From: Brachypterus glaber
Lineage: Eukaryota > Arthropoda > Insecta > Coleoptera > Kateretidae
NCBI GenBank assembly: GCA_958510825.1
Contig: OY294048.1
Coordinates: 30,593,026-30,657,025 of the forward strand
DNA: 64,000 nt
Direction of reading: 5' to 3'
The position numbers and the translations under genes are program-made. The notes under the pieces are model-generated. The model made no database searches. It had not been told where the DNA came from and saw only the letters and a list, made by a program, of their open reading frames with translations. Shown in pieces: positions 1 through 64,000 of the stretch (within the stretch, counting starts at the first letter, position 1; each line of letters begins with the position of its first letter).

Positions 1-107
1 CCAACCAAATAATTTAATTGACCATATCCAACCAAATATTTAGTTGACGCAAATAAACTCTTTTATCAGTGTAATAAGTTAATTTTTACTGTAATAATAG
101 TGACCTC

Positions 108-603
108 AAGGTTAGCCTCTTTTCCAAACATCTGTAATTTCGATTGGAATTGATAAAATGTAACGTATTAGTTCTCAAAATTTTTGTCTGGTTATGAACT
201 TGTGCATTGCAAGATTTATTGTTCTAGAAGCTAAACATCTCCTTAAGCAAAGGGTTAACTATGGGTACTTGAATGGAATTTTATACTCTAAACTTTCTCA
301 CATTTTATTAAGCATAAATGGCTGGATCCCTTTAACTCGATTTTTTTTCAGATTATAATTTACTACTTTTTTTGGTACTTGGGGGTAGTTAAATCCTCTT
401 TGTGGGGGTGGATTTTCATCAAATCCAAGGGTTAACCCTTTATTTAACCCTTTGTTTAAGGGGATATTTAGCTTCTAGAAACAATATATCTTGCTTTTTG
501 CACAAGTTCATGACCAGACAAAAATTTTGAGCACTTATACGTTACATTTTATCAATTCCAATCGAAGTTGCAGGTGTCACTAAAAAACCTCTTTTTATGC
601 GGT
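108..603. mobile_element. Fold-back (long inverted repeat) DNA element
   Basis: The segment from about 113 to 260 reappears as its reverse complement at about 428-598, with shared blocks such as CGATTGGAATTGATAAAATG and TTTTTGTCTGGT. Arms are about 150 bp and diverged by small substitutions; the centre is about 165 bp. No open frame of note lies in it, so it is best read as a non-autonomous fold-back DNA element. The exact ends and any target duplication were not resolved by eye. Confidence 0.7.
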
Positions 604-659
604 CACTCTATGAGTTTGAGTAAGTTATCAGTCATCATGTACAGAGTTGATTAATGCAA

Positions 660-1140
660 GGAACAGAAAATTTATTATTTGGACTTTTGCCGAATTTTTT
701 TAAAAAGCATAGGTTTTATCAAGGTGGGCATTCTAATCATACATTTTACAACATAGTTTGACTTTGACAGGTAATAATTAATTTTTAAAGTAAGGTTATT
801 TATTTGTCAAATTCAGAATATATCAAAGCAAAAACATAGTATCCGCTTTGATTTTTTTTCTAAAAATTAAAATTAGCAGAATAAAATTTATTGAAAAAAT
901 AAAACAACCTAATTTACGTAACTTTTCTGATTATAAAGCATTATAAGAATAATTTAAATAGTACAGTACAAAAAACTAACAAAAAATCCAGTACGTACTG
1001 TACTTTACCCTGTTTTTGTCAAAAGCTTAACCCAACTTTTAAAATCTCTTGTCAAAATGATATGATGTAAAATTTACGATGTCAATGCCTTCCTTGATGA
1101 AACCTATTAATGCTTTTTAAAAAAATTCAGCAACGATTTG
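660..1140. mobile_element. Diverged fold-back element
   Basis: A block at about 694-800 (AAAAAGCATAGGTTTTATCAAG and following) is matched in reverse complement at about 1030-1136 with roughly 80 percent visible similarity. Inside lies an imperfect palindrome with GTACAGTAC at about 960 and GTACGTACTGTAC at about 991. It is non-coding and probably an old non-autonomous DNA element. Confidence 0.5.
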
Positions 1141-1370
1141 AGCAGTTGTCGGCGAATTTCCAGTACTCGCATAGGCGCCGCGTAGACTCTAGTGTTGAGG
1201 CGAGGTTTTAAATATTTACATTTTTATTTCTTTTTATCTTGATTTTTTTTAATGATTCCATTTAAACGAGTAAGGTGGAAAAAAAGTTATCAATAAATAA
1301 AAATTAAAAACTTTAGTATTCTTAAAAGATAAATACCGAATTTCGGTTTTATCTTTGAAAAACACCGATA

Positions 1371-2536
1371 TACAGGGTGTTCCGTGAGGAAAGGGAAATA
1401 TTTTAAGGATGTATTCTAGAGGTCAAAATAAGAAAAAAGTTCTTATAAATAAATGTCCAAAAACGACTCGTAAGGGAGATACGCCCCTTCAAAGGGGTCC
1501 CAAAATTTCGATTTTTTATTAATAACTTCGGAACCCTTTGTGTTAAAGCATCGAGGTTTAGCACGTGATATATGCTTTATAAAGCCTATCAGCCAATGGT
1601 ATTTGCATGTAGTTACTTTAACCAGGGGCGTCCGTAATGGGTGGTCTTATCACTTTTTTGCCCAAAACTTCTTCTGCTCAACTTTTTTGTGGGTTTATTT
1701 TTAGAATATTATAACCAAGGTAAAAACACATAAAAAAGGTACTCTTGTTGTAATACCATAGGATTAACTGTTTTCGAAAAAAATACAATTAAAGGCAAAC
1801 TTACACCTTTCTAGAACCAAAAATTAAAACTAAAATGTTAAAAACCAGAATTTTAATTTTTGCAGTGTGCTTCTACATCAAAAGCTAAGAAAAAAAGTTT
1901 TATACATGTAGGTTCAAAAATCGATTTTAAAGGTACCATCACCCTTCAAAAATTTTGGAGACCATAACTCCCTTATCATTGATTTTTGGAATTACCTGTA
2001 TACAAACTTTTTTTCTTAGTTTGTGGTGTACAGTTAACCTATACCATTGAAATTTTGGTTTTCAACAATTTGGTGTTTAATTTTTGATTCTTGAAACTTG
2101 TAATTTTGCCTTTAATTGTATTTTTCTCGAAAACGGTTAATCCTAAAGTATTTTAGCAAGAGTACCTTTTTAATGTGTTTTTACCTAAAAAATACTATTC
2201 CAATAATAAACCCACAAAAAACTTTAACAGAAAAAAGTTTGGGGCCAAAAAGTGATTAGACCCCTCTTGTCGCACGCCCCTGGTTTAAGTGGCTACATGC
2301 AAATACCATTGGCTAATAGGCCTTATTAAGAATAGATCACATGCAAAACCTTGTTGCTATAACACAAAGGGTTCCTAAGTTATTAATTAAAAATTAAATT
2401 TTTGGTACCCCATTTGAAGGAGCGTAGCTCCCTTATGAGCCGTTTGTGGACATATGTTTATGGGAACTTTTTTTCTTATTTTGACCTATACAGCATATTC
2501 TTTAAATATTTCCCTTTCCTCACGGAGCACCCTGTA
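1371..2536. mobile_element. Near-complete palindromic element, TACAGGGTGT family
   Basis: Starts with TACAGGGTGTTCC and ends with its complement at CACCCTGTA. Almost the whole 1.17 kb folds back on itself: markers such as the AACCCTTTGTGTTA block, the CAGGGGCGT block and the AAAACGGTTAATCC block occur in mirrored order on both sides of a short centre near 1955. No transposase frame is present. It belongs with the elements at 4278-5377 and 8542-10074 and the half copies at 26989-27556 and 29345-29755, which share the terminal TACAGGGTG. The transposon superfamily cannot be told from the sequence alone. Confidence 0.8.
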
Positions 2537-3618
2537 TATACATATCACGGCGGGTCCAAAACCGGTTTTATTAAAAATTTCACCTCCATCCAAAACTGAT
2601 GTCAATTCTTGTTAAGGGATCGAATACGAGTAGAATAAACCAAAAATTAAAAAAATCGTAGGAAGAAATTTTGAGTAATATCGATAAACGTCTGTTTTTG
2701 GATACTTTACAGCTGTTAAATTATTCTCTTGCCTTTTGAAGTACTGAAAATTAATTAAAACCCCTTGTATGTCATACTCCTGGAAAGCTATTAAAATGAG
2801 CTTTCTTTTGATATATAACATAATAACAAAGAGCAACGCGGGTTGCCTACTCTAGACCTTTTAATAAGTTTTCATAAAAAATAGTTATATTGCAAAACTT
2901 AACAGGTTGTTTTAAAAACAGAAATACTAAATTAAGAGAAGATTCTACACCGAAAAATGTAAAAAAAGTTCCTATAAAGATTTGTCTGTAGATGTGTCCT
3001 AGGGAGTTACGGCCCTCCGAAGTGTCCGTCCGTCCGTAGGGTTTTTATTAATTATCTCTGAAACCCTATAAACTATACCAACGAAATTTTGTACATACCC
3101 TTATATAATAAAGGCAATCATCCTATGTAATTTTGATTTTATAATTTTAACCAGAGGCGTGCAAAATAGGGGACGCTTTTGCCCCAAACTTTTTTTATTG
3201 CTTTTTTTGAAATATTTCCAATTAAATATGTTTCCTTACTTTAAAACACATAAGAAAGGTACTCTTTATGTAATACCAAACACGGCGCACGGTGGGTCCA
3301 AAAATAGTTTTTATAACAATTTCACCTCTATCCAAAATTAATGTTAAGAAAGCTCATTTTAATAGCTTTCCAGTAGTATGACATACAAGGGGTTTTAATT
3401 AATTTTCAGTACTTCAAAAGGCATGAGAATAATTTAACAGCTGTAAAGTATCCAAAAACAGACGTTTATCGATATTACTCAAAATTTCTTCCTACGATTT
3501 TTTTAATTTTTGGTTTATTCTACTCGTATTCGATCCCTTAACAAGAATTGACATCAGTTTTGGATGGAGGTGAAATTTTTAATAAAACCGGTTTTGGACC
3601 CGCCGTGATATGTATAGT
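2537..3618. mobile_element. Composite fold-back with internal half TACAGGGTGT-like unit
   Basis: Arms of about 275 bp (2540-2815 and 3344-3616) are near-identical inverted copies, both containing CACGGCGGGTCCAAAACCGG at the outer end and a block with AAACAGACGTTTATCG. The centre (about 2930-3285) resembles one arm of the TACAGGGTGT family (AAAAGTTCCTATAAA, CCAGAGGCGTGCAAAA), followed at 3283 by another diverged copy of the CACGGCG terminal block. This looks like nested or rearranged insertions. It abuts the preceding element directly. Confidence 0.65.
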
Positions 3619-3662
3619 TAATATGTATAGTTAATATGTATAGTTAATATGTATAATTAATA
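3608..3662. repeat. 13-bp minisatellite, four units
   Basis: Four tandem copies of ATATGTATAGTTA, the last with one change (ATAATTA), placed directly at the outer end of the preceding fold-back. Confidence 0.9.
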
Positions 3663-4277
3663 TTGTTGCGGGTAACAAATTAGCCGTCAAATGTTTCGAT
3701 TTATAAAAATTTCCCTCATAATTCGTCAAAATTATTCCATAAGCCTATGTTTCTGTGTTTATTTTCAACGTTGATGAGTCATAACTGGATAAGAGAAAGT
3801 TGAGAAAGTAACAGGGCGAGATGTATTTCTTTTTAAATGTATATTATTGTTCCTTTTTTGTATAAGTCTTGATACTCGTCTCGTCAAACCTGCAGCACAT
3901 ACACATACGGTATATTGTAATTTGATGTGAATTTCTGATTCATACGTGTTACAGTAGTTTTCCAAAACTTCCTAGCTAAAGCTTCAGAATAACAATGACA
4001 GCGGTTGCCGAAAACGGGATATTGTATAAATTTAGTTTCCATATCCATGTCCGAAGAAAATAAAACTAAAACTAAATACGTTATGCATGTAGTAAACCGG
4101 TTATTATTATCTACAAAACTGTGTGTATAATTTTTATATAGTGCTTTTTAATTTCTGTCTTAAAGAATTATGTTTAAAAAAAACTAGAGAACCCATAATT
4201 GTTGCAAGTTATTTTTCAACTGTTGTTTAAAACAAAGATTTTATAAGGTGTTTTTGCTAGCACAATTTTAACAAATA
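3663..4277. other. Unassigned AT-rich spacer
   Basis: No coding signal, repeat structure or RNA gene was recognised here. The short open frames are unremarkable. Confidence 0.5.
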
Positions 4278-5377
4278 TACAGGGTGTATTTGAAATAGCA
4301 TCGGAAATTTTAACAGGTGATTCTACATTATAAAATATGACAAAAAGTTCCTATAAACATATGTCTAAAAATGCGTCATAAGGGAGCTACGCCCTTTTGA
4401 AATTGGCTAAAAAAATCGTTTTTTATTTAATAACTCAGGAACCCTTTGAGATATATTAACAAGGTTTTGCACGTGAATAATTCTTAATAAGGCCCATTTT
4501 TGTATGTCATTTTCACGTACTTATTTAAACCAGGGGTGTGCGAAACGGGGGGGTCTTATCAGTTTTTTTTCCCAAACTTTTTTCTGTGTAACTTTTTTCA
4601 ATTTTATTTTTGAAATATGATTCCTCAAGTCAAAATACATAAAAAGACACTCTTGTTGAAAAATTAAATACTAAAATGTCGAAAACCAAAATTTTAATGA
4701 TGCATCAAAAACTAAGAAAAAAAGTTTTCATACATGTAGGTCGAAAAAACGCTTTTAAAGCTACCATGGCCCTTTAAAAATGGTGCATATTTAGGAGACC
4801 ATAGCTCCATTAGGATTGATTTTTGGAAGTACCTGTATATGAGGTTTTTTTTCTTAGTTTTTAATGTACATTCGCCCAGCATCATTAAAATTTTGGTTTT
4901 CAGCATTTTAGTATTTAATTTTTCGTCCTCGAACCGTGAAATTTCACCTTCAAATGAATTTTTCTCGAAAACGGTTAATCCTACAGTATTACAACAAGAG
5001 TACCTTTTTTATGTATTTTGACCTGAGGAATCATATTTCAAAAATAAAATTGCAAAAAAGTTAAACAGAAAAAAGTTTGGGACAAAAAACTAATAAGCCC
5101 CCCCCCCCCGTTTCGCACACCACTGGTTGAAATAAATACATGAAAATAACACTCAAAAACGGGCCTTGGTAGTTTAGTTGACGTGCAAAACCTCGTTGAT
5201 ATATCTCAAAGGGTTCCTGAGTTATTAAATAAAAACCGATTTTTTCAGCCACTTTCAAAGGAGCGTAGCTCCCTTATGACGCATTTTTAGACATATGTTT
5301 ATAGGAACTTTTTGTCATATTTTATGATATAGAATCATCTGTTAAAATTTCCGATGCTATTTCAAATACACCGTGTA
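4278..5377. mobile_element. Near-complete palindromic element, TACAGGGTGT family
   Basis: Left end TACAGGGTGTATTTGAAA and right end with TTTCAAATACACCGTGTA are inverted copies with one change in the terminal motif. The arms mirror throughout (AAAGTTCCTATAAACATATG, AACTCAGGAACCCTTTGAGA, GTGTGCGAAACGGGGGGG) around a centre near 4830. Length is 1.10 kb. Flanking TA may be a target duplication but cannot be separated from the TA in the terminus. There is no protein. The half copy at 26989-27556 is the closest relative in the window. Confidence 0.82.
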
Positions 5378-5599
5378 TTGCATTCTCCAATAAATCTTTG
5401 GTAAAAAAAGTGCAAAACTATATAAATAAAATGTAAAAATTTAATAAAAATAATAAAAAACAGATTAAAATAGTATATAAAACAAAATTACTTAATCCAT
5501 TCAATCCTTGTAATTCATTGAAACCTGTTAAATTTTTCTGCTACTTTAAGAAATTCTGAAGCTGGTGCAAAAAACATTGGGCTCAAGTTTTGTTTGGAT

Positions 5600-7440
5600 G
5601 AAATAAATAAATAAATAATATTTATTTTTTGCGGAAATGCGTAATTTTTTTTTCTATGACCTTAAACTTTTCGTTTTTTAACTGACAAAATAAAGCTTAG
5701 GAAATCCGTTATCGCTACAAACAAAACAGTAATTATCTGAATACGATAATAATATTTATTTTGTGCGGATATAAGCCATTTCTTTCTTATGACCTTGAAT
5801 TCTTTTTTTCAAAAATGCCTATGATACCACCAGGAAAATCTATTATCAGTACAAACAATTTTTTTTCTGTCTTTTCTTGACACCCCAAGTATTTATTTGT
5901 TTGTTTATTTATTTATTTATTGACTTAAAATTGCTACAGTGTATGAAAATAATATTCATTTTATGCGGATATGGACCGTTTTTTATGACCTGGAGGTTTT
6001 TGGCCTTATTAGTGGTAAAATTAAGCTTGGGAAATCTGTACCAATAAAAAATTAACCAACTATTTTTTTACTTCTGAGTACGATAGTACCGTTCATTTTG
6101 TGCGGTAAGGTACCATTTTTGTTATATGACCTTGAAAATATTTTTTCACATACTGGTATGAAATCACGGGGGATATTTGTTATAAGCACAAACACCTTTC
6201 TTCCTGACTACTCTTGACTCTCCAAATGTGCTAATATAATTTATTTTGTGGGGAAATGCTCATTTTTTTCTTTGACCATAAATATACATATATTTTTTAA
6301 ACGGAATGATACCACTAGGAAAATCTGTTACCACCTATTGTGAATACCTTGAACTCCCAGAATTGGCTAATAAAAACACATTCTTTTAACAAATTCGTAA
6401 AAATTTTGCATTAAATAATGGCGAGTTTGAAGATATATTAACTCATTGTGTTATTTTATATACATTTATTTTATTATTATTATATTATTTATTTAAAATT
6501 TATAATTATTATTTTTGTCCAAATAAATATTAAAATGGCGAGCTCTGCCCAAGCCCGCCTGGCTTCGCTCGACGATATCAACCAACTTTTTATTTTATAT
6601 AGGTACATTTAATTAAAATTTATAATTATTATTTTTGTCCAAATAATTAATAAAATAGCGGGCTTGGGTAGAGCCTGACGACAAATCAGCAGCGCGCGCT
6701 ACACCCCTGTGTTTTGGTTATAAAATTTATATTATTTTCTTATATTTTTTTGACTTTTTTATGGACCTGGAAAAAAAAATTGCTTATTTCTACACAAAAT
6801 AAATGTTGTGTTTGAATACGATAGTATTTAAGAAGCTTCATTTTACCACTAATAAGGCCAAAAACCCTCAGGCCATAAAAGAAATGGTGCATTTCCGCAT
6901 AAAATGAATATTATTATTTTCGTTTGGAATTTCGAAAAAAAGAATTCAAAGTCATAAGAAAGGAATGTCTTATTTCCGCACAAAATAAATATTACTATAT
7001 TATTCAGAAGCCTAAAATTAGCTAATTAATGTTTTGTTTGCAGTGATAACAGATTTCCATGCTTTATATTACCACTAATAAGGCCAAAAAACCCCAGGTA
7101 ATACAAAACTGTGCATTTTTGCATAATATAAATATTATTAACATATTTGGAGTGTCAAGAATAGTCAGAAAAAAATATTTTAACTAATAACAGACTTCCC
7201 TGGTGGTATCATAGGCATTTTTGAAGAAAATAATTCAAGGTCATAAGAAAGAAATTGCCTATTTCCTCACAAAATAAATTTTACTGTCGTATTCAGAAGC
7301 ATAAGATTAGCTAATTACTAATTTTTTTGTAGCGATAACGGATTTCCCAAGCTTGATTTTACCAGTAAAAAGACCAAAAAATCCTAGGTCATATAAAAAA
7401 AATGGTACATTTCCGCAAAAAAATGAAAGTCATTTTTGAA
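5600..7440. repeat. Inverted array of ~150-bp repeat units
   Basis: On the left side (5600-6360) a motif like AATATTTATTTTGTGCGGA recurs at about 5615, 5750, 5948, 6090 and 6238. Each is followed by a block with ATGACCTTGAA, and the lines AAGCTTGGGAAATC and ATACCACCAGGAAAATC alternate. The same units run in reverse complement from about 6780 to 7440 (at about 6793, 6890, 6970, 7110, 7260 and 7420). It is a palindrome built from diverged tandem units rather than from a single arm. The centre (6370-6780) is AT-rich and holds a separate 120-bp direct repeat. No gene is present. Confidence 0.7.
6491..6663 (+). repeat. Direct repeat at 120-bp offset
   Basis: The block with TTTATAATTATTATTTTTGT at 6491-6543 recurs at 6611-6663, exactly 120 bp on. 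A GC-rich patch (GCCCAAGCCCGC near 6547) has an inverted partner (GCGGGCTTGGG near 6658). Confidence 0.75.
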
Positions 7441-8340
7441 ATCAGGGGGGTCTAAATAGCATTTTCTTTTTTTTAACTGATTTTCTCTAAACGAAATTCG
7501 CCCCAAATAAATAAGCTTTCACTCAGTTTAAGTTTTATTCAAATCTATTCAGCAGTTTTTGAAATATTTAAATTTGTAGGCATGATTTTTTTGCTGGACC
7601 ACTTCAATTGCTTGGCATAAAAATCAACTACCAACTTTACAGTTAACGCGTTATAACACGGTAAAATATTTATAATATTTTAACTATACCATATTAATAG
7701 TTTTCTGCGTTTTTGGTAGTTTGAATTTAGTTCAAATGCATGCCGCGTCTTAATTTTTTACGATCAATAGCTATTAGCTATAGCTAAATACTAATTAATG
7801 GATTTAACAAAAAATGTTTGAAAATGAAAACGAAAGTAAGAAAAGCAAGATATAAAAACGTACCAATTACAGTAGAGTTTTTTATTTGGCAATATTCTAC
7901 GTTAATAAACTTCAGATGAGTAATTTTCTCCTTCTAATTAAGAGACCGCTTTAATTAGCAATTTTGCTTAATATTACTTACGAATAAATAACCTTAATTA
8001 AACACGTTTTAATTAAACTTTTATTGACAAGGATCAAAATTAATTTATATTAGCAGAATTGTATTCATGAAGTAAGTTACTAGAGAGCTAGACAAATATT
8101 TTATTAAAGTAGTTGATTAAAAAATGTACAAAAGCAACGAGTAGTTTAAAGCAGAACAAAGTGTTTTTTAGTGCCATTTTAATTTATTTAATTCTGGTAA
8201 AAAATGTATTATTTTATTAGAGACCTAACCAGAAGAAAAACAGGGAGGGAAAGAGCGCCCGCACTATTTTTTAGAATTTTCAGTAATTTAGGTATTGTTT
8301 AACAAATTTTAACCATACATTCGTAATTTTAATTTTTAAG
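7441..8340. other. Unassigned spacer with one dispersed repeat
   Basis: No gene is seen. At about 7545-7615 a block (TTTGAAATATTTAAATTTGT, GGACCACTTCAATTGCTT) has an inverted relative at about 49966-50035, so this is a dispersed repeat fragment. Confidence 0.5.
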
Positions 8341-8368
8341 TTTAAAGCATTAGTCAAGTGACTAACAT

Positions 8369-8503
8369 CTCTACTCTTAATGTTTCTACTCCATAACTTC
8401 CCTACTCCATAACTTCTCTACTCCATAACATCCCTACTCTATAAGAACCCTACTCCTTAACATCCCTATTTCGCAACAACTCTACTCCCCAACAACTCTA
8501 CTC
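8369..8503. repeat. ~16-bp minisatellite CTACTCCATAACWTCC
   Basis: About eight degenerate tandem units of the form CTACTCCATAACTTCC with changes such as CTACTCTATAAGAACC and CTACTCCTTAACATCC. A shorter array of the same motif in the opposite orientation is at 52135-52200. Confidence 0.85.
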
Positions 8504-8541
8504 AGATTTAAATGCCACTTTTACATAATAATGGAGTGAGA

Positions 8542-10074
8542 TACAGGGTGTATCAGAACTCACGTTAAAAAAATTACATATGTACTTACACAGCAATAAA
8601 AAGAAATTGAGCAAAATTTGAGAGGGGGGTGTATGTATGAAATTTTGAGATAAGAACGTTTTGTTTCCACCAATCCCAGAAGCTGTTACAATTAAATATA
8701 ATAGTGGGTAAATCGCCCAATTGGTTTCTATGAAACATACCTGTAGCTGAAGGTATGTATTTTGAAAGTTTGATGATAATTTCAAATTGAAATTTTTCAT
8801 ATGACAATTTGTCAAAAATATTTTTTAAGATGTAAACTGTTATATTACTGGAAGATTATGTATTTTTTAACTTTATTGTAATAATTTTCAAAATTTATTA
8901 AGTGTTTTTCTTTGTTATAATCCTACTTTTAATTTTAGGCCTTAATTTAGAACGGTTGAATAATTGAAAGTTTTACACGTTCACAAACACTTAAATGGGA
9001 TACTATTTAAGGAAATATTTTTAAACTCCCTTTAATCTTATTTGGAAAAAAGTAAAGAATTGAAATGGGACTTGCATAAAAAGAAAAAAGTTTGTTTTAA
9101 ATGTTAAAATTTACTGGATGTAAGAAGAAGACAATTTAACTATTATAGTGTGGAATCCCTATTACTGATTGAAAATGTGTAACATCGAGCAACAAGGATA
9201 GTTTCTTGTTGGCCCAACTGTTACAGATCGACCTTTTAAGACTTGTATTCTGTAAATAAAGATAACTAATTGACAAGATTAAAACATGTATACCTCAGCG
9301 GACTAGACTGAAATGTTAATTATTGAGTTTGATTTTTTTGGTTTATTAAAAGATTATTGATTTAATATTAATTTATTTATTAGTATGATATTTATTTACT
9401 TAGAACTTTTTTTAATTTAATTAATTGTAACGAAATAAACTATTAAACAACACGTTTCTTAAGTGATTTATTATTTATATTTATATTTTATTAATAATCC
9501 TACCTATTATATAAAAAAAACCTAAAAAAACTCATTAAACTACAATTTGGTATATTGGTTTTCTACTTTTTTTAATCGTATGGATCGAGGGGCATTTTAA
9601 ACATTTGTCTGTCGATATATATATTTTAAATAGTACATTTTCCATTGCAGTTTATGTGCACATGTAAATTTTTTAATTATTCAGCGGTTCTTAATTTGTA
9701 CCTAAAAATAAAAATAGGATTACAACAAAGAAAAAACACTTAACTTTACAAAATTATTACAATAAAGTTAAAAAATCCACAATCTTCCAGTAATATAACA
9801 GTTTACATCTTAAAAAATATTTTTGACAAATTGTCATATGAAAAATTTCAATTTGACATTCTCATCAAACTTTGAAAATGCATACCATAAACCAATTGGG
9901 CTATTTACCCACTATTATAGGTAATTGTAACAGCTTCTGGGATTGGTGGAAACAAAACGTTCTTATCTCAAAATTTCATACATACACCCCTCTCTGAAAT
10001 TTTGCTCAATTTCTTTTTATTGCTGAATAAGTACATATGTAATTTTTTTAACGTGAGTTCTGATACACCCTGTA
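8542..10074. mobile_element. Long-TIR element, TACAGGGTGT family
   Basis: Left terminus TACAGGGTGTATCAGAACTC and the inverted right terminus ending CACCCTGTA bound a 1.53-kb element. Arms of about 400 bp (8542-8940 and 9705-10074) match closely, including ACCAATCCCAGAAGC and AATTTGTCAAAAATATTTT. About 760 bp between them is AT-rich and has no transposase-like frame; open frames inside the arms are mirror images of each other and are not credible genes. It is a non-autonomous element of a subfamily distinct from the 1.4-kb and 4.3-kb copies. Confidence 0.82.
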
Positions 10075-10857
10075 GTTTGGGGTCAAATTTGTTTTCAGCG
10101 CCCAAATAGACGCAAGGAAAATATAGTATGGTTAATAGTAATTGAACTTTTTTTGTGGGCCTGTGTAATTATTTTATTTATTATTTTTATAAAAAAATGT
10201 ATATATCATGCCTTGAAGATTTGTAATGCTTCACATGCACAGTATACTCGTCACAGTGAATAGTATATGTATTTTATATTTCCCAAAATATAGTTTCTTT
10301 GAGTTGGTGCGCACCGTTTAATATTTATACTATAATAAAAAGTGGTGCCCGCTATAACTTTTTTATTTATGCATCTTTTATTTTTATTAGTATGAATACT
10401 TTTATCAATACATAGAATGTTTTATGAAAATTTGAAGTTTATCTATCCATCTTATCTATTTTGAGGTAAGTTAAATTTTTGGAATTGCACAGAGGTTTGC
10501 CTGTGATTATTAATTTATTTATTTATTTGTTTGGTATTATTACAGATCCATGGAGAGCCCCAAATAAGCTTTAGCTTATGCTAGTGGTTCTCCATTAATT
10601 TTGAACATAAATATAAAAATTCTGTGAAATTATTAATTTTCATTTTTCATTGTAGTCGTTTTCGTCCAGGAACTTCATATTCAGTATATCATACATATGT
10701 ATGGTATAATATTATGCATATTATACACTCTTTTACAAATTTTAACGTTTTTCTTGTAGCTTCTGGATTATTCTTCATAAATATAACTACTTTTTTAATA
10801 TTACAAAAATTTTAATGATGTGGTTTGACATTGACATTCACATGATTATGATTATAT
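10075..10857. other. Unassigned spacer with dispersed repeat
   Basis: No gene is recognised. A block at about 10090-10180 (ATATAGTATGGTTAATAGTA, TTGTGGGCCTGTGT) has relatives at about 12160-12250, in reverse at 29215-29275, and partially at 30195-30235, marking a dispersed repeat. Confidence 0.5.
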
Positions 10858-11121
10858 TAATTGAGCCCAGTTAAGCAGAAACCTACCAACCCACATTGTA
10901 AGATAACAGTATATTGTTGAATATTTTCCCTAATAACTTTTAAACGTTTTGACTAAAACACTTAAAATTAAACATTTGTTGCACTTATTCATGTATCAGA
11001 ACATGTACAAAATATGTAAACTTTAATTCAATTCCTGTAAAATATATTGGGTAAAATGTTCCATGACCTACTGTCATCTCACAATGTGGTTTGGTAGTTT
11101 CTGCTTAACGCGGCCCAATTG
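10858..11121. mobile_element. MITE, TIR AATTGRGCCCAGTTAAGCAG
   Basis: The left end (TTGAGCCCAGTTAAGCAGAA) is matched by the inverted right end (TTCTGCTTAACGCGGCCCAA), and the mirror continues through CCAACCCACATTGT / ACAATGTGGTTTGG. It is about 260 bp and non-coding. A second copy at 48905-49760 carries another element inside it, which confirms the family and its limits. Confidence 0.85.
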
Positions 11122-13210
11122 TAATCTACAGAGCCACAGGCAAAAGGACAAAATAACTTAATATTTCTTAAAAAAAAGTTTTTATTTTATTTTTAAGCGC
11201 TTTCGCATCTCTAGATTTTTTATTATCTAATGTTACATTTTATTAGACGGGGGGTGGTAATAAAAACCCTAGGGGAGTTTAACAAAAATTCCCGAAGGAG
11301 CTCAAGCCAAGGCCAGGGGGTACACTGTAAATAATTTTAGATCTAACGTTGAAAGGTATATTTACCAAGGTATTATGTTTTTTACAGAAAACCTTTAAAA
11401 AACAATAAAAAAGGGCAATTTGAGATTTTCCATGTGGCCATGCAGAGACCTTTACTGTATAGGTGGCAACACAATTTGACAATTTAATATATTTCAAGTA
11501 CCTAGCTATTAAATTGGTGGGACCCCAAAATGTGTTCACCCTGTGTAATAGAGTCAACCACAAGTTATGGTCTGCAACCCTTACTTTATTTTGTTTAGTC
11601 ATTTAAATGTAACCAAATAACTATATTACCCACACAATTTCACAAATGATCCTAAAGGGTGTGCAAAAACAAGCAGAAACTCTATAAAACTGTCCAATTT
11701 CACCAAAGCATGCTATAAATCCACATTTTGTAGGTAAAAACTTAATAACACAATCCGTGTTTCAATTCAACATAACATCCGGCCGCTACCATGGTAATTA
11801 AGATAATATACGAATGCCAGATATGGAGCGCCACACGCATTAATATCATTAAACCCTTTGCAAAAAAGAACTGTCTAGGTCTAGCAAGAGAATATATTAT
11901 AAGGGGTTATAATATTATCATTGTTATGATATTATCATTAGTAATACTAGGTCAGTTATCGGTGTTTTTTTACATAAATTTTATGAATATCAATCCCAAT
12001 GTGGGCAACACAACTGCTACTTTGACAGGAGGTGTAATTGTGATTAACACATAACTCCCAAAATTCAATAGTTTAAATGCTAGAGAACATCTCAGGCTGG
12101 CTCGTCCGGTACCCTTTTTTGTAGATTTTTAAAAATGTGATGAGGTCAGAAAGCTTTCTCACTGTCAAAATCGTTTTCAGCACAAAAAAATACTAATAAA
12201 AATATATGGTTAAAAGTAATTGACTTCAATTTCTTTTGTAGGCCTGTATTCTTATTTTTTTTTTAACGTTTGGTTACTTTTGTTGAATATATAACATATA
12301 TTTAGTAAAACAAGTAACAAAATCTCATTTTAAGAGCCCTCCAGTGTCACCACATTATAAAAAACAGTAGGTCTGAACTCAAAAAATACCAAAAAGAAAA
12401 ATAGTGCTGCGCCTTCGCCAAAATTGTAAATGTTAAATAGGAATAGCACTTTATTAGTAGCATTTTACTAATAAATTACAATTTTTCTACTCCCTTTATC
12501 CAAGTTCCGCTTACCTAGTGATATAGTGTTTACAAATAAAGATAAAAAACGTTTTTTCAATTTACAAATAATGTCCAAACACCGTGCAGTAGTGAATGAC
12601 ATGGATGCCCCTTATTGTCGCCAAGTGGATGTCCTCGCAAGACTCAACGTGTTAGTATGACTAAAGTTTGAAAAAATCACCGATAACTAAAACAGTATCA
12701 CGAATTGGTATTTGGGAAATAATGTAATTTGTAAAAATGTAACACAAATACCTATTTTATTTTGTAATTTTTCAAATTTCTCCTAATCTCCAAAAAACGC
12801 CGTAGACGAAAAATTCTTCGATACAAATGTGTATTTGCTTTGAAAATATCCTATTGTCACTTTTTTTGCAAGCACATTAAGTTAAGAACGAATTATAATT
12901 CATTCTTCATTATCAGGACCTCCCTAAACTTGGCCAAAATTCACCTATACAATTCAGAATAATAAATAAAAGTATCACATTCTACAATAGTTATTTTATA
13001 TGTACAGAAAATTATAGTTAAATTCGTTAAAAATTATGGTTGTTATGACTACTTAAAAGTTAAAGTTCAATATTTTTTTTTCTAAAAACAAATTTTTGAT
13101 GGTATTTTAATATGTAAAATGTATTCTATTTAAATGGCTTTTTGTGCACTTGCAAATCAAAATGAGCTTAATAATCACCTAAAACCTGCAAAAGTTGGAT
13201 TTCATAATAT
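11122..13210. other. Unassigned AT-rich stretch
   Basis: Open frames of up to 107 codons occur (11279-11602 minus, 11791-12054 plus) but show no recognisable domain and lie in repeat-like sequence. A dispersed-repeat fragment is at about 12160-12250. No gene can be supported. Confidence 0.45.
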
Positions 13211-13489
13211 TAAAATATATTAACTTCATATTTTATATTAAAATTTAATACATTTTAGTGTACTGCCATTTTTTGAATTCAAGATTCCCCGAGATTCCCT
13301 AGCCAATTAAAGCTTTTTTTTTACATAAAATTGTAGAAAATTATTTGTATAAAAACGTATATATCCAACATTTTCCAATATTTTAAATTTTAAAAAGTTA
13401 TTAAATAAAATCGGTCGCGCATATCGAAAGGAATACCTAAGTAGACTATACATATCCGCAGTCAAAAATCGGTTTTTGGTGGTATTTTT

Positions 13490-13875
13490 GTAAAAATTGG
13501 TATCCGGAAATTTTTAAGGATTCTGGAACTAAATCCATTTTTAAAAATTAAAAACTTAAAATGGCGGGCCCAAGCTGGCGCCAAAATTTGGTCAATTTAA
13601 TGGATTTTAATAAAAATTGGTGTCTAAAAGTTTTCGGAGATGCTGAAACTAAATCCATTATTAAAAATTCAAAATGGCGAATTCAATATGGCGGCAAAAT
13701 TTAGTTTATTTTAATATATTTTAATAAAAATTAATATCCAGGGATTTTTAAAAATGCTAAAACCGAATCCATAATTGAAATTTAAAAAGTCACAATGGCG
13801 GTCCCAACATGGCGGCACAGTTTGATAAATTTAAATGAACTTAAATAAATTGGAATCTAGCAATTTTTAAGGCTA
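13490..13875 (+). repeat. ~120-bp tandem array, 3-4 units
   Basis: Units begin ATTGGTATCCGGAA, ATTGGTGTCTAAAA, ATTAATATCCAGGG and ATTGGAATCTAGCA, and each contains an AAATGGCGG-type stretch followed by CAAAATTTGGTCAATTT or a variant. The units are well diverged, so the array is older than the enclosing 2.1-kb duplication. Confidence 0.75.
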
Positions 13876-13884
13876 CCTACTACC

Positions 13885-13992
13885 CTATAAACATTGGTTC
13901 GTCGGCCGCCTGACGGCCAACCTTTCGCCGACTCAAATTAAGTCGGCTGAATTTTGGCCATCGGGCAGCCAACGAGCCAGTGTTTATAGGAT
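13885..13992. mobile_element. Small GC-rich hairpin MITE
   Basis: TATAAACATTGGTTCGTCGG at the left is paired with the inverted right end TGTTTATA, and GCCGACT / AAGTCGGC closes the centre. The ~107-bp palindrome is markedly GC-rich in an AT-rich setting, typical of a compact MITE. It is absent from duplication copy 2 because that copy lacks this interval. Confidence 0.75.
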
Positions 13993-14115
13993 AATAGCGA
14001 AACCAATAATATAAGGGGACAAACTTTGAATTTTTATCACTCAAATTACAAAATGGCGTACCCAATTGCCTAAATCGCTACAAAATTAGAATGTTTAATT
14101 AGGAAAAATATTAGG

Positions 14116-14215
14116 TAGGTAATAATAATAATACAATATATTTATAATTATTATAATAATTATAATCATTATAATAATAATAATTATAATAATTATAATA
14201 ATTAATTATGTACTA
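14116..14215. repeat. AAT/ATT-rich low-complexity tract
   Basis: About 100 bases are composed almost entirely of ATAATAATT-type units, including runs of TAATAATAATAAT. Confidence 0.9.
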
Positions 14216-14499
14216 TTATTATCAATTAGTTTTAGCGACCTCAGAACCTTTTATATAGGCACTAATTTTTATAAATTTACAAAAAGAATATTTTGGATTG
14301 GATTGGACTTACATAATTTTAGATCTCCGGATACCCAATTTTATTATTGTAGAATTAAAACGTATATTTTGGTTTGTTTTATATGGTCCATAGTCCACAG
14401 TGCGCCATCTTAATTCTGCTATTTTAAATTTTAGAGTTTAAACATGAAATCGACCTTAAAAACCCACAGATACCAACTTGTTTTTTATAATCCATCAAC

Positions 14500-14870
14500 A
14501 TTTGCATATTGCATCCGCCGTTTTGAATTTTGAATTTTTAAAAACAGATTCGATTTCAGAATCCTCGAAAACCCCCTGTTACTAGTTTTTACGATATTAC
14601 GACCAAAAGCCGAGTTTTGGCCAAGAACAAAGGTCTGTGGATCAGAATAAAAAAAAAAAAACATATCTATGAGGGTAAGATCCAGATTTGGCCGCCATAT
14701 TGGATCCGCCATTTTTAATTTTGGATTTTTAAAAACAGATTCGATTTCAGAATCCTCGAAAACCCCCTGTTACTAGTTTTTACGAATTTACGACCAAAAG
14801 CCGAGTTTTGGCCAAGAACAAAGGTCTGTGGATCAGAATAAAAAAAAAATAGATCTATGAGGGTAAGATC
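14500..14870 (+). repeat. ~189-bp direct repeat, two units
   Basis: The block with TCCTCGAAAACCCCCTGTTA at about 14562 recurs at about 14751, and the next block, AAAGCCGAGTTTTGGCCAAG, recurs too. Both units are also present in duplication copy 2 (about 15730-15990). Confidence 0.85.
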
Positions 14871-15337
14871 CATAGTTTTTAAAAATAATTCCCGCCAAAC
14901 ACAAACAAGTTATAGAAGGCTAATCTTAAAAAATAAAAACGAAAAGTGCTGAAGGAAAAGTCGGATTGGCTTAATTTTTTGAAAACAATACTTTTTTATT
15001 TGTTAGTAGTCCGAAGTGACATTTTAGGTTAGAAATATTAACACTTATGCTGACTTCGTCTTTTATTTAACTTCGGCGGGCTGCAGCTTGCCAAACACAG
15101 TGCGACCCTGTTAAGTTTAGGTTTTTTGTAATGACCGCACAAATTTTCTTTTAGTTGTTGATAGTAGACTACCTCCCTCATTGCATACCACTACTCACCT
15201 AAATCACAGCTGCTCCTTCTTGGCAGATTATTAGCTTTTTCTGTTTTTTTAACTTGTTTTTTGGTATTATTAGAAAAAAATTAATTTTCATTAATGCTTT
15301 GGCACTAGCTAAAACTGCTCACCGAAGTTAAATGCAG

Positions 15338-16456
15338 TAAAATATATTAATTTCATATTTTATATTAAAATTTAATACATTTTAGTGTACTGCCATTTTT
15401 TGAATTCAAGATTCCCCGAGATTCCCTAGCCAATTAAAGCTTTTTTTTTACATAAAATTGTAGAAAATTATTTGTATAAAAACGTATATATCCAACATTT
15501 TCCAATATTTTAAATTTTAAAAAGTTATTAAATAAAATCGGTCGCGCATATCGAAAGGAATACCTAAGTAGACTATACATATCCGCAGTCAAAAATCGGT
15601 TTTTGGTGGTATTTTTGTAAAAATTGGTATCCGGAAATTTTTAAGGATTCTGGAACTAAATCCATTTTTAAAAATTAAAAACTTAAAATGGCGGGCCCAA
15701 GCTGGCGCCAAAATTTGGTCAATTTAAAGCCGAGTTTTGGCCAAGAACAAAGGTCTGTGGATCAGAATAAAAAAAAAAACAGATCTATGAGGGTAAGATC
15801 CAGATTTGGCCGCCATATTGGATCCGCCATTTTTAATTTTGGATTTTTAAAAACAGATTCGATTTCAGAATCCTCGAAAACCCCCTGTTACTAGTTTTTA
15901 CGATATTACGACCAAAAGCCGAGTTTTGGCCAAGAACAAACGTCTGTGGATCAGAATAAAAAAAAAATAGATCTATGAGGGTAAGATCCATAGTTTTTAA
16001 AAATAATTCCCGCCAAACACAAACAAGTTATAGAAGGCTAATCTTAAAAAATAAAAACGAAAAGTGCTGAAGGAAAAGTCGGATTGGCTTAATTTTTTGA
16101 AAACAATACTTTTTTATTTGTTAGTAGTCCGAAGTGACATTTTAGGTTAGAAATATTAACACTTATGCTGACTTCGTCTTTTATTTAACTTCGGCGGGCT
16201 GCAGCTTGCCAAACACAGTGCGACCCTGTTAAGTTTAGGTTTTTTGTAATGACCGCACAAATTTTCTTTTAGTTGTTGATAGTAGACTACCTCCCTCATT
16301 GCATACCACTACTCACCTAAATCACAGCTGCTCCTTCTTGGCAGATTTTTAGCTTTTTCTGTTTTTTTAACTTGTTTTTTGGTATTATTAGAAGAAAATT
16401 AATTTTCATTAATGCTTTGGCACTAGCTAAAACTGCTCACCGAAGTTAAATGCAGT
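15338..16456 (+). repeat. Segmental tandem duplication, copy 2 (internally deleted)
   Basis: Positions 15338-15725 match 13211-13598; at 15726 the match jumps to about 14606, so about 1 kb including the hairpin MITE and AT tract is missing. From there it follows copy 1 to AAATGCAGT at 16456. Differences are scattered single bases and poly-A length changes. Confidence 0.9.
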
Positions 16457-16544
16457 ATTAACAACTAAAAAAATGGGTGGTCATTCCAAAAAACCTAAAC
16501 TTTACAGGGTCCCAAAATTTTGTGAAAAAATAGGAAATGGTCTT

Positions 16545-17020
16545 CCAGTGGTACTTCACATAACAAACTTATGTTATGTAAAGTACTAAAAGACTATTCC
16601 CTATCTTTTTAAAATTTTTGGATCGTACTGAGGGGTAGTTTTCAACCAAAAAATGCTCGATGACGGCATTTCTCTGTTTTGCTTGTTTAAAAATAAATAT
16701 AAACAAATTAATCTATCAAATAATTTTTACGCTGTTTCCTAACGTATCGGGAGGCCCTTCCCAATTATTTTCAAAATTTTTGGATGGGTAGTTCTCAATC
16801 AACAAATGATCGATGGTTATATTTCTCTGTTTTGTTTGTTTAAAAATAAATATAAACAAATTGATCTACCAAATAATTTTTACGCTGTTAAGTAAAGTAC
16901 TACCGAAAGCCATTCCATATTATTTTAAAAATTTTCGGATCCTGCTGAGGGGTACATTTCTACCAAAAAATGCTCGATGACGGTATTAGTTTGTTTTGTT
17001 TGTTTAACTATAAATATAAG
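16545..17020 (+). repeat. ~160-bp tandem array, three units
   Basis: AAATTTTTGGAT followed by GAGGGGTAGTTTTCAACCAA-like text, ATGCTCGATGACGG and AATAAATATAAACAAATT recurs at about 16612, 16773 and 16930, with modest divergence. Confidence 0.82.
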
Positions 17021-17680
17021 CGGCAAAAACTTCAGATATATTTTGAAAATTAAAATATATCTTGCCAATAAAATAAAAGGAGTAAACAACAGTTAAAATA
17101 ATTTAATGTGAGAAAATAAAAATTTAAAACAAATTTAGAAAAACTAAATAATTTAATTTTATTAAGTTAACATCTAAAGCAGACTTAAACTACTTTACCC
17201 GGGCTACATTATCACGAATATTTGTTAAAGACTATCCAAAATTACTCCTTCCTTAAATCCAATTAACCAATTAACTAATCTATTAAAAAATGTATAAACT
17301 TTTTAGTTAAACGCCTCAATTACGCAAAAACGTATTTTTTCCAAATAAAATAAACATCAAAATATAAGAACAATATTTTAAATTTGTCACGTTCTTAGAA
17401 TAACAATAAATATAGAAATATTCAATACAAAGTGATTTTAACCACTGTTACAGAAATTTAAATTTGGAGCACGTAAATAACATAACCCAAATAACTTTTT
17501 GGTATATATTTGATATGTTGGTTGCTAAATTATACCTTCTAGTTATTTTATTTGTCTATTTTTATCATAGTTGTATCAGGCTAGTTCCATTAAAATAGGG
17601 ATAAATTTGGTTTTTGTTCTATTTATAGCTCTTTTTTAGCATTTTTCTACAGACAAAATATATGTTTAATCGTATTCAAA
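17021..17680. other. Unassigned AT-rich spacer
   Basis: Homopolymer-rich sequence without a recognisable gene, RNA or repeat boundary. Confidence 0.5.
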
Positions 17681-18104
17681 ATACACTGCCCAGTACTTTT
17701 CCATTTTCACCCCCTCGCGTGAAATAGATTTTTTATTATCAGATTCACTTTTAGCAACCTTAAAAATATACCAATTTTCACCAAAACTACCCCCCCGCCC
17801 CTTACATGGTCGAGTTTTACTATTCAATTTCAGCAACCTCAAAAACCCCAATACACCATTTTTCACAAAAACTAAGGCGGGGGCCCTCAGGGGGTGAATT
17901 TAGAATTTTTTGATTATCAGATTCAATTTCAGCAACCTCAAAAAGCCCAATATAGCAGTTTTCACTAAAAGTACTCCTCAGGGGGTGAAATTAGTAAAAT
18001 TTTATTATTAAATTCATATTCGTCGACCCCAAAACCCCTATATACCAATTTTGAAGAAAATATTGGGTTTTATTAAGATATAAATCAATTTCAAGAAAAA
18101 AAAA

Positions 18105-18290
18105 ATTGTCGCTCGGTGGGTGGGTCGGTCGATCGGTCTGTCCGGGAAATCTTGTGGGCACGATAACTTAAGAACGCTTTAAGCTATAGACTTGAAATTC
18201 GGCATACTGTTATATTACCAAAAGTTCTACCTCGGGATTGTTTTTGGTGATCATTGGGGTTCGGCAAGGGGGCAAATGCGAAAAAATTAT
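18105..18290 (+). repeat. Dispersed conserved core with GTCGGTCGATCGGTCTGTCC
   Basis: The sequence GGTCGGTCGATCGGTCTGTC, then CACGATAACTTAAGAACGC, GACTTGAAATT and GGGATTGTTTTTGGT is found again in diverged form at about 25460-25590 and 61650-61800, and more weakly at 36508-36580. It sits at the centre of the palindromic element here. Function is unknown. Confidence 0.7.
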
Positions 18291-18878
18291 TTTTTTTTAG
18301 AAAAATTTGAAAATTGCTATATAGGGGTTTTTGAGGTTTCTGAAATTGAATCTGATAATAAATTTTTTCTAACTCCACCCCCGAGGGGGTTTGGGTTAAA
18401 TATTTTTAAATATTTCCAATATTTTAGTCAAAATTGGTATATAGGGGTTTTTGGGATTTGCAAATATGAATCTGATAATAATTTTTTTCTAATTTTACCC
18501 CCTGAGAGGTGGGGAGTAGTTTTCGTGAAAACTGGTGTATTGGGGTTTTCGAGTTGCTGAAAGTGAATCTGACAATAAAAAAATTCTAAATCCACCCCCT
18601 GAGGGGTGTAGTTTTCGTGAAAATTGGTATATTGGACTTTTTCAGGTTGCTGAAAGTGAATCTGATAATTAAAAAAAAATACTCGGCCTCCTGAGTGGCA
18701 GGGGGTAGTTTTCTTGAAAATTTATATATTGGGGTTTTTGAGGTCGCTAAAACTGAATTTTTCTAATTACACCCCCTGAGCGGTAGGGGTAAATTTTGTG
18801 AAAATTGGTGTATTGGGGGTTTTTAGGGTTGATGAAAGAGAATATGATAATAAAAAAGTTCTAACTGCACCCCCTAAG

Positions 18879-19113
18879 GGAACGTTCAAGTAGTACCTAA
18901 CGCAAAATGTACCAAACTTCATACACTTCATACCTCGATTCTCGCGTTATTCAAGGCTGTAGACATTTTATATTTTGGCTACCCCCCTAATACACCACCC
19001 ATTAGGGGGATAGCCAAAATATGAAATCTCTATAATCTATAATAACGCGAGAACTAGGGTATGAAGTGTATGAATATTGGTACAATTTGCGTTACGTAAT
19101 AATTGAACGTTCC
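18879..19113. mobile_element. MITE with CTAAG target duplication
   Basis: GGAACGTTCAAGTAGTACCT at the left is inverted at the right (GAACGTTCC end), and the arms mirror through CATACACTTCATACC and TTTTGGCTA to a CCCCCTAAT / ATTAGGGGG centre. CTAAG is duplicated immediately outside (18874-18878 and 19114-19118). The element interrupts one unit of the surrounding palindromic satellite element, so it is the younger insertion. Confidence 0.92.
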
Positions 19114-19256
19114 CTAAGAGGCGGGGGGTAGTTTTCTTGAAAATTGGTATATTTTTAAGGTTGCTAAATATAAAACTAATAATAAAAAATCCATTTTACG
19201 CGCGGAGGTGTAAAATGGGAAAGCCTCGGGGAAAGCTCTTTTACTGAGCAGTGTAT

Positions 19257-21446
19257 TTTTATCAGTGTAGAGGGTTAAATCAATCTTTATTAATTCTGCA
19301 TTGTACACGTAGTGCCTGTGACCACTGAAATACACTCATACATTCTAGATATGGTGTGTTAAATGTGAACATGTTAGAGGGACGACATTTTCCTGGTCGT
19401 GTCATTTACTCCCAAGAGCTCTCTGGGGTATTCCCCGCATTGGACACTGAAGCTATGCTTCGTTGATTTAAATGTATCACTTCAATGCTCAGTTGGCATC
19501 GCAAGCCGGACAAGTACGATATTCGCTACAAACGATTGATTTTTTTTTCTAAAATTGGGTTGTTGCAGATATTCCTGCACCAAACTTAAGTTTATAGTAT
19601 TTTCCCTTAATCAGAAATCAGCTTAGAAGGAACTAAAAATATAACTTATAATATACACCGAAAAATTAATGCTAAAAAGGTACCATTCAAATCAAGTGGC
19701 TCAAAATTTTGTACCTTAATCAAATATTTTACTTGAGCGTCATTCCGTCATTCTGTAATCCTTACAGGCACTTTAATACACCTTTTAGTTTACGAATAAA
19801 GGAGGGTATCGCATTTTGGGCTAAATCGCCTGCGACGATAAGACTTTACATGCTTATAGATACATAAAAAATAAATACTTAGCCAAAATTTCAGCCCTTT
19901 TTACATCCCGGATCATACTTTAATTAATTATTTTAATTAAGAATTTGACATCTGTCAATGTACGATTTGGCAACATTGCACGAAACTTCAAGTGTCAAAT
20001 GTCATCTCGTCGAAATAAAAATAACTTTGCACGTTAATTACTACAGTGGGGCCAAAGGAAAGGGTCTGTGTTGTGTTCACTGCTCTTGACTATAATATTA
20101 AAATATTTTGTTGTGTTTTATTTATTTATATAGTTTTCACGGATTCAATATACTGTAATTTAATGTGTAATTAGGCTGGACTTATGTGACTAGTTTCTTA
20201 TGTTTCAGTACGATTATGGAGTTATTTTTGAAGTATTTATACCATAATAATACTGTAAGCAAACCAGCTGTTTCAGCGATAACCCAAAGCATGTAGTTCC
20301 TTGGGACAGACAAGTAATTTAATGTGGCTTTTAACATGTTATATTACTTTATTTCCATGATATGATTCAAAACTAGATTATGAAAAAGTTACACATAGAC
20401 TATTAACTTATTAATATTAATTAAATATACTTATTTAAAAATAGATATATTTAATTAATATTGTGTTGTGTTTTTATTATACATTCTACCTAAATGTATT
20501 TATGTTGGTTTCTAGACAAACAAAAAATATTGATTTTTTTCAATATAACATCACATTTAGCGCAAGAATAATGCGATGTTGTCGGGTTTACGATAACAAA
20601 TAATTCCTGAGTTTTTAATTTGTTTTTTTCATTTTGTTCTTTATTAACAAACACAGTTTTTTATCATTTCTTTTCATCATTTTGCAATAATTAAACAAAA
20701 ACATATTTTTCTTATTTAGCCCAAAACTCCTATTTAAAACGATACCCTTCTTTAATACCCAATTAGGCAATAAAATAATGTAGCTTATGTGTGCGTTTCG
20801 TATGTTAGAAAGTTTGGAAGTACATTTAGACAATAAAGTAACAAATAATGAAAATCTTCTAATCTGATTTGATTTTTTTTAAATTATCTTTACCTAAGTT
20901 GTGAAAGATTTACTTTCTAATAGCCATATGGGATAATAAAAAAATAAGTAAATATGATTTTCGGAAATTATTATAGTTGATACGTACGTTACGTAGGTAC
21001 GTTACCTACCAAATTTCAAACTGAATTTAGGAACACTATCTATACGTTAAATTATTCTTCTGTAGGGCAATATACTAATTTTTTTTTTTTGCAGTTGATC
21101 GTTGTTCATTTAGGGGACCTAACCTTTCAATTTTGGGTAAATTACAAGTTTTTTTTGGACTTATTTCACCACAACAGTTTTGAAAATGCTGGATGAATTT
21201 TAAACTATAACTTTACCCAATATCTAAATAAATATATAATAATAATATTTAATTTTGACTGATGCTGAGTACGTATCTTACTCAGACCAAGAGGTAAAAC
21301 TTGAATGAAGTAAAAGTTCTTGGGTGAATAATAAAATTGCCCACTCCACATAGAGCATGGTGTAAATAGTCGGTAGATGGAACTACGATGACTAACTGTA
21401 ATGTGGGTTGCAGGTGAAACTGTAAACACATTTCAGGGCGGATCAA
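19257..21446. other. Unassigned AT-rich stretch
   Basis: No coding block is recognised. A perfect AT-rich hairpin is present at about 20412-20461 (arms with AATATTAATTAAATATA). The minus-strand frames around 20.6-21.5 kb show no domain. Confidence 0.5.
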
Positions 21447-21693
21447 CGAACTAATAACTCTTCTCTCTAGAATAGGCATTTCATCTGTAAAAATTGACAA
21501 AAACGTAGCCAACATATAAATTTGTCTGTCTTACTCTCACAGTTTTGTTCTAACAGAGACAACAATAACAGTTACTGATAACTGTTATTGTTCAGGCCTA
21601 AATATACCTACTATTTTTTACAAACAAACCGATATGTTGGCGATACTTTATATTAACGGTATGCGTATTCTAGAGAGAAGAATTATTAGTTCG
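21447..21693. mobile_element. MITE, TIR CGAACTAATAACTCTTCTCT, copy 1
   Basis: The inverted ends CGAACTAATAACTC and GAATTATTAGTTCG continue inward through TCTAGAATAGGCAT / ATGCGTATTCTAGA to a central palindrome AACAGTTACTGATAACTGTT. A second copy is at 27878-28083; copy 1 carries about 40 bp (21486-21525) missing from copy 2. Confidence 0.88.
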
Positions 21694-22295
21694 TAGGGGC
21701 GGATGCGAGTTCTGTTGAGGACCGTGCTTCTGAGGGCACGTAAAGATGGCGGTCCCGTCAATTAGTCCATAGCAGCGAAAAACGACGTTAAACAGTATAA
21801 AACAAACAAAACAAACAACAATAATAAAATTTATTGTATTGCGTTTAAAAAAAAAAAAACAAATGAGAGATGGCAAGTAGATATTTAAGTATACTGAGTA
21901 TCTAAAAAACTAAAAACAATGAAAAATAATACTCATACTAATTTTTTGGAAACAAGTGCTAATTGAACTTGAAACAAATTATTGAATTTTTTTAATTAGT
22001 TAAATATGTTTATATTAATTATTTTGATACCTGCAAGTATCTGATATAAGTATCAGAAACGCTTTATATTGAAATATTTATTCTCTGTGTATAATTTGTT
22101 GTTTTTAATAAATTAAAATCAGATTTTGTATAAATATTCATTTATTTATTAATCCAGTATATTAAGTTAGCTAAGTTGGACTTGTACCTTTTGATCCTAC
22201 AAACCTTATTTCTCCTATTTATATTATTAATATTTAAATTCTTTTTCTTGTTCTTTATGTATTATATATTGATTCTAATCTTGCTTTTAAGTAAA
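21694..22295. other. Unassigned AT-rich spacer
   Basis: No gene or clear repeat. GGGCGGAT occurs just outside both ends of the preceding MITE (21436-21443 and 21697-21704); this may be coincidence. Confidence 0.45.
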
Positions 22296-22296
22296 A

Positions 22297-22360
22297 CTAA
22301 AAAATTATACAACCAACGTTTAGCCCCTTATTGTTAAGGCTTCTTCAGGGCAAATTTATT
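22297..22360 (-). ncRNA. Hammerhead-like relic (degenerate)
   Basis: On the minus strand CTGAAGA (22342-22348) is followed by a possible helix II hairpin AGCCTTA-ACAA-TAAGGGGCT and then AAACGTT. A short helix I can form from GCC and GGT, extended after a bulge by a 9-bp AT-rich pairing with one mismatch. The conserved GAAA is not intact because the base at position 12 is missing or changed. If it is a hammerhead it is a dead one of a type different from the 22.8-kb copies. Confidence 0.3.
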
Positions 22361-22390
22361 AAAACAATAATTAAATATAAAAACTAGCGT

Positions 22391-22448
22391 AAATGGTAAA
22401 AATATTAATAAATTATGTAAATTTCATTTATTAATATTTTTACCATTT
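22391..22448. repeat. Perfect 22-bp AT-rich hairpin
   Basis: Arms 22391-22412 and 22427-22448 are perfect inverted copies (AAATGGTAAAAATATTAATA...), with a 14-nt loop. Confidence 0.9.
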
Positions 22449-22488
22449 ATTATTATTATCTAAAAATAATATGTATTAATCCATGATA

Positions 22489-22648
22489 ACTTACGTTACA
22501 GTCCCAGAATAAATGGCTTGTAAATATTTTATTACATTATTATTTTTTAACAAACAATCTTTAATAATAATAAATGATCAACAATCTTTATTAATAATGT
22601 AATAAAATATTCAAAAAAGTGTTTTCTGCGGCTGTAACGTTAGTTACC
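22489..22648. mobile_element. Small fold-back MITE, TIR CGTTACAGYCSCAGAA
   Basis: ACGTTACAGTCCCAGAA at the left and TTCTGCGGCTGTAACGT at the right are inverted. The arms also share AAATATTTTATTACATTATT in mirror order. It is about 160 bp and non-coding. Confidence 0.75.
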
Positions 22649-22835
22649 ATGTATTTACCCATACATAAAGAATACACCTGCCAGTGATATACATATCTAT
22701 AAATTTACAACTATAAATAAAGCAGCTTTATTAAAGCTATTTAAACTAAATTAAATTGTTTGATATTTACAAATTTAAAAGATCTATATAAAACATTTTA
22801 CTATTCCTTAAAACGACTTTTGTTTGATTAACGCA

Positions 22836-22912
22836 GTCGTCCCTCCGAAGTGACTGATCGATTTCGTGCTTTTTAGCACTCTTCAGAGCCACATATCGGT
22901 AGTAGGGACAAC
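22836..22912 (-). ncRNA. Hammerhead ribozyme, type I, copy 1
   Basis: Read on the minus strand: helix I outer strand GTTGTCCCT, internal loop ACTACCGATAT, inner strand GTGGCT, core CTGAAGA, helix II GTGCT-AAAA-AGCAC, core GAAA, short helix III around TCGAT, cleavage-site C at 22856, then AGTCAC pairing with GTGGCT (one G-U), loop TTCGG and AGGGACGAC pairing with GTTGTCCCT. All conserved core bases of the hammerhead are present (CUGANGA with N = A, GAAA, U16.1-H17). Helix III is only 2-3 bp with almost no loop, as known for Penelope-like and newt-type hammerheads that work best as dimers. It is identical over 77 nt to the copy at 23432-23508. Confidence 0.88.
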
Positions 22913-23178
22913 TACGAAAATCAAATCCTTTCCATATATCTCTATATAGAGTTTAAAAATCGTTACAAGGAAAAGCAAAAACAGCTAGCGACATCTACTG
23001 CTAAAAGCAGAGACTGGATAAACCTATCGACAGTCCAAAAAAGGAAGCAGTTATTGGTTTTAAGAACCTATTGCAAGCTGTCGATAGGTGGCAGATTAAT
23101 CAATGCCACGGTGGACATTGCCGCCAATTGAATCCTAAACGCTAGGAGGTCACCTTTTACAGTGGTATCTGAATTAAT

Positions 23179-23299
23179 AAACTAAATTAAATTGTTTGAT
23201 ATTTACAAATTTAAAAGATCTATATAAAACATTTTACTATTCCTTAAAACGACTTTTGTTTGATTAACGCAGTCGTCCCTCCGAAGTGACTGATCGATT
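23179..23299 (-). repeat. Partial retroelement unit with half hammerhead
   Basis: This repeats the start of the unit at 22743 almost exactly, in the same orientation, and stops inside the hammerhead: it retains GTCGTCCCT (23272-23280), the inner helix I strand and GATCGATT, then switches at 23299/23300 to the oppositely oriented unit. The break falls in the GAAA core, so this half cannot self-cleave. Confidence 0.85.
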
Positions 23300-23431
23300 C
23301 CTTTTTTGGACTGTCGATAGGTTTATCCAGTCTCTGCTTTTAGCAGTAGATGTCGCTAGCTGTTTTTGCTTTTCCTTGTAACGATTTTTAAACTCTATAT
23401 AGAGATATATGGAAAGGATTTGATTTTCGTA

Positions 23432-23508
23432 GTTGTCCCTACTACCGATATGTGGCTCTGAAGAGTGCTAAAAAGCACGAAATCGATCAGTCACTTCGGA
23501 GGGACGAC
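23432..23508 (+). ncRNA. Hammerhead ribozyme, type I, copy 2
   Basis: Same 77-nt motif as at 22836-22912 but on the plus strand. CTGAAGA is at 23458-23464, the helix II hairpin GTGCTAAAAAGCAC is at 23465-23478, GAAA is at 23479-23482, the predicted cleavage-site C is at 23488, and the helix I strands pair GTTGTCCCT with AGGGACGAC and GTGGCT with AGTCAC. Downstream lies TGCGTTAATCAAACAAAAGT and the right target duplication. Copy 1 and copy 2 could also pair with each other in full in a read-through transcript, competing with ribozyme folding. Confidence 0.9.
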
Positions 23509-23565
23509 TGCGTTAATCAAACAAAAGTCGTTTTAAGGAAAATGTTTTATATAAAGCTATTTAAA

Positions 23566-24719
23566 TAAATTTAATTATATTGTATTTATTGGTCGTAGGA
23601 AAAATATTGAAAATTCCTCGAGAGAGAGGAATGTGTTTTACATACCTGTGTTAATATATTTACACTCAGCTTATGCTTCATGGGAAATATTCCCACTTGT
23701 TACGAAAAACTGTACTTTCCTTTGTAGTTATGCACAAGTAGAACTTTTCAAACGAAATTTCGTTTATTTTTTCGAAAAAATAATATTATTATATTACCTG
23801 TATACATTATAATGTAACAAAATATTAAGATTTTTTATAATACAGTGCAACAAAATTATTATTTTTTTTTAATATAAAAGCCGTATGCATTTGCTATAGA
23901 ATGGGATTATTTAAATCCCCGATAAACAAAAATCGTTTCCTTTCTGGATAGAACTTAAAAGTTTCATTCTTTCAGCCTGTCTGTCTGCCAGTTTATTAGA
24001 TTCGGAATCATTGACGCATTCAATTTCATTTTCAGATCCGGAATATTTTGTTTTTAATAAATTATGTAGTTTTATTGTTAAATAAATGATATATTTTTTA
24101 CTAAAATGTTTTATAATGTATTTTTTATCATTTGGGAATAAAACATTGGTCACTGTTTACTTACTTTTTAGTGAAAATATGCTTAATTAAATATTTTTGC
24201 AATACTGCATATTACTCATTAAAATAAAATATGGCGATTAAATTAAAACTATTATTATTTTTAATGATAACTACCCGATAACTTATAATTGTAACTAAAA
24301 AGTTATCTGTTAATGTTTAGTAATGTATAAAGTTTTAAAAACAAAATAGGAATTATTACTTTAATGTAGTATTATGGTAATTTTTTATGGCTGCAGCGAC
24401 GTATCTTTTGGAACATTTTAGTAATATAACTCTGGTGGTCATTTTTTTCGAATAATTAGGTAGTTAAGGTAACTTTACCATTCCTATTAAGTAAAAAGAG
24501 GATAAAAGTAATATTGTTAGAATTTACTATTCTGTTACCAATAAAAATATATTTAATTGTGTTTGACACCAAAAAGTTATATAATAAGTGAGATTTACAT
24601 AATAAGAACTCATGAAAGTTAGCGGTTCCAGTTATTTACGTAAAATTCATAAAGAATGCTAGTTGCGACCTATGTGTATAATTTACTACCCTATGGAGCT
24701 TCTTAACTCGTACTACTAC
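23566..24719. other. Unassigned AT-rich spacer
   Basis: An 80-codon minus-strand frame (23911-24153) is present but has no recognisable domain and no supporting context. No gene is supported. Confidence 0.5.
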
Positions 24720-24954
24720 TACTCGTGTTAATCTGAGAATGCGACTCTGACGTCACAGCGCATAAATTAAAAAGCACTCTGTAGTGTAACTGAAACTTAT
24801 TTATTAAGACTTAATACATAATTATTATATAGAAAATGTATATAAACAAAAATCATTTATTACATCTTAAGAAATAAGTTTCAATTACCCTACAGAGTCG
24901 TATTTAATTTACGCGCTGTGACGTCATAGTCGCATTCTCAGATTGACACGAGTA
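24720..24954. mobile_element. MITE with TGACGTCA-type sites in its arms
   Basis: TACTCGTGTTAATCTGAGAA at the left pairs with the inverted right end (TTCTCAGATTGACACGAGTA). The arms mirror through GCGACTCTGACGTCACAGCG, ACTCTGTAG and GAAACTTATTT. It is 235 bp and non-coding. Each arm carries TGACGTCA, a CREB/ATF-type octamer. Confidence 0.88.
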
Positions 24955-26988
24955 TATATATACAGTCGACTGAATTACCTATATTTATTGAATTATAAGA
25001 AGATAGAATCCGGTACTGTAGTATATCATTCTCTGTTAATATTATGAAACTTTTAGATACCTACCTTCCTGGTACAGAAGAGTAAATAAGTTCAATAGGA
25101 AAACTTCTGAAACAAAACAATTCAGGAAAGCAATTCTGAAATGAAGGGTATAGAAAAAGAGGTTTTCATGTTACGTTTTGTTCATAAATGGTTTCCACAA
25201 TATGATAGCTAAAGAGGCGCTCACACTTGAACAATAATGTGGCAGCCTCAATATTTGCTCCAGACTAGCAAATTGTTGCAGCACTCTGCTACTAAATTAG
25301 CTGCAGTTTTGCGGCAGCAAATTTTAACGTTTATTATACGTTTACTTTCCCCAAGGAAAGTCTTGCGTTAGTAAAAAAATTTCTAAAATTTTTTATTGCT
25401 GTTTTTTCAGTTTCTGGACGTTTTATATCCAAAAAATATGATTTCCGTCAAAAAAAATTCTGTCTGTCGGTCGGTCGGTCTGTGTGTCCGGAAAATTTGT
25501 GACCACTATAACTCAAGAACGCTTCGGGTTAAAGACTTCAAATTTTGACCATAGATTGATTATCCAAAGTTCTAGGCTGGGATTGTTTTTGGTAAAAACA
25601 ATTTTTTTTCCAACATTATTTTTTAATTTATTTTTCGTTTTACGAAAAAAAAAACTTTTTTGAAAAAGCTTTTTTTTTGAGAAACTATTTCTTTTTAATT
25701 TTTTTTTTTATTTTTTTTTGTATTTGATTTTAATGAACCTAGGTCCATAGGGGAAAGTATTATTTTGTTGGCAGCAGTATTTTATATACTACCTTTCTAT
25801 TAATTTTCTTTGCTGAGCGGTTCTGTTATAACTTCTTTGAAAATTGTATTATTTAGATGTTCTGACATTAAAAACAACTGACTTACAGATGTTTAAAAAT
25901 ATTGCAGTAAACAAAACAAAAAACGGCCCAAAAGTATTTTCGCACTAAAATTATCCAGTCAAAATGTGTTTAAGATGAAATTTGGTTGGCAATTAGCACG
26001 GAAAACTGTAAATTAAAGTGCCTCTTTTGGCTTTTATATGAATTTTTAGGCTCTCGGGTGAAACTAGAGATCTTTTCTATTTCAATTTTCTTTATATACT
26101 TTTAATTAGCATCCTTATCAGCTGAGTCATCTTATACTCGCTAAAAGATATAAAACAAAAGTAAAACTTTGACCACCCCCAACGTATATCTATTGGTAAG
26201 TAATAGCTTTGGAATTAATGTTTGATAGAATTAAATCTTTTTGGAATAAAATGTATTTTAAAGCGAACTAGCTTTGGGATGAATGGGTAACGGTATTTGG
26301 TGTTAAAGGGATTGATTTGTAGTAAGAAGAAAGGTCCCTGAATTAAATTGCTTGGGTTCAAATGGTTGATTAGATTTTTTACAAAATTTTAGAATTTTCA
26401 AATTTAGATTACATTTTTAGTTAATCTTGTTATTTTTTTAAATAATTTTTATGGGTATTGATTGGTTATAGTACATGGTTTAATAAAAACAAGGTAGTAA
26501 TCAATTTACGCACAACTTTCACAAAATAAAATTTGTTAATTTTGACAAAAATTAGGACAAGTTTATTTTTTTTTTGCTTATCCAGATATGTCACAAAACA
26601 AAAAAGTTACAAAGATTTTAGTAGATGTGAAAATGAAGAAATTTTTGCATAGGACAATCTACATAAATGATTATTGTTCCCAAGAAAGAAAAAACAAAAC
26701 ATTATACAGAGTGTTTCTAATTCAAAGACAAGATTAATAAAATCCATAATTTGTAGCGAAATCTAGGAGGTCGAGCTTTTGACGTAGGACGATAAATCAT
26801 GCAATAACTCTCAGTTTTTTTTGTAGAATACGATAGCTACAAGAAAACAATGGTAAGATGCTATTGATATAATAACTCAGAATACAAAAAGCAGTGACCT
26901 AGTATCTTAGAATACTAGCAAAGTTAATGAACTCCAAAACTAAATAACATTTTTCGTATTTTCCCCTTGTTATAAGTATAGTAGTATT
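24955..26988. other. Unassigned AT-rich stretch with dispersed core motif
   Basis: A diverged copy of the GTCGGTCGGTCGGTCTGTG core with ACTCAAGAACGCTTC and GGGATTGTTTTTGGTAAA lies at about 25460-25600. It is followed by a T-rich tract to 25730. No gene is recognised. Confidence 0.5.
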
Positions 26989-27556
26989 CACGGTGTATTT
27001 GAAATAGGGGTAATTCTTAGTCAGAAAATATGATAAAAAGTTCCTATAAACATATGTCTAAAAATTCGTCGTAAGGAAGCTACGTGCCTTTGAAAGTGGC
27101 TGAAAAAAACGGTTTTTATTTAATAACTCAGGAACCCTTTGAGATATAGAAACGAGGTTTTGCATGTGAACTAGTCTTAATAAGGCCCATTTTTATGTAT
27201 TTATTTTAACCAGGGGCGTGCGAAACGGGGGGACCTTATCAGTTTTTTGTCACCAACTTTTTTCTGTGTAACTTTTTTGTAACTTTATTTTTGGTATATG
27301 ATTCCCAGGTCAAAATACATAAAAAGTACTCTCATTGTAACACTGTAGGACTAACCGTTTTCGATAAAAATTAATTTGAAGCTGAAATTTCACTTTACGC
27401 TTCGAGGACGAAAAATTAAATACTAAAATGTTGAAAACCAAAATTTTAATGATGCAGGGTTATTCTGTATCGAAAACTAAGAAAAAATGTTTCTATACAT
27501 GTATGTCGAAAAATCGCCTTTAATGCTACTGTGGCCCTTTAAAAATGGTGAATTTT
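26989..27556. mobile_element. Half copy (single arm) of the TACAGGGTGT family
   Basis: Starts CACGGTGTATTTGAAATAGG and follows the left arm of the 4278-5377 element closely (AAAGTTCCTATAAACATATG, AACTCAGGAACCCTTTGAGA, CGTGCGAAACGGGGGGA) to the centre, where it ends at about AAAATGGTGAATTTTG. The mirror arm is absent. Confidence 0.8.
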
Positions 27557-27637
27557 GTACCATGAAACTAATCATTAAACAATTTTTTTTTTAAGAAATT
27601 TTGACCAAAATATTTCTTGTGCGCAGACTTAGAACTT

Positions 27638-27772
27638 TACCCTGTTGAAAATGACGAGTCTGAGCGGGTATAAATGGTGCACAAACCGGACTTGAGCAGA
27701 TGAAATTCACCCGCTCAAGTTCGGTTTGTGCACTATTTATACCCGCGCAGACCCGTCATTTTCAATAGGGTA
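27638..27772. mobile_element. 135-bp hairpin MITE, TIR TACCCTRTTGAAAATGACG
   Basis: The 60-bp arms at 27638-27697 and 27713-27772 are near-perfect inverted copies around a 15-base centre. GCGGGTATAAATGGTGCAC in the left arm mirrors GTGCACTATTTATACCCGC in the right arm. Confidence 0.9.
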
Positions 27773-27877
27773 TGTTTATGGTTATGCGAGAATCTGTAGA
27801 GGCAGAGCTCTGGATAGCCTAAACCTTTGTACAAGTACAAAGTTTCTAGAAAAACAAGTCTTGTTTTTTTCGACACA

Positions 27878-28083
27878 AACTAATAACTCTTCTCTCTAGA
27901 ATAGGCATTTCATTTGTCTGTCTTACTCCCACAATTTGTTCTAACAGAGACAACAATACCAGTTACTGGTAATTGTTATTGTTCAGGCCTGAATATACCT
28001 ACTATTTGTTTACAAACAAACCGAGATGTTGGCGATACTTTATTTTAACGGTATGCGTATTCTAGAAAGAAGAGTTATTAGTT
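27878..28083. mobile_element. MITE, TIR AACTAATAACTCTTCTCT, copy 2
   Basis: Closely matches the MITE at 21447-21693: AACTAATAACTCTTCTCTCT at the left, GAAGAGTTATTAGTT at the right and the central palindrome CAGTTACTGGTAATTG. A 40-base segment of copy 1 is missing from its left arm. Confidence 0.88.
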
Positions 28084-28372
28084 AGTTGAACATAATGCTT
28101 TATTTCGCTATACCCTTCAAATATAGTAAATGCTTATAACACAATATTGAACTAAGTTTTATGCTGTCTATCCAATACTTTTCTCTCTGCACCGTCATGT
28201 TTAATAAAATGCCTCTGAAACTTTGCAAAGTGCCAGATGGGAAGGATCAAAAGAATAGCTTTTCAATCAGAAAAATTGAAAAAATGCACACGAGTAGGAT
28301 CGTTTAAGTTATGATTCGTTAAAATTTTAAATATTTTTGGATATATTTTTGTACCCATTTTTTGTGAACTTA

Positions 28373-29084
28373 TACAGAGCGGTCCAAAAGTCACCCCCCC
28401 CCCCCCCTCTTAACTTTTGAACCAGTTGAGATATCGACTACAAATTTGGAACTTTTAAATAAGACAACTTAAACTATCTTTTAGCATATATTTAATACTT
28501 TTTGTGGGCAGGGGGCATGGGGGCACATTTTTTAAATGGAAAGGGGGGTCGTGTAATATATCATTTTAAAGCTTATAAAATTCTCCGTTTAAGTTCATAT
28601 TTTTAAATTTAAAAAAAAACTATTTTTTGGGTTTAAAATGGGGTTGAAAATGGGTATTAATGTCAAAATTCCTCTAAAAAAAACAAATAATTTTTTTAAA
28701 ATGCCTAATTTCATCATAAAAAAAACCTTTAAACTAATTTTAGTTGACATAAATAAAAATTTATAAAAAAAATTTAAAAAATCGAATGTTTTAGCACAAA
28801 AAATTGAAAAATCAAAACCTTTAAAAACATTTTTAAAAAATTTAAAAATGTTAGTTTAAATACAGAATTTTATAAGCTTTAAAATGATGTATCACACGAC
28901 CCCCCTTTCCATTTAAAAAAATGTCCCCCCATGCCCCCCTGCCCACATTTTAAGAGCTGAAAATATTAAATATATGCTAAAAGATAGTTTAAGTTGTCTT
29001 ATTTAAGAGTTCTAAATTTGAAGTCGATATCTCAACTCGTTCAAAAGTTAAAAGGGGTGGGGGTGACTTTTGGACCGCACTGTA
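28373..29084. mobile_element. Fold-back element, TIR TACAGWGCGGTCCAAAAGTC
   Basis: TACAGAGCGGTCCAAAAGTC at the left mirrors GACTTTTGGACCGCACTGTA at the right. The arms continue through GAGATATCGACT, TAAGACAACTTAAACTATCT, GGGGGCATGGGGG and a GGGGGGTCGTGTAATA-like block. It is 712 bp and non-coding. A second full copy is at 42651-43347; related partial copies are at 52791-52965 and 58160-58716. Confidence 0.88.
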
Positions 29085-29344
29085 TGTTAATATCATGCTG
29101 TTGTTACTGTTTTACTATTTAAAAAGAAGGAAAAGTCGGATTCGGTCCATGGGGTAGAGTGGTCTAGTCTCTGGGACATGTAACTTTTTTATTTTGTTTG
29201 TCTGTCTAATTAACACAGGCCACAAAAAAATTCAATTACCAATAAACAGACTATATTTTTCTTACGTACATAGGAACTTTTTTGTATAGTTCTAATGTTG
29301 AATGGCCCTAAAATATTAAAAAAAATTTGTTTCTATTTTTGATG

Positions 29345-29755
29345 CTCATTGAGCATTGCTCAGAACGTGTTACACTACGAGTACCTTTTTTATGTATTTT
29401 TAACTAAAGAATTATATTTTATTAAGAAAATGTCAAAAAAAATATAGATAAAAAATTTTGGGGCAAAAAAGTGACATAGCTCCCCATTATGTACGTCCCT
29501 GGTTAAAATTACCAAAATACATTAAATGATAGCCTTTATGAATGTGCAATGCAATGCATGTGCAAAAATTGGTTACTGTGGTTAATAAGGTAAAAGACAT
29601 ATTAAATAAAAACTCGTTTTTAGGGGACTTTAGAAGGACCGTAGCTCCCTTAGGGCTCGTTTTCGGACCAACCTTTATAAGAAATTTTTTTCATATTTTT
29701 GTATGTAGAATCACCTCTAAAATTTTCCTACGCGAGTTCTGGAACACCCTGTAGA
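29345..29755. mobile_element. Half copy (right arm) of the TACAGGGTGT family
   Basis: Runs from an inner segment (TACGAGTACCTTTTTTATGT) through CGTCCCTGGTTAAAAT and GTAGCTCCCTTAGGGCTCG to a terminus GTTCTGGAACACCCTGTA. No left arm is present. Confidence 0.75.
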
Positions 29756-29826
29756 TTTTTCTGAGATAGATAGATAATTATTTATTGTTTCTCAGAAAAA
29801 TCTACAGGGTGTTCCAGAACTCGCGT
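29730..29826. repeat. Perfect 37-bp inverted repeat at a TACAGGGTGT terminus
   Basis: Arms 29730-29766 and 29790-29826 are perfect inverted copies, each with the element terminus CTACAGGGTGTTCCAGAACT or its complement plus flanking GATTTTTCTGAGA. The 23-base loop includes GATAGATAGATAATTATTTA. Confidence 0.92.
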
Positions 29827-30200
29827 AAACAATAAATATCTATCTACACATGGGCTGGCATAGCGTAGTGGTTAGCGCGTATGAATAGCAAATCTACTAT
29901 CGTAAGTTCGATTCTCACTGGCACCGATTTGCTTTTTTCAGTTAATTAATCATTGAAATTTGGCTAAGGCGAAAAGTGAAATGGACAGTCCCTAGAAACT
30001 GGTTCGAAAGTCAGTATAAGCCGGTGGTTCCCTCTACTACTAGCCCACACAAGTCCTGGACTTAGGGGATGCTTAATTAAGTAGAATAGTACGAGGTTAA
30101 ACAGACATGTATATCTAGTCGGTTGATGTTATTTATTGTTTCTCAGAAAAATCTACAGGGTGATCCAGAACTCGCATAAACAATAAATATCTATCTATCT
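29778..30200 (+). repeat. ~70-bp direct repeats bracketing the SINE
   Basis: A block with TATTTATTGTTTCTCAGAAA, the TACAGGGTG terminus and AACAATAAATATCTATCTA occurs at 29778-29846 and again at about 30129-30198 with two changes, one before and one after the SINE. The second ends in ATCTATCTATCTG, resembling a LINE-type 3' tail. Confidence 0.85.
29851..30115 (+). mobile_element. tRNA-derived SINE, copy 1
   Basis: The head shows a pol III A box (TGGCATAGCGTAGTGGTTAG) and a B box (GTTCGATTCTC at about 29907-29917), as in tRNA-related SINEs. The body carries AAATTTGGCTAAGGCGA, AAGCCGGTGGTTCC, CTAGCCCACACAAGTCCTGG and TACGAGGTTAAAC, shared with copies at 34026-34290 and (minus strand) 35614-37570. 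It does not form a convincing intact tRNA. Confidence 0.85.
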
Positions 30201-30904
30201 GTCTAGTCTGGTTACCGATATTTTTTTGTGGACCTGTGTAGTAGTTATTTTTTAACTTTAATTTCTAGAATCAACCAAATCCCCCAACCTGGACTTTCTC
30301 AATATTACGCACGTGTGCGTAATCGCTTATTCGCGAAACAAAAAAGAGTGTAAAATTAGGCATTTACAAATCTGGTCTGTAGAAGAAAAAAAATATGCAC
30401 TAGTTTAGGGTTCTTTTAGATTTGGTCAGTAATATTTGAAATTAGAAATCAATATCAATATAAGCCAAAGTTACATAATGTAGATTCATTTCGTGTAATG
30501 GCGGAAATTTCGTTAGAGTTTTTGCTGTAATTTGATGGAAAGCGAAAAATGCAAAGTTCGAATCCAATCAATTTTAACAACTCGTCCCAACGATCAAGAC
30601 TATTTAGACTTTCACCATTATTCTAATGTATTTTTTTTTACGTATTAAAACGAAATGACAGCTATCGCACATTGGTCTCATTTAAATGTAATTATGACTA
30701 CTTTAATAGCATAACTCTTAAATGATTGTCAATTATAGAATTACTATATTGTAGCATACTGTGCCAAAATATTATATTCTCGTTTTGTTGATGAAATAGG
30801 CACATGTGGCGAAATGTCAATACTTATTAGGTAATAACTAAATTATATTTAGCAACCACTACCACTAAACGTTTTTTACTTTTGTAAAAAATTCAAAAAA
30901 ACCT
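30201..30904. other. Unassigned spacer
   Basis: No gene is recognised. A dispersed-repeat fragment (TTTTTGTGGACCTGTGTA) is at about 30213-30230. Confidence 0.45.
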
Positions 30905-32536
30905 GCAAATCTATCCAAATAAAGGCCACAGTTGTACAACAGCACTATTAAAAGTCACAGATGACATATTAAAATTTATGGACGAAGGATTAGTAATCAT
31001 TCTCATTTTATTAGATTTCAGTAAAGCTTTCGACACTATTAATAGAGAAATACTTTTAGCTATTTTAGAAAACTATAACCTCGATAATACTGCCCTACAA
31101 CTCATTAAATCTTTTTTGTCCAACAGATCTCAAAGAGTAAAATTATATAACAAAACGTCTATTCCCTTAAATGTCGAACTAGGTACTCCTCAAGGAGCAA
31201 TACTATCTCCTCTCCTTTTCGCAATATACACATCAAAACTAATAAGCGTTATAAAACATTGTTTATACCACCTGTATGCTGACGATACGCAACTGTACCG
31301 TGCTTTCAAAATTATGGATTTAAAACAAAAATTAGCAGAAATTATATCAGACCTAGAAAGAATATTTACGGAATCTAAAAAACATTGCCTACAGCAAACC
31401 CAAATAAATCAGTTGCTCTAGTTTTTGGAACAAAACCACAATGTGAACTCGTAAAGTCAGAAGGAATAATCAAGGTAAATGATAGCACTATTCCCTATGT
31501 AAGTAGTCACAAAAACCTAGGTCTCATAATCGACAACACTTTTAGATATAAAGAACACCTCAAAAAATGTATAGGTAAAGGTTATGGCAATTTAAAAAAA
31601 TTATTTTCTCATAGAGCGTACCTAAGCATACCAACTAAAAAGCTATTATGCGAAGCACTAGTTTTATCTCAAATTCGTTTCTGCGGTACCGTATTTTATC
31701 CGTGTCTAGATCAAGAATATAAAGAAAAATTACAAAAACTTCAAAACTCATGCATAAGGTTTATACACGGTGTTAGAAAGCGGGAAAGAGTTTCGTACTA
31801 TCGTAAACGCCTCGGCTGGTTCAAAGTATGCGAAATGTTTCAACTCCAAAATGCTACCCTTTTCTATAAAATAATTGTCAATAAAAAACCTAGTTATCTA
31901 GAAAGGAAAATTAAATATCGCACCGATATTCATGCATTAAGTTTAAGAAATAAAAAGTTTAACTTAGCTACTGAACACAAAAAAGAGTTATTTAAAAGAA
32001 GTTTTTCCTACCAGATTTGTTCATTCTACAATAAATTTCACAATTTCTTTATTTTTAGCTTACCAAGATTTAAAAGATATGTCTCTGAAACCATAAAAAG
32101 TTGAAGTATTTTTTTTTCTCGCTAAAATGATTAACTGATCAATAAATATTATAGTTTATTTATATTTGGTTTTTTTAATATTGTTTCTTGCTTTTCACAC
32201 TAATTTCGAATTTTGATGATATATTTTATTTTATTTTTGTATTTCCCATAATCATTTATTATTTTGGTGTCGGGAAAACTATATAGTTCATATATTTATT
32301 TTATATTATTTTTTTTTAAGGGTTAAGAGGTAGAGCAGAGGATGCAATTGGTTCTATGTGCATAACTGTATCACAAACTTGCGCGCATATTGTGCACTTG
32401 ATTGTGCTTATTTATTTATGTACACTGGGATCATTTGAATCCACCTGAACTTCGCCCTTCGGCTTAATTTGTTGTAATACTTTATTGTAATTAATCTGCG
32501 GTAATAAAGACAATTTATTATTATTATTATTATTAA
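30905..32536 (+). mobile_element. 5'-truncated non-LTR retrotransposon (LINE)
   Basis: The element contains the C-terminal half of a reverse-transcriptase frame, then a ~430-bp AT-rich 3' untranslated region ending AATAAAGACAATTTA(TTA)n at about 32501-32536. The 5' end is truncated within the palm/fingers region. The microsatellite tail is typical of Jockey/CR1-type LINEs. Confidence 0.88.
30915..32104 (+). pseudogene. LINE reverse transcriptase, truncated and frameshifted
   Basis: An RNA-templated DNA polymerase fragment of a non-LTR retrotransposon. Before the first ATG (30978) the same frame already reads KGHSCTTALL, a conserved RT motif (normally FRKGHSCTTAL), so the visible ORF start is artificial. 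Then come LDFSKAFDTI (catalytic D), GTPQGAILSPLLF and the YADD active site. Near 31395-31403 the frame shifts by one base: the sequence carries on in another frame as ANPNKSVALVFG and runs to 32104 through the thumb/C-terminal region (KNLGLIID, LLCEALVLSQIRFC). The endonuclease and N-terminus are missing. Family placement as Jockey/CR1-like is inference. Confidence 0.88.
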
Positions 32537-32697
32537 TTACGTTGCACCTGTTGGTGGTAGCTGAGAACTAATTTTCTTCAGCTGAAAATAACTTCGAAGT
32601 AATTTCTTTTAGAATTATTTCTTTCAATAAAGTTATACATTTTATGCATAAACGATACATACCTTAACTATAAAGATAACTTTTTGAAATTTACAAA

Positions 32698-33746
32698 GCT
32701 ATTATGAACCGTAAGTACCCCCATTTCGGCATGATCATCATAAAAATTATCACTTCCGGTCTAAGCGGAAGTGATACTAAGTTTTGATTTTTAAATGAAC
32801 TCTATATATTTGCTTACAATTTTAGATTCGTTTTTTCATTGATATATATTACAAGTCGATATTTGCATTAAAGATGGAGCCACAGTAGCTATTTTTTACA
32901 AAAACAACATAGCAGTCCTATGACGTCCATATTGGAATATTCCTGAAACTTGTCATTTAAAATCTTTTAGTAGTAGGTTAAGAATTTACTGTTTATGTGA
33001 AACTGATTTTCTTTAGTTTTTTTTTTGGAAATGGTGGTATTTTAAAGTTTTTTTCAGCAAACTTTAAAGCCATTTTGTGCTAAATTTTCAAATGGAACCA
33101 CCTATTTTTGATTTCGTTAAATTAAAAACGCAGGTATACGCAACAAGAAAAAGTTCAAACGTACGAACCCTACTTGGGTTGCCCTTTTTGGGAAAAATAA
33201 CCATAATTTTTCGAGTTTGATATAGCTCCCAACAGAATATGGCAATTTTCCCCGAAAAGGACCAACCCTATTAGGGTGTTTTACGTTTTTCCTGTAGTAG
33301 TAGTAGTATACCAGAGTTTTTAATTTAACGAAATAAAAAATAGGTCGTTCCATTCAAAAATTTAGCAAAAAATGGCTTTAAAGTTGATGATTTGAAAAAA
33401 AAACTTTAAAATAACCTCATTTTGATAAAAACAAAAGAAAATCAGCTTCACATAAAAATTAAATTCTTAGCCTACTAATAAAAGTTTAAAATTTAAAGTT
33501 TTAGAAATATTCAATATGGGCTTCATAAGACCGCCATGTTGTTTTTATGAAAAGTGGCTCTGTGGCGTCATCTTTAACGCAAATATATGTGACATATCAG
33601 TGAAAAGAGAATTTAAAGACGAATTCAAAATGTAAGCAAATATATAGGGTTCCATTTAAAAATCACAAGTTGGTATCAATTCGGCTTAGACCGGAAGTGA
33701 TATTTTTTATAATGACCATGACAAAATGGGTCTAGAACAACTATAG
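32698..33746. mobile_element. ~1.05-kb fold-back element
   Basis: The left part (CCCATTTCGGCATGATCATC, ATCACTTCCGGTCTAAG) mirrors the right (CTTAGACCGGAAGTGAT, ATGACCATGACAAAATGGG). The mirror continues through AATATATAGAGTTC-like, TTTGCATTAAAGATG and GGTCGTTCCATT / AATGGAACCACC blocks to a centre near 33230. There is no coding content. Confidence 0.75.
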
Positions 33747-34021
33747 TAAAAATTTATAAATTTTTCCTTAAAAATCAAAGTTTACCATACAAATATTATT
33801 TATATGGGTAACTTTTATTTGTCAAATAAATGTGTGCTCCAATTTAAGAGCCAGCACGAAAAATTTTCGTAGATTTTTTCTTCCTGTATGTATAATTTTT
33901 TTTTCTATTATAACTAGGAATAACTTTAAATTTAAATTAATTATATCTTAAAAATTATGCACTGGAATACATATTCAGAAAACTTCCATTGAATTTAAAA
34001 ATATTATTATATCTTTTAATT
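33747..34021. other. Unassigned AT-rich spacer
   Basis: Nothing recognised. Confidence 0.5.
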
Positions 34022-34025
34022 TATG

Positions 34026-34290
34026 GGAGGCACAGCGCGCTGCAGCGTAGTGGGCTAGCGCATGTACATAGCAAGTCAACTAGCGTGGGTTCGATTCTCA
34101 CAGTTAATTAATAATTAAAATTTGGCGAAGGCGATAAGTGAAACGGATACTTCCTATAAACTGATTCGAAAAAGTCATTATAAGCCGGTGATTCGTCTAC
34201 AACTAGCCCACACAAGTCTTGGACTTAGGGGATGCCTAATTAAGTATACTTCTATAGAGTGGTACGAGGTTAAACAAACATGTAATTTAT
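34026..34290 (+). mobile_element. tRNA-derived SINE, copy 2
   Basis: The A-box-like CAGCGTAGTGGGCTAGCGC and B box GGTTCGATTCTCAC are followed by the shared body (AAATTTGGCGAAGGCGA, AAGCCGGTGATTCG, CTAGCCCACACAAGTCTTGG, GGTACGAGGTTAAAC). Compared with copy 1 it lacks about 20 bases right after the B box. Confidence 0.85.
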
Positions 34291-34295
34291 TATAT

Positions 34296-35613
34296 TTAAT
34301 TTCAGATTTGATCACTTTTATGGACCTTTAGAAATATAAATTCAAAAATTTCATCTAATGCTGTAAAATAATATTATTAAATGGTCCAAATTAAAAACTT
34401 TGCTTAAAATTATTTCAGTAAGGGACAAGAGTGCTTAAAAGAAAATGAAAACCCCTCGCTGACGGGCTAAAACATGTTTCCAAATGGTTTCATAAAGAGA
34501 AATAAAGTACGAATGATGCAAGGAAAATAAATCGTTCGATTTTGCCTGCTTCTCCACCCACAAACAACATTTTGTCGATTCTAACAAGCAAAAACTCTTT
34601 CGCTCCCTCTGGGGATGATAGTTATTCACAAATCTTCCTTTTTATCGGTGATAAATTTTAAATCCTTTAACAGAGAATTTTTTTATTATAGAATGGTTGT
34701 TTTGCATTTTTTTATTCTTTGAGTGTAGATTTAAATAACAGGATTAAAATTTGTATATTATTTTAATATTATTGAAATACTAATGGGGTTAATGGCCCAA
34801 ACCATTACGGCCCTTAGGCAATAGATAACTTGTCCTCCCTGATGCTATCCGCGCCGATTCAGGCAGGGCTGAGGGCTTGTGTCACAGATTTGGCTGATTA
34901 TTTTTTTATGTTGAAGAAAAACCTCCACAGGATTTTTTTCTAAAACGCCCCGTTTCGAAAATATGATTTATTTAATTTTTTTCAAAATTTTTAAATTTCT
35001 CGATAACTCAAAAACTATTTAACCTACAGAACTGCGGTTTGCTCTATTAAAAAACTCATATTTTTTTCTATCAAATTTTATCAAATAAGTTTTGACAGTT
35101 TTTTTTTCAAGATGGCGGCGAAAAATTTTAAGGCCATTTTTCTCAAAAACAAAAACAAAAACATTTTTTATTTTTTTTGAAAATTTCAGGATCAACTACT
35201 AATTATGTTTTGATTAAAAAAATCAAAAAATAGCACTTTTTTGTTATTTCTTTGCTAGAACCAATAATATGGCCAAAAAACGGTCTACATGTACTATTTT
35301 ATGTTTCGTTTCATTTCATGATAATAGATTTGTAAGATATACAATAATAGTGTATAACAATATATTGTATTGTGATAATATCCGCGCCCATCCAGGTAGG
35401 GCTGACGGCTTGGGTCAAGTATTTGTCTAATTATTTTTGGGTGTAGCCCTAAAACACCCTAACAGACGGGTATTTTTAAAAGTTTTTTAAAATTATACGT
35501 AATGCACTTGGTACAAAATTGTTTGATTTTGTACAAAATTTTTCTTTTTTTTAGGTCTGAAGTCAACGTATAATACTCCTCTGCTGTGACGCTTCGAAGA
35601 TTTAATGTTTGTT
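34296..35613. other. Spacer with a two-copy direct repeat
   Basis: No gene is seen. A block with TATCCGCGCC, CAGGYAGGGCTGASGGCTTG and GTCTAATTATTTTT-like text occurs at about 34846-34910 and 35379-35440, in the same orientation and about 530 bp apart. Confidence 0.6.
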
Positions 35614-37570
35614 TGTTTTTTAACCTCGTACTATTCTACTTAATTAAGCAATTAAGCATCCCCTAAGTCCAGGACTTGTGTGGGCTAGTAGTAGATGGAA
35701 CCACCGGCTTTAATTGGCTTTCGAACCAATATATCTAGGGATTACGCCTTCGCCAAATTTCAATTAATTACACTACCCGACAATTTGAAACTTTTGAAAT
35801 ATACTATTTATGATATATATTGGGTCTAGAAGTGTTTTTTCCCCTGATTTCATATCCTTTTTCAGAATTTTTCTATCACGTCACAGTTTTGATATACATT
35901 GCGTTTTATAATAAAAAGAGGCATTTTTTCTAATGTCGGGGGATTTCACATTTATAAATATTTTTTTTCAAATTTGGTACACTTGTTAAAAATTTGTGTG
36001 CTTTTCGAATATTTTAATTTTTTTTTAAATATCGATTGTCATTTGTTTTTTATAATAAAAAGAAAAAGTTTTTTCGTTGCCAAAATTTCAAAAGATGGAA
36101 TTTTTCGATGTTTTTATGAAAAAAACACTCTGTATTTATCTGGCTTCATTTAGATTTCAATTTTTTTTTGAAGGACCTTCTGGAAGCGGCGCAATATTAA
36201 TTTTTAGTTAGTTATGTCAGCTATTTTAACAGCAATTTGCATAGTTCAAGAACAATAAGTAGGCTTTGGACCAGAATTTGACATTTTAAGTCAATGTTCT
36301 ATTTACTTCTTAAGATACAGTTTATTTATGTTTAAAAAGTTAACCTTATTTATTTTTATCATTTATTTGTTTATTTATTTTATTACATCGGCACTTAGTG
36401 CTACTAAGAGTGCCGATGTATTGAAATCTTCGCCGAAAAGTCAAAATCTTTGACCACGTTTTTTTTACATTTCTCGACGTTTTAGACCATTCGGAATCGA
36501 AATCAGTAAAAAAGTCCGTCTGTCTGTCTGTCTGGGTGTAAACTCTCTAACTCCATTTCTACATGAGATATCGACTTGCGGTTTTTTGCATATTGTTTCT
36601 TATCGTATTCCGAAGAGCTGATTAGATTTTAGGGGTAAACGATTGGGGGTAAGGGGGTAAAAATAGGGTAAAACTCCTATATTTAGCTTTTTTTGTTTAT
36701 AATTAAGGCAATTATTATTGTATTTGGTTAATTTAGCACTTATATAAAAGATAATTTTAAATTGGTCAAAAAATGTTATAAACAACGTTTTCCTAAAACG
36801 CATTGTTTTCGAGATATTGGCGTTTAAAGCAGTAAAAGGTTTTTTTATCATATTTCACATAATTATAACGCGATTTTAAAAAATTATATTTTAAATAAAA
36901 GCTCTTTTTAAGCCCTATAAAACATGTTATATGTTTTTTTTTTAGTGTACAATAGTGCCGATGTTTTGACAACGTTTCATCTAGTTAATTGATTGAATTA
37001 ATTAACTTGACTTAAAACGTCAAATTTTTGTACAAAGCCTACTTATTGTTCTTAAAGTATGCAAAACGCTGTTAAAATATCTGACATAATTGACTTAAAA
37101 TTAATATTGTGCCGCTTCCAGAAGGCCGTGAAAAAAAAAATTGAAACCAAATTGAAGCCATATAAATACAGAGTGTTTTTTTGTTAGTTACATCGAAAAA
37201 TTCCATCTTTTGAAATTTTGGCAACGAAAAAACTTTTTCTTTTTATTATAAAAAACAAATGACAATCGATATTTAATTTTTTTTTTAAATATTCGAAAGG
37301 CCCCATAATTTTTAACAAGAGTACCAAATTTGAAAAAAAAATATTCATAAATGTGAAATCTCCCGACGTTCAAAAAAATGCCTATTTTTATTATAAAACA
37401 CCCTGTATATCAAAATTGTGACGTGATGGAAGAATTCTAAAAGCGGATTTCATGTCGGGTAGTGTTATTAACTGAAAAAGGTAATCGGCGCCAGTGAGGT
37501 TTGAACTCACGATCATTGGCTCAGTGTCAATGCTATATCGACGCCTTAGACCGCTGATATATTACGTACC
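35614..37570 (-). mobile_element. tRNA-derived SINE, copy 3, split by a nested element
   Basis: Minus-strand SINE. The head with a B box (GTGAGTTCAAACCTCAC) lies at about 37479-37570, and the body with CTAGCCCACACAAGTCCTGG and TACGAGGTTAAA lies at 35614-35770. They are separated by the element at 35771-37464. Removing that element and one TTA restores the order seen in copy 1 (TTTTTCAGTTAATTAA, then AAATTTGGC). Confidence 0.88.
35771..37464. mobile_element. Fold-back element with TTA target duplication, TIR CACTACCCGACA
   Basis: CACTACCCGACA at the left and TGTCGGGTAGTG at the right are inverted ends, with TTA duplicated outside (35768-35770 and 37465-37467). A 3-bp TWA duplication is characteristic of PIF/Harbinger transposons, so a non-autonomous Harbinger-like origin is plausible. 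Just inside both ends is a TACAGGGTGTTTTATAATAA-like block (one copy reads TACATTGCG). The arms mirror for several hundred bases (CACATTTATAAATATTTTTT, AAAATTTCAAAAGATGGAAT). The centre holds a perfect hairpin (ACATCGGCACT, loop, AGTGCCGATGT at 36385-36420) and a GTCCGTCTGTCTGTCTG patch. No transposase is present. Confidence 0.8.
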
Positions 37571-39441
37571 ACTGCATAATAGAGTCTGTATTTGTCTTAT
37601 GCCAAACTTGTTATTGTATTATTCTATTTCATTAAACAAGTCCTGCTTTCATGTTCAATCAATGTGCATTCGAATAAATTAAAATCTGTTTTCGTAATAA
37701 AATCGATATTTAAGGCTTGTGCATGAAATTACCATACGCGGTTTGCGAAGATAGGAAACCGAATTTTGACAAGATAAAACTATCTGATGTTACAATCTCG
37801 GGTTAACTATATCCATTTCAATTGTTATCCAGACATTTTATGGGCCCTCACGCGTAAATATGAGTCATATAACTGCTGAATACGATGGCATTGCTGATAA
37901 TAATTTTATTCAGGGTTTAATTTGGTTTTGCTAATTTTTAGTAGGTATATATGTGTATTTATGGCGCATTATTATTAACGAACTCTTCGATATCAGGCAT
38001 TTAAACTGCACAATGCTATTACTTGTTTAACTACTAGTAGTTACTAGTAGTATACTACAACCGCTGCGTTTTAAAAATTGGCAGTTTTTACTTATCACTA
38101 ATAATACAACTATTACACTAGGAAACGCGGTTTCTTGCCCTGATTGGAGTCACATATTTTTTAACTAATTTCGGATCGCTGAGACCGTATCTGGCTTCAG
38201 AATGTTTCTATTACCTAAAGTTTCTGAGAAAAATGAGATAAAAGTGGTAAAACATCATTATTAATTAAAAAGTACCTAACTTAGATTATAAAGACTTTAA
38301 ATTAATAGGTAAAATAAATATGGATACTAGGGAAAAAATATAAAAAAAAATAATGGATCCTGAGACACAACTAAGTAGGGGTGGGGGTGAGGAGATCATC
38401 CTTCTAAAGGAACTAACTTAGTAACTTAACTTAACATGTACTCATGCTCAAAAACGTCAAAAACATCACTAGGCGGTCAAAAATAAACTAGAAATATGTT
38501 ACGTAATACGGTCCCTATGTTATCAAGTAATATTTTTATGATGTAGAAGTATTAAAAAAAAAAACGACAAAAAATAAGCAATATTTTTTTTTATAAATTA
38601 TTTTTAAATAAGCATAATTGCCTGTACTAAAATTTAAAAAATTACACATGTAGGATTTTTTCAAGGTCAAATTCGGATTCTAGGTCTATAAATTGATATG
38701 AAAAATATATTTTTCGCGCTTGGGAAAAAAGTTTACACTGGGTGCTTAATTTTTTTTTATTTATTTAATTTTGACGAACAAATTAAGCCAAATAAAAAAA
38801 CATTTGTATACATATTTTTGTAGATAATTTTATAAGCTACAAATTAAGTCCTGCGAAATTTTTACACAAACTTGATAGTTTCGCCACAAATGAGCAATTA
38901 AGTAAACTGTGCACTTTAGTTTTAAGGTTTTTATTTTTTTTTCGCGTACTTACTGTAACAGTAGGTCCTTCGAATATGGATCTTTGAGTTCCTCGTATTT
39001 TACTTAAGATACCCTAAATTTTTTTAAATCCTACAATTTTTTTTTAGGATTTTGAAAAAATCCGTCATTATTTCCTGGACTTTTTATCTCAAAAATGTAA
39101 GGTGCTGGAATTTTTCTAAGAACAGATTCAGATTCTACACCCTGAAATTAGTAAGAAAAATTTACTTTCAGATCAGGGCAAAAAAAGTTTCGATTTGTTG
39201 CCTAGTGTTATCAAGCCAAAAAAATCTTGAACATAAAAAAAATAATAATCCAAAACCATTATAGACGAAAGAAAATTTACCGAAAAAGTTACCAGCAACG
39301 TTAATCACCTAATAATTAATACCTTATAATTTTATTAAAGTAAATTTATGTTCATAAATTTTAGATTTTTTATAATTTATACTTAGCATTAAAATGCGTG
39401 GAATACCACTATTTTATTTTTTACTTTTTCATTAGTTTTAC
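37571..39441. other. Unassigned AT-rich stretch
   Basis: No gene, RNA or bounded repeat could be supported. Short palindromes around 38030-38060 (ACTACTAGTAGTTACTAGTA) are noted. Confidence 0.45.
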
Positions 39442-40262
39442 TACGATTAGCAGTACCCGGCGTATTTCCAGTTGTATTCCAGTCTTTAGTCTTCAATACA
39501 AGAGGCTTTACCTAGAAATAATTCAGTGAGTTTTGATTTTCGGTTTATTGGGTAGTAAATAAAAAAAAACAATTTTACGCGTTGAACTCGATTTGGAACT
39601 GTTATTTTTTTAACCTATTTTTCACCAAAAACAGATTTTTAAAATATCTCTTAATCGTTACACTATACTTTTTAGATTTTTTTTTTCGAAAAACCAAAAT
39701 GGTCGGTTAGGCATGCCCCTTAGAACATTTTGGGTGAAAATTAAAAAAATCAATCTAGCACTTTCTTTTTAATTTACATAAAATTACATTTTTTTAAAAT
39801 AATTCACACATCTGTGCCCTATTATCTCGAGTAAACCGATTTTCGATTGAATCACCATTGTATTAAGCATAAAAGAAATCCTTCCTAACCAAGTCATAAA
39901 GAAAAATCTAAAACCCTACAGTGTAACGTTTAAGGCGGTGAATTAGCTATAAGTAGTACAAAAAAATACATGACAAAAAAAATGTTGGAGATTTGGTTCT
40001 ATTTATTTTCATATCAAACATTTTTTGTCCTAGGATGCACCGATCTTGAGATATTTTAAAAGTACGTTTTTTGTGAAAAGTACGTTAAAAAAAATTCCAA
40101 GTCGAGTTCAATGTCCCAAAATTGTTCATTTGCGGCCTTAAACCCTATGCAATAAACCAAAAATCTAAACCCTGAATTATTTCCAAGTAAAGCCTCTTTT
40201 ATTAACTTAAAGACTGGACTATAACTGGAAATATGACGGGAACTGACGATTAGTAATCGACT
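39442..40262. mobile_element. Diverged fold-back element
   Basis: Left-side blocks (TATTTCCAGTTGTATTCCAG, AGAGGCTTTACCTAGAAATA, GTTGAACTCGATTTGGAA) have inverted partners on the right (CTGGACTATAACTGGAAATA, TTCCAAGTAAAGCCTCTT, TTCCAAGTCGAGTTCAAT). It is about 820 bp with a low-similarity centre and no gene. Confidence 0.7.
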
Positions 40263-40844
40263 TACCGAAAGAGTATGTAAAATCGTCGATTAGTTACGAT
40301 TTGTTTTCCAATGTACGCTCATACGAGATATATCCCTTATCGAAAGCTATTGCAAAAACTATTTAAATATAAAATTTCACCCTCCTACTACTGATAAATA
40401 TCGTATTTTTTCTAAATGCTAATATATTGCTAGTATACGTAAGGCCTCAAGATAGGGTCCATATTATTGGCCTATAGGCTTTATATATTTACCATAAAAG
40501 ATTAGCTAAGATTGTCAATAAAAACAAGTGTTATTTATGGGAAGATAAAAGGCCAATTTGTAATTTTAGATAAACTTACTCAAAATTATTTAGGGGATTA
40601 CACTTGTCTCTTACTCATCCATTCATATTACCCTCTGGGGAGATTAAATCCTTGCAGTGATATTTCAAACATCAAAGCATAAAATAAGTATTGTAAAAAA
40701 AATATTTTAATAAAAGTTTAAATTCTTATCAGACATTTAGTGTTTAACACTAAGAACAATTAATGTACATTCTTATAGAATTTATATAGATACACAAAAA
40801 CTGTCATAATAAAAATTTTCACGTCAGTAATAAATTGCATTATT
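40263..40844. other. Unassigned AT-rich spacer
   Basis: Nothing recognised. Confidence 0.5.
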
Positions 40845-41468
40845 AACAATAATAATAATAATAATTCTTTATTCCAGCCCAGAGGGCTATATACAAAAAA
40901 TACAAAACATAAAAAATATCTACAAGAAAATTAATAATTAGCCAATATACAAAAAGAGCTACCGTCCCCCCATTAAAACTCTACTCCAGGTTTGCTATAG
41001 ATTGGAACGCCATAGAATGTCACTCCTCAGCAGAGCCACAATAAAGAGGTTTGAAGATTTATACAGCCGATCGCAGAACCCAAAAGCCCAAAATCTATGA
41101 ATAGCTAGGAAGTCATTAACACGAGCCGTAACAAACATTTCACTAGTACTAGAAAATCTCGGTATGTTATTTAAGAGTCTAAACCCATTATTATAGCACA
41201 CGCGCAGATTATTCCACCATCCCAGTGTATAATTACACCAAATTTCGGACATGTAGATCCCTGAGCAATATGTTTGAAATAACAGTTTTTTAATGTCAGA
41301 GTTACACTTGGAGAAACGACGGGTTAATATATTAGCACGGACTCAGAGGGCTTTGTACTGTCTCTGAATGTCGAGATTATCGGACAGATCATAGGTTAGA
41401 ATATGCCCTAAGTATTTGAATTGCGACACTATACTTATAAGACTACCGTTAAGAAGCACTGATGTTAG
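40845..41468 (-). mobile_element. 5'-truncated LINE with (AAT)n-type tail
   Basis: Minus-strand LINE fragment. On the plus strand it begins with the (AAT)n tail at about 40848-40864, followed by TCTTTATTCCAGCCCAGAGG, a short 3' untranslated region, and the C-terminal part of a reverse transcriptase up to about 41466. It abuts the tail of the next LINE. Confidence 0.8.
40995..41466 (-). pseudogene. LINE reverse transcriptase C-terminal fragment
   Basis: The downstream part is an 85-codon open stretch (40995-41252) with the C-terminal pattern NNGFRLLNNIPRFSSTSEMF, then FVTARVNDFLAI and a closing region. Upstream in the same frame the translation continues as SQFKYLGHILTYDLSDN, an RT thumb-entry motif, and RRFSKCNSDIKKLLFQTYC, with one in-frame stop before the VRAN segment. 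The catalytic palm (FADD) is not included because the copy is 5'-truncated. The pattern resembles the Rex1/CR1 side of LINEs; that placement is inference. Confidence 0.75.
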
Positions 41469-41475
41469 CCAGTAA

Positions 41476-42512
41476 TAATAATAATAATAATCATCTTTAT
41501 TTCGCATAATAGTTATAACAATAAATCATTACAAACAATTATTGAAAGTACGTCACAGAGACCCATTTTGGGTAATATTAAAATAAATATAGAATAAAAT
41601 TAGGTTTAAAAAATATTACATACAAATATACAATTAAAATTTCATGCTACAGCTGCATAGAATTCCTCTAAAGAGTAAGGTTCTATATCACAGATTAAGT
41701 TATATACCTCTTTTTTTAACTTTTTAAAATCATTTTTTAAAATTTTAATCGTTGAGGGGAGTTTATTAAAGAACTGTATGGACGAATAGTAGGAACCCCT
41801 CTCATAAACTCTCAGATTATATCTGGGAAAAGTGTAATCCAAAGATCTTTCTGAGCGAGTTTCAAGCTCGCTGTACAAATGTTTATTTTTTACTAGAAAT
41901 AAAATACATTCACAGATATATAAACCTATGACTGTTAATATTTTGAATGATTTAAATTGGTTTCTGAAAGTTTCTCTGTATTTTAATCCTAGTATAGTTC
42001 GTATTGCTCTTTTTTGACAGATCAAGATAGATTCTACATCTTTACACTTTACCCAGAAAATAATTCCGTAGCGTAAAATGCTCTGAAAGTTCGAAAAGTA
42101 GATTAACCTGAGTGTGCTCACATCAACATACTTCCTCATTACAAGGAGTGAAGAGCTCACGCTGTTCAATTTTTTCCGCAAATGATCCAAATGCGAGCAC
42201 CAACTTAGATTGTCATCAATCTGAAGACCTAAAAACTTAGTTACATGCGATATTTCCCTACCAGCATTACATATATTTAAAGTTTTAACTTCATGTTTTT
42301 TTTATTTTGAACATCATAAAGCTCGTTTTATCTTCATTAAGAATAAGTTTATTTTTTTTTAGCCAATCTTTTATAGTTTTAAACAATGTTTCAGCCTCAA
42401 TAACTAAGTTTTCCTCAGAATCTGATTTAACCACATAATTTGAGTCATCAGCAAAGCTGATGAGTGTTTGATTTTCGTTTGGACTTTTATATACATGTGG
42501 AGTAAGGCACAT
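41476..42512 (-). mobile_element. 5'-truncated LINE with (ATT)n tail
   Basis: A (AAT)n stretch at about 41476-41490 (plus strand) is the tail, followed by a ~150-bp 3' untranslated region and an RT C-terminal half. The 5' break at about 42512 abuts a MITE (42508-42648). Confidence 0.85.
41642..42512 (-). pseudogene. LINE reverse transcriptase, truncated and frameshifted
   Basis: The upstream segment (42291-42512) carries LISFADDSNYV, the FADD catalytic motif, then LKKNKLILNEDKTSFMMF. At the T-rich run near 42295-42305 the frame shifts; the protein continues as VTKFLGLQIDDNLSWCSHL and on through 41642-42190 (RKYVDVSTLRLIYFSNF, LRYGIIFW, QKRAIRTILGL, SFKILTVIGLYI). This is the thumb and C-terminal region of a Jockey/CR1-type LINE. 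The N-terminal endonuclease and most of the fingers/palm are missing. Confidence 0.88.
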
Positions 42513-42648
42513 TCCACACAGAAACCCACTTAGTGTGACTTTAGAAATTTCTTTTTTGTCGGATTCTTATGTAGAAAAGTTTTTTACACAAGAATCAGAT
42601 TTTTTTTTAATTGGGCACATGGACTGGGTTTCTTTGTGCAGGGTCACA
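42508..42648. mobile_element. MITE, TIR TGTGACCCTGCACAAA family, copy 1 (worn left end)
   Basis: The right end CTGGGTTTCTTTGTGCAGGG followed by TCACA and TA matches the intact copy at 45840-45994, as does the centre TTTTTTGTCGGATTCTTATG. The left terminus is decayed (CACACAGAAACCCACTTAGT). Confidence 0.75.
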
Positions 42649-42650
42649 TA

Positions 42651-43347
42651 ACATGCTGTCCAAAAGTCACCCCCCCCCTTCTTAACTTTTGAAAGAGTTG
42701 AGATATCGACTTCAAATTTGAAACAATTAAATAAGACAACCCTTACTATCTTTTTGAATATATTTGATAGCTCTTATATGTGGGCAGGGGGGCATGGGGG
42801 GAATTGTTTTAAATATAATAGTCCAAACAAAAAGTGGAGTCGTGTAATACATCGTTTTAAAGCTTATATAATTCTCTATATAACTATATATCTTTTAATT
42901 TTTAACTTTTTTCAAGGTTCTAATTTTTAATTTTTTTTTTGCTAAAAAATGCGACCTAAGATTTTTGTGTATTTTTTTATGTCATTTAAAATTAGTTTAA
43001 AAGTATAATTTAGGTTTCTGTAACATGAAATAATTAATTTTTCAAAAATTGGTTGATTTTTTTAAAGAAATATTGACAAAGTACCCATTTTCAACCTTAT
43101 TTTAAACCCCAAAATAATGTTAAAAAATTAAAAATATAATGTTAAATAGAGAATTTTATAAGCTTTAAAATGATGTATCACACGACTCCACTTTTTTTTT
43201 TAAATCCCCCATGCTCATATCTTAAGAGCTAAACATATCAAACATATTCGAAAAGATAGTTTGGGTTGTCTTATTTAAGTGTTTCATATTTGAAGTCGAT
43301 GTCTTTACTTGTTCAAAAGTTAAGAGGGGAGTGACTTTTGGACCGCT
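42651..43347. mobile_element. Fold-back element, GGTCCAAAAGTCACC family, copy 2
   Basis: The left end ACATGCTGTCCAAAAGTCAC mirrors the right end GTGACTTTTGGACCGCT. Inner blocks (GAGATATCGACTTC, TAAGACAACCCTTACTATCT, GGGCAGGGGGGCATGG, AAAGCTTATATAATTCTC) occur in inverted order on the other side and match 28373-29084. Confidence 0.88.
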
Positions 43348-43532
43348 TCAACAGGCACTATTTTCGCTATAGAGGTAGCTTTAACCTAGCGCGCTAGGGG
43401 CTTTCATATACTGTGTCTCACCAACAACAAGAATTTCTTTGTCCATAAGTCTTGATGGCCAGTTTGATAGTTCACTAGTTAGCCAGCTAATTTGACGTAC
43501 ATGGCCGGATTGGCATGGACTTTATATGCATT

Positions 43533-43582
43533 TGGAAATACACTGCTGATGAGGTCAAATGATGTCGAAACAGTTCAGTCCA
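43533..43582 (+). ncRNA. Hammerhead-like motif, second type
   Basis: TGGA, bulge AATACA, CTG, then the core CTGATGA, a 14-base insert GGTCAAATGATGTC, the core GAAA, helix III bases CAGT, T at the cleavage-site position and CAG-TCCA, which pairs with CTG and TGGA. Both conserved core segments and U16.1 are in register for a type I hammerhead. Helix II is weak (G-C, G-U, U-G), so this may be decayed. It differs in sequence from the 22.8-kb family. Confidence 0.45.
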
Positions 43583-43716
43583 CAGTTTTCTTTTCAACTC
43601 TGTGACCATGTTGGTCATATACAAGCTTTGTTGCTGGCTAATAACCAATGTTTCTTGTCCGATGTGGCACGAATAAACAAAAATAACTATATGGTAGGCA
43701 ATTTAAATCAATTTCT

Positions 43717-43806
43717 AATTAACCCATTTCTGTTTCTATACGTCGATTCTATAGACCATCTAACAGATCTATAGAATCGACGTATATAAACAGAAATGGG
43801 TTAATT
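43717..43806. repeat. 38-bp near-perfect hairpin
   Basis: Arms 43717-43754 and 43769-43806 (AATTAACCCATTTCTGTTT..., CGTCGATTCTATAG) are inverted copies with one mismatch and a 14-base loop. Confidence 0.93.
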
Positions 43807-43808
43807 CG

Positions 43809-44606
43809 TAAGGGGAGCTTTCTTCGTCAGATCAATAAAAATCAAATTTTAGGGTGTCCTCTTTAAAGGACTGGGTTTTTGCTCAGAGGTCTTTCAGAAA
43901 CCACGCTTAAATATTTTTTTGTTCATATATGTTAATTTAGGAGCATTTAATCAATCAATAAACTTATTGATTTTAAAAAATAAAATTTCAAGCCTACCTG
44001 GATTTTTTTTATGTTATAGTAATAGTAATAATAATAATAATAATAATAATATATTTATTTATTTATATAATTAAGTTTACAATATATAAAAATATAGAAT
44101 AACCTAACTAATAACATAACAACAATAATTCGCAAGATGAGGCACACTGAGCTGTTAGACAGCTTGTATAATGTCTCGAACTTATTAATAATGACTATTT
44201 TTCGATAAAAATGTTTATAATTCCTTTTAGTTTTATTTCAGCTATGTAATATTTACACATTTTAAGAACTATTTATTTTAGAATATTTTAGTGTACGAAT
44301 TTTAAATACGCACTAATGCGTGCTCAATTATTTTCAAATTTTATCATATAAATATCAAAAATTTGTATGTTTTCCTGCGAAAATGCTCATAACTTCATTT
44401 TGGCTATGTTTGGCTATCTAGTATTTATACACTATTTAGACTACTTCTGTTAAATCATTTTAATATAAAAATTAGAAATGCGCGTCAGTGCGGGCGCAAA
44501 TATTTGTGAATTGTATTTGCACTTCTCATTAAAAAATGGCATGGATTTAATTAATATAAAAGTAAGACTTAAAAAATAATTTTACCTTAAATATTATGTT
44601 TATTCG
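43809..44606. repeat. AT-rich stretch with (AAT)n tract and a diverged ~178-bp duplication
   Basis: TAATAGTAATAATAATAATAAT-type sequence at about 44023-44050 looks like a LINE tail on the minus strand, but no RT sequence follows. From about 44217 to 44510, two diverged tandem copies share TCAGCTATGTAATATTTACA / TGGCTATCTAGTATTTATAC and ATACGCACTAATGCGTGC / ATGCGCGTCAGTGCGGGC. Confidence 0.5.
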
Positions 44607-44610
44607 TTAA

Positions 44611-46138
44611 CCCTTTCGCTTCTGTAGGGACATATATGTCCCAGCAGATGTTTAAAAATACCTTTCACTCCTGTAGGGACATATATGTTCCAGCAGGTGT
44701 TCAAACAATCCTATAGCCAAAAAATGCACAGAACAGGAACATTTTAGTATTTTATAGTTCAAACTTGATATCAAGGGATATTAGTTATTAACTATAAGTT
44801 ACTAATAGGATATATTTGTGCACCTTTAAAATACTATATCGTCATCTAAAGGCTCTAACGGTCTAACTCCAAAACGTCATATTTTTCAGGAGACGTAAAA
44901 AACGATTTAAAACTTAATTATAGCAATTTAGAACTTTAAAACTAGCTTGTTCACAGGTAAAAATGTTTGAAATGTGTTAATGTATTTAAAACTTTTCATT
45001 GTTATCTATTTTATATAAATTATTTGAAAATTAAATTTTAACCACAGAATCTAAATTCACTAATGGTCTAACTCCAAGGGAAGATAAAAGAGGATACCTA
45101 TCGTATTATATCGCGTAATATTATTACAAAAAAATTATATTTTTATATTTAATATATAATATTACTACTAGGTAGGCATAATATATATACCTAGATAATA
45201 TTAATATTATAAAATTTATACATTATAAAACCTTCATAAAAATAATTAAATCCCATGAGAAAAAAATATATTTTATTTTGTAACGTTATGTTATAATAAA
45301 AATATAATAATTATTAAGCAACATTCAAAACTTAAATACCTTATTTACATTTTTGTGGTCAATATTATTAAAATCTAATATTATTAAACAATCAAATATT
45401 ATCTAACTAAATTCTAATGTATATTATTATACATAATTATGTATGTATCATAAATGTAACGAATCTTTAACAGTTTGCTGCATATTTTTTTATATTTTTT
45501 GGATTTAGTTAAGTATTTATTATTATAAAAAAGATTTAAGTTATAATTATTTTAGTTTTTTTTTCTGAAATAGAAACTTAAACATAGGGTATAAACGGGA
45601 TCCCCTGTCGAGAAATTGTTTGACATTAGTGACAGTTCTCATTTAATTGTTTTCTCACAATCATATGATGGAGTTAGCGACTTAAAATATTTACATTTTT
45701 GCATTTTTTGAGGCTGATATTGGTTTAATGCAACTTTTTATTTTAAGTATGTTGGTAATCAGATAATGAAGCAAATTTGATAAAAATATCATTTTTGAAA
45801 AATTTGGAGTTAGACAACTAGAGCCTTTAGTGGACGATATGTGACCCTGCACAAAGTAACCCAGTTATTGTGTCAAATTAAAGAATTTCTTTTTGTCGGA
45901 TTCTTATGTAGAAAGGTTTGTTACATAATAATCCGAAATTTTTATTTTTTTTTTAATTTGACACACTAACTGGGTTTGTTTGTGCAGGGTCACATACTAT
46001 TTTATATTGGGGCAAACATATCCCACTTGTTTTTTGTAAAAGAACATTAAAAAAAATCACTTGTTTCGTAGCATTTTATTTTATATACACAAAAAAAAGT
46101 TTTCGAAATTCAAAGAAAACAAATCCGGAGCGAAAGGG
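44611..46138. mobile_element. piggyBac-like non-autonomous element (TTAA target)
   Basis: TTAA (44607-44610) is followed by CCCTTTCGCTTC, and the right end GGAGCGAAAGGG is followed by TTAA (46139-46142). TTAA target duplication with CCC...GGG termini is characteristic of piggyBac elements. Just inside the left end is a two-unit ~49-bp direct repeat with TGTAGGGACATATATGT. Subterminal inverted blocks (GGTCTAACTCCAA near 44870 and TTTGGAGTTAGACAACTAGA near 45804) support element integrity. The 1.53-kb interior is AT-rich with no transposase. A MITE is nested at 45840-45994. Confidence 0.87.
45840..45994. mobile_element. MITE with TA target duplication, TIR TGTGACCCTGCACAAA
   Basis: TGTGACCCTGCACAAAGTAA at the left is mirrored by GTTTGTTTGTGCAGGGTCACA at the right except for minor changes. 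TA is present on both sides (45838-45839 and 45995-45996), as for Tc1/mariner-type insertions. It is 155 bp and lies in the right subterminal arm of the piggyBac-like element. Confidence 0.92.
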
Positions 46139-46383
46139 TTAAGATAAGATAAGATAAATTTATTTAAGGATCTCGAGAATTTTCATTCTATATAGATCTA
46201 TCCAATAATACATACATTAAATAATATTAAAAATTAATTAGATGTATACATAAAAATATATACACACATATAAATATAAATTATAAAAAAGTAGTTAATT
46301 AATAAAAACAAAATAATAAAATTAAAAGATTTTAAAAAATTATTTAAATGTTTGTACAATGATATTACCAAATCTTAGTGAAC
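46139..46383 (-). repeat. Possible LINE 3' end with AAGATAAGATAAG tail
   Basis: On the plus strand AAGATAAGATAAGATAAATT is followed by TTATTTAAGGATCTCGAGAA, reading on the minus strand as a 3' end with (ATCTT)n tail. No coding region was found upstream, so only a short 3' fragment can be suggested. Confidence 0.35.
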
Positions 46384-46451
46384 AAAGGTAAGTATAAACT
46401 AAATTAAATTGTTTGATATTTACAAATTTAAAAGATCTATATAAAACATTT

Positions 46452-46831
46452 CGACACTCCCAAGCAACAAGGACGTAACTCAAGTTAGACCCATTTTGAG
46501 TTATACTCATAGGTAAACGCCTTGAAAAAAAACACACATGGTGGTACTACTCAGATTTCTCCACAGGCCATTTTAACCAAAAGTTTACCTAAAAACACTA
46601 AAGTAAAAAATTTTAAACTTGAATATTATCAGAAACAAACAATAAATAAACAATAAATACTTATACAGTTAAATAGAGAATTTTATAAGCTTTCAAATGA
46701 CGTATCGCATGGCTTCCTTTTCCACTTCAATGATTTACTCACCCTTAAATAACAAAAAAAATATTTTAGAAATTTAGCTGTCGTGAAAAATGACAATATA
46801 TGAGTTACGGCTTTGTTGCTTGGGGGTATCG
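46452..46831. mobile_element. MITE with ATTT target duplication
   Basis: CGACACTCCCAAGCAACAAG at the left mirrors CTTTGTTGCTTGGGGGTATCG at the right, continuing into GTAACTCA / TGAGTTAC. ATTT is duplicated outside (46448-46451 and 46832-46835). It is 380 bp, non-coding, and inserted in the hammerhead retroelement copy B. Confidence 0.83.
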
Positions 46832-46840
46832 ATTTTACTA

Positions 46841-46908
46841 CTACCGATATGTGGCTCTGAAGAGTGCTAAAAAGCACAAAATCGATCAGTCACTTCGGAG
46901 GGACGACT
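46841..46908 (+). ncRNA. Hammerhead ribozyme, decayed copy 3
   Basis: CTACCGATATGTGGCT, CTGAAGA and the helix II hairpin GTGCTAAAAAGCAC are as in the 22.8-kb copies, but the following core reads AAAA instead of GAAA: the G at position 12, the general base of the hammerhead reaction, is changed to A. The outer helix I strand GTTGTCCCT is also missing because the inverted junction lies just upstream. Self-cleavage is therefore not expected. Confidence 0.85.
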
Positions 46909-46967
46909 GCGTTAATCAAACAAAAGTCGTTTTAAGGAATAGTAAAATGTTTTATAAAGGTAAGTAT

Positions 46968-47753
46968 GTTAAGAAAAAATGCTATTTTGGTATACACGCA
47001 TCATTATATGGTTTAAAATTAAATTTTACATCCGTATATATATATATATAGAAAATCGACTGGCGTTCAGACCCTAATTAACCAAAAACAAAATCAATGC
47101 ATTTTTATAACGCAGAATAGTCTAGTTATTGTTTTGTATACGGTTTAATGTTTTATTTATGAAATTCGTTTTTCCTTGTTGGACACCAAAAAGGACTTGG
47201 GCGGCATAGTGCCCAACCTTTATCTCTCCGATTTTTCTCAAATATTGCACATCCTCATCAAATAGGGTCTAGATTACTAGATTAAAAGGATTGTGCTAGA
47301 AAACGACTAGTTTTGAAGATATTTGGGTGGCTCATTTTTGACATTTCCAAAAACATGATTTACATAAATCTAAATGTCAGGACTTTTATAAAAGATAATA
47401 GGATATTTTTGCCAGATATCAGAAGAACATAAAATTTCAGTCTTAACCAAGAAAAAAATTATCACCAATTTAATTTCAATATGGCAGCCTACTAGATGCA
47501 ACTTGTCAAATTTAAAAATGCTATCCCCAAATACACCCCTAAAAATCATCCTTACGTCTCATAAAGTCGACTTATAGAAACAAAAATTTGTTTAATTTAA
47601 AGTTGCTTTAATTGTCCTACCACCGCAGCTTGTACCATGGGCGCCTCTTTTTAGAATTAAAAAAAAAATTACCAACATAAAGTTATAAATGAAAAAAGAC
47701 TAAAAATATATTAAAAAATTGTGAAGCTTTTATAATATTTAAAACTCCATTTA
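46968..47753. other. Unassigned stretch
   Basis: A short (TA)n run is at 47037-47050; no gene is recognised in the rest. Confidence 0.45.
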
Positions 47754-47835
47754 AAAGTATTGCCCCCCCTGTAAGGAATCCAGGGGGCCATGGCACACTG
47801 CCCCCCTGGGAGTCGGAGCCTATGTTTGCTAATAT
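47754..47835 (-). repeat. GC-rich dispersed repeat fragment
   Basis: On the minus strand ATAGGCTCCGACTCCCAGGG, GGCCATGGCCCCCTGG-like text and TTACAGGGGGG match the left end of the element at 51319-51930. Confidence 0.7.
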
Positions 47836-48904
47836 TTGTGTGCCAAGGGGCCGTCTAGTCCATAAATCACGTGATGCTTCCACGGGGATGAGGGTCTTGG
47901 GTCAGCGTCCCGTTATACTATCAAAAATTGTATATTGCTGATTTAAAACATAAACCTAATTACGTTTTACTTACGCTTAGGTTACAAATGTCTTCTTCTT
48001 TAAATTTTTGGCGTTGTATTGTACATTTTCGCCACTATAGACCGGGGGCTATAATATATAATATAATCGTGAGAGCTGTAATATAAAACCAACTGAACAC
48101 CTAACTAGAAGATACAAGGAAAAACTAAGCGAATCTTAGATCTAAAAATAAGCATAAGCATAGGATATATAATTAAGCGGTCAGTCTGGCGATATGTAGT
48201 GTACACTGTACAGGATTATATTTTCTTTTGAATTTTCTTGATAAATTCAGTTATTATAAGTGCTGTTGTCAGATTGGGATTATGTAATAATATCTCTAGA
48301 TTAAAAAGTGACTGAAGTTCAGGTTATAAACTATTTTGCGGATTTCTTATATAACATAACATGATATCTGATGCAGGGAAAGGAATAGACCAAAATATCA
48401 CGCATAATTATCATGGGGGTGGGATGGCCTAAAATTGCCCCTCACCATTAATATAAAATTTTGTAATATGTGTTTTTTGAAGCCCTGGTATAAAATTCCG
48501 TACAAAAAAAACATTCTCTTCTCTCATTTTAAAACGTAAGTTTACGTTTTTTATTTTTTTTTTAATCGATTTTCATCAAAAATATCATCACACTTGTACA
48601 AAACTTAATTATAATTCTTGAAATGTGAAATACGAAACTTTATCCACACTTACTCGCACCCTTTTAAATGTATATGCACTTGTTTTATAGTTTCAAATTA
48701 CAGTAATTCATTTCTTTCTGATAAAAAGCTTTTTGACGAGAACCTTAGCACTTTAGAATATAAAGTGCTAAGGTTTAGATAGATAAGATAGTACTTAACC
48801 TTCTGTTATAAATATAGGGCGGAATATTTTGGACATCGGACTGCATTCAGCATTGCTGAATACAGGTTCAGACGCACATCAATATTGTTGTAACGTATAA
48901 TTAT
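47836..48904. other. Unassigned stretch
   Basis: A perfect 15-bp hairpin (AACCTTAGCACTTTA, loop GAATA, inverted arm) is at 48741-48775. No gene is seen. Confidence 0.5.
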
Positions 48905-49760
48905 AATTGGGCCACGTTAAGCAGCAACCTACCAACCGACATTGTGAGATGACAGTAAATTGTTCAACTTTTTCCAAAATAACTTTTAAACTTTTTGACT
49001 AAAACACTTAAAATTAAACATTTGTTTCATTTGTTCATGTATCAGAACATGTACAAAATACGTAATCTTTAATTCAATTCCTGTAACAGATATTGTGTAA
49101 AATGTTTCGTAATCTATTGTCATTTCACAATGTGGGTTGGTAAACTCGGCGCATTATCTATTTGAGTAACAAATTGGATCAAGGAAGCTATGATTAGTGG
49201 TTTAGTGACTTTTAGTGACTTTTTAGTGACTTTTAGTGATATTTTTATTTTGCTTTTAAATTTTTTTGACATTTAGATTAAAGTAACTGTCAAGTTACGT
49301 CTTACAAATAATTATAAAAAGTTTTTAAAAAGTGAAAATCTGTTAAACGTTATAACAAAAGTAAGTTTTTTTATTTATAATATGCTATTACAATAAAATT
49401 TTACCCTACCTGAGCTTAAATTATGTTTTTTAAATAAAATTATGAACAGTATAATGTTAACTCTTCAAAAAAATATGTCCACATCGTTTACTGTGAAACC
49501 CTTATTTAGTACTGTATTATATTGCTTAATTTTTACAAAACAGTTGTAGATTGAAACTTTAGTTTTCTTTTTAAATATTTTTCTTGTAATTTCTTCTTGC
49601 TTTTTAATAATTATTCGGATTTTTTTTTAAACGTCAAAATAATGTTTTTATTGACAATGAATTAGAAACTTGATAGCAACCTTACATAGGGAACAAGAAA
49701 CAAATAAACATTAACTCAGTTAGATTCTGCCCTGAGTTTTTCTGCTTAATGCTGCCCATT
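48905..49760. mobile_element. MITE, AATTGGGCC family, copy 2, interrupted
   Basis: The left part (48905-49140) matches the MITE at 10858-11121 (TTGGGCCACGTTAAGCAGCA, ACAGTAAATTGTT, CATGTATCAGAACATGTACA). The right terminus TTTCTGCTTAATGCTGCCCA reappears at 49739-49758 after the element at 49143-49738. Confidence 0.87.
49143..49738. mobile_element. TA-flanked element, ends AACTCGGC / GAGTT, copy 1
   Basis: AACTCGGCGCATTATCTATT follows TA at 49141-49142. It is homologous along its length to 62343-62920 (GAGTAACAAATTGGATCAAG, TTTTACCCTACCTGAGCTTA, TGATAGCAACCTTACATAGG). Inserted into the MITE at 48905-49760, so it is the younger. Non-coding; the TA duplication suggests Tc1/mariner-type mobilisation. 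Confidence 0.82.
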
Positions 49761-51318
49761 TAGACTATACTCTAGAGTATACTCTATTTTAAATTTTACA
49801 AATACCTGTATATATCCATACCTTCATAACATAGGGGCGTATCTTCTATTTAAATAACACTGAAGATACGCCCCTATGTTATGAAGCCCTCGATATAATA
49901 CCTGTATTTAGCATTCTTATCTCTAAATGTCCTAAAACTTTAGTTATTTAATTCTAAACTGTTAAGAAATTGAAGTGGTCCACATAAAAAATGTATCGAA
50001 TTTTAAATTTAAATATTTCGAAAACTACATAAATAGCATTTTTGGTTACCGCTAGCGCGCTATGTGATTCCTACCTAAATTGAAACAAATTAAGTGGCAG
50101 CGACTAGTTATGGAAATGCTATAATTACGTAGAAATTACGTAGATAATACGAAAATATAATATAATAATATAATAGAAGGGCAACAATTACCATCTTGCT
50201 ACGTGTTTTACCTTAGTTCGGAACGATCTAAAACGTAGCCACGTAATTGTGTGGTATTTATTGGTTATTGGTTACTGCTACATGTGCATACACTCTAAAA
50301 ACATGTCCAGCAATTATTGTAGGCGATTTATTGCCAGCAATTGTTATAGTAAATTTAAAGCCAAACTGTATTTTTAAATAGCGATTGTAAAAATACCTTA
50401 ATTTTTAAAATAAATTTACAGTGCTTGACTGAATCACCGTCATGTTTTTACAGCTTTTTTACAGTTGTTCTGTGTTTTTTAATGTTACTGTGAATTCGAC
50501 CTATTGGTACAAGCACTTCCTGTATTTTTTAACAGATATTACAACCTAACCTGTGGTTTAACTTAAAATTTACAAATAACATGAAAAATTATGCGCTAGC
50601 TATAACCGCGCCATAACTCTTAATGGTAACTAAAAAGTTTTCTTACTGTTTAGTAATGGATAATGTTTCAAAAACGTAGTTTTAACATAAAATAATCTCT
50701 ATTAACATAAAATAATCTCCATATTTTATTTTAATGTGTGATTCGCCATATTGGAAAAATATTTAATTAAGCATAACACTGTCCCACAACGAAAATATAC
50801 TTGTTTTTCTGACACCACCTATCTTGAAGCATTTTTCCCCTGATTCTATCATTTGTGAGTATTTAGTTTTTTTGAATTTTTATTGTACTCTCTTTCATTA
50901 TCGAAGTATTGCATTTTTCTTAAAAATGTTTAGCATGTATTTGATGATTCACAAAATTTGAATATATTTTAAAAAGTTTTTACATTTAGCAAAATAAATT
51001 GAAAATTTAAGTTAGCAATTTATTTAAATTAAATTAACATTCTAAAATATCTTGTCACATGGAAAAAGAGTTCAAGAAATAAAATAAAATTTACACATGG
51101 AGTACAGTTAAAGTTTGCATTTTCAGTGTCAAATTGAAACGCGGTCCAGCAACTGGGCAAATTTTCGGTAAGCTCTGGTAAAAAAAAACAATGATGCACA
51201 TATTTTTTAAATTTACTTGATTTTTAAGGTGGAAATATATTTTTTAAGTCTTTCCCTTTTTTGGTCCTTTACTGGGATTTTAGTTATTTATAGCATTTAC
51301 AAGGAGAGGTATTTCTCA
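49739..51318. other. Unassigned AT-rich stretch with perfect hairpin
   Basis: A perfect 25-bp inverted repeat (arms 49822-49846 and 49862-49886, with ACATAGGGGCGTATCTTC) has a 15-base loop. A dispersed repeat shared with 7545-7615 lies at 49966-50035. No gene is seen in the rest. Confidence 0.55.
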
Positions 51319-51930
51319 ATCATAGGCGCCGACTTCGGGGGGACCCGGGGGCCATGGCCCCCTGGACTTAATACAGAGGGGCAGGCCTCCCTGGACTTAT
51401 TACAGGAGGGACGCCCCCCCCCTGGAAAATTGTCTATACTTATTATAAATCTTTGAATTCATAAAAATTTTCTCCTGTGACAATAAATTTTTCTTATAGT
51501 TTCAAATTAAAAAACTGGGTACTTGAACCTCATATTAAAAAAAAATTCTCCTGCGGCGCTAGGGATTTCTTGCATTTTTCTAAAATTTTAACTGTTTTAA
51601 AACTGAAATATACCATATAATTTGTAAAATTTCCCATATTTGTTTTAATTTAAGATTGTAAAACTTTTTGATGTACCTATTTAATGTTTTAAAATTAGAA
51701 CTTATTGGCAAGGTTGACAGTCATATCTGGTTGACAGGCATATCTGGTCAATTTTTTGAGCTTTGGCGGAGGCGCCAGAATTTGAAATTTATTTTTCTCT
51801 GTATTGGATAAGCTGTGGATTTTTTCCTGTCATATACAAAAACCCACATAATATATTATATTTTATATATTTTTCTATGTTAAAATAATTTGGGCCCCCC
51901 TGGGATTTTGAATAGTAGGCGCTTATGGTC
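51319..51930. mobile_element. Element with TIR CATAGGCGCCGACT-like ends
   Basis: The left end ATCATAGGCGCCGACTTC and the right end GTAGGCGCTTATGGT are inverted relatives, next to GC-rich GGGGGCCATGGCCCCCTGG and GGGCCCCCCTGGG blocks. The interior is AT-rich. A fragment is found inverted at 47754-47835. There is no transposase. Confidence 0.6.
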
Positions 51931-52790
51931 TCAATCGGTTTCTCTGGCTTGTATACAAAAATAAACCTAGTACTAGAACAGAACGTAATATGTCTACTTC
52001 ATAATATCTTTAAAATATTTTTACTCCATAAAGCACTTTAAAAAATGATGGCGATATGCTGATATGACAAATAATGAATTAAATGTATAGAATATAATGT
52101 ATAGGATGTATATAAATATATTATGGGATAGAAATCTTATGATGTTATGGAGTTAAGGTGTTGTAAAATGTTATAGAGTAGAAATGTTATAAAGCAGAAA
52201 ATATAAGAAGCAGATATTTATTAGATATATCCAAAGAATTGGATGGCTGAGAGGCTAATATCCTGGGACCAAAGGGAGGTAGTACAATGGGCACAGCTAA
52301 GTGGCGTATAGATAGCTACCCTCCACCCTAAAAACCATAACCATAACCATAAGCAGATATTTAATGAGTTAGTAAAGTCCATAAAGTCCATATTATAAAG
52401 CCAAGATGTTATTCTGCAATAAATTCATCATAAGCGGAATTTAAATTACAAAGAATATTTCGTATTTGTATCTTGGAATCCTAAATAAAAACCTAATTTT
52501 ATGCACAAGTTACCTAATGCTCCAATTACATTCTTACTTTACAACCGTCTTTTCTACGAAGCTAAGATAAAGTCAAATGACATTTTCATTTTGCTGGGAT
52601 TCATGTATCTATTCTTGTTAAAATTAAACTTCAAGCAACGTACAGATAACAGTAATATACAATCATTTATTTTATCTATAATTAGATGATGCTTGCAAAC
52701 ACATGTTTAGTCGTAAATAGGGGAGAAAACCATCAAAAGTTACATGTTAACAAAGTACTAAGTTTAACAAGAAAACAAGCTGTAAAGATA
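51931..52790. repeat. Spacer with minisatellite and possible retroelement 3' tail
   Basis: 52135-52200 contains GATGTTATGGAGTT, AATGTTATAGAGTAG and AATGTTATAAAGCAG, the complement of the 8369-8503 minisatellite motif. At 52225-52350 text ending in AAACCATAACCATAACCATAA resembles a retroelement 3' end with a (CCATAA)n tail, but no coding part is present. Confidence 0.5.
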
Positions 52791-52965
52791 TACAGAGCGT
52801 GTCAAAAGTCCGCCCGCCACCACTTGAACCTTTGAACTTGAAATTTAGAATACATAAATAATATACCCCAATAATTTTTTGGACTTTAACCTTTGAACGT
52901 CTTATGATATCAAGTTGAAATTTAGAATACATAAATAAACCCCAATAACTTTTTGATATACAAGG
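52791..52965. repeat. Fragment of GTGTCAAAAGTC fold-back subfamily
   Basis: TACAGAGCGTGTCAAAAGTC matches the inverted end at about 58695-58715. A block AAATTTAGAATACATAAATA with CCCCAATAA is repeated directly at about 52848 and 52917. Confidence 0.55.
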
Positions 52966-53614
52966 TTATTCTTTTAAATGGTCCACTTTTGAAGGAAATG
53001 AGATATAAACTTTAAATTTGGAGTATGTAAATCACACAATAAAAATTATCATTTAACATATTTATCAATTTTTTGTTCAGTGAGGTGGCGCCAGGGGGAG
53101 AACAATATTTCAAATGGCACCCTAGATCATATGATAAGTCATTTTAAAGAGCTTAAAATTATCTGTTTGGCTGGTTAAGATTCTTATTGTTCAAAATTTT
53201 TAATATTTTGTGCATAAATATCAAGAATTTTACATGAAAATGATAAATAATTAGTCTTAAATAATATCATGTATTAAATATTTGGACCTTTTTGAGCAAA
53301 AATTACACAATTAATTTTTCAAAACTACTGAAAATTTTGAAGAAAAAGAAATCTTAAAAAAATGTTAAAAAATAAATAGCTCTATAGTTGAATAGAAAAT
53401 TATAGGCTCTTTAACATAACTTATTACAAGACCTAGGCTGAAATTTAAAATATTGTCCACCACTGCCCCCTGACGTCGCCACCGAATAAAAAATTTAAAA
53501 ATATGAAAAATTATAGTTTTTGTTATGTAATATGCAAATTCCAAATATAAAGTTTATATCTCATCCCGTTTAAAAGTTACGGTGGGTGTAACATTTAAAA
53601 GAATAACCCAGGGG
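52966..53614. mobile_element. ~650-bp fold-back element
   Basis: GGTTATTCTTTTAAATGG and GAGATATAAACTTTAAATTT at the left mirror AAGTTTATATCTCATCCC and ATTTAAAAGAATAACCC at the right. The inner GTGAGGTGGCGCCAGGGGG mirrors CCCCCTGACGTCGCCACC. Non-coding. Confidence 0.78.
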
Positions 53615-53715
53615 GTTGATTCATTGATTGATTGATGAAGAGAAACAAGATGAGGATTCGTACCTCAAACACTGCGGTCACCTGCGGGCCTATTGTGTTA
53701 TTCTTGAGTCTCTTG

Positions 53716-53907
53716 CTAGTCAAACAGCTTCGTTTCCTTTATCAGGCTTACTAGGCTGTTTACTAAATTTGCATTGGAGAGCATAGCTTCTGAGTTACCA
53801 TTTCCCGGTTGCCGGTATCTCCAGCGGTGTAGAGCCACGCAGTCAAAGAGAACATGAGAGGCTGTTTCCGCCTCCTCATTACACAGTCTGCATATTGGCT
53901 CATCACT
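53716..53907 (-). pseudogene. C-terminal zinc-knuckle part of the RNase H LINE polyprotein
   Basis: Translates as DEPICRLCNEEAETASHVLF and onward to a stop at 53716-53718. The CxxC...HxxxxC arrangement is the usual C-terminal knuckle following the GHCHLRKHMH segment in these LINEs. That segment is at about 56660-56700, on the far side of the inserted LINE, so this is the displaced end of the same protein. Confidence 0.87.

Positions 53908-53910
<3 letters not shown>

Positions 53911-53949
<39 letters not shown>
53911..53949. repeat. (GATA)n microsatellite / LINE tail
   Basis: About ten GATA units at the 3' end of the minus-strand LINE. Confidence 0.95.
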
Positions 53950-54178
53950 TTATTCTTGCTAAAAAAATTACAAACGTCAGAAAAAAATACAGTAGAGAAA
54001 AAAAAAATTAAACATAAAATATTAAAAGTCTAGATCATTGAAGTTATTATCTAAATATTCTTCAAGGCTATAGAATGCCTTTTTAATTAAATAAAATTTT
54101 ATACGCTTTACAAAAACAGAAAATGACATACATCTAAAATTTGTAGGTAACACATTAAAAAATTTTATGCAGTAGTAG

Positions 54179-56719
54179 TTAGGGCCGGTTTGTGACCTTT
54201 CCAGTCTTAGACCTTTCCAGTCTTAATTGTGGTATACAAAGATCAGTCTTATTTCTCGTATTATATGTGTGTTTTACGTTTTGTGGGAAGAGATCTGGGT
54301 TCTTCCTAAGATAAATTAGGCAATTTAATATAAACAAAGAAGGAAAAGTAAGGATCCCCAACTTGATAAAGTGCTGTTTGCATTCATCCCTATATTTCAA
54401 ACCCGCAACTATTCTAAGTGCTTGGCGTTGTAACCCGAAGATCCGGTGCCTACATGACGAGTGACCCCAGGCTACAATACCATAGTTTAGCAGCGATTGA
54501 AACAGAGCGAAGAATGCATTTCGCAATATTGGCTCTGACAGACATAATGAAAGTGATCGAAGTAGGTAAATATTTTTGCATAGCTTTTTTGATAAAGCAG
54601 TACCATGGTTATTCCAGGTCAACTCAGAATCTAGATGTAGACCTAAAAATTTCACACTTGTTGATAGATCTTGATCTTCTAGGTTTCGCAAAGTAAAAAT
54701 CATATTAACGGTTTTACTTTGATTAAGACATAATCTGTTATCCAAGAACCACACAGAGGCTTTCAATTGTATGTCACGAATTTTAATCGATCCCATTATA
54801 AAGGATTCATCTTGGACCCCGAAATTTGTGTCATCTGCAAATAATGTGCAAGCTGCGTCCGACACAAATTCCGGTAGGTCGTTAATAAAAATTAAAAAAA
54901 GTAAAGGGCCTAGGATAGACCCTTGTGGTATCCCAAATCCCACAGGCCTGTCTTCAGACCGAGATCCGTTGAACAGTACCTGTTGGGTTCTACCAAATAA
55001 ATAGGAACTTATTAATTTAACACTATTAGGATCAAAATTGTAGTAATACAGTTTTCTTATTAAGATATCATGGGATACACAATCGAAAGCCTTCGTGAGA
55101 TCCAAGAATGTGGCAAAATTGAATTGTTTGTTTTCATAGGATGAAATTACAGTATTAATAAATTTAAGTATAGCGTCAATAGTCGATTTACCCCTGCGAA
55201 ACCCGAATTGATCCTTTGTGAAGAAATCAAAAGTTTCGAAATAATGACAGATTTGGTCAAAAAGTATCCTTTCGAACACCTTTGACAAAATTTGAAGTAA
55301 TGAAATTGGTCTGTAGGAGTTGGTATCGTTTATATTATTATTTTTGGGCACTGGAACAACCACAGCACGCTTTAGTTCATCTGGAAAGATGCCTTCCACT
55401 ATACAATGGTTTATTATTTTGGTAAATGGCGTAATTATTTGATTCTTTATTGTTTTAATAAGATCAGAGTTAAATCCAAAAATATCTCTGCTATTGCTAT
55501 TTTTTAATTTATCTATCGCAGATCGGACCTTGTTAAAGGTCACTTCTCTAAAGTTAAAATTAGCATTAACATTTGGCATGTTCGTCATATGACTAATAGG
55601 GTCATTTTTAGGTACACCTAAAGAATCAATAACATTCTGGGCAATGTTTGAAAAGTAATCATTAAACTCTTCCGCAGAAATGTTACATTTTTCTGCTGGC
55701 TTTTTTATAGTCTTTTTGTTTTTATTTATTAAAGTCCACATAGTTTTTTGTGGGTTACTAGAACTTTTTACAAAATTATCATTTTCTTTGATTTTTTCCT
55801 TTTTAATATTTGCACTATATCTGGACTTAAATTGCTGGTACAGCTGTTTATTACCTTCAGTAGGATTCAGTTTACAGGCATCATATATAAGACCTAATGT
55901 TTCCCTTTGATGTATCAAATCAGCTGTAAACCAATTTGGTTTGCAGTATGCACCATCAGAAATTTTGTAACATTTCTCCGGAAAAGCCTCGTTGTACTTC
56001 TCAATGAGAATATTTAAAAACATGCTAAACTTACTACCCGCATTCAGATTTGGAATATCAATAAATCCCCAACCAATATCAGAAACCATATTATAATATT
56101 TAAATTTACCAAATTGGGTGATTGGTCTTACTTTCCTGTTTAAAGTGGTGCTTTTGGTCTGTGTTAATTCTAGTTCCAAGCTTAATCCTAGGTGATCTGA
56201 AAAGAATGTATTAACAGGTTTGACACTTGCAGCATCTACAAAAAAGTTACAAAAAATGTTGTCTAAAATATTTTTACCCCTAGTTTGGAAAGAAACAAGT
56301 GCTTTAAAACCAAATTGACTGAATAAATCCTGAAGAAGATCAAATCTCTCATCATTATTATCGTTAAACCAAACATTGAAGTCACCTCCTATTAGGTAAT
56401 TTTTATCATTTATATCAATCATATTTAATAAAACTGTTAATATTGAAATAAAATTACAAAAATCGCCCGTACTACTACTACGGTATATTGTTATAATATT
56501 TAAATTAAAGTCTTTTAAAAATATTGAGCTAATCTCACAGTCTTTTTCCACTGACAACTTATTTAAGTTACAAACAGTGTCAAAGTTTACTTGTGGTTTA
56601 ACTAATTGAAGTACTCCACCATGTGTATGTATGTGTATGTATACTATACTATACACACAAATGGTGTGCATGTGTTTCCTCAGGTGGCAGTGACCAGTTA
56701 TTAGCCCTATCCCTGCCAA
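54179..56719 (-). CDS. LINE ORF2: endonuclease (partial) plus reverse transcriptase
   Basis: An uninterrupted 846-codon frame. Residues 1 to about 23 (GIGLITGHCHLRKHMHTICV) are not its own: they are read from the host RNase H LINE, followed by target/microsatellite sequence, and the LINE proper starts near residue 34 (GGVLQLVK). An apurinic-endonuclease-like domain follows: IGGDFNV at about 110-116 and the SDH catalytic motif at 174-176; its first ~80 residues are lost. The reverse transcriptase has SYRPISLL (468-475), FGFRRGKST (505-513), FLDLTKAFD (538-546), IPQGSILGPLLF (597-608) and catalytic FADD (627-630), then the thumb (VKFLGLHLDSELTW) and YNTRNK. A 16-bp tandem duplication shifts the frame, so the stop at 54179 is premature; the original frame would end at 54022. 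The start codon shown is not functional evidence. Confidence 0.92.
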   Translation of the reverse strand: MAGIGLITGHCHLRKHMHTICVYSIVYIHIHTHGGVLQLVKPQVNFDTVCNLNKLSVEKDCEISSIFLKDFNLNIITIYRSSSTGDFCNFISILTVLLNMIDINDKNYLIGGDFNVWFNDNNDERFDLLQDLFSQFGFKALVSFQTRGKNILDNIFCNFFVDAASVKPVNTFFSDHLGLSLELELTQTKSTTLNRKVRPITQFGKFKYYNMVSDIGWGFIDIPNLNAGSKFSMFLNILIEKYNEAFPEKCYKISDGAYCKPNWFTADLIHQRETLGLIYDACKLNPTEGNKQLYQQFKSRYSANIKKEKIKENDNFVKSSSNPQKTMWTLINKNKKTIKKPAEKCNISAEEFNDYFSNIAQNVIDSLGVPKNDPISHMTNMPNVNANFNFREVTFNKVRSAIDKLKNSNSRDIFGFNSDLIKTIKNQIITPFTKIINHCIVEGIFPDELKRAVVVPVPKNNNINDTNSYRPISLLQILSKVFERILFDQICHYFETFDFFTKDQFGFRRGKSTIDAILKFINTVISSYENKQFNFATFLDLTKAFDCVSHDILIRKLYYYNFDPNSVKLISSYLFGRTQQVLFNGSRSEDRPVGFGIPQGSILGPLLFLIFINDLPEFVSDAACTLFADDTNFGVQDESFIMGSIKIRDIQLKASVWFLDNRLCLNQSKTVNMIFTLRNLEDQDLSTSVKFLGLHLDSELTWNNHGTALSKKLCKNIYLLRSLSLCLSEPILRNAFFALFQSLLNYGIVAWGHSSCRHRIFGLQRQALRIVAGLKYRDECKQHFIKLGILTFPSLFILNCLIYLRKNPDLFPQNVKHTYNTRNKTDLCIPQLRLERSKTGKVTNRP
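54194..54225. repeat. 16-bp tandem duplication breaking the LINE C-terminus
   Basis: GACCTTTCCAGTCTTA occurs twice in direct succession (54194-54209 and 54210-54225). With one unit the minus-strand frame would continue from LRLERS into an alternative reading (QTGPNYYC...) that stays open to 54022 and has typical LINE C-terminal composition; with two units it ends at 54179. Confidence 0.9.
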
Positions 56720-57320
56720 GATGTAGAAGGTTCTTGGTTAGTGGACCAGCAGTTATTGCACCGCCAAGTATTAACTTGCTTTGCCTGAGTCCCGGTGCCT
56801 GACCCCACTGTAAATTTTGCTGGGATGTTATCCAGTTGGATATCCAGCTCTTTACCGTGGTTTTGGTTATGCCAATAGCCGGCTCAGGTCCAATGAAGGG
56901 AGTTTCCGAACCTTCTCTTGCGAGTTGATCTGCTCTCTCATTGCCATCAATGCCTTTGTTCCCTGGCACCCACCCTAAGGTTACTTTATTGTGGTTGGCT
57001 AAGGTTATCAGGTTATTTCAAAGGTCCCAAACCTGTTTAGATTTGGTTTCAAAGTTAGATATGGCTTTGATTGCCGATTGACTATCAGAAAGTATGAGGA
57101 TTTTCCTATTACTATAGTCCCTCCTCAAGTTTTCCTGAATACACTTATTAATAGCATATACTTCTGCTTGAAATACAGTAGCATACCTCCCAAGAGAAAG
57201 CGATTTGTCCCATTTGACAGTTGCCCCGTGTATTCCAGCACCAGTTCCACTGTTCATCTTAGAGCCATCCGTGTACCAGACTAAGCCCTGCGTTCGACAG
57301 TGTTGTTTAACATACTCCAT
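56649..57320 (-). pseudogene. LINE RNase H domain
   Basis: The RNase H that removes template RNA in LINEs of the I/R1/LOA side. The segment at 57018-57320 has WYTDGSKMNSG (first catalytic D), FQAEVYAI (E) and LILSDSQSAIKA (second D). After an in-frame TGA near 57016 the same frame continues with GWVPGNKGIDGNERADQLA (the fourth motif, GNERAD) to about 56700, where the frame shifts into GLITGHCHLRKHMH. The broken frame shows it is inactive. The closing knuckle lies at 53716-53907. Confidence 0.9.
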
Positions 57321-58158
57321 TCCAGTTGAGCTGGATGTTGAAAGGAATGTCGAAGTTAAATGCTACCAGCATTGAATCGCTGCTCATCTCTAGCAATGAG
57401 TTTGCGACAATATTCGTAATTTGGGTGTGCCCACAGTCATCTGTAGGTCTCCAAATACCTGCATTATTTATCCTGTAAGCAGCCATTCTCGCATCGGCCT
57501 TAATGATAATTTTAAGGGAGGGAAGGCCTAACAGTATTTCCATAGCCAGAGTTGGAGTTGTGCACATCGCTCCGGTTATGCACAGGCAGGCCAGTCTCTG
57601 GATCTTTGAAAGCTCCAGTGCAGCTGTCGCCTGTTCTACCTTGGGCCACCAGACTACGGAGCAGAAGGTAATCCTGGGTCTCACCACGGCTGTGTACAGC
57701 CAGCGTACCATGCGTGGTTTTAAGCCCCAAATCTTGCCAACCTCTCTTTTCGTCGTCATGATGGCAATTTTACTTTTTAGTATTACATTCTGCATGTGTG
57801 TGTTCCAGGTTAGTTTGTCATCTAGGGTGACTCCTAGATATTTAGCCTCCCGGGACAGCTGCAGTTGTTTATTAAAAAGTTTGGGCAGGGCAAAGCCTGT
57901 CAGTTATGTTTTCCTGGTGAAGTTAACAAGGGTTGTTTTATCAGGGTTTACACTAAGCGTTACCCTGTTGCACCATTCTTTGACCAGTATTAACTCTCTT
58001 TGCGTTAGAGCAGAGACGATATTCGGATATTTCCCCAGGATAATTATAACAATGTCGTCCGCATATCCCTGGGCATAGAATCCGTTGTTGTTTAATATTT
58101 CCAACAGTTCATCAACCACCAGGTTCCACAGAAGAGGGGAAATAACCCCTCCAGGGGG
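57307..58158 (-). pseudogene. LINE reverse transcriptase (palm end and thumb), one stop
   Basis: From the truncation: GGVISPLLWNLVVDELL, GFYAQGYADDIVI (catalytic YADD) and LSVNPDKTTLVNF, then an in-frame TAA at 57904-57906, then LTGFALPKLF, AKYLGVTLDDKLTWNTHM and the thumb (WGLKPRMVRWLYTAVVRPRI, LACLCITGAM, LLGLPSLKIIIKADARMAAY). The frame shifts near 57318 into the RNase H part. Everything upstream of the PGGVISPLL motif is missing. Confidence 0.9.
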
Positions 58159-58159
58159 T

Positions 58160-58716
58160 TAGGTAGGATTTTTAATAGAAAGGGGGTCGTGTGATACATT
58201 ATTTTAAAGCCTGTAAATTTCTCTATTTGTCCACATATTTTTATATTTTCGGATCAAGATTTGGGGGTTTAAAATAGGGTTAAACATGGGAATTTTTGTA
58301 AAAATTTCTTTAAAAAAATCAAACAATTTTAGAAAAATAGTTTATTTCATTATGAAAATACATCAATTATACTCTTAAACTAACTTTGAATTATATAAAT
58401 AAAGTTTTACAAATAAAATCTTAAAAAATAGAATTTTTTAGCAAAAAAAATAAAAAAATGAAAACCTTAAAAAATGGTTAAAAAATTAAAATCAATATGG
58501 TCGAATAGCTAGTAGAATTATAATCTTTAAAATGATGACCCCCTTTAAATTAAAAAGAAAGTCCCCCCTTAACCCCCTGTCTTCAATGTGCCTCCTAACC
58601 AGATCGTATATGTACCAAAAAATTATTTAGGTTATGTTATTTATGTGTTCCAAATTTCAAGTTGATATCAAGCCGTTCAAAAGTTAAAGGGGGTGCAGAC
58701 TTTTGACACGCTCTAT
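58160..58716. mobile_element. Partial fold-back, GTGTCAAAAGTC subfamily
   Basis: Begins GGTTAGGTAGGATTTTTAAT with GGGGGTCGTGTGATACAT and ends AGACTTTTGACACGCTCTATA. The arms mirror in part (TTTTAAAGCCTGTAAA / AATCTTTAAAATGATG) but the left terminus is missing where it joins the truncated LINE. Confidence 0.6.
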
Positions 58717-58861
58717 ATAGGTATACAGGTAATGCTTTGCGTTCTATAATATATTTCTCGCATTTAGAAGTAGCTTTTTCTGGTGATTTTTTAAGTTAAA
58801 TTTAATTAAATTTTATTGGGATATTGCTAATTTTTAAATGGCGACCCATATATTTTTTTTT

Positions 58862-58864
<3 letters not shown>

Positions 58865-58922
<58 letters not shown>
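58865..58922. repeat. (TA)n microsatellite
   Basis: About 29 uninterrupted TA units. Confidence 0.97.
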
Positions 58923-58929
<7 letters not shown>

Positions 58930-59720
58930 TTTTTTTTTAATTTGGTATACGGCCTAGCCAGAGGCTAACATAACTAGCATAATAACATACGATGTCGTGA
59001 TTGGCTTGATGTGCCATCATGTACCTTGTGCGCTGGCTTATAAATTATGTTAGGCTCGCATAAGAGCCTGTGGATAGACCCATAGTTGACTATTTTAAAG
59101 AAGGTAATATTTCCTATTTTTTCGGTTTTTTAAGTTTAGCCCCCTATAACTTTTTTGTTTCGAGGGGGATTTATTTCAAAATTGGTACGAGTGATTCTTT
59201 TAATAAAAAAATATATTTTTTCTTCAAGCATACTAAAATGTTCATATTTTATAACTGAACACACTCGTTAGAAGTGATCTATTTGTAAAAAACGAGTTTA
59301 TTGTTGTACGCCGTAAAAAAAATTAGTTACCAAAACCACCAATTGCGGCAGCACTCTTTGACTTTGATGACAGCCATACTTCAAACTTGTTTGTTTATTA
59401 TGTAAACAGGTGGTTGACTCGAGATTATGTACAAAAACCTTGTGTGAAAATGATTAATAATGATTGAAGAAGAATATATGGTTTATACAGCTACAAATCT
59501 CTCCGAAATTGCAAATGCTACATTAGACAAGTTACCATCGAAATAGCGAAAAGTGTACGATTTAGCCTACCAAAAAAATTTAAAATGAGCTAAGGAAGGT
59601 TTAAGTTTATTTCGAAAGGGTTTTATTGGACTATTTTAATAATAAAAAAACATACTTTATTACTGAATAAATTAAATTCAAACATAAACATTTTAAAAAA
59701 TATATATAGGATGCTTGAAG
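58923..59720. other. Unassigned stretch
   Basis: No gene is recognised. A block with TTTTTCTTCAAGCATACTA near 59218 has an inverted relative near 59710 (GATGCTTGAAGAAAAAATAG), so part may be a fold-back. Confidence 0.45.
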
Positions 59721-59859
59721 AAAAAATAGTATGTTTCACTCAGAGGAAAAGTGCTTTGTTTTTACTCGTCTATAGTTTCCGGACTCAGCTTCGCGTAAAT
59801 TCTACAGACTAGTAAAAAAGCTTCACTTTTCCTCTTAGTGAAACAATATACTATTTTTT
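59721..59859. mobile_element. ~139-bp hairpin MITE, TIR AAAATAGTATGTTTCACT
   Basis: AAAAAATAGTATGTTTCACT at the left mirrors AGTGAAACAATATACTATTT at the right, and the arms continue as CAGAGGAAAAGTG / CACTTTTCCTCT. Confidence 0.8.
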
Positions 59860-61285
59860 AATTTTTATTCATATGTTTATAGGATTTTTTTTTATTTTCT
59901 GATCTAGAATGACCCCTTAAAATTACACAGGCAACAAATTTTCAGATTTTGGGTTTTGGGTAATTTAGTAATGTTGATTTCGAATATAACTTCCATTTTT
60001 GGCTATTATAAAAAAACAAGGACAAAATTATAAATTTTTGCTTACGACTATTTTTGATAGAGCTGATTTTAAATAAAATAAAGAAAATAAATGGTCCAAA
60101 ATTTTTATTTTTGTTCCATCTTTTTAAAAATGGCTTCTATTGATTATGTAGATGTAGGCCAATGTCCATAACTTAAAAATTCTACACTTCATGTTAATGA
60201 ATGAGATATTTGGCATGGCTCATAGCTGAAAAAAATTATACTTGATGGAAACAAAAAAAATGCTTGTTCAGCATTCAGTAAATCTTAACTAAGCCAGAAA
60301 AAAACATCCGATCACAAAATCCTTGTTGGTCTGTGTTATTGATACTTATAAAAAACACCTTGTATACTAAAAAAACCGTTGGTATTTTTACAAAAAAAAT
60401 ACTAAACATTATTGCAGCGATTTTATATTGTTATATTTTAAAATCAAAAGTTAGTTTAATAAAAACGCAATATTATTGTGGGTTTACTAAATTTTGCGAA
60501 AATACTTGAATATTTTACAATTTTTTTTAGCTTTTCACAAAAAAATCATTTAAAATTACAAAGACGTCTTGTAATATTGTAAAAATGCGAAATAATTTCA
60601 CAATTTATTATGTAAGATCACAGGTAAACGTTGTGAAATTACAAAAAACTAATTTTTATGAATTTACAAGAATACAACGCAGTTAAATTACAAAGTTGAT
60701 ATGTAATATTACTAGCAAAATCGGTGGCATTAAATAACCAACGATATTATTAGTAATTTCACAAAAAAATTTTTAGAGTGTATGTTCACAAGTGTTCGAA
60801 ATTAAAAACTCATATGTTTAGTATACATTGTATATGCAGGTTTTTTTTTTATTTTAAACACTTGTGACCAATTTAATTAGATCTAAAACACACACGGCAC
60901 ATGCAACATCCCTCTCCCCTACCAATTCGTTTGTAATGCTCTTACGCGTGGATATAAAAGTTACCGATTTCACCACAGATATACTTTATCACTATCAAAA
61001 TTTGGTGGGTATCTTAAGGGTATACTATCAAGGGTAAATAAAGTGGATGCAAGCAGAAGGGCATAAGTTTAACAATAAATTGCATTTTAATTAGGATTAT
61101 CGCCCTAATTTGACTCTATCGTTGTGTATAGGACGTGATTTTAAGGAAGTTTATTAATCGCTAATAAATGAGGAGCAATATGTAGATTAAGAGAAGTGAA
61201 AATTTATTTGCATTAATTAAAATGAATTGCTTTGCGGTAAAATGGCTAATCAAAATAGAATTAAACTAAAGATCTCAGAATATTG
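59860..61285. other. Unassigned AT-rich stretch with likely element remains
   Basis: AAAAAACACCTTGTATAC near 60350 resembles a worn TACAGGGTGT terminus. From about 60365 to 60782 sequence with many ATTACAA units ends in TTTTTAGAGTGTA, whose complement CACTCTAAAAAC occurs at 50290. No gene is seen. Confidence 0.4.
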
Positions 61286-61460
61286 CATAGAAAAAACGGA
61301 TTCCTTGAACCAAGGACACGTGTCTTTGTATATGTTCAAAGCCATATTCTCTTGTTTCAAGGCTGGCATTTTCTTGAACCAAAGTCAAGCAAGAGAATAT
61401 GGCTTTGAACATATCCAAAGACACGTGTCCCTTGGTTCAAGGAATCCGTTTTTTCTATGT
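61286..61460. mobile_element. ~175-bp hairpin MITE, TIR CATAGAAAAAACGGATTCC
   Basis: CATAGAAAAAACGGATTCCT at the left mirrors AGGAATCCGTTTTTTCTATG at the right. The arms are about 75-80 bp and mirror through GGACACGTGTCTTTG and CATATTCTCTTG. Open frames crossing it are mirror artefacts. Confidence 0.9.
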
Positions 61461-61639
61461 GGCAAACATTAACATTAGGATTATTAATATTCAAGAAACA
61501 GTTAACAATTAAGCTAAATTTTGATAAAGGTAATCTAATTTTGGTTTCCCATTTATTTATTTTTATTTTAGGAAAGCCTTGTATTCGTGCATAAAATTTC
61601 AATTTTTGAGTATTTTTGCGTTTATGTCGATATAAATCA

Positions 61640-62268
61640 TTTCGAGCTAAAAAGAAATTGTAGGTCGTTCAATCGGTTGATCTTGTGGGCACGATAACTT
61701 AACTACTTTAAGCTAGAGACTTGAAATTTGGCATACACGTATGTTACCAATAGTTCTCCCTCGGGATTGTTTTTCGTAAACATTGGAGTAGGGCAAGGGG
61801 AGCAGTTGAGAAAAATAAAATATTCTTTCATAAAAATTTGAAAATTGTCATATAGGGGTTTTTGAGGTTGCTCAAATAGAATCTGATAATAAAAAAGAAA
61901 CTTAACCACATGGGGTAAATATTTTTAAATGGGTTCAATATTTTTCTCAAAATTCGTATACAGGGGTTTTTGGGGTGGAAGAAACTGAATTTAATAATAA
62001 AATTTTTCTAACTCCACCCCCGGGGGTGTGGGGGTGATTTTCATGAAAATTTGTATATGGGGGTTTTCGAGTTAGCTAAAACTGAATCTGATAATAAAAA
62101 AAAAACCTATATCCACCCCCTGAGGGGTGCAGGGTTATATTTCGTGAAAATTGGTATATTATGGTTTTTGAGGTTGCTAAAAGTGAATCGGATAATAAAA
62201 AATCCATTTTACGTGCTGGGTGGTAAAATGGGAAAGCTTTTTTACTGGACAGTGTATTTTATTTACCT
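61640..62268. mobile_element. Truncated relative of the 17.7-19.3 kb palindromic element
   Basis: Begins with the core (GGTTGATCTTGTGGGCACGA, GACTTGAAATTTGGCATAC, GGGATTGTTTTTCGT) and proceeds through about four ~100-bp units (GAATCTGATAATAAAAA, CACCCCCTGAGGGGTG) to the right terminus AAAATGGGAAAGC ... GGACAGTGTATTTT. The left-facing half is absent. Confidence 0.8.
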
Positions 62269-62338
62269 TCTATGCATACCGTAGAAAATATAACAGTGTA
62301 TTTTATTTACCTTCTATGCATATCGTAGAAAATATAAT
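62249..62338 (+). repeat. 44-bp direct duplication
   Basis: ACAGTGTATTTTATTTACCT through GTAGAAAATATA occurs at 62249-62292 and again at 62293-62336 with one change, duplicating the terminus of the preceding element. Confidence 0.9.
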
Positions 62339-62342
62339 TATA

Positions 62343-62920
62343 AACTCGGCGCATTATCTATCTGAGTAACAAATTGGATCAAAAAAGCTATGATTAGTGG
62401 TTTAAAAATGACTTTTAGTGATATTTTTATTACGCATTGTGCGTTTGATAATTTTTGACATATAGATTAAAATAACTGTCATGTTGTGTCTTACAAATCA
62501 TTTGCCGATTTTTTGTGGAGCAGCGGTTACTAACCAAGTTAGGGGAATATGTACTTCTCTCTGTTTTTAACTTATTAATTAAACAGAGAAAGAGTAACAT
62601 ACTGGTTAACCGGCGTTACCACAAAAAATTGACTATTATAAAAAGTTTTTAAAAAGTGGAAATTTGTTAAAAGTTATAATAAAAGTAAGTTGTTTTTATC
62701 TATTAAAATAAAATTTTACCCTACCTGAGCTTAAATTATATTTTTTAAACAAAATTTCTTCTTGCTTTTTAATAATTATTTGGATTTTTTTTAAACGTCA
62801 AAATGTTTGAATTGACAATGAATTTGAAACTTGATAGCAACCTTACATAGGGAATAAAATTTATTCTACCAACCATACAACAAAAAACAAATAAGCATCA
62901 ACTCAGATAGATTCGGAGTT
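62343..62920. mobile_element. TA-flanked element, ends AACTCGGC / CGGAGTT, copy 2
   Basis: Homologous to 49143-49738. TA flanks both ends (62341-62342 and 62921-62922), with AACTCGGC at the left and CGGAGTT at the right. It carries an extra palindromic insert at about 62502-62633 that copy 1 lacks. Confidence 0.87.
62502..62633. mobile_element. Nested MITE defined by empty-site comparison
   Basis: Copy 1 reads CTTACAAATAATTATAAAAAG across this point; copy 2 has about 130 extra bases between CTTACAAAT and TATTATAAAAAG. The extra segment has inverted ends (ATTTTTTGTGGAGCAGCGG and CCGGCGTTACCACAAAAAAT) and an inner CTCTCTGTTTTTAAC / TTAAACAGAGAAAGAG mirror. Confidence 0.85.
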
Positions 62921-63094
62921 TACATGTCTAACAAAATAATATATATAGTCCAGTCAAATAATAAATGTAAATTGCAATAAATGTACACGGGCTGATATTT
63001 TAAAGGGTAGTAGTGGATGGTAACAGAAGACTCCTGTTAGTTTTTCACCGGGGATACGTGTAAGGGGTGTCCGCTATCTTGAATTTTAGGGGTG

Positions 63095-63505
63095 TTGCAC
63101 GGAAAAAAAATTATAGCTAGGAGCGCTATAACACACATACCAAGCAAATTATAATCGCTTATTATATAAATACAATGCTTTCTCTTACAATTATGGCAGT
63201 CAGTGTAAAAATTTATATGAAATACTTTAATTGTTTAGTGAATAATAAAATATAACAAATAGTATGGCATTTATAGCTTAAATAGATTTAATTATTGTCC
63301 GTGCTAATAATTTTTAATAGTGCCTGTAATAAATATAATCGTGTCTGTAATATATATAATCGTTTCCAATTTATTTTTAACATTATTAGTTATTGTGTCC
63401 CTTATAATCTATAGCTTAAATCACTATAATTTGCCACTGTTACCAAATATCTTATAATGTATAGCACAGAGCCCACTAATTTCTTTCCGTGTGCTTAATA
63501 TGCAT
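63095..63505. mobile_element. Possible MITE, ends GCACGGAAA / TTTCCGTGTGC
   Basis: TTGCACGGAAAAAAAATTATAG at the left resembles the inverted right end TAATTTCTTTCCGTGTGC. TTATAATCG-type units recur inside. The ends are only partly matched, so limits are approximate. Confidence 0.45.
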
Positions 63506-63744
63506 CTTACGATAAAAATGCATTTAACCAATTGTGTTGAGGAGGAAATTTCCAACAATTTTTGTTTGGATTATTTTTTTAATATATTAATGACCATCGA
63601 GTAAATTCAAAAATAGCCATATTGGAGGTGAAAGTTTTTTTTTTGCATTTTTCAGCCAAATTATTCATCAGACGATAAAAGTTATAAACAAACTTGTAGA
63701 TCTTGAAATTCTCTATAAGTTTCATATATTATACCCAGTCCGCA

Positions 63745-63880
63745 GAGGCACGTCAAAATGAAGTCAAAATCTGGTGATTACTAGTCAATAGACGTCAGTC
63801 GACCAATGATCGACGACATTTTGACGTCAGTTAATTGACGAATTTCTGACGTCATTTAATCACGTCATATTGCCGACTTT
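63745..63880. repeat. Cluster of GACGTCA motifs
   Basis: GACGTCAG, TGACGTCAG, TGACGTCAT and CACGTCAT occur within about 90 bases (63791-63868), and ACGTCAAAATG (63751) has an inverted partner CATTTTGACGT (63816). No gene is nearby in the window. Confidence 0.7.
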
Positions 63881-64000
63881 TCTTGGTGATATAATATATT
63901 ATACTTTTATTATTTTTATTAAAAAACTATAACCAACGAGTCGTGTAGTCTGCAATAGGTAGTACATGGAAAGCATTTTCTTAGTTATTATGGTATGGTA

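What the first reader, a model, noticed from the sequence alone, without database searches (positions are those of the whole stretch)
22743..23565. Retroelement insertion with two identical hammerhead ribozymes in opposite orientation
Seen directly: two copies of the same 77-nt motif (minus 22836-22912, plus 23432-23508) with every conserved hammerhead core base (CUGAAGA, GAAA, U16.1-C17), a 5-bp helix II and a two-part helix I (6 bp with one G-U, then 9 bp). The insertion is bounded by a 13-bp direct duplication AAAGCTATTTAAA. Established knowledge: Penelope-like elements and retrozymes carry type I hammerheads with very short helix III. Inference: this is a family of that kind; the 436-bp tandem unit without visible protein could be a non-autonomous, retrozyme-like derivative.
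Basis: partly seen in the sequence, partly recalled or inferred. Interest (0 to 1): 0.92.

Follow-up and report, generated by a model that had tools for sequence, protein, structure and literature searches.

The report
Ribozyme retroelement with Penelope-style double-ended insertions
A small protein-less jumping element that carries an RNA-cutting ribozyme is scattered through this large genome, and its copies carry the insertion marks of Penelope retrotransposons, pointing to machinery that has been suspected of moving such elements.

Summary
Window 22732-23565 is one retrotransposon-like insertion (14-bp target duplication) of a 436-nt protein-less unit with a type I hammerhead core, present once on each strand. 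It belongs to a dispersed family: 40 sites (40 scored of 239 candidates) in the window's own 648-Mb genome, plus a second, damaged copy in the window (46396-46955).

The architecture is the informative part. In 34 of 41 sites the insertion is head-to-head, minus arm left and plus arm right. Outer ends fall mostly at one of two positions on the RNA's 3' side (A, unit ~390; B, unit ~435) at the feet of one weakly predicted hairpin; where both ends could be classified, 27 of 29 insertions have one A and one B end. Arms run up to 3.6 units. None of 69 inner ends lies at the hammerhead cut; 11 fall at unit 131-133. Inverted copies, a one-sided 'tail' and two internal start sites are the published signature of Penelope-like elements (PLEs), and PLE genes occur in this genome.

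Best reading: a non-LTR retrozyme copied by a PLE-type enzyme starting on both cut target strands. Partner PLE, cleavage, circRNA and host identity are not shown.

The parts
22732..22745 (.). left target-site duplication TAAAGCTATTTAAA
   Evidence: exact direct repeat with 23552-23565
23552..23565 (.). right target-site duplication TAAAGCTATTTAAA
22742..23177 (-). one complete 436-nt unit (unit 1 = 23177, unit 436 = 22742); the last bases overlap the duplication by microhomology
   Evidence: period 436, 100% identical direct repeat
23178..23299 (-). second, partial turn of the minus arm (unit 315-436), 100% identical to 22742-22863
23298..23551 (+). plus (inverted) arm, unit 132 to about 391, with a small deletion near its end; inner end at the 131-133 hot spot, outer end at start site A
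22836..22912 (-). hammerhead ribozyme copy 1, predicted cleavage after 22856
23432..23508 (+). hammerhead ribozyme copy 2, predicted cleavage after 23488
23285..23299 (-). substrate half of an upstream hammerhead (predicted cut after 23292, i.e. 22856 + 436), so that one full unit lies between two potential cut sites
   Evidence: inference from the 436-bp period
22742..22787 (-). 'tail': unit 391-436, between reverse-transcription start sites A (~391) and B (~435); the two sites form the foot of a weakly predicted hairpin (392-396/432-436)
46384..46395 (.). left target duplication AAAGGTAAGTAT of a second copy
46396..46451 (-). minus arm of the second copy (unit 436 to 380), start site B
46451..46832 (.). 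MITE-like insert (32-nt terminal inverted repeats, 88%) at the arm junction of the second copy
46838..46955 (+). plus arm of the second copy (unit 273 to ~390), start site A; hammerhead with G12 changed to A (46878)
46956..46967 (.). right target duplication AAAGGTAAGTAT of the second copy

Best explanation
The feature is an insertion of a dispersed non-LTR retrozyme family: a 436-nt non-coding unit with a type I hammerhead. SHOWN by sequence: target duplications that differ from site to site; head-to-head arms; outer ends mostly at two fixed unit positions A and B, nearly always one of each per insertion; inner ends variable, many with a few bases of microhomology; arms longer than one unit; a preserved hammerhead core. 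INFERRED: (1) transcripts of copies with more than one unit are cut by the hammerhead, probably as a dimer because helix III is a single pair closed by the palindrome UCGA, and may be circularised by a host ligase; (2) a PLE-type RT/GIY-YIG protein cuts the target on both strands, leaving 3' overhangs of about 12-14 nt with an AAC/GTT tendency at the cuts; (3) each overhang primes reverse transcription inside the RNA, one at foot A and one at foot B of a single hairpin; (4) both cDNAs run 3' to 5' round a circular or multimeric RNA, often stop at unit 131-133, and are joined in the middle, which gives the head-to-head structure. Because an arm can exceed one turn, some insertions, such as this one, contain a full unit between two potential cut sites and could give new RNA.
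For:: 148 matches at 40 sites (40 of 239 candidates scored); 34 of 41 sites (these 40 plus the second window copy) read minus then plus; 7 show one orientation; none reads only plus then minus. A straight-unit query of a second subfamily gives 18 of 39 clusters with both orientations, all 18 minus then plus, and 21 with one. Ends by program: 27 AB, 2 BB, 0 AA of 29 with both ends classifiable, 12 not classifiable; shuffles mean 14.7, 0 of 200,000 reach 27. In 27 of 41 sites with a confident duplication (chosen by eye): 24 AB, 2 BB, 1 other; shuffles mean 13.1, 0 of 200,000 reach 24. Four of five further sites resolved, all AB. Duplications 9-17 bp, mostly 12-14; AC precedes in 9 of 27 and GT follows in 11 of 27 (background 5%). 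Arms over one unit: 21 of 81 segments, 19 of 41 sites, longest 3.58 units. Core letters intact in 72 of 75 full copies. PLE literature: direct plus inverted pLTRs, 9-bp duplication, 31-bp tail, inverted pLTR 37 bp shorter (PMC3846280, passages); a PLE protein cuts and extends both strands and starts at two internal sites, the tail being the sequence between them (PMC11167929). An RT + GIY-YIG PLE is in this genome.
Against: No PLE with a hammerhead or shared start region was found; three PLE loci were read and show neither, two of them with only ~100 bases of their 3' side, and the other GIY-YIG loci were not read. Two insertions are B/B, one has an end at unit 347, and 7 of 41 sites show one orientation only. 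The first genome query itself contained the head-to-head junction and the scored sites are the best matches, so young, head-to-head copies are favoured. Covariation is thin: one of 29 pairs with both sides changed, a number that 325 of 500 shuffles reach. The hammerhead is below Rfam gathering. In some sites variants are split between turns (L055 11, L060 3, L064 2), which a single circular template would not give. No RNA data; host not identified.
Confidence: 0.7

Rival explanations
1. LINE-type twin priming: an L1/RTE-like enzyme starts on one strand, the second target overhang primes inside the same RNA, giving a 5' inversion.
For: Inversion, target duplications and microhomology at inner junctions are also products of twin priming (recalled). 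A reverse transcriptase frame (RVT_1, non-LTR type by eye) lies in the window.
Against: No poly(A) or simple-repeat tail at the ends shown; the second start is not scattered but at A, ~44 nt from B, in 27 of 29 classifiable sites; near-symmetric AAC...GTT flanks.
Confidence: 0.15
2. cDNA snap-back: one start, then the cDNA 3' end folds back, copies itself and is joined to the target.
For: Explains head-to-head arms and short overlaps at inner junctions; self-priming was proposed for PLEs, on an antisense template (PMC3846280 Discussion).
Against: The second outer end would fall anywhere; both ends fall at A or B in 29 of 41 sites, and 27 of those are A/B.
Confidence: 0.07
3. A DNA transposon or MITE with terminal inverted repeats.
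For: Inverted ends and target duplications.
Against: The two ends differ by ~44 bp, inner junctions and lengths vary from site to site, and duplication length varies 9-17 bp.
Confidence: 0.01
4. A hammerhead satellite DNA spread by recombination, without retrotransposition.
For: Tandem units; a ~10-unit array with identical units 2=6 and 3=7, a sign of later array expansion.
Against: 27 of 41 sites, and 4 of 5 further sites tried, are bounded by target duplications.
Confidence: 0.04

Closest known systems
Metazoan non-LTR retrozymes (Cervera & de la Pena 2020, PMC7229834: abstract, part 1 of 3 of the Results, sections 14 and 17, and passages seen)
   Same: Type I hammerhead inside a 150-450-bp tandem repeat, no protein, GC below 50%, target duplications longer than 4 bp, many dispersed copies
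   Different: What I saw describes tandem copies, not inverted two-start-site insertions ('opposite' and 'twin prim' 0 hits in the main text; the 'invert' places shown are 'invertebrate'). Helix III here is one pair with a palindromic loop, as the paper gives for the axolotl, shorter than typical invertebrate ones
Penelope-like elements (Arkhipova 2013, PMC3846280: passages and Discussion; Frangieh 2024, PMC11167929: parts 1-2 of 4)
   Same: Direct plus inverted terminal copies, target duplications, a tail at one end (31 and 30-40 bp there, ~44 here), two internal RT start sites downstream of a hammerhead (85-92 nt for one site by my arithmetic on PAc, 69 and 113 nt here), AT-rich targets
   Different: No RT/GIY-YIG frame in the 436-nt unit; the PAc hammerhead overlaps its ORF start; PAc showed no difference in start site between the two target strands, whereas here each insertion mostly has one of each
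Hammerhead satellites: Dolichopoda pDo500 (PMC2837043, passages) and newt/axolotl repeats (as described in PMC7229834)
   Same: Tandem non-coding repeats with hammerheads
   Different: Here the copies are mostly short dispersed insertions with target duplications
Rfam Hammerhead_HH9 (RF02275)
   Same: Best-scoring model, 28.4 bits
   Different: Below gathering score 52; shorter helix III

Membership tests
Type I hammerhead ribozyme | Conserved core CUGANGA / GAAA / U16.1-H17 with helices I and II, open helix I | tested here: met
   core letters intact in 72 of 75 full copies at the sites
Type I hammerhead ribozyme | Score above Rfam gathering | tested here: not met
   HH9 28.4 against 52; no hammerhead family reaches gathering in the window
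Type I hammerhead ribozyme | Compensatory changes in the helices | tested here: inconclusive
   1 of 29 pairs has changes on both sides (5 of 33 sequences; 325 of 500 shuffles reach 1); 96.8% of cells paired (10 of 500 shuffles reach it; slid controls 33-51%)
Type I hammerhead ribozyme | Self-cleavage | not testable with these tools
   needs transcription of monomer and dimer RNA
Metazoan non-LTR retrozyme | 150-450-bp unit with a type I hammerhead, tandem copies, no protein, low GC | tested here: met
   436 nt, 36% GC, no frame of 110 aa or more in the insertion, over-length arms in 19 of 41 sites
Metazoan non-LTR retrozyme | Dispersed, with target duplications longer than 4 bp | tested here: met
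   40 scored sites; 27 of 41 with 9-17-bp duplications
Metazoan non-LTR retrozyme | Accumulates as linear and circular RNA | not testable with these tools
   no RNA data
Metazoan non-LTR retrozyme | Host is an animal | not tested
   host of the window not identified; 648 Mb with reverse transcriptase frames and Penelope-like elements fits but does not prove it
Penelope-like element | Encodes RT and GIY-YIG endonuclease | tested here: not met
   the 436-nt unit has no long frame: not itself a PLE
Penelope-like element | Inverted terminal copy, tail at one end, target duplication | tested here: met
Penelope-like element | Cis sequences shared with an autonomous PLE of the genome | tested here: inconclusive
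   three loci read, in part, covering 4 of the 31 GIY-YIG matches, no similarity; the rest not read
LINE-mobilised SINE | Poly(A) or simple-repeat 3' tail | tested here: not met
   ends next to the duplication are mostly ...TTTAGTTT or ...AATGTTTTAT

The most novel reading that the evidence does not exclude
Retrozyme integration is a paired reaction: a dimeric PLE-type enzyme cuts near-symmetric AAC(N12-14)GTT-like targets and starts reverse transcription on both overhangs, one at foot A and one at foot B of a single RNA hairpin, on an uncut circular (or multimeric) retrozyme RNA, and the two converging cDNAs are joined. This would identify the machinery that moves such retrozymes and explain the one-sided 'tail' and head-to-head structure of PLEs by one mechanism.
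Probability: 0.35. Interest if true: 0.8.

Novelty: new variant of a known kind. Interest (0 to 1): 0.62.

Why it matters
Which enzyme moves animal retrozymes is open in the papers I saw: the 2020 authors favour PLEs from shared hammerheads, tandem copies and co-occurrence, the 2020 review says the repeats show no motif that would tell, and a 2024 review still names LINEs or PLEs. The insertion anatomy of a whole family gives sequence evidence for the PLE side and names the start sites to test. It also gives a genomic sample of a two-ended priming reaction that, in what I read, is known for PLEs from one in vitro study and element maps.

Tried and rejected
Considered and dropped: that the two arms of L040 came from different RNA subfamilies (84% against 99%); the minus arm is ~42 nt shorter than its unit stretch, so a deletion explains most of it. 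That L058 and L048 show mixed templates: the L058 split variants cluster at 394-404 beside the outer end, and L048 has no split substitution. Circular against multimeric template could not be decided. A transcription start at unit 131/132 (a pyrimidine tract) as the cause of the inner hot spot is only an idea; position 132 also lies between two small hairpins in the predicted fold. Pattern scans of viral contigs and genome contigs found nothing. Cervera 2014 and Lunse 2017 are not held and were not read.

How the numbers were made. The 40 sites were clustered from part of the 148 rows pasted into; I checked by eye that the other rows fall into the same clusters. The 27-site set was chosen by eye; left out were L032, L033, L034, L037, L038, L041, L052, L053, L054, L055, L057, L060, L064 and L069, because no duplication of 9 bp or more abutted the ends convincingly. 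Outer bounds were typed. Ends were typed, with three values unrolled past 436; the right end of L047 (unit 403) was read by eye. The 69 inner ends were typed: one minus-plus junction in each of 33 sites, plus one end of L047 and two of L057. Not counted: the second window copy, the second (repeated) junction of L036, and same-strand breaks inside arms of L060 and L064. One search repeats the outer-end classification by program with A = 376-412 and B = 426-8. Cut-offs for A, B and the 131-133 window were set after seeing the data. L039 and L065 share one inner junction (132|369, 6-nt overlap), so the 11 ends at the hot spot may not all be independent. The variant sharing counts gaps as variants and leans on divergent L055 and L064. 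The five further sites were not random: they were picked as main-family clusters.

Full report
THE OBSERVATION. Two identical 77-nt hammerhead motifs lie at minus 22836-22912 and plus 23432-23508. A descriptor search finds just these two in the window and a mean of 0.0 in 60 simulated windows. Rfam's best model is HH9, 28.4 bits for each copy, E 8.5e-5 in a search of 901 bases, below its gathering score of 52; in the whole window only a tRNA reaches gathering. The core is CUGAAGA, GAAA, U-C. Helix II has 5 bp. Helix I has 6 bp, an internal loop, 4 bp, a bulge, then 9 to 13 bp. Helix III is a single A-U pair closed by the palindrome UCGA (read from the sequence). The unit is 436 nt; 22742-22863 repeats exactly at 23178-23299, and a 243-nt inverted repeat joins the minus and plus arms. 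The whole is bounded by a 14-bp duplication (22732-22745, 23552-23565). As a circle the unit is predicted to be 68% paired, -132 kcal/mol, z -4.4 against 100 simulated sequences. A second copy of the family lies at 46396-46955 with its own 12-bp duplication, a MITE-like insert and a hammerhead whose G12 is A.

THE FAMILY. The window's own genome (648 Mb, 842 contigs) gave 148 matches at 40 sites, 40 of 239 candidates being scored. I fetched these 40 (one is the finding itself, L070) and added the second window copy, 41 sites in all. The hammerhead core letters are intact in 72 of 75 full copies; the three broken ones are in L048, L054 and L064. Of the divergent loci, about 80-84% like the unit over their matched stretches, L032 and L055 keep the core and L054 and L064 do not; another divergent copy, L086, keeps it. 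On 33 distinct hammerhead sequences 96.8% of pair cells are paired (slid controls 33-51%; 10 of 500 shuffles reach it), but only one of 29 pairs has changes on both sides (5 sequences; 325 of 500 shuffles reach one), so covariation support is thin. A second query, a straight unit of the second subfamily, returned 90 matches in 39 clusters, 40 of 594 candidates scored.

INSERTION ANATOMY. Mapped onto the circular unit, 34 of 41 sites read minus arm then plus arm; one of them (L036) reads minus-plus-minus-plus; 7 show a single orientation. Because the first query itself contained a head-to-head junction, the second, straight query matters: 18 of 39 clusters have both orientations, all 18 minus then plus; 21 show one. 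The outer ends lie on the RNA's 3' side, mostly at unit 386-405 (A) or 432-442 (B). By program, with both ends classifiable, 27 of 29 sites are A/B, 2 are B/B, 0 are A/A, and 12 of 41 are not classifiable; shuffling ends gives a mean of 14.7 and none of 200,000 as high. In the 27 of 41 sites with a confident duplication, 24 are A/B, 2 B/B, 1 has an end at unit 347. Of five further sites tried, four were resolved, all A/B with 12-14-bp repeats; the right end of the fifth (L080) was outside the stretch fetched. A and B are opposite each other at the foot of a weakly predicted hairpin. Duplications are 9-17 bp, mostly 12-14; AC precedes in 9 of 27 and GT follows in 11 of 27, against 5% background. 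That is the symmetry expected of two like cuts on the two strands (inference).

TEMPLATE. Arms exceed one unit in 21 of 81 segments (19 of 41 sites), up to 3.58 units, and one insertion holds about 10 units between a 14-bp repeat, some of them probably from later array expansion because units 2=6 and 3=7 are identical. Of 69 inner ends none lies at unit 319-326, around the hammerhead cut (expected 1.3, so a weak test alone), and 11 lie at 131-133 (expected 0.5). Over-length arms show that the copied RNA was often longer than, or a closed form of, the hammerhead-cut monomer; a circle or an uncut multimer fits. Turns and arms of one insertion share variants more than different loci do (163 of 310 and 109 of 392 against 713 of 18,866). 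Most of the turn figure comes from the divergent L055; without it 48 of 143, and without L064 the arms give 86 of 343 (my arithmetic on the rows). This is as expected of one template or one source. Against a single circle, some loci have variants split between turns (L055 11, L060 3, L064 2, and one each in L031, L034, L036, L057 and L065; L058's six lie at its outer end).

COMPARISON. Published metazoan retrozymes match in size, hammerhead type, tandem copies, low GC and duplications (PMC7229834). Their mover is unknown: PLEs are 'a strong candidate'; the 2020 review says the repeats show no conserved motif that would tell (PMC7761336 sections 6-7); a 2024 review names LINEs or PLEs (PMC11722881 passages). 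PLE insertions have direct and inverted pLTRs, 8-10-bp duplications and a 31-bp tail on one of the inverted ends (PMC3846280 passages). A PLE protein in vitro cuts and extends both strands and starts inside the RNA at two sites whose interval is the tail (PMC11167929). The retrozyme insertions here show the same marks with a ~44-nt tail. Among the titles and abstract starts listed by searches, I saw none reporting this for retrozymes; the library is open-licence only and few of those papers were opened, none in full.

PARTNER. GIY-YIG matches occur in the genome (31 above the cut-off; 150 of 419 candidates scored). L082 is a tandem PLE, about 3 kb per copy, with a 716-aa frame matching RVT_1 and GIY-YIG. 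L082, L083 and L084 show no hammerhead (Rfam to E 5, and my descriptor) and no notable similarity to the unit; L083 and L084 reach only ~100 bases beyond the GIY-YIG match on the 3' side. The PLE link therefore rests on anatomy, not on an identified partner.

VERDICT. A retrozyme by content; the anatomy of its insertions is the finding. Shown: two fixed start sites, their pairing, the head-to-head arms and over-length arms. Inferred: PLE machinery, dimeric cleavage and a circular or multimeric template.

Noticed in passing
L085 (G000 C10:30938340-30938386, +): A separate, canonical type I hammerhead (RF00163, 45.8 bits, above gathering 34) whose 431-nt surroundings are unlike the retrozyme unit except a weak 39-nt AT-rich match (E 0.026).
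   Followed up: partly
window 46451-46832: MITE-like 382-bp insert with 32-nt terminal inverted repeats (88%) sitting at the arm junction of the second retrozyme copy.
   Followed up: no
L071, L081, L072 (G000 C2:14170750-14175650): About ten retrozyme units in one arm; units 2=6 and 3=7 are identical, suggesting expansion in 4-unit steps after insertion.
   Followed up: partly
L082 (G000 C556:5600-9700): Tandem Penelope-like element with an open RT + GIY-YIG frame; an 807-bp stretch repeats ~3 kb away at 99.4%.
   Followed up: partly
inner junctions, unit 131-133 (e.g. window 23298): Strong unexplained hot spot of cDNA ends at a pyrimidine tract TTCCTTTTTTGG: 11 of 69 inner ends.
   Followed up: partly
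window 54179-56737 and 30888-32104: Open or partly open reverse transcriptase frames, non-LTR type by eye; RVT_1 found by Pfam for the 54179-56737 frame, while the 31385-32101 part of the other gave no Pfam match.
   Followed up: no
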